Origin: Symmetrospora coprosmae | Taxonomy: Eukaryota; Basidiomycota; Cystobasidiomycetes; Symmetrosporaceae | Assembly (NCBI GenBank): GCA_008802785.1 | Contig: VUYT01000014.1 | Span: forward strand, 310,001 to 374,000 | Direction: 5' to 3' | Length of the DNA stretch: 64,000 bases | In this document: positions 1 through 64,000 of the stretch, one piece after another | How the letters are laid out: the number at the start of each line of letters is the position of its first letter | Numbering within the stretch: the stretch's first letter is position 1 | Notes under the pieces: generated by a model | Database searches by the model: none | The model's input: the letters and a program-made list of their open reading frames with translations, nothing else | Told to the model about the DNA's origin: nothing | Program-made: the position numbers and the translations under genes

Positions 1-1441
1 GAAGGTTGAATGGCCTGCTCTCCATCCCGGCGCCGGACAGGCGTATGTGGTTTAGGAATGTCCCGCTGGACGACTTTAGGTCGCGGATGAACCAGCCTGC
101 CGGGCCCGTCCCCGTCGTCGCGGGGGCCGCGGCGAGCGGGCTGGGGTCGTACCATATCTCTGCGTGGGTGCGCGAGACGACCTTGGACTTGAAGGCGACG
201 CGGTTCTGGTCGATGCTCGACGTGGGCACGTTGGGGTTGCGCTCGGTGAACCGCCCGATGCGCAGCGGGATGGTCGGGGCCACGTCGCGCGAGACGGGGT
301 CAAAGGTGAGCGAGCGGCTCGACTCGAGGTGCGGGACGAGGCGGATGTGATGCTGCTGCTGCTGCGTAGAAGAAGAAGACGCGGCGGTGGGCGCAGTAGC
401 GGCGGAAGACGTGCCGGCAGTTGGCGTTGCGGCAGCCGCGGCACCGGCGGCAGAGGGCTCGCCAGCAGGGGCAGGTCGGACAGCCGTGGCCGTTGATGCA
501 GCCAGAGGATCGCTTCGCTCCTGAAGAGGCGAAGAGGCTGTGGCTGGGCGAGCGAGTGCGGCGCTCTGGGGGAAGAATGGGGAGCTGCTGTTCCCACCAG
601 CAGACCCTGCGTGTGGGTGGCCAGCGGGGACGGTAGGCTGGGACGAGCTCCTGCTGCGGAGCATGGGTGGAGGCGCTTCTCCTGTCGGAGTGCGCTGTCC
701 ACCAGCACCAGCACCACCCAAGAACCCGCCCGTGTTCTTTCTGCCAAACCCTCTGCGGCTAAAGTAGCCCCTGCCCCCAGCCTGCTGCTGTTGCTGTTGC
801 TGCTGCTGCTGCTGCTGCACGTACTGCTGGGACTGCGATCCGCCTGCGTCGGCTCCACCCTCAAAGTAGGGCGATGTCGCACCGGGCACAATGTCGTTCA
901 AGCTGCCGGATGTTGTGAGCTGGGGGAAGGAAGCCGAGGCGGGTGGGGATGGGAGTGGCGCATTGCCCGCATTGCCTGGGCCGACACCGATGAGACCCGA
1001 CGAGGGCGAGGCGAGGTCCCCCCTGTTGGTGGAGTGCCCTCTGTTGCGCCTGAAGCCCTGCACGAGCCCTCCAAAGCGCGACGAGGTCGAGTTGGTCGAG
1101 CCAGTGAAGGAGCCCGGCTGGAATGCTGCCCCGGCCGCACCGGGCGAGGCGGGATGCCCTAGAGGAGGACTCGCAAACCCGCCAGCGCCAGGGGTGCCAC
1201 TGCCGTTGCCTGTCGCACTGCTGCTGCCAATGTTGGGCGAGTTGGGCGGCAAGGGGATCCTGAAGGATGTCCCCCTGCTGAGGCGCGACCCTGAGGTCGA
1301 TCCGGACTGCGCTGCTGCTGCTGCTGCTGCACCCGCCGGGTACATGGAGATGGGAGCGGCGGAGGCTGCACCCTGACCAGCGTCACCCTGCAATGGCGCA
1401 CTCGTGTTACTGCTGCTGCTGCTGCTGCCACTCGCTGCCAT
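1..1441 (-). CDS. FHA-domain protein, Dma1/CHFR-like ubiquitin ligase, 3' end cut by window
   Basis: One open frame runs from ATG at 1441 to the window edge without an intron, giving about 480 residues with no stop. The first 370 residues are low complexity, rich in Ser, Gly, Pro and Ala, with an Ala run near residue 35 and a poly-Gln run near residue 210. The last 100 visible residues form an FHA domain: LRIGRF, then VVSRTHAEIW, then SSSGTFLNHIRLS, the phosphothreonine-binding signature. Length, Ser-rich N-terminus and FHA wording fit the Dma1 family, which controls mitotic exit and septins, but the RING finger that would prove it lies outside the window. Other FHA proteins remain possible. 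The gene is divergent from the glycosylase at 1852. Confidence 0.75.
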   Translation of the reverse strand, partial: MAASGSSSSSSNTSAPLQGDAGQGAASAAPISMYPAGAAAAAAAQSGSTSGSRLSRGTSFRIPLPPNSPNIGSSSATGNGSGTPGAGGFASPPLGHPASPGAAGAAFQPGSFTGSTNSTSSRFGGLVQGFRRNRGHSTNRGDLASPSSGLIGVGPGNAGNAPLPSPPASASFPQLTTSGSLNDIVPGATSPYFEGGADAGGSQSQQYVQQQQQQQQQQQQAGGRGYFSRRGFGRKNTGGFLGGAGAGGQRTPTGEAPPPMLRSRSSSQPTVPAGHPHAGSAGGNSSSPFFPQSAALARPATASSPLQERSDPLAASTATAVRPAPAGEPSAAGAAAAATPTAGTSSAATAPTAASSSSTQQQQHHIRLVPHLESSRSLTFDPVSRDVAPTIPLRIGRFTERNPNVPTSSIDQNRVAFKSKVVSRTHAEIWYDPSPLAAAPATTGTGPAGWFIRDLKSSSGTFLNHIRLSGAGMESRPFNL

Positions 1442-1851
1442 CTTGATTGTAGCGAGATGAGAGGAGAGAGCGAGGGCAGCGAATGGCCGACGCCGACACG
1501 GGGATGCGGGTGGGGGCGCATGCCGTCTTTATGGGGACAGACACGCGCACAAGCAGGACGGCATACCAGCACACGAGCATAGCAATCAGCAGTCAGCAGA
1601 GATGCATACATGACACGCTGCTGCACGATGCATCGATGCATGCAGCATGTCATGGCGTCCGCATCAACGCGCCAGAAGCGTGTGGAGCGCGAGTACAGCC
1701 ACAGCCCGTCCCGAGTGAGTGGCAACGTCGACCGCGACTGCCCCTCGAGCTCCTTTGTGGTCACATCAGCTACAGAACAGCTTCACTCTCTGCAGTCTGC
1801 AACGCAACGCTGCTGCAATCCTCGACAAGGTCACTGCAGCGCGCCGCCGCC
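1442..1851. promoter_or_regulatory. Bidirectional intergenic region, FHA gene / glycosylase gene
   Basis: The 410 bases between two divergent start codons must hold both promoters. The glycosylase frame stays open upstream to an ATG at 1483, but ATG 1852 has the better context (GCCGCCGCCATGG). A perfect 12-base palindrome, TGCATCGATGCA, lies at 1629-1640 among repeated GCATGC-like words. No clear TATA box. Confidence 0.5.
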
Positions 1852-3304
1852 ATGGCTCCACCGACGCGCGCTCGGAGGTCCACGGCTGCGGTTGCGGCTC
1901 ATGGACAGACCGAGTCAGCTTCAGCAGCCGCCGCACCCACGCTCAAGACCAGCAGGAAACGCAATGCGGCCGTCGATGGAGCTGCTCCTGTCGCTGCCCC
2001 ACCCTCACCGCCAAAGAAGCGGGCGCGTACAGTGGTCGTCCCCGCTACGCCAATGCCCGCACCGGCGATACAGTCCGCTTCCATACCAACGACGGAAGAC
2101 ACACCCACAGAAGCGCTCGTCCGGCCACAGCTCAGCTTCAGCTACCAGGCCGCCAAGGACCACCTCGTCAGCGTCGACCCGCGGTTCGCCAACGTTTTCG
2201 CCGTACTCAAATGCAAGCCGTACGAGGAGGAGCTCGAGGTCAACCCGTTCCGAGCTCTGTGCACTTCCATTCTAGGGCAGCAGGTGCTGCAGGCCGCCTC
2301 ATCTGTCTCCAAGCAAGCCTCGTCAACGCGCTGACTGCGCTCCCCTCTCCTTTCCCCCTCCCCAGATCTCCTGGCTCGCAGCCCGCTCCATCACGCACAA
2401 GTTCATCCGCCTCGTCGCCTTCCCAGACCTGCCGGAGAAGGCCCACCCCACCGAAAAGACGTCCGTCTTTCCCTCGCCGCGCCAGGTGCTCGAGTGCCCC
2501 ATGGCGACTCTGCGCTCCGCAGGCCTGTCGCAGCGCAAAGCCGAGTACGTGCAGGACCTCGCGGGAAGATTCGTCGACGGCCGCCTGTCGCCCCAGAAGC
2601 TCATCGACATGTCGGACGACGACGTCATGAAGGCCCTCGTCGAGGTCCGCGGGATAGGCCGGTGGACGGTCGAGATGTTCATGATGTTCACCCTGCGCAG
2701 ACCGGACGTCCTCCCCGTCGGCGACCTCGGCGTGCAGAAGGGCCTCGTAAAGTGGCTCACGGAGGTCAACCCGGGCATACAGGGGAAGAAACTGCCAGAT
2801 GCGAATGAGAAGGGTGCAGAATTCAGCGCGAAGGGGGACACGACGCCTGAGACGCCGGGCCTTGGGCGCCAGGTGACACCTCCGCCGGCGGCTGTCAATG
2901 GGTCGAGCTCAGGCAGCACAATCCCCGAAACGCCTCTGCCACTCTCGACGCCCGGTCCACCCTCGACCCCGCTAGGCAACCCGCACGCCGTAGACCTGCC
3001 GCTAATGACGCCTCGCACAGAAGCCGTTGCGCAGCTCCCGCCCTTCCCGCCGTCCGACACTTTGCCCACCCGACAGGCCTTGCAGGCGAGGCTCGAGAAG
3101 AAGGCAAAGGGCAATGTATACCTCACACCGCCAGAGATGGAGCTCCTCAGTGCGTCTTGCCCTTTGCCGCGTGCTGCTCGGAATGCAACAGATCCGAGTA
3201 GCTGCTAACGTATCGCCTCTGTAGCCGAGACCTGGAAGCCGTACAGAAGCATAGGCGTATACTTTCTCTGGGCCATTGCCGACGGAGACTCGGCGTCCAT
3301 CTGA
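1852..3304 (+). CDS. MAG1: DNA-3-methyladenine glycosylase, HhH-GPD superfamily
   Basis: Exons 1852-2283, 2366-3149 and 3225-3304 give 431 residues. The enzyme removes alkylated purines such as 3-methyladenine from DNA, starting base excision repair in the nucleus. The first 90 residues are basic and Ala/Pro-rich with a PPKKRAR-type nuclear signal. The AlkA-like fold follows: ILGQQISW at residues 140-147 (joined across intron 1), the helix-hairpin-helix VRGIGRWTVEMF near 236, and the catalytic Asp in PVGDLGVQKG near 261. A 100-residue Pro/Thr-rich insert separates this from the final conserved stretch ETWKPYRSIGVYFLWAI. Intron 2 has a GCTAAC branch point. The tail of this gene (roughly from nucleotide 3088) is repeated in decayed form near 7450. 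Confidence 0.9.
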
Positions 3305-3905
3305 AACGCGACTGCTCCTTGATCAAAAGTTAAACCATGTAGCCATACTGTTTGCTTGCCATTCGTCCGCTACAAACCACTGGATCACAACTCTGCATAG
3401 ACTGACGTTCACACGGGTACACTTCTACTCGATCGTCTAATTCTTCATGCAGCTACAGCCTTCTAGGGCGCCTTCGCATCACTCGCACACGTCTACCGCA
3501 CAGCCAAGGTGCGGCTTGAGCCAAACGTGTTGGTCAGCCGCAACTCCCTTCCCTCCTTCGCCTCCTTCGCAACCGCCGAGAAGCGGCGCAAGCCACAGGT
3601 AGCACCGTCTGTGTTGCCGCAGTCCCGTAGAACAGCCAAACCGCGACCAAGGCAAGTCGTATTCTGGAACGTCACGATCGGTCAGCGCCGGCAATGCATC
3701 CGCAGCAGAGGCCTCCAGACTCACCCTGCGCCGACGGCGATGGCAACCTGCGATCCGAGCGCAACGAGCAGGAAGCGCGACACGACGGCGCCGAGGGAGC
3801 AGAGGAGGACGGCGCCTACCCGGTCGTCGCGCGGCCGAGACCGCTTCCAAGGGCAGGGAAGGATGGCCAGCTGGACCCATGGGCTCTTGAGCACGATAGT
3901 GCCGA
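3088..3905 (+). repeat. Left copy of a long direct duplication
   Basis: Collinear with 7453-8310 in the same orientation. It covers the end of the glycosylase gene (intact here), the intergenic spacer with shared words such as GCAGCTACAGC and AGGGCGCC, and the DUF1275 3' fragment (decayed here). The two copies enclose about 3.5 kb carrying two orphan genes. Confidence 0.7.
3418..3905 (-). pseudogene. Decayed 3' fragment of the neighbouring DUF1275 gene
   Basis: This stretch matches the last two exons, the intron between them and the 3' flank of the intact DUF1275 gene at 7873-9446. By eye the exons are close to 90% identical and the flank less so. The copy keeps the frame through WVQLAILPCPW and the intron (donor GTGAGT), then loses six bases after LVAVWLFY and later carries a two-base frameshift before the conserved RRFSAVAKEA segment. 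There is no start, no exon 1-4 and no room for them, since orphan gene sequence begins at 4100. It is a truncated copy, not a gene. Confidence 0.8.
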
Positions 3906-4099
3906 AGCACTCTGCCTAATGGCGATGTCGAAGCAATGCGAGCGCCAGAAAAACGAGAGAAATGTGTTCCGACCGCCCGTATGCACGACATCCAGCCGCG
4001 TCACAAGTGACGAGTCACAAATGACGAGCCATCGCTCCATCGGCCCCCGTATCTGCCTGATCGACTGACATGTCTGTGTCATCTGTGGGACCGAGTGTC

Positions 4100-5379
4100 T
4101 TAGCGGGGCATGAAGATCCCGGAGCTGGGGGCCGGCCTACAGGAATGGGACGGTATCTCGATATCCGACAGCGAGCTTCCGCCTCCAGACTCGTACGGTG
4201 ATTCGAAACCCTCCACCCGAATATCGACAGGAGAGACCGATGTCGACGAATGCGTAGCTGCTGGCAGCGCAGCCTGCTCAAAGCGAGCCAAGATCGTCTC
4301 AAGAAAAGTAGACTTATCTATGGCCTTTGCATTTGCCGTGAGCGGCGCGGGTATCGAAGAGGAGTCTTCCTGTGCGGTTTCGGGACAGACGGGATGGTAT
4401 TCGTCCGCTGCCGGCTCGCCGGAGGCATGGGCGTTCTCGTCTGGATAGTACGTTCGGCTAGAGCCCAGCCTGACACGGTCCAGATCGTTCCTCATCTTTA
4501 TGCCGAAATCCTCCGGAGCTTGCTGCGTGGTGGTGATCGCGTAGGGTCCCTCTTGCCAACCCCGTGCGAAGATCTCTACGTCCACCCCTCCCGGGTAGAT
4601 ACTGATATCCTCGCCTAGAGATTGCCGTAGTTTCTCCACACAGAAAAAAGACGCCAATCTGGTGTAGTCGACTCTTGATTGGGCGAGTAGGACGTCCGGG
4701 TCGAGTAGGTAGCTACTACTTGTTCCCTCGTCGACTTCGGAGGCTTCCTTAATGAGTTGGTCCCTCTCCTGCAGAGCTCGACGGAGCGCTGATGCGAAGA
4801 AGCGCACTTGTTGGAGTCGACGCTCGAACGAAGTGTCCCAGATAGAGTCCACCCCCGCATTGCTTGTACTGCTGCCTGGGTGTTGAATTTCGTTCGTAAG
4901 GTCTTCCAGTACTTCCTGGCAACATGTGCATCGCAGTCAGCACTTTGCGGAACGATGTTGGCACCGATAGCAGTCCCTACATCGACGCCTCCTGGTGCCT
5001 CCAGGTCCAAATCTTCAAGCGGTCCCCGGCTCATCACTTCTGCGGCGTATCTCGCCTTACCAGAGAGTTGCTCGGCTCTCGCTTGATAGACGAGGGCTAC
5101 CTTCTCGCTGTGTTGCTTGAACAGGTGTTGCCAGAGGCTATCGTTTTCCCCCATCTTCCCCGCCCAAGTGCGCAAGATAGCGGTTCCAGGGCGCATGCAG
5201 GCTTCTTTGGGTTCCCTGCAGCTGAAGCGGCCACCCTCCAGTTTACCGCCGTAGTGCTCGCGCAGGATGAAGTGCCTGTAAAGCCAGTGGTGTTCAGACT
5301 TTGACAGATAGTACGCGGTGGGAGTCCCGTCACTGTTGCCGTTCGGATCGGTCTTCGAGGCCATATTCATAGCGGCCAT
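4100..5379 (-). CDS. Orphan protein, 404 residues, function unknown
   Basis: Exons 5379-4981 and 4915-4100 are joined in phase 0 across a 65 nt intron with a clear CTGAC branch point, giving 404 residues. I recognise no domain. The N-terminal 130 residues contain a basic/aromatic segment (YYLSKSEHHWLYRHF) and scattered Cys. The middle is predicted helical and charged (FERRLQQVRFFASALRRAL). The C-terminal 120 residues are acidic, Ser/Pro-rich and probably disordered. No signal peptide or membrane segment is evident. GC content looks lower than in flanking genes. It is divergent from a second orphan at 6080, and both lie between the two copies of a host duplication, which suggests late arrival. 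Confidence 0.55.
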
Positions 5380-6079
5380 GCTGCTCGGCCGTAGATAAGG
5401 AGATGTGTGATGTGTAAATATCTAGATTCACGTCGTAGTCAGATGGTCAGTTCGGTTAGCGGAAGATCGGGTCGGATAGGACCCCTATCGACTTTCCCGC
5501 TGTTGATTGGTCAAGGATTTGGTCACTGGCTGCCGGGCACCCCTTGTCAGGGCGCCGTCGCCACCGACACCCCTTTCCTCTGCTTCCTGTGGTCATTCTG
5601 AATGCAACACCATTTACGCTCCAACAGTCCAGCACTACCGGCCCTCGTACGACATAGCTCTGAGCTTGTCATTAGTTGCTATACAAACCTTTGCTCTGCA
5701 AGCAGGCGATAAGAGGTGGCCCTACGCATGCAGGCTGTGTCCAACCGGCCGTTCGATAGCATCGCGTCAGCGCCAAGCTCGGACTGCCTGATGTCGGCCG
5801 AGATATCCAGACTTTTTGAAGAGGTAAAAGGATCATACCAACCCGTCCGTTCTTTACGAGTCGGCCTTGCAGGACTGGTAACTGGGCGCGCGACCCGATC
5901 ACCGCGACCGCGACCCGATCACCGCGACCGCGACCGCGACCGCGATCCGCCGACCGCCGTCCGGCGGTGTCGTTTATGGAGGCTAACGTGATGCGCCTTG
6001 ATACGGATCTTTCTCTCTCGCCTTCCTCTCTTTCCTCCGCTCATCTCCTTACATCCATATCTCCTCATACAATATCAAC
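5380..6079. promoter_or_regulatory. Shared promoter region of the two orphan genes
   Basis: 700 bases between two divergent starts. At 5889-5960 it holds a degenerate tandem repeat built from GCGACCCGATCACC and GACCGC units. A pyrimidine-rich tract (TCTCTCTCGCCTTCC) precedes the start at 6080. No other gene is seen. Confidence 0.4.
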
Positions 6080-7417
6080 ATGCCCGTCCAAAGCACTCTT
6101 GCGCCTCGCAGCAACGCAGGCTCCGTGTACGTACGGCCTCAACCCCGTATCCGTGCTCATGCTCACATCTTCTGTAGACACAAGCTGCGCTTGGGAGGCT
6201 TCGATCACACGGTCATCGTCTCGCGCGAAGATGCCGTCCACTTGTGAGTCTTGCCCACTACTCGTCGTTTCCCAGTCCATGCTTACACATCCCCGTGTAG
6301 CGATTACTTTTGGAGCGTCGCTTATCAGATTGCTCAGACCCGCGGTATCATCATCCTGATGGTCCCGAACGGAAGTGTCGCGGACTTCATCAAGGTCTGC
6401 ATCGAAAGCGCCGAAGCCAACACTCTTTGGGCCTTCGCCCGAGAGAGGATCCTCGGTATCTACTGGGACATTCATCAAATGGCTGCGGCTGTCAAGCTCT
6501 ACCGACAAGACCCTCTCAACAACGAGCTCATTGTCGTCCGCTTCATCTCCTATATGCAAGCCTGCGTGACATGGGACCAATTCCATCTAGTACGTGGGGA
6601 GCCGCAGAAAGCCATCTCCAACCAAACTGACATCCTCCTCCAGGACAAGACCGCGTCGCCGATCGCCTTTGTCGGAAACGGACGCGCTCAGTTCGACAAC
6701 GGGACCATGGGTGAGCTCGGTCAAACTCGTTCTGCAGACTGAGGCTGACGTCGATTCGCAGACTACGAGTCTGGGCTCCACAAGCGATCTACCGTCGGCG
6801 GCTTACTGCTCCACACTTGGACCTTTGACAACCCAAGCTACCGCGGCATCGGGTGCTACGGCCTTGGTTGGCACCAAACCACCGCGCAGACCGTAGCGGA
6901 TTGCGCATGGGATGTTGCCAAATATCTGGCCTATGCTCTCGCCATGCCCATTCTCTCGGCAACTGAGGGCGTGAATCGCGCCATCTGGGGCGACAATGTG
7001 AGGACTTCGCTTCAGTCTGCGATCACAGTGATACGAGCTGAGAAATGATCGTCACAGGCAGCGACCCACTACATTGAAGATCTCAAGGCCAGGGTTATTG
7101 CCTTCACCGATGTTCAGCACATCCTCAAGCTTGACTACCCAGTCGCCAGGCATGGCGCCGCTTCGATCTGCCCGTCCTACCACACTTTCAACCAGACTCC
7201 GGGTGATAGGCCCACCCCTACGTACACCCATTCCAACAGCTCCTCATACGGTGTTCCCGTCACACCGGAGCATATCGCTCGCGGCCCGTCTGGCGGCGAT
7301 TGCTGCCGCCCTGTCCCTGATGATCCTGTCCCTACCAGGCAGGCCGGTAAGGTTCGCAAGTTCTTCCGATCTTTGGTCACCCGCAAAGAGGGTTCGTCAT
7401 CCTCTCCGGAACGCTAG
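6080..7417 (+). CDS. Orphan protein, 354 residues, function unknown
   Basis: Six exons: 6080-6126, 6178-6243, 6301-6589, 6644-6710, 6762-6997 and 7058-7417. All introns are 51-60 nt with good GT-AG ends, and the reading frame is kept throughout, which supports a real gene. The first intron (51 nt) is a multiple of three without a stop, so retention would only add 17 residues. I recognise no family. Residues 15-150 look globular (LRLGGFDHTVIVSRED, DYFWSVAYQIAQTRG, ILMVPNGSVADFIK). A Gly/Trp-rich segment follows (HTWTFDNPSYRGIGCYGLGW). The tail is Pro/Ser-rich, then basic (KVRKFFRSLVTRK). No secretion signal or membrane segment. The stop lies only about 35 bases before the right copy of the host duplication. 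Confidence 0.6.
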
Positions 7418-7452
7418 ACGCGCCTGCGTCCCCGGGTCTGCCCATCAAACAT

Positions 7453-7705
7453 GCCGGCGAGGATCAAGGGGAAGCAAGAACGTCCACCTAACATCGTCAG
7501 AGATGGAACTGCTTGGTGGGCCGCTTCCGCTCACATTCATGAGCATGATGACGAAGGGACGCGCTAAGCAACTCCTTCCCCAGTCATAACCGAGACCTGG
7601 CTGCACAGGAGCGCCGACTTCTACTTCCCTCATCTTCATCCCTCGGCTTCGGATACTCGTCTTCCCTGTGATGCGCCTGCTCATCGACCTGGCTCAAACT
7701 GTGTA
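7453..7705 (+). pseudogene. Decayed copy of the glycosylase gene 3' end
   Basis: The frame here reads NVHLTSSEMELL and, after an intron-like gap, ITETW, matching NVYLTPPEMELL and TETW at the end of the intact glycosylase at 1852-3304. The rest of the final exon has diverged and the catalytic domain is absent. It lies immediately before the DUF1275 3' end, the same order as in the left copy. Confidence 0.65.
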
Positions 7706-8310
7706 ACTGTACTACTCTGCTGCCCGTGCATCCGTTCCAATTCAACGAATCCCATCACAATCCATACAAATATTCCCACGGCTACATGCTCGAGTTACTT
7801 CTACTTGTCCATCTACTTCTTCGAGCAGCTACAGCTTTCAAGGGCGCCCTCACAAGGCGAGCAAGCGCGATCCTACCTCGCAGGCAAGGTGCGACTTGAG
7901 CCAAACGTGTTGGTCAGCCGCAACTCCCTTCCCTCCTTCGCCTCCCTCGCCTCCTTCGCAACCGCCGAGAAGCGGCGAGCCACAGGTAGCACAGTCTGTT
8001 CTGCCGCGGTACTGCGGTAGTAGAACAGCCAAACGGCGACCAAGGCAAGCCGTATCCTGGAATGCCGAGGCAATATAATCTGTCAGCGCCGGCAATGCAT
8101 CCGCAGCAGAAGCCTCCGAACCTACCCTGCGCCGACGGCGATGGCACCATGCGATCCAAGCGCAACGAGCAGGAAGCGCGACACGATGGCGCCGAGGCAG
8201 AAGAGCAGGACCGCGCCTACCCGGTCGTCGCGCGGCCGAGACCACCTCCACGGGCAGGGAAGGATGGCCAGCTGGACCCATGTGCTCGTGAGCACGACAG
8301 TGGCTGTGAA
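7453..8310 (+). repeat. Right copy of the long direct duplication
   Basis: Direct partner of 3088-3905. Here the glycosylase tail is decayed and the DUF1275 exons are intact, the mirror of the left copy. Confidence 0.7.
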
Positions 8311-9446
8311 CTGCATGGACAAAATCGGTTGGTGCACACGGTCAGCACCAGCCCGCTTGCATCCGACACAGACAGCGCCGGACCTAACGTACCCCTGTCC
8401 CCAAGGACTCGCCGACAACCCCTTGCAGGCCCATCGCGGCACTCAGCATGCCGATTGTTGCGAATCCGGGCCCGTTGTGCCAGGAAGGTGCCGACCTGTC
8501 GAGGGTAAACGCCGCTTCTCCGCAATAGTCTTCGGGATCCAGGCAATTTGCCGTGGGATGGGATCAGCTGCTGCCACCTCTCGCTGCCCCTTATCAGAGC
8601 CGTACGATGGCAGCACACGTGTCACTCACAGACCATTATCGCAGCTCCTATCGTCAGCAGACACTGGAGCATTGAAGACGCTACAATCACGGTGCGCGAG
8701 CGCAGCTCCCAGTCGTGCCGTAGCCGCGGCAGGATCCGTCCGCCGACTTGCGCAGCGAGCGCGAATGCCAGCACGGAGCAGAGGGCCTGGTAGTCCGAAG
8801 AGCGAAAGGCGTTGTGATGCCGCTCCGGGTCGTACATGACGCGCGAGAGCGCGATGGCCACCTGGACCGTGTTACCCGTCTGAAAGCCCGTCCTATTGGC
8901 GAGATACCGGTGACATGGCGCGGAAGAGCCAAACGAATGCCAAGGGATCAGCAAGCGCGCCGCCGTCAAGCATCTCCGTGGTGCAACATCCGAAGCCCTT
9001 GGATGCGGAGAAAGCAGAGTTTTCGCCTCGACAACAGGGAGCCGACTCACCATATAGAGCAAGCGGAAAAGCTAATGCAGCCGAAGACTGGCGGCAATGA
9101 CGTACAGTACGCTGGGTCGTCAGCACGGGCGTGGTGGAGAACGGGAGGAGGAGGAGCGCGACTTACAGCCGGAAAGAAAGCAGCAGACGGCCAGCGGAAA
9201 GCGCGTGCTTTGCGCATCGAGCGCCTCCACCATGTGCCTCTGCACTCTCTCCTTTCGCGTGCGAGGGAGCGCCTTGCACGGAGCGGTCGACACGGGCTCT
9301 TCGCCCTCATTTGTCAGGGTGAGCTGCGACTGCATCGTCGACTCGCGGTGCAGGGCGTTGGCGCTGGCGCTGCCAGTGCCGCGCTTCGGGACGGCGAGAT
9401 GGCTGAAGAGTGGGGTGGTCATGGTCGGCGTGGCAGGAGAGGTCAT
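7873..9446 (-). CDS. DUF1275 (YoaK-like) integral membrane protein
   Basis: Exons 9446-9167, 9087-9051, 8892-8630, 8529-8393, 8310-8126 and 8056-7873 encode 361 residues. The family marks are all rebuilt by splicing: SACSIWTGFQTGNTVQVAIALSR across introns 1-2, then QALCSVLAFALAAQVGG, PSWHNGPGFATIGMLSAAMGLQG, and TATVVLTSTWVQLA. These match fungal DUF1275 proteins with about six membrane segments; the molecular role of the family is unknown. Exon 2 is only 37 nt. The N-terminal 80 residues are hydrophilic and presumably cytosolic. The 3' half is duplicated as a decayed fragment at 3418-3905. Confidence 0.85.
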
Positions 9447-10144
9447 TCAAGAGTAGGACAGGGTGCGTCAGCCAACACAGCACTTTGAAATGGGGCGTAG
9501 CTGGATGTGGGGATGCGGCCGGAGGGATGCAGACTGATGCGCAATCAGGTTGCGGTCAGGAGGAGAGGGAGCGTGGAGAGAGCCGAGCGTAACCGACGAG
9601 TATGGCGCCCGTCAAAGTATGCCGTGCGACGGTCTCGAGCGCTCAGGCAGTCCCGGCGGGGTCCTCCGTCCGACATCACCTCCCCTCTCGGTTCGCGCCC
9701 GGCGCACCCCGCAGGCGCGGAGATCACGATAAGCCTGACGTTGGAGCGCGACATGATAGCAGATAGTGTAATGCAGGGGATTATTCGGTCTCCATGTCGC
9801 TCGGTGAGACTTACAGAGTGCGCTCAGTGACCAGGCACGATCCGCGTCTCAGGCACAGCCTGCCTCGGTGGCGAATTTGAGGTTGAGGTGGACGTCCCGC
9901 AGCTCGAATGAAGAGGGTCGACGAGATCGAGCAGCTGAGCGGAACGGGGCCATACAGAGGGAGCGTAGCTTTACTGAATGTCCAGACATTCAGACATCAT
10001 ACAACGACAAGCGCGTTGCAGGGTGCAGCCGAACTCTTGCTCCATCCAACCCCGTTGGAATTTGGACCGGCGGATCTCGCAAGCCAAGACGTTGAGATAT
10101 ACGTCTCACGCCAAGCTCGTCTGCTTGCCTCGCATCGCACTACC
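9447..10144. other. Intergenic, promoter of the DUF1275 gene and 3' flank of the DUF2461 gene
   Basis: 698 bases between two minus-strand genes. Short open frames on both strands show no family words or splice support. A small inverted pair GTCCAGACATTCAGACATC lies near 9980. Confidence 0.4.
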
Positions 10145-12013
10145 TCACGCAGACTCGATGCCTCCTGCCTCGTCATCCTCTTCTGCACTGCCGCCCTCGT
10201 CGCCCTCATCAGCGTCATCGTTCTCGGCTTCCGCCTCGTCCTCCGAGGTCGGGTGCAGCATCTCGTTCAGCAGCAGAACAAGCGGCGCCATTGCCTCGAC
10301 GACCTCTCCTATCCTGTCCATGAAAGTATCCTTGATCACTTCCTCATCCTTGAATCTGGTGCATGCGCGTGGCGTGAACAGTGGATGAGCTTCGCCCCGC
10401 AGGCCTAGACAGAACATGGACGCACTCGTACACGACCGCAATGGTCCTGAGGCGCAGCAGATCAATGTCCTTGTGGTTCTTGTCGACGCCGTTGATCTTT
10501 GGCGCCACTTTGAGCATGTCATCCGAGCCAAAGACATTGCACCTCCTGGAGATGCCGGCGGCGCTGTTGCTGGGCGCCTTCTTGCCTGCTGGGAGCTTGG
10601 CGGGCCCGAAGAAGCTGACAAACTTGGGGTCGTTAATCACCTTCCGCAAGGGCTTGGACGAGCGCAGGATATTGCTCCGGATCGTCGCCAGGTCGTTCTT
10701 CTCCGGTCCCCACTTCCCGCCCGCGAGCAGGGAGCGCCCATTCGGCGAGATCTGCAGGTAGTACCCGGCGAAGGGACCTTTACGTCCCGCGCGCGAGAAA
10801 GAGGCGCTAAAGTTCTTTTTGTACGGCGTCTTGTCGTTCGAGCTGGAAAGTGTAACCTGTCAGAATCAAGTTGTGAAGCGGGAGTCGAGACTGCCAGCAG
10901 CCGACTCACAACCGCACGTCCTGCACTCGCAACAGGGAAAAGGCTTAGCTTGCAGGCGTGTCTCGTGCATGTACGTATGGAGAGCGCGCTCACCCTGTAT
11001 ATCCGGTGGATAAGGTCTTTCGCAGGCATCTCTGGGATGGACCAATCGCCTTTCTGAATGACTGGCTGGACCGCGTCTACGAATTGTTGCCACTGTGTAA
11101 ATCAGCGCCGGATGATAGAGATATGATCAGATGCCGGCGGAGAAGGGGTTCTGGATCGGACGAGGGCGCTGTGCCAACATACATTCAGCAACGCATGTCT
11201 ATACCGCGCATCTGTCGGCGCCGTACCAAGAGCTCGTCAGTCGCGGGAACATTTCAGGTGCTCTTCCACAGCTGCTCACCGTTCTTCGCGAACCTGTATT
11301 GTTACACCCATACGTCAGCTACACGCGCATAGACGGTTCAAGGATTGCACGCACCACTCGCGCTCGTTGTTCTGGACGAGCTCCCCTAGGAACTCCATTG
11401 TGCGGGGATCGATGAGACCGGGCTTGACATGGCCGCTGGGCGCTTTGACGAGCTTTGCGCGGACCACTTTTCGGCCGTCTTTGAGCGTTTCTTCTTCGTC
11501 TTCGCTACTCTCCTCCTTCTTGGGCTTTCCGATAGAGGCCTTTGACGTGCTGCCGTTCCCTGTGGCAGACGATGACGCCCGGCCTTTGCCTTTGCTGCCG
11601 CTGGTGCCGCTCTTCTTGGCTTTAGGTACATCCGAGCCTTCGTTCTCGTCCTCCAATTCGGCCTCGTCCATTGTCGAATCGTCTTCTCCACCGTCGGACC
11701 CGTCCTCATCGTCACTCTCGTGAGCATCGCCGCTTCCCGGATCTTTGTAGTCGTCCGCAGCCTCGCCGCTGTCCTCGCTGCTCGTGGATGTCACTTCCAG
11801 ATTGTCGTCGTCATCCTCGTCGATGGCGTCGCTGTCGCTGTGCACCCCCTCCTCCTCCTCCTCCTTGATCTTCTGCTTCTTGTTCTTGCTCGCCGCCGTC
11901 GGAGATGAGTGTGACGCGCTCAGCCGGCTCCTCTTGCCCTTTACGACGCTCGAGCTGGGCGATGGCAGGGATGCCTTTGCAGCGGCTGCGGCTGCTCTGA
12001 CTGGGCGTGCCAT
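10145..12013 (-). CDS. DUF2461 / TIGR02453 family nuclear-type protein
   Basis: Clear exons are 12013-11355, 11293-11280, 11092-10994, 10920-10910, 10842-10426 and 10355-10145. The first 190 residues are highly acidic and Ser-rich with Lys runs, like a nuclear protein. The DUF2461 domain then reads EFLGELVQNNEREWF, PAKDLIHRIYRDVRFSNDKTPY (rebuilt through an 11 nt microexon), FAGYYLQISPNGRSLLAGG, and FKDEEVIKDTF. The family is of unknown biochemical function. About ten residues expected between WFAKN and WQQFVDAV are not accounted for: I could not find an exon of fitting length and phase between 11279 and 11093, so a further microexon or non-canonical splice site is likely. The tail is acidic. 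Confidence 0.8.
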
Positions 12014-12166
12014 CCTGATCTGTGCAGATGTACTTTGACTGATTGTCACAGAGAGACGGGAAAGAAGAAGAGAGCCTCGATGACGAGAATGACGCGCCTG
12101 TCCTGTCCTGCATCCTGCCCAGCCGCTGCTGCTGCTTTCGCTCTCACCACCCACATCAGGTCAGAG
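12014..12166. promoter_or_regulatory. Compact bidirectional promoter
   Basis: Only 153 bases separate the divergent start codons of the DUF2461 and CCDC137-like genes, so their promoters must overlap. Confidence 0.5.
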
Positions 12167-13351
12167 ATGCCGCACAAGCGACCCAAGAAGAGCGTCAGGG
12201 ACGCCATCACGGCAGAGATTGGCTTCAACAATGCGCCGACAGCTGCAGACGCTGTGGGTGCACCGTCGTCGTCCTCCCGACGGAACAAGGGCGGCTCCAA
12301 CGCAGGACCCCAAGAATTCGGGGGACTGTCCAAGAACCTGTACAGGATCCTGAATGCAGAGAGCATACGCAAGGAGAGGCGGGAGAAGTTGCAGAGGGAG
12401 GCTGCTGGTGCTAGTGCTGGAGATATCGACAGCAAGAAGCGCAAGAGAGCGGCCGAGCAGCCTCCTCCTCCAGACAAGGTGGCCACGACGGCGAGGGAGA
12501 ATGCCGCAAAGGCAGGACAGATGCAGGCGCAGAACACATCTTCGTCCTCATCCTCGAAGGAAGCAAAGCAGGAGCTCAAGATCAGACCGGGCGAGTCCTT
12601 GAAGAGCTACAACATGTGCGTTCGACCATGCCCCATGCACCAAAGTCATGCTTTTTCCGCCGAATTGCGATGCGATGCGATGCGATGCGATGCGGGACGG
12701 CAGAGCATGACTGCCCAATTTCGCAGCATGGCACCGTGCCGTACGATATGCTGACCGACCGTCTGCCTCGTCTCCTACATCATCAGCCGCGTCGAGCAGA
12801 CCCTCCGCTCATCCGTAGCCTCCGCCATCTCAAACTCGCGCTCCCTGCGGAAAAAGGCAAAGCTGTCGCGCTCAGCACAGGCAAAGCAGGACGCCGCGGA
12901 CGAGGAGGCAAAGCTCTACGTCCCACCCCCCCGCGCAGGGTCCGGCAAGGACGGGCGCGCTACAGAGTTCGCAGGGGTGGAAAAGGTTGCGCTCAGGGAC
13001 GTCGTCATGGAGCCGCCGTCCCTTGCGTTCGGCAAGAAGCGCACCAGCGCAAGTAGCAGCAGCACAGCCAAGAGCAAGGCCGACAGGGCCATCGAGCTCG
13101 GCGCGGATAGGAGCAAAGTCCGCGCAAAGGAGTTGCCCGTCAGTCTAAAGCAGCAGCAGGAGATGCAGGCCGAGAGGGAGCGCGCCGTGAACATGTGGGC
13201 GTGGACCGTTCTCGCTTGCACTGATAGATCAACAAGGAGAGGCTACATGCTGGTTATGAATAGAGCTGATTTCCTTCCCTGCGGCCAATTCAATTGCAGG
13301 TATCGCGATCTGAAAGCTCGTCAGGCAGCCGCGAAGGAGCCGCAGCAATAA
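12167..13351 (+). CDS. CCDC137-like nuclear/nucleolar protein
   Basis: Exons 12167-12615, 12787-13194 and 13300-13351 encode 302 residues. The start MPHKRPKKSVRDAI, the central segment LKIRPGESLKSYNIRVEQTLRP split by intron 1, and a very basic, Lys/Arg/Ala-rich remainder match the layout of CCDC137 proteins, which are nuclear and linked to ribosome biogenesis. The assignment rests on these short segments and is moderate. Intron 1 contains a GCGAT pentanucleotide microsatellite (12666-12692). Intron 2 (105 nt) is a multiple of three and lacks stops, so an unspliced form would add 35 residues. The gene converges on the RabGAP gene. Confidence 0.6.
12666..12692 (+). repeat. GCGAT pentanucleotide microsatellite
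   Basis: About five to six tandem GCGAT units inside intron 1 of the CCDC137-like gene. Confidence 0.85.
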
Positions 13352-13402
13352 AGCGTGCGGGATGGTCAACGCATCGGTGGTTTCGCAGCGATGCTACCTC
13401 GC

Positions 13403-14071
13403 TCATTGGGTCTTGGTCGTCATGTCGTTGTCGTTGTACCCGCTATCCAGGCTCATCCGCATATCCCAGTCGCACGGCTTTTGTACCGATGTCCTGCCAT
13501 CGTCATCAACGTCGTAATGGTCGTCGTTCGCCTCATCCTCGCTGTTCCCCTGCTCCCAAGGCTGCTTAGCCTTACTATCCTTCGTCCCCAGCTGCTCACT
13601 CGCCTCTGAGTCGCCGCGGCCCTCGAATGAGCGCAAGCGCCGCATGGACGAGTGGAAGTCCATCAGGAGGCGCCCAAGCGAAGGCCCAGGCGGACTCGCG
13701 TTTGCGATTACGTTTGAGTTGGCCGTGGCGCCCGTGCCTGTGCTTGCGCTCGCTACAGAGACGGCGTGTGGCAGTGCCCGTACCGGCGCGCTCTTGCCAT
13801 TCAGATTGTCGGCGACGACCATGCTCGTCGACGGCGGGCACGCCGCTATGATTGTTTCCAGTGGCTTGGAGATCTCATCTGCCAGCTTCAAGGTGTCTTG
13901 TCCCTGTCCCTGCTCCTGCACCGCCGCGTCCGCTTCTGCTCGTGCTTGCGGCAGTGGATGCGCGTAGATCTGCCCCGCCCCAAGAGCAGCAGCAGAAGCA
14001 GCAGCAGGGCTGTAGTCGTGGTCGTGGCTGCGACGCCGACGCTGGTTTCTGAGATCTCCAAGCACTACGAG
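13403..14071 (-). other. In-frame open stretch directly after the RabGAP stop codon
   Basis: After the TGA at 14074-14072 (context ATA TGA CTC) the same frame stays open for 222 codons to a TGA at 13403. The product would not be low-grade repeat: it has a plausible amphipathic segment (SLGRLLMDFHSSMRRLRSF) and an acidic Ser/Asp-rich end. It has no good ATG near its beginning and I found no intron that removes the stop and keeps the frame. It may be 3' UTR that is open by chance at high GC, or a readthrough extension. Confidence 0.3.
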
Positions 14072-16275
14072 TCATATGCGCGCAACGACGGCCCGGACGA
14101 GCCAGTTTCTGCGCATCCACGCGTTGCGCGCCAGCTCCTCGCGCGCACTGAGAACGAGGGCCGAGCCCGCACCCGCATACATGGCGAGGAGGACGCCCGC
14201 GAGGCCCACGAGGGTGAAGACGGTCGCAGGGCGATGCGCAAGGACGAGCTTGCCGATGCCGCGCGCAAAGTTGCGCAGCTCGAGCTCGCGCTTGCGGCCC
14301 GGCACGCCGCGGATGGCGTCGTTTCCACTGCCGCGCTCGGTGATCTTGTCGAGGTCCTCCTGCTCGCGCTCCTGCTCCTTGACCGGCTCGGCAATGACAA
14401 CATCCTTGCCGTCTCGGACGATGCGCTCGGCTTCTTCCGCGCTTAGCTCGCGGTTGTCCCATGTGTGCACAGCGGCCAGCGGCCCAAAGATTGTGTCTGC
14501 GCTGACGCCGGGGTGTTCGAGCGGGTACAGCTGCCAGAGGTGCAGGGCCGTGTTGAAGACCGTCTCGATGGGCACGAGAGGCCGCGCCCGAGACCGGCGA
14601 GGCGGGGTGTGGCTGTAGTGCGCCCGGTTGTGGTAGTGTGGCGGCGTCTGCCCGTGCGAGCGCGGTGCGCGTCGATGCGGCGGGTCCTCAATGATGCTAC
14701 CCCCGCTCCCGACGTGCACTAAGCTCTCGCCAAAGATGCTGCTGCCGTCGAGGCTGTCGTGCAGAGAGGCGAGGCGGGGCGAGTCCGCCTGCTTGGGTGA
14801 CGAAGGGACAGAGTTGGCTGGCGTCGCGTGCCGTGACGGCACAGGCGTAACGAGACGCGAGGACCGGTTCTCTGGCGATTCCAAGGTGAACTGCGGGAGT
14901 TTCGAAAGGGTCGTGTGGATCGTAGCGGGATCACCGGCGATATCGGGGTCGAGCGATTCTAGAGCGTCCTTTTGGGCGATGACGATCTGTGCAGACGTTG
15001 CACCCAGTGACGGAAGCGTCAGCAACGATCACAGCGCTAGGGCCACGCGAACGGCTTTTGGAGAACATCTGACGCACAGCTGCACACAAATACGAGACCA
15101 TTGCGGGGTTATGCGCAAGAAGAAAGTCAAAGATACGGGCAGTGAGTTCGCGATCGGAGAGGTCGTGGCTGAGCAAGGTGAGTGTCCACGAGAGCGAGAA
15201 GTACGGGAGGGACGAGGCCTGCTCGACGGCCTCTGCGAGGTCTGGGTCCGCCTCGGTGAGGATGCGCTTGAGCAGGCGGAGGTACCCTATCGCGGGCTCG
15301 AGGCCGCTCATCATGCTGTCGCGTATGTGGAAGAGCGAGAGCTTCTCGGTGAGGCGCGCGGCGAGGTCCATGTCGTCGTCCGAGACAAGGAGGAGCAGCG
15401 AGATGATGTCGTGGTACCCTTGGAAGTAGTTTAGCGCGGGATGCCGCCGCAGGGTGCCGACGATGAGCTGCGAGAGCTGCTCCCGGCGGGCTTCGCGCGT
15501 GTCGTCTTGGGAGGTGGCATCGGTGAGGTCAGCACGTTCCGCCCCGCCCGGGCCTTCCATGTCACAACAGACGGAACCCACCCATTGGATACTGAACGAA
15601 CGACCGGTTGACATCCAGCTCGACCTGATACTCGTCCCTGTGCTTGAGGTCATTGCTGTCTTCGCTTTTCCCCACTGCTGCCCCGCTGTCATCCGCGATG
15701 AGTTCCCCACTTTCTGTGGTCTTCTCCTCGCCGATGGTGTCGACAGCGTGCGGGTGATGGTGTGCCGGCATCTTCTTCCGCTTGCGCAGGATGTCTTCCA
15801 TGTGTATGTGAGGCAGCGACACGCTCGACGCGTTGAGCAGGAGCGGCCTGCATCCTGTCTGTGTCAGCGTGTCCGTCCCACGCATGCACCGCACTGCGTC
15901 TACGAAGGCAGCTCACCAGACCAGCCTGCGCATGGCATCGTGCACGAAGCCTCTCACTGCGAGCCGCCGCAGCTCATCGAGGTCTCGGCGGATGACGGCC
16001 TCCCTCACCGCGTTCCGCTGCGCAGTGTCCTCGCCAGTGCCCAGGTCGACCGAACTCCGCCGGCTCGAGGCGCGACTGACGGCGGGCGAGGTGAGATTGC
16101 TGAACAGGCCAGCGCCTGCTACCGTAGAGGTTGATGCAGCACTCCTGCTGGCGCTGCCACTGCCGCCAGGATGACCGCGGGCAGGCGAGGAGCTCCGCGC
16201 TGTTCGCGGTGGAGGCGCCGGCAAGCCTGTCGCGGCCTCTGCCAGGAAGCGGAGGAACGATGACTCCCCTTCCAT
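14072..16275 (-). CDS. TBC-domain Rab GTPase-activating protein, TBC1D20/Gyp8-like
   Basis: Exons 16275-15917, 15847-15582, 15505-15078 and 14986-14072 encode 655 residues. The TBC domain starts with the helix ending MRRLVWPLLLN (joined by intron 1) and carries the catalytic Arg in ELDVNRSFVQYP and the catalytic Gln in NYFQGYHDI, the two fingers that speed GTP hydrolysis on Rab proteins. ILTEADPDLAEAVEQAS and HNPAMVSYLCAA continue the TBC1D20 pattern, as does the C-terminal membrane segment (ATVFTLVGLAGVLLAMYAG) that anchors this family in the ER, where it acts on Rab1/Ypt1. A 170-residue Ser/Pro-rich insert lies between the TBC domain and the membrane segment. Confidence 0.85.
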
Positions 16276-16688
16276 TGGTGTCCGTGTCTGTGCTATTGCA
16301 CGTACGGCGCCATCGAAGGCGTGTATGGTTCAAATGTGAAAGATGTGAGGGTGGGGTCAACCTGGACGGTGCAGAAGGAGGGACCCCGTGGAGGCCCGTA
16401 GAGGTCCGGCTGACGTCCAATTGTCAAAAGACAGAATCGCCCCAGCAAGGATCGCGCAGCACCGTGCTGTTTTTTGGCCTCGTGTTCGGTCTAACAGCAT
16501 ACGAGGACCATTCGCGCGCGGCTGAGGGCGTAATTGCGGCCCAGAAATCATGCAAAGACATCCTCGTTTCACGCGTCGAGCTATGCCTCAACTGCATCTA
16601 TTGATTACTGTCGTTACTGTTCGTGTACACCGCTCACTGCTACACTGGTCTTCTCGCCCAAGGCCTGTAGAGGGGAGGCTCCCAAGAT
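16276..16688. other. Intergenic, promoter of the RabGAP gene and 3' flank of the bestrophin gene
   Basis: 413 bases between two minus-strand genes. Nothing beyond short unsupported open frames. Confidence 0.4.
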
Positions 16689-18256
16689 CTATTCCCCCTT
16701 GGCCCTCTCTCCGAGACTGTCCGGCAAGCCCAACAGCTCGTCATTCGCACTACTCCCCGAAGCCGTGCCCTCTCCAACAAGCTCGAGGAACTCGCTGTGG
16801 ATTGTGGCAATGAATTTGTCCGTCGGCAGGTCGTTGGCGTCAGTGCCAAAGGGGTCCGACAGCTGGGACGCGGCAGAGTCGACGCCCCAGAACGTCCAGG
16901 CGCTTCGAGCATGACGAGGGAAGGCTTGCGTCAGCTTATTCCTTTATTGTCGATGCGCGAAGGTGCCACTCACACAACAGCTGAGACGGGGATGACCCAG
17001 AGTCCGAGCAGGTCCACGAGCTGCGGCGGGATGCTGAGGCAGTAGAGGACAAGCATCTGCTGGACGTGGATCCCGAGTGCTTTGGGAATGGGCGTGTCCC
17101 TGATGCGCTCAGCCTGCGACAGCTGGTCCGTCATCTCCTTGATGACGCCGAGGCAGGTCGCCCAAGTGGGCGTCTCGAGGAGGACCGTCTCGCTTCCAGG
17201 CGACCCGCGCGCGGGAGCAAGCGTCACATGGAAGTCGTTCATGGTGTTCTGTATCTGACGCAGGAGGAAGAGCGGCATGTTCTGCGGTGCCCCAAGCCGG
17301 GTGGCCCGCGTCTGCGTGGGCGTCGCACTGGTCGTGGCGCCGACTGTATCGTTCAGGACGCGACCGAACTTCTCGTCGGCACCAATGTCGTCGCTGCTGC
17401 CACGGCTCGAGAGCGTGCGTTGTGCCTGTGGAGTAGAGCGGAAGGCGTACAGGAGTGCCTGCGGGAGCATCTCGCAGAACTTGCGGTCCTCGAGGGAGTC
17501 GGAATCGCGGAGGTGGTTTCTAGGGAATCCCCACAGGCGATATCCTCGTCAGCCTGCGCAGCCTTTCGTCAATCACAACACGCGCAGACGTACTTGAGAG
17601 CGTAACAATACGCAATGATGAGGTTCAAAAGGTCGCGCACTGCTGCCTCCTGCTGCTTGGCTGCTGCTCGCTGAGATGGGTCATCCAACGCGAACTTTGG
17701 CGGCAGCAGACTCAAGTAGAGCGTTGTGGTGAGCACGCGGACCGAGCTGGTCAACGACGCAAAGATAGCACGGCCGTTGTGCCATCGCTCAGAGCTCGAG
17801 CTGCTTCGGTATCTGTCGATTTGAGGCGTACCAGGCAGCAGGCAGCAGGCAGCAGACGTCAGCGAGCGAGCGAGCGAGCGAGCAGGAGTAACGCCGTGAA
17901 ACAGCAGGAAGACGAACGAGATCATGAGACCTGTGATCATCGAGAGGACCGACGTAAGGGAGGAGGCGCCCTTGCCGAGGTTCGGAGCTGCAGGATCGCC
18001 AGGCACATTGGCCGTCAGTCCCGGAGCACTGACCGCGTCAAGAGGGACCACAGCGAGCGCGTGACAGAGACTGACCGAGCCCGGCCAAGCTGAGGAGGTA
18101 GATGACGGCGCCATACAGCGTAAACAGGAGGATGGGCGTCTTTGTCGCTGGCCAGACCGAACCCTGAGCTTGCAGGAACAGCGGGGCCTGCCTCGAGCGG
18201 GCCTTGGCTCGCGCCCTGATGGCAATGTCGGACATGGCGTCGGGCAGATTGGACAT
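16689..18256 (-). CDS. Bestrophin-like (UPF0187) anion channel
   Basis: Exons 18256-18076, 17987-17918, 17812-17594, 17519-16974 and 16902-16689 encode 409 residues. Splicing restores the family core: SVWPATKTPILLFTLYGAV (first membrane helix), SVLSMITGLMISYRSSSSSERW (joined across intron 2), ALKNHLRDSDSLEDRKFCEM, RIRDTPIPKALGIHVQQMLV, and the region SAVVAWTFWGVDSAASQLSDPFG with NDLPTDKF. Fungal members are thought to conduct anions at the plasma membrane or organelles. The start at MSNLPDAM is chosen because an in-frame stop lies upstream and no earlier ATG exists; a short extra 5' exon cannot be excluded. Intron 2 holds GCGA and GGCAGCA microsatellites. Confidence 0.85.
17826..17884. repeat. 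Simple repeats (GGCAGCA and GCGA units)
   Basis: Adjacent short tandem repeats inside intron 2 of the bestrophin gene. Confidence 0.8.
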
Positions 18257-18639
18257 TCCGTACAAGAGCGCGGTGATGGTGTACAGCGTAGGGGGCTGAA
18301 TTGCAGAGGTGAAGGGCGAGAGGCGAGAGGCGCGGTCGGGGATTCTCTGTCATACATTATGCAGAGTCGCACGTGCCGCATCCGCACGCGACGTCACAGT
18401 TCATCCACGTCAAACCGTGTCGAGAGTGGCACAGAGGTTCCACAGACTCGGAGCACCGAATGAATACGCTGCAGCCTCTTCCGTGTCTGAGCCAGCGGTC
18501 TGGCAATCCTTGTTCTCCTAGCCTGAGTACTTGTACGACAACATCCGTGCACTTGGACGGAACTTCACTTCACAGTTTTGTGCACGGCGCCTCCTTGTCC
18601 TTGACTCCCCGATCTTCCAGCTTTGCCAACTCCCTTCCA
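18257..18639. other. Intergenic, bestrophin promoter and Cdh1 3' flank
   Basis: 383 bases between two minus-strand genes. No supported feature, though a missed first exon of the bestrophin gene would lie here. Confidence 0.35.
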
Positions 18640-20617
18640 TCACCTGATCTTCGCGAACGGGTTGAGCACTCCCGCTTCGCCCTTCTTGTCGAGCCTGCCC
18701 TTTGCGAACGCGTTCCAGAATCGGAGAGTCTCGTCGCCTGCGCCCGTCACAATGGTCTGGCCATCCGGGCTCATGGCAAGGTACAGTACTCGGCAGGTGT
18801 GCCCCGTCAATGTAGCAACTTGCTGCATCGACGGGTACTTCCAGACCGCCACCTGATTCTGAATCGCAGACGCGTTCGAGAAGCCATGCGTCGAAACGAC
18901 TTCCGTGGAGCTGCGAGACATTCGCAACAGCTTCGATGTCAGCGAGTATTCAAGAACCGGACGTAGCCAGGCCACCCACTTCTTCGACCACAGCAGGTTG
19001 CACACCTGCGACCCCGTCTCGACCTCGCTCAGCAGGCTGCCCGTGAGCGTGTTCCAGAACCGGATCTTCTTGTCCGCTGTCCCTCCTCCGCTCGCGAGGA
19101 TGCCCGACTGGTGCAAGTTCCACGTGATGGCTTTCACGGCAGCCGTGTGCTCGCTGAAGCGATGGATGGTCCGGCTCTGCGTGCTGTCCCACACGAGGAG
19201 CTTGTTGTCGTTGCCCCCGCTCGCGAGCTGCGTCCCATTCGGACTCCACTTGATCCCGCAGATCTCCTGCCGGTGCCCCGTCAGCCGCCGGAAGTGGTGT
19301 GGGGCCTGCCGCACATCGCGGTGCAGGATCGAGCGGTCCCGCGAGCCTGACGATAGCACATAGTCGTTCCACGCCAGCGTCCCCGTCCGCGCCGTGTGCC
19401 CGGACATCTCGCGCTCGAATTGCTGCACCTCGGCATCGTAGATGCGCACCATCCCGCTGTTTGTCCCAATGGCAATCTTGGAGCCGCGCTGGATCCAGCT
19501 GATGCTCGCGACCGTGTCGTTCACCTCGGCCAGGTCGCACAGCTTGGTCACTGTGCTGTTCTTGGCTGACCACAAGTACACGCAGGCTCCCAGCCCGACT
19601 GCTAGTACGTTTGTCGAAGACCAGTCGACGAGGTTGAGGTAGAAGTCGTCGGCGAGATCCGGTGCGTCGAGGACCTTGAAGGGTACCTTGGATGCGATCT
19701 TGCTGGCTTTTCGCGGGCTCAGGAGGAGCTTCTGCGAGTCGTACCGGATCGGACTGGCAGAGTACCTCGAATGCGTGGGCGAGTCGAGGTTGTTCGGGAG
19801 GCCAGCTCCCCCTCCCCCGCCCGAGCCTTTGGTGCCGGACCCGGACGCGCTCCGCTTGCTGGGTGACGTGTACGAGAAGAGATTCTTGGTCCGTGTAGGA
19901 GTTGTCGGTCCGGAAGCAGCGGATGAGATGGATGGGTTGCCTGCTGTATAGCGGGAGGTGGACGGCGAGTGGGACAGAAAGGCTGTGTCGAGTGAGGTGT
20001 TGGAGGTGTCTTGACTGCCAAAGAGCTCGTTCTTGAGCATCGAGTTGAACGTCCGGTTGGCTTCGTCTAGCAGCGAGAGAGGTGAGGAAGACGGTGGGTT
20101 CAGCGGGCGCGTCTCCTCAGGCCTCGGGACGAGCTCTCACCTTTCTGGGCGTCGCTGTCTGGACCGCGGTGGATCTTGCGCTTGGCCGACGAGAGCTGCT
20201 GCGGTCCGGCGGGCGAGCGAGTCCCTCCGTCCGTGAGGAGGTTGAAGGTCGTGGCGAGGTCCACGCCATCGCGGTTTGGGATGAATCTGGACGTGACGGG
20301 GACCCGTCAGCGCATCCGAGCAGCAGCGAGCAGGCACGCATTTAGCGTCGAACGCACCTATCCCCGTAGACCATCCTCTCCTTGCCCTTTCTGCTGGCTG
20401 ACGTCGGGCTGGCATTGATATTGAACTCCTGGACGATGCCTCCTCCTCCTCCGCCGCCGCCAGACCGCGACGACGAGAGGGGTGGCGTACCATCGCGGGC
20501 ATCCAGCGCAGAGCTGCTTCCATCGCCAGCGCCATTGCCGCTGAAGATATAGCTCAGCCCTTTGCTGCTGCCATACCCAGACCCGCCGACCATCATGTCG
20601 TGCACCACTCCTGCCAT
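18640..20617 (-). CDS. CDH1: APC/C activator Cdh1/Fizzy-related, WD40 protein
   Basis: Exons 20617-20358, 20286-20141, 20066-18980 and 18910-18640 encode 587 residues. The protein recruits substrates to the anaphase-promoting complex in late mitosis and G1. The C-box DRFIPNR is rebuilt across intron 1 near residue 87, followed by FNLLTDGG and KNELFGS. The WD40 propeller runs from PDLADDFYLNLVDWSS to the end, and the chain finishes with the Ile-Arg tail (FAKIR) that docks on the APC/C. Intron 3 (18979-18911, 69 nt) has no stop and is a multiple of three; removing it restores the conserved WSKNSTEVVSTHGFS loop. N-terminus: an in-frame stop precedes, and ATG 20617 is the first available. Confidence 0.9.
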
Positions 20618-21618
20618 TGCTTGGAGTCTGATGCCAACCCCGGTAAGCTGGGATGCGGGCAAAGTGACCAGGGCAGCGCCCGCGTCTTTCACGCTCTTGC
20701 GCACTCAAGAACGACTGAGCAATTATAGAATTCGGAGATATGAGACGAACGCTGCACTGACGACGCTCCTAGGCCTGACACACTGCGCCTTCTCTAATCC
20801 GACTGAGTTTGCGAAATCAACGCGTCCTGACTGACCCGCTTAAAGCTTGACCTCGAGCCGAAGGCCTCCCCTCTCCTTCGCCTGCGTGATGAGCGCCTAT
20901 CTTCCATGAGATCCATCAGTCGCACCATGTCGGCATGCTCAATCTACCTCGGTGCTTGTAAACGCCCCCGATGGGTGATCTCGAAATAAAAGCCCTGACA
21001 AGCGGGCGCGTCGAGCAGGCAAAACCAGGAAGAGCAATGTCAGCGTTCCGCTCATTCGGGACGCAAACGAGCCCACCACCGAGCGATATCGTCCAAGGAT
21101 ATCGCGTGCTTTATCGATGGCGGCTGGACGATAGCTGTGCCCGGATCAATAGGCTGGCCGCGACGAGACACCCGTCTTCGGCGCCCTGGCACGGCCGGAC
21201 GGGTTGCACCACGAAGAAAGCCTGGACAGGTGGTGGGAGGCCGTCAGCAGAACCTGTCGCGCACACCAGTCGTCAAACACTCGGCCTAGGTATTCCTGCG
21301 CAAAGCCGATGCAACTATGAAAGAAAACAGGTGCAGAGAAGGCGAGCGACAGAAGATGATGCTCTCTTTACAGCTATGCGTTCAGTTTCTCCTTCCAAGC
21401 TGGGAAGGCAGACGTCGGACCTGCTCATTAGTATGGTCAGCTTCCGCCTCAGCAGGCTGGATACAGCAGGTGCTGCGGGATGTTAGCAGGCAGCCTGTGA
21501 CAGCCTAATTGAAATCTGCGCATTGACGCAACCTTTTGAGATGATTCGTGAGAGCATACAGCCGGTATTTTGCACTATATCACTAGCGTCACGACATATT
21601 CACGACAGAGACGGGCGT
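20618..21618. other. Intergenic, Cdh1 promoter and 3' flank of the MFS gene
   Basis: About 1 kb. A 171-codon plus-strand frame at 20971-21486 has no recognisable motif, no flanking splice pattern and mixed composition, so I do not call it. Confidence 0.4.
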
Positions 21619-23900
21619 TTATAGCATATAGCGGAAGCCAGGCACGACATCGAGAGCGTAGGGCAGCTTCTCTGTGCGCTTGACATCGCCGTCGGCAGCA
21701 CGCTGGTGCTCGAGCGCATCGAGCTTCTTGTTGAGGCGGGCCAGGTCCCAGCGATGGCTATCGGGCAAGATGGTCAGCGCTGTACCGAGCAGGGATCCCG
21801 GGTGACGCTCAGCTCACAAGGTCAGGCCGATGATAGCGGCTCCCGCGACAGCGATGCTCAGGCCGAACGAGTAGTGGTACGAGGGACCCCATCGCGACGG
21901 GTAGACATAGCTTCCGGCGATGTTGCCGAGCTGCGAGAAGGCGTTGATGTCTGCGAGGATGGTCCAGACGGTCAGCTCTCGCTCTAGCTGACGTATCCCA
22001 GGTCGTGTACGTACAGGCAATGGCGATACCTCGGCGCATCGGCGGTCGCGGGAAGGTGCCCGAGATCCAAGCATAGAAGACGACGACTGTGCCGAGGCGG
22101 CGTTGCGAGGCCACGTCAGCCAGAGCTGTCATAGAAAGCGTCGCAACTGAGCATCACTCACAGCCTGCATATCCGCATGCCATCAGGAAGAGCGAGACGT
22201 AACGAGCTGCAGTGTTGCTTGTAGCAATGGCGATAATGAACCCGACAATCATGACCAGGATTGGGATGACGATGTGGAAGTATCGCTCGCCGGTCTTGTC
22301 CGAGTGTCGTGCGTTGAGGAAAGCAACTATAGCTGCAAGTGCAAAGGGCGGAGCGGCCAGGAGGAGGGACTGGATGCGATCTGGGAAGATAGTCCTCTAT
22401 AGGCGCGATCGGGATGATCCATCAGCAAGGCGTCATAACATGTACGGATTCGGATAGAGGGCCCACCGTGATAGTGGGGAAGAACCTGTGTTGAAGTAAG
22501 CGTTGTGGGCGCGAATCAGCTTCACTAAATCAATCGGCCCGATGAAGCCCTCAGACGGCAAAGATAGCAGCGCACTGGTTGAAAGTGAGAGAGACGACCA
22601 GCGAGGTCAGGGTAAGAGCCATGACGTGTGTGCGGTAGTCGGTCATGGCTCCGACGAAGGCTCCCCATGTGCCAGTGTTGTCCGAGTCTGATTGTCCGGC
22701 ATCCTCAGTCATGCGGAGGACGGCAAGCTTGCGCTCTTCGATCGAGAAACCTCGCGAGTTGTGCGGGAAGTCAGGGAGGACGACGACGGTAACAAAGCCG
22801 AAGAACATGGTGATGGCGCCCTCCTGCGCGACGTCGAAAGCACGACGGGATCAGCGGCCGAGTCTCGGTAGCCTCTCACGTGCTGTCACCCACGATGATG
22901 AAGAGCCATCGCCAGTTGGCAATGCCGAGCTCGTTGTTCATGCCACCGATGATGCCTGCTGCAATCATGGGGCCGAACGCGTTCGAGATGAGGGAACCGC
23001 AGTAGAGGATGGCAGTGCGGACGGCCAGCTCGGACTTGGTGTACCATTTGCTGAGCAAGAAGACTGCTCCGGGCTGCGATGCGAGTGTGAGACACGCAGG
23101 TAAGCTCGGTCCGCCTTCTTGATAGCCATCGGCACCAGTGAAGAGGCCGGTCCGCACTCACAAAGAAGGCAGCCTCGACGATACCGAGGAAGAATCGGGC
23201 GACGACTGCACCGGTGAAGCCCTCGACAAGGTAGAACAGCGTCGAGATCAGACCTGTCAAGTCGTTTGAAAGCACGCAGATGTGTCAGAACGGTCTTGCG
23301 AGTGACAGGAAGCGGCCAAGACTGTGAGAGATTTACCCCAGATGACAATGCACACAGGCAGGTAGATGCTCGGCCGTCCAGTCTTCTCGACAATGATGTT
23401 GGACGGGATTTGAAACTGTGGTAAGGCGATGCGACCGTCTCCGTCAGTACAGGCTTTGCCACCAGGAAGGGACCCGCCATGGAAGAGACTTACAAGAATG
23501 TAGCCGACGTAAAGCAGCGATAGCAGAGTGGGGTACTCGGATCCGGTGAGGTTGAGATCTCGCACCAGTCCGTTCTCTCGCGCGGCTGGCACGTTGTTCC
23601 TGTCGATGTCTATGCATTTTCCCATTACGAAATCGGGGTCAGGCTTTCCATGCAGGCACGGCACCAACCATCAGGCACCCGGAGAGGCCGACCAGACTAA
23701 CAGTTGAGGATGTATACGATGACCAGGATGATGAGCATCCGTGCGTCGACCTTCCTGACGAGCTTGTTCTCGAGTCGTGCTCGCTCCTCGGCGGTCCAGT
23801 TCAGCGGGGTCGACTCAAAGTCGGTGGCCATCTCTGACGTCTTCTCTTCGCCCGTGGGCGAGTGAGGCGCCTTCTCACTCTTGAAGCCGGGAATCTTCAT
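21619..23900 (-). CDS. MFS permease, allantoate / nicotinate (TNA1/Dal5) family
   Basis: Eleven exons: 23900-23702, 23609-23494, 23415-23337, 23253-23162, 23073-22894, 22823-22576, 22485-22467, 22396-22162, 22086-22015, 21950-21818 and 21757-21619, giving 503 residues. Family marks: ILNYIDRNNVPAARENGL, GYILFQIPSNIIVEKTGRP, GFTGAVVARFFLGIVEAAF, FLLSKWYTKSELAVRTA, NWRWLFIIEGAIT, and INAFSQLGNIAGSYVYP. Twelve membrane segments are expected, with a cytosolic N-terminus of about 60 residues. These anion:cation symporters take up allantoate, nicotinate, pantothenate or related carboxylates at the plasma membrane; the substrate cannot be read from sequence. Exon 7 is just 19 nt (QFFPTIT). Confidence 0.9.
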
Positions 23901-24680
23901 TGTGGCCGCAGCACTGGAAAGCTGGTTTGTGTGGAATACGGTAGAGGGAGAGGAAGGAAGGAAGAGAGTAGCGCCTCGTTGAGAGCCTTCGCCTGCCCAG
24001 ACCGAGGGAATATGGCTCGCCCCTCCGCAAAGCCTGCTAGCGCGCGACACACCGAGATGACTGATTGTGGGTGATTGCGGAGCTCCTGCAGGACCGAAGC
24101 CCATCCCCGGGTCGATCTGGTCGAGTTGCCGACAAGCCGCCGAGGAACCGGAACCGGAGGAACCTCGACCCGGACGCCACCACGGTGACCACAGAGGAAA
24201 GTCAATGAGCGTCATCTTGCGGGCCAGCTCAACAAGAGAATACATATAGCCGTGTCATCATGATGGAGGGGGAGACAGCTGCTGGAGGACACGCCTTACC
24301 TTACGACTATGCCTATAGCGTTCCTCCTCCCTGATGAGATCGCTTGATATCAAATACAAGGCCACCGTGCGCCTGTGCACTCAGCACGAAGCCGCAGCAG
24401 CCTTATTAGATGTCCGCCTGCCTGCAGACAGAGCTAGAACGAGCCTTGTACCGGTTCGCTTCCGTATACTGAACCACCTCCCGTAAGGTATCGTCTTGCT
24501 GCCATGTATTGTCGACCTGCTGCCTGCTGGATCCGGCAGGACCCAGCGGAGGGTTTTGGTTGCGATAGCGTCGGCACCGAGAGCACGAGCTCGGAGCTGG
24601 AGCAGCATGTGACAGATGAAGAGCGACACTGCTTCTCTTCTCCTCTCCTCCACTCACTCACGAGCGAGAACATCGCAAAC
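23901..24680. promoter_or_regulatory. Bidirectional region, MFS permease / M20 amidohydrolase
   Basis: 780 bases between divergent starts. The M20 frame stays open to an upstream ATG at 24504. No TATA box or repeat stands out. Confidence 0.4.
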
Positions 24681-26559
24681 ATGCCTGGCTGCTTCCCTTT
24701 CCTCAACAGGACCACAAGCTCTGGACGCGCTGATGCGTTCGACGAGAAGAGGCCCTCGCCGTCGCCGTCGCCAGCGTCATGCTCGCGGTCCAGCGGCCAC
24801 AGCAACAGCAACAGCAACAGCTGCGCGTGCAGCTTCCCGGACCAGCACGAAGGGCAGGCAATGATCGCCGCTGGCATGGCCGACCTGTCGCTGCCCGCCT
24901 ACAGCGCAAGCTACTCTGGCTCGGACGCCCTCTCCACCATCAATGCCTCACTCGACGCCCTGTCCAAGGAGCTCCGCCAGGTCTCGCTCGAGATGCACGA
25001 CCACCCGGAGATTGCCTGGAAGGAGGTCCAGACGGCAAAGCTGCTCTCGGGATTCATGGAGAAGCAGTCCGGGTGGAAGGTCAAGCGGAGCGTGTACGGT
25101 ACCGAGACTGGCTGGGAAGCCGTCTTTGTGCATGGAAATGGCGGCAGGACAATCGGCATCAACTCTGAGATGGACGCGCTGTATGGTATCGGACACGCCT
25201 GTGGTCACAACCTGATTGCCAGTGAGTGCGTTCGTGCGCACATTGGTCTCGATGCACGACTCAATCGATCCCCCCTGGTCCACAGTCGCCGGCATTGGGT
25301 CCGCTCTGGCAGTCGCGGCCGCTCTCGAGAAGCACAATGTCCCTGGACGAGTCAAGCTGCTGGGTACCCCTGCGGAAGAGGCCGACGGAGGCAAGATCGT
25401 CATGCTCAACAACGGCGGCTACAAGGATATGGACGTGAGTCTGACGAAATTGAGATCTGCAATAAGAGGCCGTTTAGAGTCTGATCTGTCCTATCGTTGT
25501 GCACAGGTCTGCCTCATGGCTCACCCGACGCCCTACACCGCTCTCGCACCCATGCTGGCTGTCAGCGAATGCGACGTCGAGTTCTTCGGACACAAGTCAG
25601 TCTGTCCCGGGCTCTGGCTTTGCGCAGCGACCGGCCGTGCCCATGGCTGACGCCCTGCCTTACAGCGCACACGCCGCTGGCGCGCCATGGGAAGGCATCA
25701 ATGCGCTCGACGCAGCAGTATTGGCATATAGCAACATCTCTGCACTCCGGCAGCAGGTGCACCCAGACTCGCGCATCCACGGCATCATCAAAGGAAGTGA
25801 GGAATGGGTGCGTCCGGCTTGCATGGACAGAGCAACAGGAATTGGTTACAAGCTGGATATGATCAGAGCTGATCCCTTCCTCTGCGGCTAATTGCATCGC
25901 AGGTCTGCAATATCATCCCGGCGCATTCGCGGCTCGAATGTGAGCAGCCTCTCTGTCTGACAAGCTGAAGCGGCGGGACACCGCACTAATGCCTGCCCTT
26001 CACATACGCCGTAGTCGGCGTCCGGCATCCCAAACTGGAGGAAGTCGAGAAGCTCAAGAAGCGCATCGAGAAGTGCATCGAGGCCGCTGCGCTCGCCACG
26101 GGCTGCAAGCTCAAGATGCACTGGAAGATGTCGTACGCCGACATGGTAGACAGTGAGCACCGTTCACCCGCCTCCCCCGGTTCTCGGCGATCGCGCCTGC
26201 TGACCCGACCTCGCGTGGCAGACTCCGTCCTCGGCTCCGAGTACAAGCGCTACATGGAGGCTGAGCAAAAGACGGACATCCCCGTCTCGGACAAGGCGTT
26301 CGGCTCGACCGATTTCGGCGACGTGACGTACGCTCTCCCCGCGCTCCACCCGCTCTTTTGGATTCCCGTCGGACCAGGAGAGGGCAACCACACCCCCGGA
26401 TTTGCGAAGGCGGCGGCTACGTCAAGGGCTCACGAGGAGACCATCAAGGTCGCAAAGGGTCTTGCCGCAACGGCCTGGCGCGTGCTCACAGACGACGAGT
26501 TCTTCCAGGCTGCAAAGAAGGAGTTCGAGACGGAGAGGAAGCCAAAGCAGTCTGTGTAG
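24681..26559 (+). CDS. M20 family amidohydrolase (M20D/ACY1L2-like)
   Basis: Exons 24681-25221, 25286-25434, 25507-25595, 25666-25807, 25903-25939, 26015-26152 and 26222-26559 encode 477 residues. Family marks in order: [32 protein letters not shown] (metal ligands), [13 protein letters not shown] (catalytic Glu pair), [48 protein letters not shown] and [10 protein letters not shown]. These zinc enzymes cut amide bonds in N-acyl amino acids or dipeptides; PM20D2-like members cut dipeptides. The first 80 residues are a Ser/Asn-rich extension. ATG 24681 (AACATGCC) was chosen over an in-frame ATG at 24504. No secretion signal, so probably cytosolic. Confidence 0.85.
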
Positions 26560-26702
26560 CTCTATCATCGCCTGATGGGCCCCAATAGGAGCAAAGAAAT
26601 CCCGCCTGACAATACTGGGCGAAGCCCGCTCGTTGCTTTGGTTGGCATCAAATCTCCTTCTGCACCACAACAGCTTCATATCGGTAATCAAGGCGTGTGC
26701 GT

Positions 26703-29932
<3,230 letters not shown>

Positions 29933-30466
29933 GGCTGCCGTTGGTGATATGCGTGGTCAACCCTGCTATTCTGTGCTATGCGATGCCTCTGCCTGCGGTA
30001 TCAACTTAGGCGTCGGTTGGAGAAGAGAAGCGGACGCGTGCGTCTCCATGTACAACGCGGGCCAGGCTCCCCAGGCACAACGTCCTCGCTCTTTCCGCAT
30101 CGCCCAACAGATAAGTTAGCGGAATGGGACATGCAGCTTTTATCGGTACCCGTCGTACGTGCGCATCGATTGCTAGGCATCACTCCATACGATATACTAC
30201 AAACGAGCACGAAGCGATCTCGCACGTCCTGCCGGGCGGCTTTGGCACACGAGCTCCGCCTGTAAGGCTTTGGAACGGCTAAGCAGGTACTGACAGACAG
30301 CTATGCTCAACGGCGTCCGTTTTAATCGGTCACTGCACCTGCCGCCATGCAACAGGCATGCCATGCTGTTCGCTTCTCCGGCTAGCCCTCACGCACTCGA
30401 CAGCTACGAACCGACTTCGAACAGCTAGCCTAGCCAGCGACCTGCGGACCGCGCGAACTCGCATCC
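29933..30466. other. Intergenic, SEC23 promoter and nitrilase 3' flank
   Basis: 534 bases between two minus-strand genes. The part just upstream of SEC23 is less GC-rich. No supported element. Confidence 0.4.
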
Positions 30467-31946
30467 CTATTCCTTTACAGACAGCTTGAAGATGTCCGGT
30501 CGCGAGTAGTGTCCGACCACATCCAGGTCGAACTTGCCGGCAAGGATGTCGTCGAGATTGAGGGTCGCCGTGAGCACTCTGAAAGTGACCGTCCAAAGGA
30601 TCAGCAACCTGTCGTGGTCAGTGGCACAGTGTGAGTATCCCACCCTTCCTCGCCCCTTAGAGGCCCTGCCAATGTCTCTCCGAGCGGGTTGATGATGGTC
30701 GAGCCTCCAGCAATCATGATGCCTGACGGATCTCGCTCGCCTTCAACGGGATGGTCCGAGGGGAAGTCCTGCGAAGCGTGCGTGCAGAGTATCAGTAGAG
30801 GTACAACCATCTACCTGTTCCTTACGGCCCAGACGTTGCACTTACGCTCTGCACTGCGAAGTAGCTACGAAGAAGCGAGAAAGGTCAGCATGGAGGCCTA
30901 ATTTTTGGCAGGACCTGCGATAAGACTCATCTGGCAGGCACTCAGAACAAAGCAGCGTCCTTCCATTGCAATCGTCCGCATGAGACTCTCCCAGTTGCCG
31001 CGTCCATCGACCGTCGGGACACAGTGAAGCTGTGTGCCTTGCGTGTAATAGTGCGTCCGGAGGAGAGGCTGCGGCGGCGGGACAGTTGACGATGCGGGAT
31101 TTGTTAGCATGTCACGTCGTATCTCGTATCTCGTGTGCGTCGACCTCGATCGTACCATCAGGTTCTCCCAGCAGATGGCGCTTGAGAGGACCAGCTCTTC
31201 TGCCTGACTGCCGCTTGTGGCCCCACCGGTGGTCGGGAAAGACGCCTTGACGACTTTGATGTCCGATTCATCGCCGAAGCTGCCCGCCAGCACCAGATCA
31301 GCCATCAGTAGCGTATTCGCCTGGCCCTTGAGGGCCAGCGCCTCACCCCCAGATAAGGCGCTCGCTAGCAGTTGGCATGAGCTGAGAGTGAAGAGAGCAG
31401 CAGTCAGCGTTGATGGCACTAGCGAGAGAAGAGGCTGCTAGTATGGCCCGGACGAGGCTGCACCGTTGACGTGTGCTACACCCCACCTTTCTCCGCCTGT
31501 AGAGGAAGCCCCGCTTCGGATGCCAGAAGCCGACCGCGCAGTATAGCGTTCCGCCCGTCCGCTCAATGAAGCCAGAGACAATGAAGACATCCAGCTCTCG
31601 GGCGATATCTGCGACCCTCGTCACCTCGGGTCCCGGCACTGCGATGGCGTTCTTGTGGTAACGGACGAACTCATGACGGCCTTCAAGGGAGCGAGTCCCG
31701 ACGCTCGCGCCAAAGTTGCTGAACTTGGGATAGCCTGCAAGGGAAGGTCCGACTTGAGATATTGTCGTCTTCGTTCATCTGCGCTCGACGCTGCGCACCG
31801 CCGATGAAGGCCTCGGGAAAGACGAGGAGCGAGCTGCCATCGCGCTCCACTGCGACTTTTGCAAGCGTGTGCAGCTTTTGGAGCGTAGCAGGAGTGTCAT
31901 TGTACACTGTGCTGCATTGCACAACGGAGGCCTTGATGGTGGCCAT
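30467..31946 (-). CDS. Nitrilase-family carbon-nitrogen hydrolase
   Basis: Exons 31946-31799, 31734-31487, 31381-31347, 31279-31156, 31068-30915, probably a microexon 30853-30846, then 30768-30644 and 30578-30467, about 317 residues. The catalytic triad is visible: Glu in [13 protein letters not shown], Lys in [16 protein letters not shown] (rebuilt by splicing), and Cys in [30 protein letters not shown] and [16 protein letters not shown] complete the fold. These enzymes hydrolyse nitriles or amides; plant and fungal relatives act on cyano-alanine or aromatic nitriles, but substrate is not readable. The microexon joining ACQ to DFPSDHP is the weak point of the model. Divergent from the ZIP gene. 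Confidence 0.85.
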
Positions 31947-32349
31947 GTTGCTCTTAAGAGGCTCTTTGGTGACTCGGAGCTCGAGGGCACGTTGCAGTTC
32001 GGTGGAGCGCAGAAGAGACAGAACGCAAAGCACCTCATCAGTCGGAACGGAGAGGTTCGCGGAGCAAAGCGAATATCAACACATGCATTACTGCTGATCA
32101 GCAAGACATTCGAGACGCTGATGCAGACGTCGATGGTGACCGGCAAGGTCCTCTGGTCGTCATTAACGCGTCCGGGCTCCCTTCCCTTCCCTTCCTGGCC
32201 GCGGTCCGCTCCGATGGATGGCACGTGAAATCTCGAAACGCTTGGCGCCTGTGCGAACTGGGTCGAGGATCCTCCGGGAGAAGGGAGCAACAGGCCTTGA
32301 GTATCTCTCTTCTGCTATGATCCATCACCTTCTCCGTCGCTCAGATATC
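31947..32349. promoter_or_regulatory. Bidirectional region, nitrilase / ZIP transporter
   Basis: 403 bases between divergent starts. The ZIP frame is open upstream to an ATG at 32218, but the later ATG is followed by a proper signal sequence. No TATA box seen. Confidence 0.4.
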
Positions 32350-33625
32350 ATGTCAAGATCCACGTCGCTGCTATTGGCACTCGCCACCGCCGTCGCCGCC
32401 GCTGTGGCTCCCGGAGGCGCCCTCGCTCAAGCGACTCCGCCAGGCCTTTCGCCGACTGGAAGCAGCGACGACGATGCTTGTGCCACCGTGCTCGGAGAGT
32501 ATGACCTCGACCTGCATGTCGTGGCCATCTTTGTCCTGCTCGTCGCCAGCGCATTTGGCGTCTTCTTTCCCGTCGTGCTCGGCCAGAAAAAGCGCGCGTC
32601 CAAGGCTGTCGAGATGACCTTCTTCGTGAGTGCTGCTGCGGACAAGGGCGCCGTGTGGAGCGCAGGCTGATAAGATGTCTGCAACAGGTACTGCGACACT
32701 TTGGCAGCGGCATCATCATCAGCACCGCCTTCTGCCACCTGATGCTAGAGGCCTTCCTCTACTACCACAACGAGTGCATGGGCGCGCTCGCCTACCCTGC
32801 CACAGCCCCCGCCATCATGATGGCCGCGACGTTCCTCGTCTTCCTTGTCGACTTCTTCGCCGCGAGGTACATGTACAACGAGCGGATCCGCCAGCACGAG
32901 GAGGCGAGAGCTGCGCGCGTGGAAGCGGGACGGTCGTCATCGTCCTCGACAACAGGAGAGATCGCCCCGGTAGCAGTCGGCCTGAGCAGCGCAGAGCAGG
33001 AGAAGCACGAATCGGCTTTTGCTGGACACTCGCACGATTTCGCCGAGCTGGACGTGATGACCTCGGACCAGTTCGACCGCCGTGCGCGGTGGGACGTCGA
33101 GCTACTCGAAGCCGGCATCTGCTTCCACTCTGTCTTCATCGGGATCACGCTCGGCGCGCAGGGTGGAAACCAGTTCGTGCCAACCTTCGTCGCGCTTGTC
33201 TTTCACCAGCTGTTCGAAGGTCTCGGTCTCGGTGCGCGGATCGGTCGGCTGCAGTACCCCAACGGGACGAGCTGGCAGAAGTGGTTGATGTGCATCTTGT
33301 ACACGCTCATCACACCGCTGGGTATTGCTATCGTGAGTCTGAAAGTGCTATTGATCGGCGCGAACAGGAGCTGAGCTTCGTCTGGCCGCAGGGCATTGCT
33401 GTCCGAACAACCATAAACTTCAGCGGTCGGTCCACGCTGCTGGTCGTCGGCACCTTCGACTCAATCTCAGCCGGCATCCTCCTCTACGGCGGCATCGCGC
33501 AGATCCTGGTTGGCGATTGGCTGGCCGGCGACATCCGCCGCTCGCCACTCAGCAAGATCGGACTCGGCCTGGGCTCTCTCGTGGCTGGCCTGATGGCTAT
33601 GAGCATCATTGCACAATGGACGTGA
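32350..33625 (+). CDS. ZIP family zinc/iron transporter
   Basis: Exons 32350-32625, 32688-33332 and 33392-33625 encode 384 residues. A signal-like N-terminus (LLLALATAVAAAVAPGGALA) is followed by membrane segments and the ZIP core: VLRHFGSGIIISTAFCHLM, a cytosolic loop with a weak metal site (AGHSHDF), then helices IV-V with HSVFIGITLG and FHQLFEGLGLGARIG, and PLGIAIGIAV near the end. The His-Ser and His-Gln-x-x-Glu residues form the transport path. Members such as fungal Zrt1/Zrt2 import zinc at the plasma membrane. I chose the ATG that gives a signal peptide. Confidence 0.9.
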
Positions 33626-34310
33626 TGTTGTCCAGCAGACACGACACAACCTTACGTGGGACGGATCGACTCGGTCCAGCGGGTACCGAGATGGGCCGGC
33701 CCGCGGCACCTCCCGATAGCGCTGCAGACGCCTATTCTGCAGGGCAGTAACGCCTGGCGCAGTCGTGCTCCTGAGTGTGACGGGTGTCCGTCGTATTTGC
33801 GGTGCTCGGTCTGGCTCAGACAGTCGGCTCGGGCACTCCGGCTTCGCCCCACAGGCCGGGGTATAAAACGCCACCGACGAAAGCGAAGCGCCGCCCGGGC
33901 CGTGACGGATACCTCCCAAGATTGAGACAGCCGATCGACGACATACTGTGTGGAGCGATAGCCAAGCCCGCTCGCGACAGGCTGCAGGGAGGCAGCCAAC
34001 CGAGCTGCTGGAAGCGACCAGGAGCCAGTCCAGAGTGCTGCGCGTCACTGTATGCTAGTAGACGGCGTGCTGCATATTGCTGTTGCTTGTCGATAAGGAG
34101 GAGGAGGAGGAGGCCTGAGCGGTGGCAAATCGACGCGTCGGGAAGCTGCTCCGGAGCTTTGGCCCTCCGCTTGCCCCTCCGCGTCGGGCGTGCTGCCAGC
34201 GCCAACTTCCTGAGGGTTCCGCTCTCTTCTCTCTCACCTTCCTTCGCATCGCTAGCAGCATCGAGTCATACCACCCTATCTGACGCGCGTCAACATCGAC
34301 TGTCTTCGCA
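33626..34310. promoter_or_regulatory. Upstream region of the first MYND gene, with TATA-like box
   Basis: 685 bases. TATAAAA occurs at 33862-33868 on the plus strand, about 440 bases before the MYND start. A run of GGA triplets lies at 34096-34113. A pyrimidine-rich tract (TTCTCTCTCACCTTCC) precedes the start codon. Confidence 0.4.
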
Positions 34311-35545
34311 ATGTCCTTCACCATGTCCACCATGTCCAACGCTGCCTACGCCGAGAAGATCAGAAAACTCACAACTGGCACCAGGGAGGAACAAGCCTGC
34401 GTTCTGAGGGAGACGGTTCTGGAGCAGATGTCCCCCGACATGTGAGCGCAAAGGTGGTGATGTCTAGGTACTGTTTCAACAGTCATACTGAAACCGCCTC
34501 TATCGTTCTCAACCTGCCTTTTCCGCATGCGCATTTTCTACCCTTGCTGCTTCTTCCCTCCATCTTCCTCGGCTCTGGCTTCCCTTCCCTTTACCACGAC
34601 TTTCCGCTCTGCAGTAAAACCATCTACGATTCGGCACCGATGCAGAAGCTCATCGAGGACTTCAAGCGACTCCCCGACGCGAAGAGCAAGGAGGATCGTC
34701 TTCGAACCTGCTACTTCTGGACACTACAGTACCCTACCTCGCACTACACCTCCGACCGCGATAACGAAGAGGACCTCGAGTTCGTTCTTCAGGGTGCCAA
34801 CACGCTGTATCCGATCGTCGTGCCCTGCAAGCGCTCGCTATTCGGTATCGAGAATGTCACCATGTCGCCGTACATCATCGGCCGCTTCCTGCAGGCATTC
34901 GTTGGAGAGGAAGGCCAAAAGCTTCTCGAGTGGGATGTTAGCAATCTGGAGCAGCTCAAGCCGGCAGACTTGTTCGACATGGAGGCAGTGGGAAAGACTG
35001 GCAAGCTTTCCGAGGCGGACAACAAGGCTTTCGGCGAGGCCATCATGGCACACCTACCAGACGGCTGCATTCCACAGGGCATGCATGGGTTCATGCGCAA
35101 GCGGGAGGGGGTTCATCCTTCAGAACTGCCGATCAAGCACGTAGTTCGACCCCTCCGCATAGTCTGTCGAGACACCCGTCTCTGGCATGCCCTCTATCTG
35201 CAGGCGGCCGTCGTCGGCATCGACATCGAGGTCATCATCGCCGACGACATGCGCAGCGCCTTCTACGTTCCTGGCCCCTCCTCTGGCGGGAAGACCACAG
35301 ACAGGAAGGACGTCACCTTTTGCGCCAAAATGGCATGCGGCGTACTCTCCGACAAGTTGCGTCGCTGCTCCGCCTGCATGACGGCATCCTACTGCTCAGT
35401 CCTCCACCAGAAGCAGGACTGGCCCGTGCACAAGGCAGTCTGCAAAGACTCCCAGGCAGCTTTCAAGGCCAACAAGGAGAGGGAGAGCGGTTTTCACATC
35501 CCCACTTTCTACAACATGGGTAATAGCCTCAGCATCGTTGCCTAG
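34311..35545 (+). CDS. MYND zinc-finger protein, tandem paralog A
   Basis: Exons 34311-34441 and 34615-35545 encode 353 residues. The last 60 residues hold a MYND finger: Cys-x4-Cys-x9-Cys-x2-Cys, then SYCSVLHQKQDWPVHKAVC. MYND fingers usually bind proline-rich partners and act in transcription or chromatin. The 230-residue region before it (IYDSAPMQKLIEDFKRLPDA, YFWTLQYPTSHYTSD, PIVVPCKRSLFGIENVTMSP, HGFMRKREGVHPSELP) matches no domain I know but is shared with the next gene. Both genes have a single intron at the same position and phase, so they arose by tandem duplication. There is no membrane tail here. Confidence 0.8.
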
Positions 35546-35925
35546 GTCTGAGATCGGCATCGGGAGAAGTAGAGCGAGAGAGAGAACGGAGGAAGCAGGG
35601 TGCGACTGAGGTCACGCATACAAGGCCCAGAACCTGCGAGAATAGTGAAGAGAAGACTGTTTCGGTATGCGGCTAGATCTTTTGGTGTTTGTTGTCTGCT
35701 AATTGCCTGGCATCTTCGAGCGTGCGCAACTCGGTGGCAAAAGGACGCGACTTGAAGCTTTGGCACACCTCCTTTCCGGCCACTGGGGCCTGCACGCGTC
35801 GCGGAGTGTCCAGCCGACGCGCGGCTGCTTCCTTTGCTGTGCACTTGCACTCTTGCCAATCCCTCCAGATCCGATCCGTGCAGCCTCTCCGAACCACCCA
35901 CCTCCGATACCCAGCACTTCGCATC
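35546..35925. other. Spacer between the tandem MYND genes
   Basis: 380 bases holding the terminator of A and promoter of B. No element recognised. Confidence 0.4.
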
Positions 35926-37158
35926 ATGTCGTCGTCCCTCTACGACTCTGTGCGCGCTCACATTACGGCACGCAGGGCGCGAAGCGATCACAAGACGGCC
36001 TTGCGTGAGGCAGCCTCCAAGCGTATGAAGCCGGATATGTAAGCGCTTGACTGGCCGTAGCTACCAACGCGTGGCTATGTTGCCCACTGGCTCCAGCTGA
36101 TGAAGACTTGTACTGCTGTTGACGTACCCAGCAAGGCTATCTACGACTCGCCGCAGATGAAGCAGCTCGTGAAGGCTTTCAACCAGCTACCGAAGGCCAA
36201 GACGAAAGAGGACGAGAAGCGGACCAGTTACTTCTGGACGCTGCAATACCCCTTCGCTCACCACACTTCGGACCCACGCAATACCGAGGACATGGAATTT
36301 GTCCTGCATGGCAGACATCTGCTGAACCCCATTGTGGTGCCGTGCAAGCGCTCCCTTCTTCAGATGGAGGACTGCACCCTGTCGCCATACGTCATCGGCC
36401 TCTTCTGCCAGGCCTTTGTCGGCGAGACAGGCAAGAAGTTACTCGAGTGGGACCTGGCAAACCTGGAGGAGCATCGACCAGAGACGTATCTGGATGCGGG
36501 GTATCTCTTCAAGCACGGACAGCTCTCCGAGGCAGACAAAGAGCGCATCAGCCGGGAGAAAGCCTCAATTCTTCCTGCCGGCTACTTTACGCATGATGCG
36601 CACTTACTCATGCGCAAGCGAGAGGGCGTTCCGCCATCCAAGCTCCCAGTCGCGAAGGTCATCCGCCCGACCAGCATCTACTGCCGAGACATGCGCCTCA
36701 TCCGTGCTCTCCTTCTCCAGACCGCGCTCTTAGGCATCGAGATGGACGTCCTGCCCACCGATGCGCGAGATTACAGCGCCTTCTTCGTCCCGAGCGACAT
36801 TCCCGGCGGCAAGGTCTCCCCGAGGAAGGATGTCGCGTTCTGCGAGACCGCCGGGTGTACCGCCCTTTCCGACACACACCTGCGGTGCTCGTACTGCAAG
36901 TTGTCGTCGTATTGCTCGAATAAGCACCGAAAGCAGGACTGGCCCAAGCACAAAAGCCGCTGCTGGAACACGGAGCGGTTCTTCAAGGGGCAGAAGGAAG
37001 GTCGATGCGAGCTCGATTTCGGAGACAACCTGCGCCTCAGTATGGGGCTCGAGTCGACTCGCCAGGGAACCCAGAGATGGTCCAAGGTCAAATCGTTCTA
37101 TGTCTGGCTGGTTATTATGGTCGTTCTAGTCTGCCTAGCGTCGTTGGCTCGCCCGTGA
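35926..37158 (+). CDS. MYND zinc-finger protein, tandem paralog B, tail-anchored
   Basis: Exons 35926-36038 and 36132-37158 encode 379 residues. It aligns along its length with paralog A: IYDSPQMKQLVKAFNQLPKA, YFWTLQYPFAHHTSD, PIVVPCKRSLLQMEDCTLSP, LLMRKREGVPPSKLP, and the same MYND spacing with SYCSNKHRKQDWPKHKSRC. It differs by a C-terminal hydrophobic stretch (FYVWLVIMVVLVCLASLA) ending in Arg-Pro, a likely tail anchor that A lacks. The pair may therefore be split between a membrane and a soluble location. The first exons differ strongly. Confidence 0.8.
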
Positions 37159-38028
37159 AGGCGATGCCGTCCCTTCATCGCGCTTCGCGACTAATAGTCC
37201 AGGCTCTTCCTGATGCCTCTGCCGGAGTACATATACGTTGGAGTTGAGGCAGTCTCGAGCCTGTCGCATCGCACAAGTCCATAAGCTCGTCCTGGCAGCA
37301 CCGGCGCCGGCGTGCGTGTTAGCCACGATGTCTGCGCCGAGCCGGTTTGAAGACCCTTCATCGTCGTCCGAGGACATAAGGAGGTCCGTCGTGGACAGGG
37401 CAGCACAGAAATCGTCAGGCTTTCTTGGGCGACCGTGCGAGCGTCGATCTGCAACAGGCAGAGAAGGACAGCCCGAAGGAGGAGGAGGAGAAGCGTCAAA
37501 AGCACAACGACGACCTTCACTGGCGAGATAGCTCTCTACGGTAACATTGCCGGCGAGAAACCGTTGCGAGTACTGCAACGGCCAGCTCGCTCGCTGTCAG
37601 AGAGGGAGGTGGACAACCTTCTGGCCGCAAGAACTCCGCTATCGAAGAAGCGCTTCCGAACATGGCTGTCATGAGTGAGAGGCATAACGGCGGCAGGCTC
37701 GTGTGATGGAACCAGCGGATAGGTGGGTCCGTCTAGAACCAGGTGCTCTCGCGGGGTGGTTGTAGTCCCCGTCTCGAGCGTGGCAAGCTCGCCGTTGTGC
37801 AGCAAATTGCGCAGAAGCCTGCAGCCGGGCACTTCAAGTGTCACAGCGTGCTCCGGTCAGAGAGTCCTCTAGCTGTTGTGCTCCATCGCTGTTGTCCGAA
37901 GTCAAGGGTCGCTGTGCCGTCTGCCGCGCTGCTCTGTCCGCTTTGACCGTGGCCGCGCTCTGCGCCCCTGGCTTGTCCCTTGCCAGCACCACCGCGCCAA
38001 CCACACGCAACGGCAACACCTGCGCAAG
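37159..38028. other. Intergenic, 3' flank of MYND B and V-ATPase c'' promoter
   Basis: 870 bases. Open frames occur on both strands, for example 37536-37844 minus, but none starts with a usable ATG at its head, shows splice pairs or contains a motif. I see nothing I can support. Confidence 0.35.
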
Positions 38029-39205
38029 ATGGCCTACTCGTCGCCCCTAGGCCTTGTTCTCTACACCAGCGTCCTGCTATTCGTCACCGTCGCCCTGTAC
38101 CTGCTCTTGTGAGCGACCGTCCGGCGCGGCGAGCACGGGCTCAGGATCCCCAATGCTGACGACATGCTGCGACCGCGACGCTCCACCACATATAGCACGG
38201 GCTCAGGCGAGGTCTTCAATGTCGGCTCTTTCCTCGAGAACACATCCCCGCATGCATGGGCAATGACGGGCGTCGGGCTCAACATCGGCCTGAGCGTTGT
38301 CGGAGCTGGATGGTGCGGGCGTGACCACTGGCTGCATGGCTGGGCAGCTTGAGCGGTGATCTCGCTTTGCGATACGAGCTGACGCGACCTCTTTGCCTGG
38401 CCGTGGCTCTGCTGCTGCCTTTGTGCGCAATCTAGGGGGATATTCGTCACGGGCGCATCCATCCTCGGAGGAGGTGTTCGCGCTCCGAGGATCCGCACCA
38501 AGAATCTCATCAGGTGGGATCTCGGCGGTCGGCCATGACGGCAGCTTCATAGCTGATACGTCTGCTCACTCACCGCAGTATCATTTTCTGCGAGGTCGTC
38601 GGCATCTACGGCGTCATCGGCGGTGAGCCACCTCCCAGCCGCACATCTCGCAGGCCAACACTAACAAGCTTCAAACGCCTTCCCGCCTTGATAGCTATCG
38701 TCTTCAGCTCCAAGATCGGCACGAGTAATTCCTTTGAGGAACTATACACCAAAAACAACTACTTCACAGGTGCGGACCGTATTCTCAAAGTCCCGGATGC
38801 GCAAAGCAGTGCTCTCGAGCTGATCACGGCTCATAATAGGATTCTCGCTCTTCTTTGGCGGCCTCACAATGGGCATGTGCAACTTGTTGTGCGGTGTGGC
38901 TGTCGGCATTTCCGGCTCGAACGCTGCATTGGCGGACGCGGCGAATCCGACGCTCTTCGTCAAGATCCTTGTCATCGAGGTCTTCAGCTCCATCTTGGGC
39001 CTTTTCGGATTGATTGGTGAGCCTCAAATATCTCTTACATCCGTTCAAGGACAAGGCTGATGCTCGCGCCATGTCCCGTCTCATAGTCGGCCTCCTGGTG
39101 GTGAGTGCGGACATCACGCTGCGTTCAGGCGCATGGACGCGAAAAGTACTGACGCAAAGCACTGTCTCACTCTCGCAGTCCGGTAAAGCGGCAGAGTTCG
39201 CATAG
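38029..39205 (+). CDS. VMA16: V-ATPase proteolipid subunit c''
   Basis: Eight small exons: 38029-38108, 38196-38312, 38436-38513, 38579-38622, 38695-38769, 38840-39016, 39087-39100 and 39179-39205, giving 203 residues. It is part of the membrane rotor ring of the vacuolar proton pump. Marks: an extra N-terminal helix ([17 protein letters not shown]), [36 protein letters not shown], the helix [17 protein letters not shown] with its proton-carrying Glu, [18 protein letters not shown], and [19 protein letters not shown]. Exon 7 is only 14 nt. Start chosen at the first ATG in frame. Confidence 0.95.
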
Positions 39206-39941
39206 AAAGGCCTGGGCCGGCGTATGCCTGTGGGCGTGGCGCAGCGCGTGTCCATGGGCGTTCGCACCGCTCGTCCGCAATCCTTTTTGTCGTTCATCCG
39301 CAATGTATACATTCGCAACAGTGTTCACTGAGTCACACGGCTCTGCATGACACTAACAGGGCACTGACGTACTCAGGCAGGTCGATGACGGTCGCCTCCA
39401 TCGGTTGTCAGGATTCTATCTCCGCTCCGCTCCGTCATGGGCAACGTGGCCATGCATGAATTCCGTCGGGAGCTCGCGGAGTTTCTAGCGTGAGGCACGT
39501 AGCAACAACGGCATCAAACCGGTGATCGCAAGCTCATGTGGGCCCTGCTCGTTGCACAAACAAACGTGGATCGCGGGGATGCGGTTGCATGTCTTCGGGA
39601 CCATTCCTGCGCGTCACAGCTTCGATGGGACGGATTGACGTGCCCTTGTTCTGGGTCTATCTTCCCTTCCACCTTTCCGTTCGTCATATTCGCATTCGCA
39701 ACCACCTACGTCTGCCATCCTACCGTTCAGACTGCACCTCCCTGCGTGTGAGTGAAGGAAGGGACTTCCTTCTCCGGCTGGGCCTTTGCGCTCCGCAGCA
39801 AATTCGACGCGTCCGGACGTCTGGTCGCGCACCTCAAATCTGCTGTGCTCATTACTGTTGCAGTCTCTGACAGCTCCTGCCAGCGACCATCAAGCTCTGA
39901 AGCCGCACGAACACCCGCCAAAAGCGAGCCGCCGAGCAGGC
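39206..39941. other. Intergenic before the first CCCH gene
   Basis: 736 bases between two plus-strand genes. No supported coding frame or repeat. Confidence 0.4.
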
Positions 39942-42186
39942 ATGACGCACTTGGTCATTGAGCACCCACGAGGCGGAGGGACTCTCTTTGTCTCTCAAGC
40001 ATCGGTCGCATCCGTCCTGGCTGCGCTGCAGATTCCGGACGACGTCTCACTACTGGACGCGGCCGAACTCGACGGCGCCGTCAAGCGGTGCGACGGTGCG
40101 GCTCGCCCACAAGGCATCTCATCTCCCCTGTCAGCCAAAGCTCACGGTTCTCGTCTTTGTGCGCAGACGCCATCGCGACGCTCGCCTTCCTGGAGACGTG
40201 CCCTGTCGCGGACATCCCGGCCACGCCCGAGTGGGTCAGGAGACTGCCGTCCAAGACCGGACCAGGCATGTGTGCTCAGTCGCTGCGTCTGTCATAATTC
40301 GCAGGGCCGCATCACATCCTGTCGTTGCTCCGGTCGACCTGTCCTACATCGATGGCATCACTAATTTTCCGAGCCTGGCCTCTCTCACCTTCGGCCACTC
40401 AGCGGATGCCGACAATCAAGCTGAACCCATATTGATCGACGAACTTGATCGCAGCAACCCGCTTCACTGGCTCTACTCGCCATCCGCCGCGCTGCCTGTC
40501 CCGACGTTCCACCAGCTCCAGACGCATTGCTCCAGCCTGTCGCTCGCGAGTGTCTCTTCCGCCCCGACTTCCTCGACGTCCCTTAGCACCAGTACGACGC
40601 TCACCAGTCTATGCTCGCATGCGGACCAAGAGTCGCATCTTGGCATCCCCGTGCGCGAAGGGATGTTCGAGACCTGCTCAATCTGGTCTGCCACGACACC
40701 GAGCGACGCTGGCAGTGACGAGACGTCCGACGCTGAGAGTCAAGGCCCCACGGGACAGCCAGGCACCCTTCCGAGTCCTGCAAATCCGACTATCGACGTC
40801 GTTCGGGCGCGAGCTCTGCCGGCCGATCCAGCGGACATGAACCCGTCGCGAAAGCCTGTGTCGCCGAGAGAGCCTCGCGAGCGGCAGCTCGAGCCAGGTG
40901 TGATATACTACACGGGAAGCATCAAGAGCTCGATGCAACGGCCAGCTCGCCGCCTCTTGGATCCGGAGCTTCCCATGCACAAGCACCTGCCGTGCGTGTC
41001 CTACCGCCCTTGCTGCCATGATTCTGCGCGCCCTGCCTGACTCTGATTCGCTGCATACAGTTACCCTCCGTGCAACAAGCATTACTCGCGCGATGCCGGC
41101 TGTGAAGAGCTAGACTGCCAATACGGGTGAGGCTATAGCTTCTGTCTGCTTCTGCTTGTAACGAGCTCTGCGGAAAAGACCACTGATGGGCCCGATTGCC
41201 CACGTTTGCCGTTATGCTCGGGATCCAGGCACGACTATCTGCTGACAGCAGATGAGATCCAGCACCTGCGGATCAACATGAGGAAGTCTCCCTGCCCAAA
41301 GCTCAAGAGGGGTCAATCCTGCGATGCTGGCGAAGAAGGCTGCGTTGCCGGGCACTTTTGTCCTTACGGCCGCGAGTGCAGATATGGGTGAGCGGAGGGT
41401 CGCAGGTGGCTGCGTGTCGAGCGGATGGAAGCTGATGCCGCAATGTCATGTTTCCGTTGGTCGATTGCTCCGCGTCGCAGGGCCGACTGCGTCTTCCTCG
41501 CTCTACCTGACGCACATGCTCGCGATCCCATCGTGGCCTGTCCGACACGTCATGCCGACCTTGTGCCGTTCCGGGCTGACGAGCGTGTACAGAAGCTAGC
41601 AGCGCAGGCGCGTTGCGAACTTTTGCGCCAGACGCAATATCACAAGCAGCTGAGGGCCTGGGAGCTTGAGCGGTCGCCTCGGCATTTTCTCGCGGCTCAC
41701 CACCCTAACTTCGACGCTGGTGCGCGCTCTGCGCCAAGTGGAGATCATGCGTGTCTTCAGCAGCCTCTTATGCTGCCATTCCCGCAGCAGCAGCCACCCG
41801 TCCATCTCCAGCAGCCTCGACACGCTCAGCGGCAGGAACAGCCCGTCGACTTTATCCGCTGGACCGACATGCCCGCTCGGCTCCATGACCCGACCTCTTC
41901 AGAGCAATACGCAATGGGCAGGCTCCGTCAGAGCTCGGTGGGCACGCACACCAGTATGGTTGCGGCAGGTCAGGCAGGCAGAGAGGCGGGAGCTGGCGGT
42001 AATCAGAGCTCGGACATCCCTCCTATCGCGAAGCTGGGCTCTTCAGCTCCGAGGGCAAAGTCGGAGGAGCGTTTCTCGAAACAGCGGGCCAGCCGGCATG
42101 CTCTTTCGGTATCGCAGAATGGTACGGCTGTCCCAAGCGAGCGAGGACGGAAGAAGCAGACGGGCCGCAAGGCCGGTTCTGCATAG
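39942..42186 (+). CDS. CCCH-type zinc-finger protein, tandem paralog C
   Basis: Exons 39942-40095, 40167-40269, 40305-40991, 41061-41126, 41229-41387 and 41481-42186 encode about 624 residues. The core holds consecutive fingers: PCNKHYSRDAGC with ELDCQYGH (Cys-x9-Cys-x4-Cys-x3-His), the linker HDYLLTADEIQHLRINMRK, a second finger (Cys-x8-Cys-x6-Cys-x3-His), and a Cys pattern CPYGRECRYGADC. Such fingers usually bind RNA. Both ends are low complexity, Ser/Thr-rich before and Gln/Ala-rich after. The intron at 40270-40304 would be only 35 nt, unusually short, so that junction is uncertain. The next gene is a paralog. Confidence 0.75.
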
Positions 42187-42872
42187 GGGTAGAGGGGCGA
42201 AGTAGGGCGGCTTCAGGCGCGGGCAGCCATTAGGTCACTGATTGAGCCCTGTAGAGTAGCACGAGCATTGCAGCAGCGTACAGAGCGGCCTTCACCTGCC
42301 AGATGCCCCTCGCACAACCGTCTGTTTTGCCACCGCCGACCTCGGAGAGCTCCGAGGGCGAGATCTATCCACTTGCTCAGCCTCAGACATATCGGTCCTA
42401 AGACGTCGCAGCCAATGAACACAGCAATGATAGCGTCGATGCATGTCGCACACGAGAACGAACTGGCAGGAGGTGACCGATAGCGGACTGACGGACTCGA
42501 GGCGGACACGGCGGCACGGCTGCGGAGCGGATGAGCGGGAGGAGCGGAAGGAGGTCAACCCCCCATGTCCGCTTCTTCGCGAGCCTTCGCCCGACGCGGA
42601 GGCGCTACTGGTGTGCACTGACGACAGCGCACCCCCCGTCGGCCAATCACCAGTCTTTTCCCCCCCCATCCATGCTGAGGAAGCCTCTGAGAGAGAGGGA
42701 GGTCCGCCGAGGGAAAGGGGGTGCTGAACACCTTGATGAGGGTGTCGGAGCTGCTCCCGATCTCATCCTCTGCTCTGCTCAATTCCTTGCAGTTACCCAC
42801 CTCGATTGCTTCCGTTCGCCCTCTCTCCCTCCCCTCGACCTCCGACCTCCGTAACCGTCAACGCGCAGCGGG
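42187..42872. other. Spacer between the tandem CCCH genes
   Basis: 686 bases with the promoter of paralog D. C-rich homopolymer runs near 42660. No coding evidence. Confidence 0.4.
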
Positions 42873-45800
42873 ATGGGCTCGAGCGCCGACCCTGCTTCCT
42901 TCAGCTACCCTGCCGCATTCGGGCTGGATCTCCTGCGCGCTCTGGACGACGACGAGCTGCTATCACCCGTGTCGCACCGCAGACCGAGCGCGAGCACGTC
43001 CATCGTGAGCAATGGCATGACCACAGCAGCAACGACCGACTCGAGCGCCGGCACCCCGCCGTCGGCGAGCACCATGGCCTCTACCAATCACAGCACGAGT
43101 TCCGGCTCAGGAGCTGCCTCCCTCTTTGGGTTCAACAATGCATCGGCTGGCAACGAGACGCTGTACGGCGGAGGACAGCAGATCCTGCAGCATCCTTCTT
43201 CACACCAACACCAGCAGGACTCCCAATCTGGAGAAGCTGGCAGCTTCGGAGCAGCAGCAGTAGTCCATGGGCCAGGCGGGGGACTCTCGCTGAATGTCCT
43301 CTCTGAGCTTGTCAAAAGGGTCGTCTCCCTCGAGGGGCGTGTCACCCATCTAGAGAGCGAGGTGGGCCGTGTTGACATCGCGACCTGTCGTGATAAACGT
43401 CGAAATGACGCCTCTGACGCGCTTCTCTCAATACAGCTCTTCCGGAGCTACTCAAGACTCGAGAGACAAGGGCAGGAGAATCTAGATCTCAAGAACCTTC
43501 TGTCGCACGTACAAGCGCGAAACGCAAAGAACGAGGCCGCGCTGCAGCAGAGCAAGGGCAACAACGGCGCCTACTCCGGGACCAGCGGCGCGAGCCTCAA
43601 CGGGCATCCCAATACCAGTGGACGGCCTCACTCTGGCACATCCTACACAGCAGGCGCTACAGGCGCTACTCCTCCATCTCTCGGCATCACGACAGCCCCC
43701 GCCGCCAGGAACGCCTTTGCCGCTGTGCACTCGCCTTCTTCTCACTCAGTCTCCGACTCTTCACCCACATCAGCTCACGACAATAGCTTTGCCTCCATCG
43801 ATGGCATCCTTGAATCAGCCGCCACACCGCCCTCATCAGCGTCCTACCAAGCGGCAGCGCATGGCGCCTTCCCTTCTTCAGGCCGACTTGGTACGGGACT
43901 CGGGCCGCCGACTTCCCTTCCCACGGTCCTGCAGAACCAGCTAGCCGACCTTCGCACCCTGCGCAGCACGGCCTGGGACGCGCAGAGAAGGGCGTCAGCG
44001 GCCGGGACTCCGCGACCGCCCTTCACCAGCGGACCTTCATCGGCTTTGCACACCTCAGCCTCCTTGCCGAGCATCACAGACGCGCCCGCAGCCGCCTCCC
44101 TGGCCCACCCGTTCTCCAGCCAGCGGAGCAATCCTGGCGAGCCGTCGCGCTCGCCGACTTCTACCGACCTCTCCTCGTCGGCCACCCTAACGGACGCTTC
44201 GCCATCGAATACCGGATTCGAGTATATCCCGAGTGCTCCTGCCGCCATGCTCAAAGGCCACCTTACCCACCGCAAAGGCAGCGTCTCGCACGTCCAGCCC
44301 GATGGACGCTGCCACACATCGCTCGACGCCATGCCGGAGGAGGAGGACGTCCTGCTTGAGCCTATAGGTCCGCCGCCATTCTACAAGGAGCGCGTCCCGC
44401 TCTCCGTCACGGGCGACGAGATGTTCGAGGTGCGCGTGCACAAGCCGGAGTGCCCCGTGGGTCAGGCAGAAGAGCGCGACGCGCGCGAGGCAGAGGAGCT
44501 GCGCGCCCAGGGGCTGCCGGTCGCTGCGATCGGAGGGCAGGAGGAGGAGGAGTGCGAGTGCCCCGAACGTGCCTACCGCACCCGAGACGGGAAGCCTACC
44601 CTGTACTACTACTGCGGAAGCCTCAACCCTGTCCACAATGGCCGAGCATGGAGGAGACCCGATCCTCGACTGGCGATGCACAAGCAGGTGCCCATGGCGC
44701 CCTGCAACCGACACCATCTCCTCAAGGGCGGATGCATCGACGTCACCTGCCCGTATGCGTGAGTGGAGTTGCTTGCTCTCGGACATCTGGCGCGCCAACG
44801 CTCACGCAGCGCAGCGGCTGACAGACTGTCCTGGTCCTTGCCGATGCTAACCTGACCTGACTCGCTCATTGGACTATAGACACGACTACTTGCTCACGGC
44901 AGACGAGATCACCCAGCTTCGTATCAACAGCAAGAAGAGCCCTTGCGTGCATCTCAAAAGGGGCAAGATCTGCCCGGATGGCGAGGAGCAGTGTCAGGTG
45001 GGCTTGTTGGCGGTTGGCCTGGCCCACGGCGACGCTGACGAGTGCCTGTGCATTTGCATTGACAGATGGGCCACGGCTGCCCGAGCGGCTCAGACTGCCG
45101 ATATGGGTGAGTCGTCTGCGTCATATTCCACCCTAAATTGTCGCTCACGACCACCTGACTGACTGCTATCCGGCTTCGTACATTCCGACATATAGCTACG
45201 ACTGCAAATTCATCGCAATCCGTGTGTCCCGAAGCGCTTCTTCCTCTTGCTGAGGCGTTGTCAGTAAGCTGACGCGCTTCACCGTCACGCAGCCGGCATG
45301 CACAACTGCGCGCCAATTCTAGCCCCGCCAAAGAGGCTTTGTCACATCCCTCCCTATTCAGCCAACGAGCAGCTTCATCGCTTTGCCGAGATTGCTGCTC
45401 GCACATCCGGCTTTCCCACCTCCGCTGCGCCTCGACACGCCAATGACAGCGCCTCTGGCAACGGGACCGTAGCAGCAGTCTCGCGCAGGAATTCCGAGAG
45501 CGCGCGAGGGGGTTACGCTGCTGTCGCGGGAGGTGTCAGCACTGCATCGAGTGCATACGCGCTACCTCCCACCCCTTCGCCGGTGGAGGCCCGCCCCCAC
45601 CAAACGCAGTCGCACCACCACCATGTCCCCGGCACCCGCCCACCTCATGCTATCCGCGTACGAGGCACAAGAGGCCGAGGTGGTGGATCTACTCGACGCG
45701 GCGAGTCCAACTTCCCGCCCCCGGCTTTCCGTGGCCGCACCCTCGCAGAGATGCAGCTGCAAGCCAACAGCGCGGCGATCGTAGGCGGTCCGGGACCCGT

Positions 45801-46329
45801 GCCTTCAACTCGGCGTATGTCCAGCAGCATTGGCAGTCGTGCCTTCCCAGTCGCAGGGAACGACAATACCACCACCAATGTATCTCCGTCGGCTGTGAAT
45901 CAGAGCAGCAACGCCAGACTTCGCGCTCTCGAGATCGTCAATCCCGCCACGAGGCACGCCGCCAATATGAATGCTCAGTTCCAGCAGCTCCTGCTCCACC
46001 AGCAGCAACAGCAGCAGCACCGCGAGTCTGAGCAAGAGCAGCAGCAGGGCCACCATAGGGAGGAGTCGGGCTACTATAGTCAAGATCAGGGCCAAGGAGA
46101 GACCCACGGAGAGAGCCATGCCACCTCTGTCCACGCCCAGAAGAAGAGCCGTCCTCCCTTTGCCCACACTAGCAATGCGTACCAGTCCTACGGGGACTAC
46201 ATAGACAAGAACAAGGAATACACGCAACAGCCTCAGAGTCAGGGCCCTGCCAACAACGAGATTGCCGGCGGTCAGGGAACCTCGCTCCAGATCGAGCACC
46301 CGTCGCCGTCGCGCTCGCCTTCCTCCTGA
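42873..46329 (+). CDS. CCCH-type zinc-finger protein, tandem paralog D
   Basis: Exons 42873-43361, 43437-44758, 44880-44997, 45066-45106, 45196-45221 and 45293-46329 encode about 1010 residues. The first intron (75 nt, stop-free, with a CTGAC branch point) is inferred because removing it joins a coiled coil: RVTHLESE to LFRSYSRLERQGQENLDLK. A 400-residue Ser/Thr/Ala-rich region follows, then YYYCGSLNPVHN and the fingers PCNRHHLLKGGC, HDYLLTADEITQLRIN, a second CCCH finger and CPSGSDCRYGYDC, matching paralog C in order and spacing. The C-terminal 340 residues are Gln/Ser/His-rich. Exons 4 and 5 are 41 and 26 nt. Only D has the coiled coil. Confidence 0.75.
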
Positions 46330-46845
46330 AGGCAAGTAGAGCTACATCGCCCGCAGAGGACACCTAAACACCCGACAGGCCAAAAGGCCAAAAGGCCAAC
46401 TTTCAGCCTCATCTGCCCAAACGAGCTCACCCGGAACCGAGATACGCAAAGCTTTCTGCTTCAACCACGTCTATAGCCTATCTCAGCCTTGCTCATCCCT
46501 TTTCCCTCTCTGTCTGCCCTTGCTCAGTCTCAGCGTCACGTTCTGGCGGCTCAAGTCTTATCGTCCTCACCTCTGCGCTATGCCCTCCCATCCTCGTTAT
46601 ACTGCAATGCTCCCTCCCTCCGCTTGCATGTAGAGCCGTCTGCCCCATACCCCGAGTCCTCGAATCAACGGGAAACAGCGCTGCTAGCCAGTCGCGTCGG
46701 CGAGGCTTAGAATGTGATCTCTCACGACAACCGATGCAATGCAGACCCTCTTCATGTCTGTTCGTTCCGCATTGCACGTCAGGACGATGCCTTCTTTCTC
46801 GGCTCTACAACAACACACATCTGCCGCGCTTGCGTCATTCTCCCA
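46330..46845. terminator. Convergent 3' region, CCCH gene D / STN1-like gene
   Basis: 516 bases between converging stops. It contains a short triplicated word GGCCAAAA near 46378-46398. No gene. Confidence 0.35.
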
Positions 46846-49342
46846 TCAAATCATGCCCATCGCCTCTTCCACCGTCTCCCGCGTAATGTACCGGAACATG
46901 TCGTCCTGCCTCTTTAGCATCTCCAGTACTACATCCACGGACGGTCGGCGTGACTGGGTGCCCGCACCATCCAGGAAGTTGCGCATCGTGAGCTGCTCAA
47001 CGAGTGGCAGAAAGGCCTCTGCCGAGATGAGCGAATACGTCTCTGAGTCCTCCTGTTGCGAAGCCTTGCTTGCAGAACAGCTGAGCTCCGAACATGCCGC
47101 CTTGTCATTGCGCGTCGGACGAGACATCGCCGCGTTGCCATCTTTGACACACAGGCAGCTGCTGGCGGGTCGAACCTTCTCCACATGCAGTTCGGGAGGG
47201 TGGCAGCGGAGCACGCCATCCCGAACGAGCGTTGTGATGGACCAGTTGAGAACCTTCGCCTTCCTGGCGATGATGAAGTCCTCCTTGCCTGCTGCGCCGG
47301 GCCGAGAGCTCGTCCTAGAGGCGCCGGGCCGGGCAGGCGACGAGGTAGGCAGAATGACGGAGGCATCTACACCCTTTGCCCTTGCCCTTTCGCTAGGCTC
47401 CAAGAGCTCCGCCTCACGCTTGTATTCCTGTTTGGCGCATTGCCGGAGCAGCCAGTCTAGTGAACGATCCCTCGCCAGGTCCTGCACGTTGAATCGACGT
47501 TCCTCCTTCAACTGTGTTCTAGCTCCAGGCTCGAGCTCGGGCTGCATGCCATCCAAAATCCGCTCGCAGCTGGCCGCGCCTGACCGGCCAGAGATAGACG
47601 GGTGCACCGAGTGCCGCCGGAAGTGCTGCTGTAGGTACAACAGGAAGTTCTCCCGTGTCACTGGGCGCCGCTCGTCTGCCAGCGTCTTGAGCGAGGGGAG
47701 CTTCGCCCGACTGCGCTTAGGGCCGGAGCTCGTATTGCGGACGGAGGTCGTGGGCGACTGAGAAAGATTGAAGGTGGTGCCGTTCAGCTGATAAGGCCAG
47801 TAAGTCAGCTAGATCCGCGTGCTATTCAATAGCAGAGAGAGAAGGGCCGGCCTACAAGGCTGCTCGTGAGACCCGTCATGCTGCTCGTCTCTGATGGCGT
47901 TGCCCCGCCTTGGGTCAGAGTGTGGTCCATGTCCTCGCGTGTATCGCTGTCATTAAGTACCGATCCCTGCGACTCTACCACTAGGGCGGGCCCTCCCACG
48001 ATAAAGTCCAGCACCCTGTCCCTCCGACTGTACACCTCCCGCATCAACCTCCTCGCTTCGCGCTGGTGATGCCATTCTGCGTATCGATTTGCAGGATCGG
48101 CAGTGTCGATCCTGTCGATTCTATACGCGTCCAGCTGACGCTCACCGTTCTTCGGGTTAACGCTAATATTGCCGATGATGCGGACCAGTGACCCTTCCGC
48201 ATGTATTGGCGGGACGAAGTGCGCGGGCGCGTCTGGCTTGCCTTTCCTGGCAGCAGGGGGGACCGCCGGCGGGGCCGTATACCGATAGACCCACAGCCTC
48301 GGGTCGGACTTTGGCGTTGTGTCGTCGCTGCTGTCGTACTCATCCAGCACAAGGGGGTCTCCACTCGTGCCGCCACCGCTCGTCCGGTCTGCAATTAGGT
48401 CGTGCCCGGCTTCCTGCGTGTGAGCACGTCGGAAGATCTTCATTTCGTGCTGATAGACGTGCTGTGGACGGACAATGCACGTCATGGTCGCGCCAGAGTC
48501 ATCGTCGACTGCGAAACAGGCGGAGCGAGGAGGACGTCCGCAGGCGCATTAGCTTCCATCGTGTAGCGCATTAGCGCAACGTACTGACGACGTAGCGGGT
48601 CGGACTCACTGTCGTAGAAGATGAGCGACACCTCCTCGTGCGTCGGCTCCTCCTGGTCCACATTGTCGCCACCCGCGCCGTCCGTTGCCCGCCCTTTGCC
48701 CTTCCAGGGCCTGCTGCGCTCCTTCTCGCGTTTGACGGTGTAGATGACCTTGGTCTTTACGACAGTAGCCACGACTTCGCAGCGCTCGAACGGTATGCGC
48801 TCGACCAGGCAGCACGTAATCCCGCTGCTCGCCTTGTTGCGGGAAGAGGCGCCGATGCCGGCTCGCTGCTCTGCATGCAGCGGTATGCGGCCCTTGCGCA
48901 CGCGGGCCGGCTGTGTTTGCCCTTCGTCGTTGACACGCCCGACAATGTCGACCACTTGCAGCTTTACAATGCTCCGGGCGCTCTTGAGGTAGAGGTTCAG
49001 GCGTGTCACTAGCTCACTGTCGAGCTCCAGACGGTCCCGGGTGGACTGCTCCTCCAGGTCGTCGTTGGCATCGATGACAATGGCATCTGTGTGATATCTT
49101 GCCCCTCCTCCTTCTCTTCTGCTAGTGCTACCCTGAAGAGTGCCTCCCTGCATGCCGTGCAGCTGTTGCCATGTCGAAGCCATCCCCTTCGCGGGTGGCT
49201 TGTGTCCCATCTCCGTAGCCGCCTTCTTCGCTGACGGGAATGAGCGCGACAGGAGCGACAAGTTGGAGCATATCCTCGAATCTGCACTCATGGGCATGGG
49301 CATCGGGGTGGGCGACCATACCATAGCTGCTGCTGCGGCCAT
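46846..49342 (-). CDS. STN1-like OB-fold protein, telomere CST complex candidate
   Basis: Exons 49342-48610, 48508-47856 and 47787-46846 encode 775 residues. Splicing intron 1 joins VSLIFYD to IDDDSGATMTCIVRPQ, an OB-fold strand pair like that of Stn1 (family form: DDGSG followed by a C-V-R strand). Upstream lies KLQVVDIVGRV and VVATVVKTKVIYTV; downstream GSLVRIIGNISVNP, then QLDAYRIDRIDTADPANRYAEW, and PVTRENFLLYLQQHF, which resembles the Stn1 region after the OB fold. Stn1 works with Ten1 and Cdc13/Ctc1 to cap telomeres and recruit polymerase alpha. It is longer than typical Stn1, with disordered inserts. The call is from pattern only. Start: ATG 49342; a later ATG at about 49181 is possible. 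Confidence 0.6.
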
Positions 49343-49779
49343 TGTTCCTGGTGAGTGAGCCTGGCAGTCGGCGGGAGGGAGAGCGACGGGCGTGCGGGCA
49401 TGGACAAGGTGAGCCTGGCTGGGCGGAAAAGGGAGGGAGGGAGGGAGGCATCTGCGGAGAATGAGCGTCACATACAAGAGATCAAATCGGTATGTGTGCG
49501 TGTCCGTTGCTTCCCTGCTGGATCTGCTCAACCTCGGAAGCCTCGCCCAGTCCAAATGCACCCACCACGCGACTACTTTCTTGCCACCGAAGCGCGTCTC
49601 GAGGGAGGAACAGCGGCTGACATTGCTTGAATGCAGATGCTGTGGCATCGAAGCGCAGGTCTGTGTACCGTATCAACAACATGCCACTGTCTAGATTCCG
49701 CACTGCTCCTCCAGCATAACAAACCTTCTTTCCCGTACGCTCAAGAATCAAAGCAACAGCCAACTCCCTGCCGTCGCCA
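49343..49779. other. Intergenic, STN1-like promoter and ERF2 3' flank
   Basis: 437 bases between two minus-strand genes. GGGA runs near 49430-49450. Nothing else supported. Confidence 0.4.
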
Positions 49780-52448
49780 TCAAGCCAATGCAGGATTCTC
49801 CTCTCGGGCATCCTTGCGCGCATACTCATGTGGCTGGATGCCAGAGTACAGGTCCATCGGCCGGCAGAGCGTCCCGAGCACATTGTCCCATCGCGAAGCA
49901 TAGCTGTATGGGTTTGACGGACGGCCCTTGTTGGGTCCATTCGGGTCCGTCGGGTACTTTGGCCGGATCTGTCGCATGTCCCCAGGCCCCCGTCAGCTGG
50001 CTCGTACTCGCATGCATCGCTCCCGAGCTGCACCGCATGCGTACGCACCATCTCGATGGTCGTCCGCCCGAGCCAGATCAGGCGACAGTGATACCCCGTC
50101 AGGCCAATGAGCGGCATGATGGCGGCCGTAGTGACAATGAGCACGACGAGCGTGCCAATCGTCCTCCATCCACTTAGGAGCGCCGCAGTGCCCACGTCCC
50201 CGCTCTGCACAACGAGGTGCGCCACGCTGATGCCAATAACAAACAGCCCGCACACAATCCCACTCAGCAGGAAGGCCATGAACGAGTTGTAGTTCCGCCG
50301 CCCGATGCAGTTGTTCAGGAAGGAGCAGTGGTGATCCGTCTGCTCGGTGCATACATCGCACAATCGGCAGTGGGATGTCCGTGGCGGACGGTATCTGGGT
50401 CGCGAGGATGGAATGTCAGCCTAGGTTAGGTTGCTTCGGCCTCAGATTAGAACCCACGTCTGACACGTCTCGCACCACTTCGAGCTGACGAGCTCCTCTC
50501 TGACGCGCACGTAGCGCAGTTTGGGCCTCTGCCCCATCCCGTTGCCCGTCAGATCGTCCTCGCCGCCGACAGGCACTGCAAAGCTCTCAAAATCCGGCTG
50601 TCGGTCCAGGCCTTTCGGTATGATCCCAGGATCACGCAGACTTGTCCGGAGCATCGAAGACCACATGATGAGCGTCGAGTAGGCGAAGAGGATGACAAGG
50701 GCCTTCCCTGCCGAAGAGTGGATGCTGCCGGCCGCACTGCCCTGCCCGTCCAGACCGCCTGGCGGCGTGTTGCGCCAGAGCCACTCCGCCTCAAATGCAA
50801 GGAAAGCCACAGGCATGAGGATGGCGAATAACAGAGAGGCCAGGAAAGGGAATGGGGAATCGCCGGACGTGAGCAGGCGGCCGGAGAGAAGGAAGCGTGT
50901 ATTGCCGCCGAGGTTATCTGTTCCGTACCCGAAGGGCGCAATGTCCTGCTCCTTCTTCTCGCTCGCCGAAGGATACGGCACATTCCCGAGTAGCTTGGCG
51001 AAGAAGGAGGGCGAGGCCCTCACGGCCTCGCTCTGCGAAGGTCCAATGCGGGAGGCGCGCTGCTGCTGCTTGTAGACCTCGTAATTCCGCAGGGGCTTCT
51101 GCGTAGCATCGGAAAGTATCGGAACGGTAGTGTGGGCGACAGAATACGGCCTGAAAGTCTGTTCTCGAGGATGTGCACCCTGCGCGTCCTGTCGCGGAGA
51201 GCTGCCTTTCTCGCCCATTCCCTCATCCCCCTTCTCTCGCAGTGAGGGGAGCTGCCCATCGCGCCCATTCGTCGCTGTACGTGGGCGAATCGTAGACGCG
51301 TACAGGGACGACTTGCGCTTCTCAGAAGCTGGGACAGCCACATTGGGCGTGTTGTCCGAGCTGATGCTCCTCCCGAAGCCAAGCAGAGAGCCAATGCTGC
51401 CCGTCTTGCTGCTCTTCCTTCTCCCGCCGTGATCCGACCGTCTCCGACTGTCTGCAGCAGGTAGGCCATTTGTGCTGTACCTGCTCCCGTCTGTGGTCCC
51501 ACGGTCGACCGCGTCGGCCTCTGCGCGCTCCCTCCCACCCGACGCCCACTCCTCTGCAACCTGCTCCGACACGCCAGAAGGGTACCAAATGAGAGGTTCC
51601 CTGCTCGCTTTGCTAGCTAGCGTGTCCTGCCTGCTCGCTGTACGCGTGTGCTGGTCCAGGCTGCCGTTCCTGCCTAGCGACCCGCTCGCAGCTGGGCCGT
51701 ACCCGCTTTGGCTCTGCGCAGGTCCGTAGGGGCTCTCCGAGTGCCGCTGCGCGTGCTGGCCTGAAGCAGAGACGAGGTTGCTTGCGGACCCAGAACATGA
51801 AGTGGCGGCATGCCCATCGTGCTCGGAACTGTCCCTCGGCGACTTGCTCAGAGGAGTAGGCGCATTCTCGCTCTCCTCGCCCGTAGCTGTGCCAGAGCTG
51901 CTTTCCCTGCGCGCATATGCGTCGTCGTCGTAGCCGCTGCGCACAGGGTACATGACGACGCTGCCCGTGGTCGGAGATGCCCCTGGAACCGACAAAATGG
52001 CAGCTGATCCAGCCAGGCCGCCAGCTTGTAGCGGGCGGGAACTCCGATTCTGCGCATCCTGCTGTGACTGTTGATGCTGCTGCTGCTGCTGCTGCTGCTG
52101 ACGCGCAAGAACTGCACTAGGCTTCCTAGGCGTCAGAAAGGCCGCGCTGGGGAGAATGCCCGTGCCCGTGCTTGTGTTCGTGCCTGGACCTCCTCCTCTT
52201 CCTCCAAAGGCGCCCGCTTGACCAGGGCGGCGCGATGGTGAGCCATAGAAGCTCTGCGTCGCTGAGAGGAGGACGTGAGGTGTCTGTCCTGCTCTGGCGG
52301 GCGATGCAGACGATGAGGACGAGGATGAAATGGAGACCCGAGCGGGCTTGAGCGCGGACGGCAGGCTGATGGACGGGAGGTGCGACCCGTCCTGGCCGTG
52401 CTCTCCTCCTCGAGGGGCGGCGAAGGGATTGGAGCTCGAGCTCGTCAT
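49780..52448 (-). CDS. ERF2: DHHC palmitoyltransferase, Erf2-like
   Basis: Exons 52448-50458, 50394-50049 and 49968-49780 encode 841 residues. The first 480 residues are low complexity and Ser-rich, with poly-Gln near 52090. Membrane helices (FPFLASLLFAILMPVAFLAF, LVILFAYSTLIMWSSML) precede the conserved DPGIIPKGLD and the cysteine-rich domain WCETCQTYRPPRTSHCRLC and TDHHCSFLNNCIGRRNY; the DHHC Cys is the acyl-transfer site. Two more helices and TTIEMIRPKYP (made by intron 2) follow, then NPYSYASRWDNVLGTLCRP. Erf2 with Erf4 palmitoylates Ras at the ER. Introns 1 and 2 were placed to restore these motifs. Confidence 0.85.
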
Positions 52449-52755
52449 GGCCGCGACTGCTGCTCTGCTGATGCTGTCCAGGCCATGCTGTGGTTGCCAA
52501 CGTTGGTGCGGATGGAGGGAGGGAAACAGTCGCACTCCGTGTTGGCTTCGCCGGACGTCGCGCAAGGACTGCAGCATCGCTTGATGGTTACATTGGACGC
52601 GCGTATCATGCAGATACGCTTTGCATCCACACGTCTCTCGGCCATCTCTACTCGCTACAACACTCTGGCTGCGACACCCAGAAGCGAGCTCTCGCCACAC
52701 ACAACGACACGAGCGATGTGGCTCCACCGTCACCGTCACCATCAACGCACGCAGC
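52449..52755. other. Intergenic, ERF2 promoter and RPB3 3' flank
   Basis: 307 bases. No supported element. Confidence 0.4.
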
Positions 52756-54369
52756 CTAGTCCCAGCTGCCGGCCCCTTGCTGCGGCTGATACGCCGGACT
52801 CGTGCTACCCCACGCCGCACCTGCTCCGTTTGCCCCATTCGTCTGACTGTTTTGCTGCTGCTGCTGTTGCGTGTGTGCAGGACTCGTGCTGCCCCAGGCG
52901 TTCGGTTGCGGCGGCTGCGGCGCATACCCTGCTGACGGCCCAGTCGAATCCCATGCGGATGCACTCGCTGCTCCTGCGCCGCCCGCATTGCCAGTGTACG
53001 CCGGACTCGTCGAGCCCCATGCGGCACCTGCGCTCGGTGCGGCACCTCCCACGGGGCGCGCCGCGTTGTATGCTGGGCTTGTGCTGCCCCACGCAGTCGC
53101 CGTCGCGGGCTGCGCTGTCCGTGCGTACCCAGGCGAAGCTCCCCATCCTGCACCCGTGCGCGGACTGCTCGACGCGCCACCATTGACGAGTCCAGCGCCA
53201 GCGCCGGACGCCACGCCTCCGTAGGTGGGTACAGACGCCGATGGGCCTCCAGGTCCTCCAGGGAATGCTCCGCCGCCCGGTGCGCCAGGATACGGCGCTC
53301 CTCCTAGCCCATACTGCCCTTCCATGTCGGCCATGTTCGGCACCTGCGGCCCGAGCAGATCATTCAGGCCCGTCTGCACGCCCGCGAGCTTGAGAATGAG
53401 CGCGTCGATCCCCTTGACGAGGATGTCGTCCACCTTCAGGCTGCCCACAGACTCGACGTCCATGTAGAAGCGCGAGGGCCGGCTCTCCCAGTCTATCCCC
53501 TGCCCGGGCGCCAGGTCCCGCTCGAATCGCCCGTTCTTGCTGATGGGCCATTCCTTCTTTGGGTCTGTCCCTCGCTCGTACCAGAGATCAGTGTGGCCGA
53601 GTCGGTTGTGTGGGTCGTATTCGAAGCCGACGGCAGAGACTGGTGACCATTTGGCGTGCTCCTTCGCGATGCCCTGCGCGAGTACGGGAGAGGTTTGACG
53701 GTGTTAGCGAGAGGCACGGTGAGGGCAGCCGTGAGCCGGGATGGAAGTAACCACACACCCTCGTAGCGCGACAGATGACCTTGAGCTCCTGTCCCACGCG
53801 CATCTTGACGAGCGTGATGGGCGTGCCGTCATCGAAGGGCCGCCCGATGTCGCCCCTGGGCGGCCCTGCCGGGTTCGGTGGGGCAACGACGTGCAAGTCG
53901 CGGCTGGTGACCTCGAGTGTGCGGTTGTTGTCGCAGCGGGCGTGCAGGTGCAGCTCGACGCTGCAGAACTCGCAGAAGCCCATGCAGGTGCAGTCCCGGG
54001 GCACGTTGGGGACGAGCGCGTCGAGGTTCTCGCTGTTGAGCGGAATCATTCCCAGCCGGTGCACAATCATCTCGTCCGGGAGGACCGACGTGTTTTCCGC
54101 AATGTCGACCATGTCGATGGCTGGCAGGTCGAGGGTTACGCGGCGTCAGTCTACGCCGCTATGCGCATGCTCGTGCCCGAAGAAGAGAGAAGCGAGGACG
54201 CACCCAGAGTCGGAACATCGGCAATGACGCTCCGCCGCAGAGCATTGGCGAGGCCCAGCTCGACGCCCTCGATGATGAGGGAGCAGCTGCTCTTGGTGTA
54301 CTCTGTGATCTTGACAGCCAGCTCGCTGCCGTCTGTCGTCTTTGGCGGGATCTGCGAGAGTGTCGACAT
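52756..54369 (-). CDS. RPB3: RNA polymerase II subunit RPB3 with long repeat-bearing C-terminal tail
   Basis: Exons 54369-54204, 54120-53759 and 53673-52756 encode 481 residues; usual Rpb3 has about 270-320. Rpb3 pairs with Rpb11 to start assembly of polymerase II. The alpha-like fold is clear: LGLANALRRSVIADVPTLAI, the zinc loop Cys-x-Cys-x3-Cys-x2-Cys (DCTCMGFCEFC), GIAKEHAKWSPVSAVGFEYDP, and FYMDVESVGSLKVDDILVKG. After about residue 310 comes a Gly/Ala/Pro-rich tail with AWGSTSPAY at residues 370-378 and 394-402, AWGSTSPAH at 435-443 and AWGSTSPAY at 463-471, plus degenerate GWGASPGY and AWDSTGPSAGY. The frame is continuous and ends SWD. Such repeats recall the Spt5 and Rpb1 repeat tails. 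Confidence 0.92.
52789..53150 (-). repeat. CTD-like coding repeats (AWGSTSPAY) in RPB3
   Basis: Four 27 nt units at 53093-53067, 53022-52996, 52899-52873 and 52815-52789 encode AWGSTSPA followed by Tyr or His. Codons differ between units (TCG/AGC/ACG choices), so the peptide, not only the DNA, seems kept. Two weaker units lie near 53145 and 52945. Confidence 0.9.
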
Positions 54370-54681
54370 CCTGCCTGCGCCGGCTGTGCCCTGCTCTCGT
54401 CGGTGCCTGTTGACCGAGACCTGCCTACTGAGCGAGCAGCCCCGTTATCACCTCTCGTATCTCTCCCTGCCTGTATGCCTGTCTGTTCCTCCTGCTCTGC
54501 CTCGCCGCAGTACGTGCTTCCTGCGTTTCTCTATCGTAGCCAGGTCGAGCGGACGTCAACCCGCAACAAGCTGGCCTGGCGCGGCCTGGCCACCGACACT
54601 CCAACGCTACAATGAAGCTGCACAATAATTCAACGGGCAGACGGCGCGCTTGCAAAGTCGCCAAATAGCTACTCAAGCACA
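54370..54681. other. Intergenic, RPB3 promoter and TSR3 3' flank
   Basis: 312 bases. No supported element. Confidence 0.4.
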
Positions 54682-56210
54682 TTATATCACGATCCGCTCA
54701 GCGCTCTCTGCAAGCGTATCCACGCTCTCTTCTTCCACATCCTCTCCCGCCAGCTTGACTTTCCGACGGGTGGTATTCCCGAGCTTGTCAGTCTCCGTCA
54801 CCCATCCCTCGTCGCTAGCCAGTCCTTCGTCGTCGTCGTCTTCGTCGTCCTCCTCTTCTCCATCCTCCGAGCCTTCCGAGTCGTAATCCTCCTCCTCGTC
54901 CCCGTCCTGCTCACCATCCAGCTCCGCACCATCGTCTTCCAGCGCGCCATCCCCGTGCGATTCCCCCTCGGCGCCGTTGCCATTAGGCTCCGCCAGCTTG
55001 CCCTTCCTGCTCCTCCTGAGCGGCCGCCACGCCTCCTTGGTGTGGTTCGGGTTGTCGAGCAGCACGCCGCCCTCATCCTCCATGGCCCGCTGCGCCTGCT
55101 GCGCCGCCCGGCGCTCGTCCACTTCTGACTGGATCTCGCCCTGGATGGCCTCCTGCATGAGCCTTATGGCGTCTGCGTCCTCGCACGTCTTGTATCGCTC
55201 AATGAGGGGGCTGTCGGACGAGGCGAGGCGGGACAGCATCAGCCACGATACATCCCCGCAGAGACTGCCCAGGTGTTGATCTGAAGGAAGTGCACCCATT
55301 CATCTCCCAGAAACTGTGGCCCCAGCCAAATTTGCCGAGCATGTCGTTGCCCTGGTCGTCGAACCCGCAGATGTACAGTGTGGCAGCGACGGCTTCCACG
55401 CAGGTGAGCTTGTATGGCTTGCCGTAGTTGACGGGGTTGGCCGCGATGAGGTACGGGACTGCCAAATCGAAGCGCGATAAGCGAGTGTATGATATGAGGA
55501 CAAAAAGCAGGAAAGACGAGGAGCTTGTAACTCACGCAAGCGCTCATTCGGCGAGCGGATCTTGCCCCAGGGCAGCTCCTCCAGGCGGGCCCAGGAGCAC
55601 TCTACGACGGCGGCTCCGTGCTCTCTGACGATTGCCGCGTCTGCAGGCGAGATGACCTGGACGCCTTTGGGCGAAAGGACGACGCCTCGAAAGCGCTGGC
55701 CCACGCGGAGCTCGGACATCATGCCCATCCGAGCGAGCTTCTTGCCGGAGCAGCGCTTTGGGTCGCAGTGGTCAAAGTCCTGCAAAAGGCGGGTCAGCTT
55801 TAATGCGAGCAGATGCGGCGTCTGAAGGCTGGTGTGACGCTGCTCGCACTCACCCACATGGCGACGGGCACGCGCTGCGGCCGTGCTCCGTCCTGCGAGC
55901 CGCCTGCTTCCTCGTCCGAGTCGCTTTCGTCGTGCAGGCCGTTCGATGACGCTGGAAATCGTCATACCAGTGGCATGCATCCGGCGGAAGAGCCTCAGCG
56001 CGTGGGACCATATATGTGTGAGACCGGACGGAGAGATGTAACCGCACACGATCCTGCCATCAGGCCATGCTCGTCCTTGACGATGGCCGACACTGGCCTC
56101 CCGTGGTCCTTGCTGTCGGTGTAGACGGTCTTGTCCTTGCCGCCACCGCGGTGATGCCTCGCCTGGGACTTCCCCCTCGCTGCGCTCTTGTTGCCTCCTC
56201 TGCTGGGCAT
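54682..56210 (-). CDS. TSR3: 18S rRNA aminocarboxypropyltransferase Tsr3
   Basis: Exons 56210-56048, 55951-55854, 55779-55536, 55458-55296 and 55210-54682 encode 398 residues. Tsr3 adds the acp group to the hypermodified 18S rRNA base in late cytoplasmic 40S maturation. Marks: VPVAMWDFDHCDPKRCSGKKL, RFRGVVLSPKGVQVISPAD, AAVVECSWARLEELPW, LLPYLIAANPVNYGKPYKL, CVEAVAATLYICGF, then EMNGPLIERYKTCEDADAI (restored by the last intron). The N-terminus is basic (RHHRGGGKD). The last 130 residues are very acidic (Asp/Glu runs), usual for fungal Tsr3. Confidence 0.92.
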
Positions 56211-56435
56211 GGTGGATGGCGTACTGTATGTGAGCAGGGTGCTGTGTACGTATACTTACGTGTACGGAGTGGAACCTCAGCTGTCACACTTTGTGCGCAG
56301 GATGACCTCGGTGGCCTCGTGCTCGTGCTTCGATCGGGTCGCATCCATCCATCGCATCCATCCATCCATCCATCGCAGCTCAGCATCCTCTACATCCTCC
56401 ACTCCTCACTCTCCCTACTCTCCCTCCCTCCTGAG
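56211..56435. promoter_or_regulatory. Bidirectional promoter TSR3 / PIG-S, with ATCC microsatellite
   Basis: 225 bases between divergent starts. A CATC/ATCC tetranucleotide repeat lies at 56343-56377. Confidence 0.6.
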
Positions 56436-58331
56436 ATGGCCGACGCAGCCATCACAGCATCGCCAGGCTCGGCGCCCTCCTTCCAGGACACCCGCACGCG
56501 TCGGTCCATCGTCATAGCATACTGGAGCGTCATCCTCTTCTGCATACCCTACTGGTGGTACAGCACGACAATAGAGCGGCATGCGCTGCCCCTGTTCGAG
56601 ATGGAGCAGTGGCAGCTGCGCAAGGTGAGCAAGCAGGCGGCCGCGTCTGACGATGACGATGACGATGACGCCGGAGTCTGTCGCGCGCGTACATACATCG
56701 CAGGCTGAGCCTGGGCTTCCGTCCTCCGGCATGCAAACAGCCCTGCCCCGTTCAGCTGCCCGTGGGCTTCCGCTCAATCCGCCCAGACACGCTCAACGAG
56801 CTCAACCGCCAAAGCGAGCTGCGCGGGCGCTGCCTGCGCTTCGAGCACGCCGAGCTCGCTGTACACGGCCAGCCCGCCCGAGACGCTCGAGCGGCGGACG
56901 ATTACGGCAAAACAACATACGCGGTCGTCGGAGATGGCGACGCAACGTCCCTCGCAGACCGCTTCATGCCCCGGCCGACTGCGCTCGGGCAAACGAGCAG
57001 TGGACTAGCGCAGTACTCGACGGACTCGAGAGCCGTCAAGTTCGCATCGCGCTACAAGCTCGTCTTCAGCTTGCTCAACGAGGACGTAGCGAGAGGAGGG
57101 ATAAAGGACTGGGACGTCGCGCCTGCGCTCGAGAGTCAGTAACCGCCACTGGCGCTTGTCTGCACGTCTGAGCCATTGGCTGAATCTTATCCCTTTGGAT
57201 CGCGTCGACAGAGCACGTACTCCCCTTGCTGCAGTCCCTGCGAGATCTGCACAGTTTCGATATCGAGACGCAGGTCCAGTACTACTCCCCGCTTCTTGTC
57301 GAGCGGACGCTCGCCGGTGGTCAGTCCGGGTCAATCATCGAGGAAGACCAGCTCAAGGCGTTCGTCAACAGTGCAGACTGGAATCTGGGTGAGACACCCC
57401 ACACCTCCAACTTCGCACATACCGACAAGACTGAGTAACCCGCTTTCACGGGATGCTGCCCAGCCTCGGCAGTGTCGACCGACCCGGTTCTCCATTTCAT
57501 CCTCTACATCCCCGCCAGCGAGACCTCCCCGCTGCTCGTCAGACGGACAAGCACTGGCATTATAGTGCCTCTGACCGGCTTCCTCACGCCGCAATGGGGC
57601 AGCATCGCCATCTTTGACTCTTCTTCAGCTCCATCATCGCCATACAGCACGCTGTCGGGCTCGCAGCTGGCCGGCGCGTTCGACGGCTTTGTCTCGCACC
57701 TCCGCACGCTGCTCGGACTTCCCACTGCTCCATCCGGCACTTCGCAGCCCCATGGTACACAAGGCCTGCCAAGCGAGGTCGAGGCGCTCATGCGGGAGCG
57801 CACCGTCCAGAACGCACGGGAGGCCGTGGACCGGCTCGGCGCGATCGCAAAGCAGGTCGAAGGAATCCAGAACATGCGCATCCCGCGCGCAGTGCAGACG
57901 GACGTGCGGGGTGTCCTGGACGCGCTGACAAAGGTCAGTCCGCGCTCTCCTCTCCGCCCCTATCGCCGGCTGCTGCTGATCTCCACCCTGCCCATGCCCA
58001 TGCCCGTCAGCTCGAGACGGCAAACCTGACGGCGAGCATGGCGCACTCGGCTCGGGCCGTCAATCTCGCATCGCGCGCGTCATTCAACCACGAGATGCTC
58101 GCTCTGCTGTACTTCCCAGACGAGCACAAGTGGGCCGTCTACATGCCATTATTTGGGCCGATGCGTAAGTGCTGGAGAAGGTAGCCCTCGCTAGCATCCT
58201 CGCGCGTGCTGAGGAAATGCCGCCGCTGGGCTTCCGCAGTCGTGCCGCTTTTGGTCGCGCTGGTCCGCGAAGTGAAGGAGTACCGGAATCGCGGAAAGCT
58301 CGCCGCTGCGGAAAAGTCAAAAGTTGAGTGA
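56436..58331 (+). CDS. GPI17: GPI transamidase subunit PIG-S/Gpi17
   Basis: Exons 56436-56624, 56756-57134, 57212-57388, 57473-57933, 58011-58164 and 58240-58331 encode 483 residues. The subunit belongs to the ER complex that attaches GPI anchors to proteins. Marks: N-terminal membrane helix with PYWWYSTTIERHALP, then LPVGFRSI, KFASRYKLVFSLLNED, DIETQVQYYSPL, VLHFILYIP, GFLTPQWGSIAIF, and FNHEMLALLYFPDEHKWAVYMPLFGP before a short C-terminal hydrophobic helix (VPLLVALVREVKEY). The usual second membrane segment at the end looks short. Confidence 0.9.
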
Positions 58332-58545
58332 AATAGAGGGAGGCTTCAGGGTATTAGCGACTAAGCAGTCAGGCAGTCGTGTAGCTATAGCAGCAGGGGG
58401 CCGGGCAACCATCCATGCCGAGCCCTTCTTATCGCATTGGATTGCGCAATGCCTGAAGAAGCGGGGCAAGCTTGCTTCTGTTGCCTTTTGGGTTCCCTTT
58501 TGCACAACACGCGAGACAGATGAGCAAGAGCGACCTTCCCCTCCT
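58332..58545. terminator. Short convergent 3' region, PIG-S / eIF2alpha
   Basis: 214 bases between converging stops. No terminator motif stands out beyond AT-richer words. Confidence 0.3.
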
Positions 58546-59898
58546 CTAATCCTCGTCGCTCTCCTCGTCGCCGGAAATCTCCTTGTTCTCGCGCGCGACA
58601 CGCTCCATGAGGGCGTTGAGCTCGAGGTCGTCCGTCTCGGAGACGGCTTTTGGCTGTTGTGCGGGGCGTCAACGGCGCAGGATCAGCGAAGGAGCGGTGG
58701 TGCATGACTCAGAACGAGAGAGGGGTTGGTGCGCACCCTCAGCTTGACGTTGAGCTCTCCTCCCTCCTTCCGGATGGTCTTCTCAATGACCTTGATGGCC
58801 TTCTCCATCGTCTCGATGGCGCCGTTCTTGTCTGTCGCGTTGCTGAGAATGACGTAGAGCGGGGGTGCGACGAGCTTGATCTTGATTGGGATGGCCTCGG
58901 TGCCGACGGCCTCGCCGGCGCGCAGGGCACGCTTGATGGCGTCGATCCCCGCGTAGCTGAAGCACGTCAGCTCAATGTCGCCCCGGATCTTGACGGGCTG
59001 GGGCGTCAACCGCCGAGCGACGTTGGCGCGCGTCTCGAGGAGAATGTCTTCGGGGATGTTGAGCGAGTCGAAGACAGAAGGGTCGCTGCGAGCATGGGAA
59101 AGTCAGGCGATCAGCGTCGCTGCTGGTGGATGGCAGAACTACCGAAGGGGCGACAGCGCAGGACGCACGTAATGCTGAGCTTGAAGGCCTCGTACGCGTG
59201 CCCGTACTTTGCATAGAGCGGCCACGCGACGAGCCGGTTGACCTCTCCGAGGTCGCGCTCCGTCTTGTCTGCAACGTGCCGCATGATGGAGTGGACCTGC
59301 TTGCTCTTGTTGTACCGCTCCTCGCACTTGACGACGTCGTCTGCCGACACCCGTCGCTTTGACAGATCAATGTAGCCTGTTCATGCCGTGTTCATCTCGG
59401 AGGATCAGCGACTGTATTCCGTCCGTGCCCAGCAGGAGATGCTGAACTGCCCAGGCCAGGCCAGGCCATGTCAAGCTCGGCCCGAGACTGACCCTTCTCC
59501 TTGTCTATGCGCATGACGACGACGACTTCGTTCCTCCCTACGCGGATGAGCTTCTGGATGGACCGGATACGCCGTCTCGAGAGTTCGGAGAGGAGGATCT
59601 GGGCACATTTCCGAGAGCGAGCAAGCTGGACGGTCAGCCTGCGAGTCCGTGGGTCTGTCGGACAGCGGGAGGGCAACAGGCAGGCACGCACCATTCCCTC
59701 AATGTTGTCGTACTCGAGCTGCAGTCAGTCCCGCGTCAGCTGTTGCCCATGCTCCTCACACTCATTTGCCCTGCCCTGGAAAAAGGGCCCTTCGCTAATA
59801 CTGACGAGCTTGACGTATCCTCCATTCTCCTGGATCTGCTTGACCTGCACCATGACGAGCTCGTCCACCTCCGGGAACTCTTGCGCGTAGAACCTCAT
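58546..59898 (-). CDS. SUI2: Translation initiation factor eIF2 alpha
   Basis: Exons 59898-59806, 59718-59692, 59598-59493, 59376-59169, 59085-58737 and 58653-58546 encode 296 residues. It is a subunit of the factor that brings initiator tRNA to the 40S subunit. The S1 domain reads [19 protein letters not shown] and [15 protein letters not shown], then [13 protein letters not shown] with the regulatory Ser (residue 47 here, Ser51 in human) that Gcn2-type kinases phosphorylate. [13 protein letters not shown] and [22 protein letters not shown] follow, and the acidic end [11 protein letters not shown]. Exon 2 is just 27 nt. The start is a few residues shorter than in yeast; a tiny upstream exon is possible. 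Confidence 0.95.
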
Positions 59899-61050
59899 GT
59901 TGGGCTGTCCGTATGTGCCTCTGGTGCTGCTGTTGGAAAGGGTCGTCCTGAACAAGGTGAGCCGTCACAAAGTCAAAAGGCGTTTCGCCGGCGGGCGCCT
60001 TCAGCGAGGTGGGCGAGCCCACTCTTGCATTCCCGACAACCAGACGAAAGGGAGCAAAAACCCAGACACGGCATCGAATGTTAAGCAAGGATATCGAGAC
60101 ATGTACTCTCTTGCCGGACGCGCTCTGCTTCCTGCTTCTGCGCCGCTCACAGCGTCGTCTGGCCGACCCCTGAGCTGCTGGCAATGCGATGAACCGAGCC
60201 AACCCTGACGCCCAACCCTGACGCCCCACCCTGACGCCTAATGAGATAGAAATGCTACCGTCAAGGGGTGCTAGACATCCGACTGCACCACGTCGCCTTG
60301 TGTGCCGGGGAATCCCGCCGCTTCACATTCTGCCCTGCAGCCTCAGCTCTCGTCTAACCCCGACACATCCGTCCCGTCCGCAGGTCTGTAAAACACGAAG
60401 TCCCCACTCTCCCACCACGACATGGAGGTACCCGTTCATATATCTCGGCGTCCTCCCTCCCGCGAGCGCCCTTTGCAGAACGAGAATCGCGGCCACGAGC
60501 AGCCTGTCCAACGCTGATCCGGGAACAAAGCACGCGCCGCTGCGATCTGGCCAGCCCACGCTTCAAGCGGACGCCCTCGAGGCTGCAACGGTGCCCTCCA
60601 GCGCAGCAGACACACGGCAGGTCTTTGGGCAAGACAAGTCCGGCTCAGGGCGCAGCCGACTGCAACCTTTGTCTCGCCACATTGGGCCGATCCGGTGCTT
60701 GCATGAGTCTGGAGACCCGGCGGCCTCCTCTCGGCTGCCTGGGTATGACACGCGCATTCGACAAAGGATACTAGGTCATGTGCCACTCGTGCAGTGCACT
60801 TGCCACCGATGGGATAGGGCGGCTCCCGCTGCTGGGGTCTGGCTGTCTGGCCACGTCCTGGCTGTGCACTGGGCCGGCATTGGGCGAAAAGGGCAAGGCT
60901 GGACTGCAGTGCGCCGTCCTATAAAAGCACGACCTGTCTCTGCTCTCTGCCCTCTCCCATTCCGACTCGAACACTTACTACTGCCGTCCCCAACTGGCAT
61001 TCGTACACTGAAACCTGCGCGAACACAACCCGGACCTCCTGAGCAAGACA
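59899..61050. promoter_or_regulatory. Divergent region eIF2alpha / orphan gene, with TATA box
   Basis: 1.15 kb. At 60199-60240 there are three copies of CCCTGACGCC separated by two or three bases. A TATAAAA box lies at 60920-60926, about 125 bases before the orphan start at 61051, followed by a pyrimidine-rich stretch. A 275-codon plus frame at 60252-61076 has no motif and overlaps the promoter, so it is not called. Confidence 0.5.
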
Positions 61051-61933
61051 ATGGTGCTCTACGGGAATGTAGGTAGTGCCCTCGTGCAGCCTAGTGCTCC
61101 ATGCAGGGCTGACAAGTACGGTTGCCTTGACAAATGCAACGACCGTATCAACAGTGCCCTTATTGGTGCGTCGACTCCGCTTCATTTGCAATGGAGGAGT
61201 TATTGGCTGACTAGCGAGCACATATAGCCGCAAATACTGGCGAGTTTCCAATAACGCTACAAGAGAAAGTATGGGATCTTCCACAGCTTCGAAGCAGCCA
61301 TGGCAGGCCTGCACCGATGCTATACCTAGTACTGAGATATACTGCTCATCTACGCCTGATGGGTTCGATATACACAGATCACTACGCAACTTGCCACCAT
61401 TTGGGACGGACGCTCCTCGCTCTTGGCTTTGGACGATACCAGCTTCCAGCCGTCACATGTCCTATGCAGGGATGTGACAAAGATGTCTCCTCAGAAACAG
61501 CCCATAGTAGCCCTAGCGGTGGGCAAGGTTGATACCATACCGTCTGCAGTGCCTCTCTGACCGCGTTTCCTGCTCCTGCCCAGCCGCACTATTGAGGCAT
61601 CTGGGAGACACGCATGGGCTTGAAACGGTCAACAACGTCCTCGTAAGCAACGCTCTTAATCCTAATTGGCTCAATCAGCAGTTTGGCAGGCAGGCCAGTC
61701 AACCGATTCCTCGTCCGAGAACACCTCCCTCCAACAACCCTTCCGCGGCCCCGCTGACATACGTATGGCAGCCACCCTATCAGCCTGGCCAGCCCGGGCG
61801 TGGCCGTTGGCCCACTCAAGCTCCCCCTGCGGTCCAGGGACAGGCCAGCCGTTCCGAATCCAGACGCTCCAATTCACGAGGCTCCGGAAGAGCCGCCTCC
61901 ACTTCGCGAAGCCCAGACGGGAGGCGCCCGTAA
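61051..61933 (+). CDS. Orphan protein with split zinc-finger-like motif
   Basis: Exons 61051-61165, 61228-61506 (or to 61518) and 61584-61933 encode about 247-251 residues. Intron 2 falls inside a finger-like pattern: AVTCPMQGCDKDV upstream and LLRHLGDTHGLE downstream, giving Cys-x4-Cys then His-x4-His when spliced. Two 5' splice sites 12 nt apart (GTAGCC and GTGGGC) keep the frame, so the finger loop may vary by four residues. The N-terminus has another Cys cluster (KYGCLDKCNDR). The C-terminal 90 residues are Pro/Gln then Ser/Arg-rich, like RNA-associated proteins. GC content is lower than in neighbours. A TATA box lies upstream. No known family recognised. Confidence 0.5.
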
Positions 61934-62287
61934 ACCACACTAGATGACGCTTACGACGACGTCTTCCCCAGCGCCCTTACCTTTGAGGTTGAAGGAGCCC
62001 TCAGCGACCCATTAGAACATACCACTAGATGAGATGTATTAGATCGCTCTGTAGTAATTGAACGTAGTAATTGAACAATGCATAGATGAGCGACTCCACA
62101 CTTTTGCATACGTGTCAACTTGCACCGCTGCACCGCTTGTCCCATGTGGTCCTTTGCCACCGCTCGTGCCTGAACAGGGGCGTCTGCACGTGCGTCCGGG
62201 TCTCGGCGTCCTGCACAAAAGCCCCGAGGCGACGAGCTCAGGTCTGCCTTCCTCCTCTGCTCTACAGCCCTCCATTGCCCAATCTTC
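61934..62287. other. Intergenic upstream of the SIMPL gene
   Basis: 354 bases, AT-richer near 62020-62090 with the word GTAATTGAAC repeated twice. Promoter presumably here. Confidence 0.4.
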
Positions 62288-63252
62288 ATGCTCCCGCGCG
62301 CCTCTTCCCCAGCCAGCGTCTTCCTTCTCCTCACGCTCTTCCTCGCCGTCCTCAGCCACACCCTCGCAATGGCACCCATCAAGATCAACGTGTCCGGGTC
62401 GCACTCTGTGCGCGTCCCCGCCGAGCTGTGCGAGGTCAAGCTCACCGTGTCGAAGGAGGCCAGCACGCAGAAGGAGGCGTACGACGCCGTCGCTGCCACC
62501 TCGAACGAGCTCGCAAGCTGGCTGCGTGACGTCGCGCCCAAAACACAGACCAAGACGGCCGGATTGGCAGTGCAGGCGTCCGACGCGGGCACGTCCGGTG
62601 ACAGCTCGGACAACAACGCCAGTGGAGTCGTCGACTGGAGCATGCAGAGTCTCTCTACCAGCACGTACCGCCCTTATCCGAACAACTGGCAGGAGGGAGA
62701 CAAGAAGCCCGAAAAGGTCTATCGCGTCTCCACTGGACTCAGGGTCAAGTTCGCCGACTTCAAGGCGCTCTCAACGTCCTGCTTGGACTGGTCTGTCAGT
62801 GTACATCCTCGCTTGAAGCCTTTGGCCCGCCCCGTTAGCGAGCGAAGGCTGATCCGGGTCCGACATTCGCATGCTTGCAGAGAGTCGACCTCATCTCCAT
62901 CGACAACCTGAGCTGGAAATTGACCAAAGCCACCGAGACATCCCTCCAGCGCGAAGTCCGCCAGGGAGCCTTGCGTGACGCGACGACGCGAGCTTCGGAC
63001 TACGCTTCAGTGTACCTGTCGGCCGAGGAGGGCGGCAGCGCCCTGTCGGCTCAGCGGCTGGTGCCCAAGGATATCACCGACAATGTTGGAGGCGGGAGTG
63101 TCATGTATGCTCCGATGGCTTCGTCGGCGACACGCGCATTCCGGATGGGTGGAGGCGGGGATGACAATGGCGAGACGCTCAGCTTCGAGCCGGAGGACGT
63201 CGAGGTCTCGGCCGAGGTCATGGTCGCGTTTGAGCTGGATCTCAGCGCGTAA
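62288..63252 (+). CDS. SIMPL/DUF541 domain protein, possibly secreted
   Basis: Exons 62288-62794 and 62881-63252 encode 292 residues. The SIMPL fold (DUF541) reads INVSGSHSVRVPAELCEVKL, KVYRVSTGLRVKFADFKAL, then DLISIDNLSWKLT, the block LREA-like QGALRDATTRASDYA, and the final EVSAEVMVAFELDL. Bacterial members are periplasmic and linked to oxidative stress; the fungal role is unknown. The first ATG gives a signal peptide (VFLLLTLFLAVLSHTLA), while a second in-frame ATG at 62369 (GCAATGGCA) right after it would give a cytosolic form. Both forms could be made. Confidence 0.75.
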
Positions 63253-63737
63253 AGAGCAATAGACAAGTTGCGCATCTGTATATACAGATCATGATAAGGA
63301 GGAGCACGAGCACGATCTACATCGGTTCTTGAGGCGCTACCTGCGCGGTGACGGACGGTGAACAGGCGCGTTTAATGAAGGGGCGCGCAATGAGCCAGCG
63401 CGGGGCTCCCACTCACACGGATCAGCTTGATATTACTGGTAAACTGCTTAAAGATTCGAGTTGCTCGCGAAGGCAGCCCTAGCCACCGCCCATACATGCT
63501 TATCGGCTGGTGACGCGGGCCAGATCACTGTCGTGGTAAGCCCTGGGAGCAGGCCTGGCGAGTCACAGATGAGAGCAAGCGGGCATCAGCTCAATCAGCC
63601 CGTCAAATTGGCCGCGTCGCTGCTGCATGCGCGACCTGGAGAGTCGAGCGGGGCAATGTGGCGGATAGGGCGTCGCACACGTCCGGAGGCCAGCCAGGAC
63701 CCAGCAGCAAGCAGCGTGGCAGCACAGAAGAGAGCAC
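63253..63737. other. Convergent region at the right side
   Basis: 485 bases between the SIMPL stop and the Cys-rich gene. If the Cys-rich gene has another exon it would lie here. No other support. Confidence 0.35.
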
Positions 63738-64000
63738 TCACTTGTGCACAAAGCAGTACGGATTGGTCTCCTGCCTCATGCGAGCGCAGCCCGCAGAGAC
63801 GCATTCGTGGTCCTCGCAGAGCAGGCTTCCCTGCGAGGCGGCAGCTCGCCCGCAGAGCTTAGAGGCGCCTGTCGACGCGTCGACCTTGCGGGCATGGCAG
63901 GTGTGGTCGCGGCCTGTTTAGCGTGTTGTCGAGAGGTACAGAGCAGTATAAACGGGGTCCGAGGGATCAGCGAGGTGGCTCACCAGACTCAGACGGCGAG
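63738..64000 (-). CDS. Cys/His-rich protein, C-terminal fragment, 5' part outside window
   Basis: Exon 64000-63984 (partial) and exon 63913-63738 are joined by a 70 nt intron with good GT-AG ends and a CTAAAC-like branch point. The frame reads DHTCHARKVDA, KLCGRAAAS, LLCEDHECVSAGCARMRQE, and NPYCFVHK, then TGA. The CxxH, CExHxC and YCxxH spacing suggests a metal-binding repeat of the kind seen in uncharacterised fungal proteins. The end may continue, because GTGAGT overlaps the last codon. Family unknown. Confidence 0.45.

Follow-up and report, generated by a model that had tools for sequence, protein, structure and literature searches.

A gene of three exons (Table 1) lies on the minus strand of the window, the whole 64,000-nucleotide stretch of Symmetrospora coprosmae contig VUYT01000014.1 that was analysed. 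The reading restored once intron 1 is removed is the one conserved in yeasts. Among PDB sequences, residues 15-282 of the product match the RPB3 of S. pombe, Komagataella phaffii and S. cerevisiae (phmmer, E ~1e-68 to 1e-69; best E 3.8e-69, to S. pombe Rpb3), and RPB3-type chains score 131-237 bits, whereas RPAC1 (Pol I/III) and archaeal Rpo3 reach at most 73 bits. Both Pfam domains are found in the gene product, PF01193 (RNA_pol_L) at 48.1 bits (cut-off 24) and PF01000 (RNA_pol_A_bac) at 44.3 bits (cut-off 33.9). The insert domain carries the CxCxxxCxxC motif as RDCTCMGFCEFC, and its four cysteines are invariant in an alignment with the three yeasts. The first-pass annotation had named the product RPB3, a subunit of RNA polymerase II, and by these matches that is what it is, rather than RPAC1 or archaeal Rpo3. 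Searches of bacterial and archaeal genome contigs matched archaeal Rpo3 alone, with no contaminating fungal contig, and viral contigs held no RPB3 relative, whether searched with the single protein or with a four-species alignment.

Table 1 Features of the RPB3 gene, in positions of the window
Feature	Position	Strand	Residues	Description
RPB3 gene	54369-52756	-	481 aa product	Three exons, two introns
Exon 1	54204..54369	-		N-terminus; Rpb3/Rpb11 dimerisation fold
Intron 1	54121..54203	-		83 nt, GTGCGT...CTGAC...CAG; splicing it out gives PTL-AID
Exon 2	53759..54120	-		Insert domain with CxCxxxCxxC zinc-type cysteines
Intron 2	53674..53758	-		85 nt, GTGTGT...CTAAC...GCAG
Exon 3	52756..53673	-		Core end (to ~aa 283), then tail, TAG stop
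Linker	53149..53352	-	284-351 (~68 residues)	Gly/Pro/Ala-rich, without repeat units
Unit 1	53125..53148	-	352-359	GWGASPGY, degenerate
Unit 2	53068..53094	-	370-378	AWGSTSPAY
Unit 3	52996..53022	-	394-402	AWGSTSPAY
Unit 4	52924..52956	-	416-426	AWDSTGPSAGY, degenerate
Unit 5	52873..52899	-	435-443	AWGSTSPAH
Unit 6	52789..52815	-	463-471	AWGSTSPAY
C-terminus and stop	52756..52770	-		GSWD, then TAG (52758-52756)

Directly downstream of RPB3 lies a gene (50442-52450, minus strand) that by eye resembles a DHHC-type acyltransferase; its N-terminus is long and of low complexity, and a polyQ run occupies 52059-52100. Pfam finds nothing in its unspliced frame. Inspection by eye suggests two genes upstream, one for TSR3-like rRNA modification (55300-55900, minus strand) and one for a PIG-S-like GPI transamidase (56415-58029, plus strand). 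Elsewhere, the window contains two adjacent MYND-finger proteins (34442-35545 and 36100-37158, plus strand) that are 53% identical over 290 residues and form a tandem duplicate pair, a single open frame for a WD40 protein of the CDC20/Fizzy type (18640-20040, minus strand), and short DNA tandem repeats, perfect or nearly so, at 5889-5957, 60199-60238 and 62051-62076, with periods of 20, 13 and 13.

Homology of the gene product to other RPB3s ends near residue 283, and the chain continues for about 200 residues (198). This extension is real, but the interval 52756-53150 first assigned to a tail of about 160 residues spans the 131 codons of its repeat part. The linker leads into 130 residues that hold six units and the closing GSWD. 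Four near-identical AWGSTSPAY units and two degenerate ones had been described, and we find exactly these: three perfect copies, one with His in place of Tyr, and two degenerate. The spacers between them run to 7-19 residues of Ala, Gly, Pro, Gln and Asn, variable in length, and one holds a polyQ stretch. Six Ser-Pro sites fall in the tail, five inside units and one just before unit 1, whereas the core, 283 residues long, has two [ST]P sites; AWDSTGPSAGY is the sole unit that lacks Ser-Pro. The tail is 83% A/G/S/P/Q/T/N and almost free of charged and aliphatic residues (the last 132 residues of the protein include a single aliphatic residue and neither Lys nor Glu), and a search with the tail alone gives no PDB match at E 1. 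The composition is of the disorder type, as disordered segments typically have.

The repeats lie far above chance. Four 8-mers within one mismatch are present in the tail, a number reached by none of 500 tail shuffles (maximum 2), and W[GD]x(1-3)Px(1-3)[YH] is matched six times, against at most twice in 20,000 shuffles. When the entire window is translated in six frames, [WY]G[ST]x(0-2)[ST]Px[WYF] occurs only in the RPB3 tail.

At the nucleotide level the four best units differ pairwise at 5-8 of 27 bases, with a single amino-acid change among them (Tyr to His). Codon usage does differ between units, as had been claimed: 8 of the 11 variable columns are third positions, and the rest reflect an AGC/TCG serine switch and TAC/CAC. 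Divergence per site is 0.74 at synonymous positions (pS) and 0.08 at nonsynonymous positions (pN), the latter due in large part to the serine switch, in which serine is kept. When the same number of changes is simulated without constraint, 3-14 replacements result as against the one observed (0 of 20,000 runs reach one). The simulation takes the copies to be duplicates related by a star-like history, and convergence would likewise mean selection on the peptide. The RPB3 frame is also the best conserved, at 0.5 amino-acid differences per unit pair versus 1.5-4.8 in the other five frames, the next best (1.5) lying on the opposite strand. The tail contains no CTRAY branch-point consensus and hence no consensus intron. 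In the gene as a whole, consensus signals define the two modelled introns and one longer variant, which uses the intron 2 donor and stops within the core. Because synonymous divergence is accompanied by one replacement, no other frame is conserved as well and intron signals are absent, the repeats of the tail are coding and subject to purifying selection on the unit peptide, in agreement with the first-pass annotation. DNA tandem duplication without selection is rejected on the near-saturated synonymous divergence.

Two readings would deny the tail a function. Other long open frames occur on both strands of this GC-rich DNA, and one of 913 codons overlaps the RPB3 tail; open frames are thus cheap here, and the open RPB3 frame alone proves little. 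It could then be a gene-model artefact, with the tail untranslated, spliced out or part of another gene. We consider this very improbable, as conservation favours the RPB3 frame and the plausible start of the neighbouring gene lies ~300 nt past the RPB3 stop; a spliced-out tail was rejected on the intron signals described above. Neutral low-complexity expansion, in which a disordered end grew by slippage and took on no specific role, would account for Ala/Gly/Gln/Asn-rich spacers of varying length, the polyQ in one of them and the lower third-position GC of the tail (0.64; core 0.85). The codon evidence disfavours it, since the unit peptide was kept through the synonymous change, and Tandem Repeats Finder lists no tandem array in the DNA of the tail. 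Such an origin is improbable, if less so than an artefact.

The expectation that RPB3 ends soon after its alpha-like domain suits the human protein (275 aa), which continues ~10 residues past the same core position, and needs amending for fungi, where PDB sequences continue for ~32 residues in S. pombe, 41 in K. phaffii and 53 in S. cerevisiae. The S. pombe tail holds ..EMNWSPYQNGEEN.. and includes one NWSPYQ, and that of S. cerevisiae ends in GGYDNAW. Both resemble the present one as tails that follow the core, but they are short and have no repeat array, and the AWGSTSPAY-type repeat is not present in the PDB sequences of either. In K. phaffii RPB3 (PDB 5X4Z and others, chain C), the hexad T-x-Y-G-[GR]-x recurs five times within residues 264-298, the fifth copy being incomplete in the part read. 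T-x-Y-G occurs four times in the first 31 residues of this tail (0 of 20,000 shuffles reach this), and two hexads score 43 of a possible 65 against the S. cerevisiae Spt5 repeat (equalled by 0 of 5000 shuffles). The K. phaffii tail shares with ours its orthologous position and short repeats in which Gly follows an aromatic residue; it differs in having Tyr for Trp, in the absence of Ser/Thr-Pro from the part read, and in length (41 versus ~200 residues).

Repeats in RPB3 tails are therefore not unique to this genome, judging from the sequences compared. Since K. phaffii RPB3 already has a repeat tail, the AWGSTSPAY tail seems to be a fungal trait in enlarged form, and it is plausible that fungal RPB3 tails tend toward an Spt5-like sequence. 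The two examples are distant and their repeats differ in sequence, so that common descent of the repeats does not follow. The open-licence literature holds no report of an RPB3 C-terminal tail or extension, of RPB3 repeats or of the motif strings, which, given that scope, is weak evidence of novelty. The K. phaffii tail is part of the sequence behind a widely used structural model, yet the open-licence papers searched make no mention of it.

Spt5 repeats read TP(M/L)YGS(R/Q) in human, TPAWNSGSK in S. pombe and SAWGGQ in S. cerevisiae (PMC4787787). Written as W-G-S-T-S-P-A-Y, the unit matches the human Spt5 frame Y-G-S-x-T-P-x-Y at every position class, and the four units WGSTSPA[YH] conform to [YW]GSx[ST]Px[YH], that is, aromatic-Gly/Asn-Ser with an adjacent Ser/Thr-Pro, the mark of the Spt5 C-terminal repeats (CTR). 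The unit scores 25 against the human Spt5 repeat and 26 against the Rpb1 C-terminal domain (CTD) heptad YSPTSPS, values attained by 0.4% and 1.2% of shuffles, respectively; for strings so short and four comparisons, these figures are only suggestive. The proposed resemblance to both is borne out, and because the scores are so close the choice between Spt5 and Rpb1 is a weak one; the Trp-Gly of the unit speaks for Spt5.

Like the Spt5 CTR, the RPB3 tail is a tail on the elongating polymerase assembly, disordered to judge from its composition, with an aromatic-Gly/Asn-Ser core beside Ser/Thr-Pro and repeats that vary between species. It differs from the CTR in sitting on a core subunit rather than after the Spt5 KOW domains, and in having only six units, 7-19 residues apart, in place of a contiguous tandem array. 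With the Rpb1 CTD it shares a T-S-P-x-Y string, potential Ser-Pro phosphosites and its place as the tail of a Pol II subunit, whereas the unit has Trp-Gly and no Tyr-Ser-Pro, and the few copies are not head-to-tail and are carried on RPB3. The subunit being the wrong one and the units not contiguous, the tail is neither an Rpb1 CTD nor an Spt5 CTR. The earlier term, a CTD-like docking tail, is only partly supported: it is apt in that the unit fits the Spt5 pattern about as well as the Rpb1 heptad, and inapt in that the six units are spaced rather than tandem. The alpha subunit of bacterial RNA polymerase, of which RPB3 is the homologue, ends in a folded DNA- and activator-binding CTD. It too is a flexible C-terminal appendage, unlike the RPB3 tail in being folded (Pfam gives no family for the tail at E up to 1).

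We tentatively favour, with confidence a little below even, an ordinary RPB3 with a long flexible arm that would serve as a multivalent, probably kinase-regulated docking arm and work like the Spt5 CTR. Such an arm would project from the Rpb3/Rpb11 face and display six Trp-Gly-Ser-Thr-Ser-Pro-x-Tyr-type motifs on Ala/Gly/Pro/Gln/Asn spacers, and its aromatic-Gly-Ser/Pro motifs may bind elongation or RNA-processing factors multivalently. Proline-directed transcription kinases of the Cdk9/Bur1 or Cdk7 type could phosphorylate Ser-Pro and thereby switch the set of partners. For Spt5, the unphosphorylated repeats bind capping and 3′ factors, and Cdk9 phosphorylates the repeats to a form that is read by Rtf1 (PMC10659198). 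The nearest candidate partners would be Paf1C (via Cdc73) and Rtf1. Cdc73 of Paf1C contacts Rpb3 (PMC5467213), and affinity tags are tolerated at the yeast Rpb3 C-terminus (PMC10783616), which should thus face solvent; from these two observations the tail is probably exposed and near Paf1C. Points against the docking arm are the small number of units, their spacing and the degeneracy of some (one has no Ser-Pro, one has His for Tyr), together with the lack of this repeat in the budding and fission yeast RPB3 tails.

The main rival retains an arm but dispenses with its phosphorylation. In this sticker-and-spacer alternative, the spaced Trp and Tyr help weak clustering of polymerase or Mediator, and Ser-Pro is incidental or serves for tuning only. 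The 7 Trp and 8 Tyr among 198 residues nearly devoid of charge and aliphatics speak for it, and the K. phaffii tail keeps Tyr-Gly-Gly, so that aromatic-Gly, rather than Ser/Thr-Pro, is the element common to both tails. What it leaves unexplained is that the entire W-G-S-T-S-P-A is kept, with no replacement of Ser, Thr or Pro in four synonymously divergent copies, and we think it rather unlikely. Less likely again, and on a par with or slightly below neutral expansion, is an activator or coactivator contact arm at the alpha-CTD position, which would meet Mediator or activators at initiation instead of elongation factors. The tail does sit on the alpha homologue, and a flexible linker of ~68 residues precedes the units; however, the tail has neither a folded domain nor an alpha-CTD Pfam match, and its unit resembles the repeats of an elongation factor.

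The polymerase is thought to reach capping, elongation and 3′ processing factors via two repeat tails, those of Rpb1 and Spt5. It is possible, though we hold it with some doubt, that fungal RPB3 adds a third such tail to these two on the transcribing polymerase, a C-terminal repeat domain of its own that evolves rapidly. This domain would share the Spt5-type code (aromatic-Gly-x with Ser/Thr) and partners, and would be seen as WGSTSPAY here and as TxYGGx hexads in K. phaffii. The K. phaffii tail makes the repeat-tail idea testable in a genetically tractable yeast. If a selected repeat tail does lie on a third component, at the Rpb3/Rpb11 face where Paf1C sits, lineages would move or duplicate the docking platform of the polymerase.
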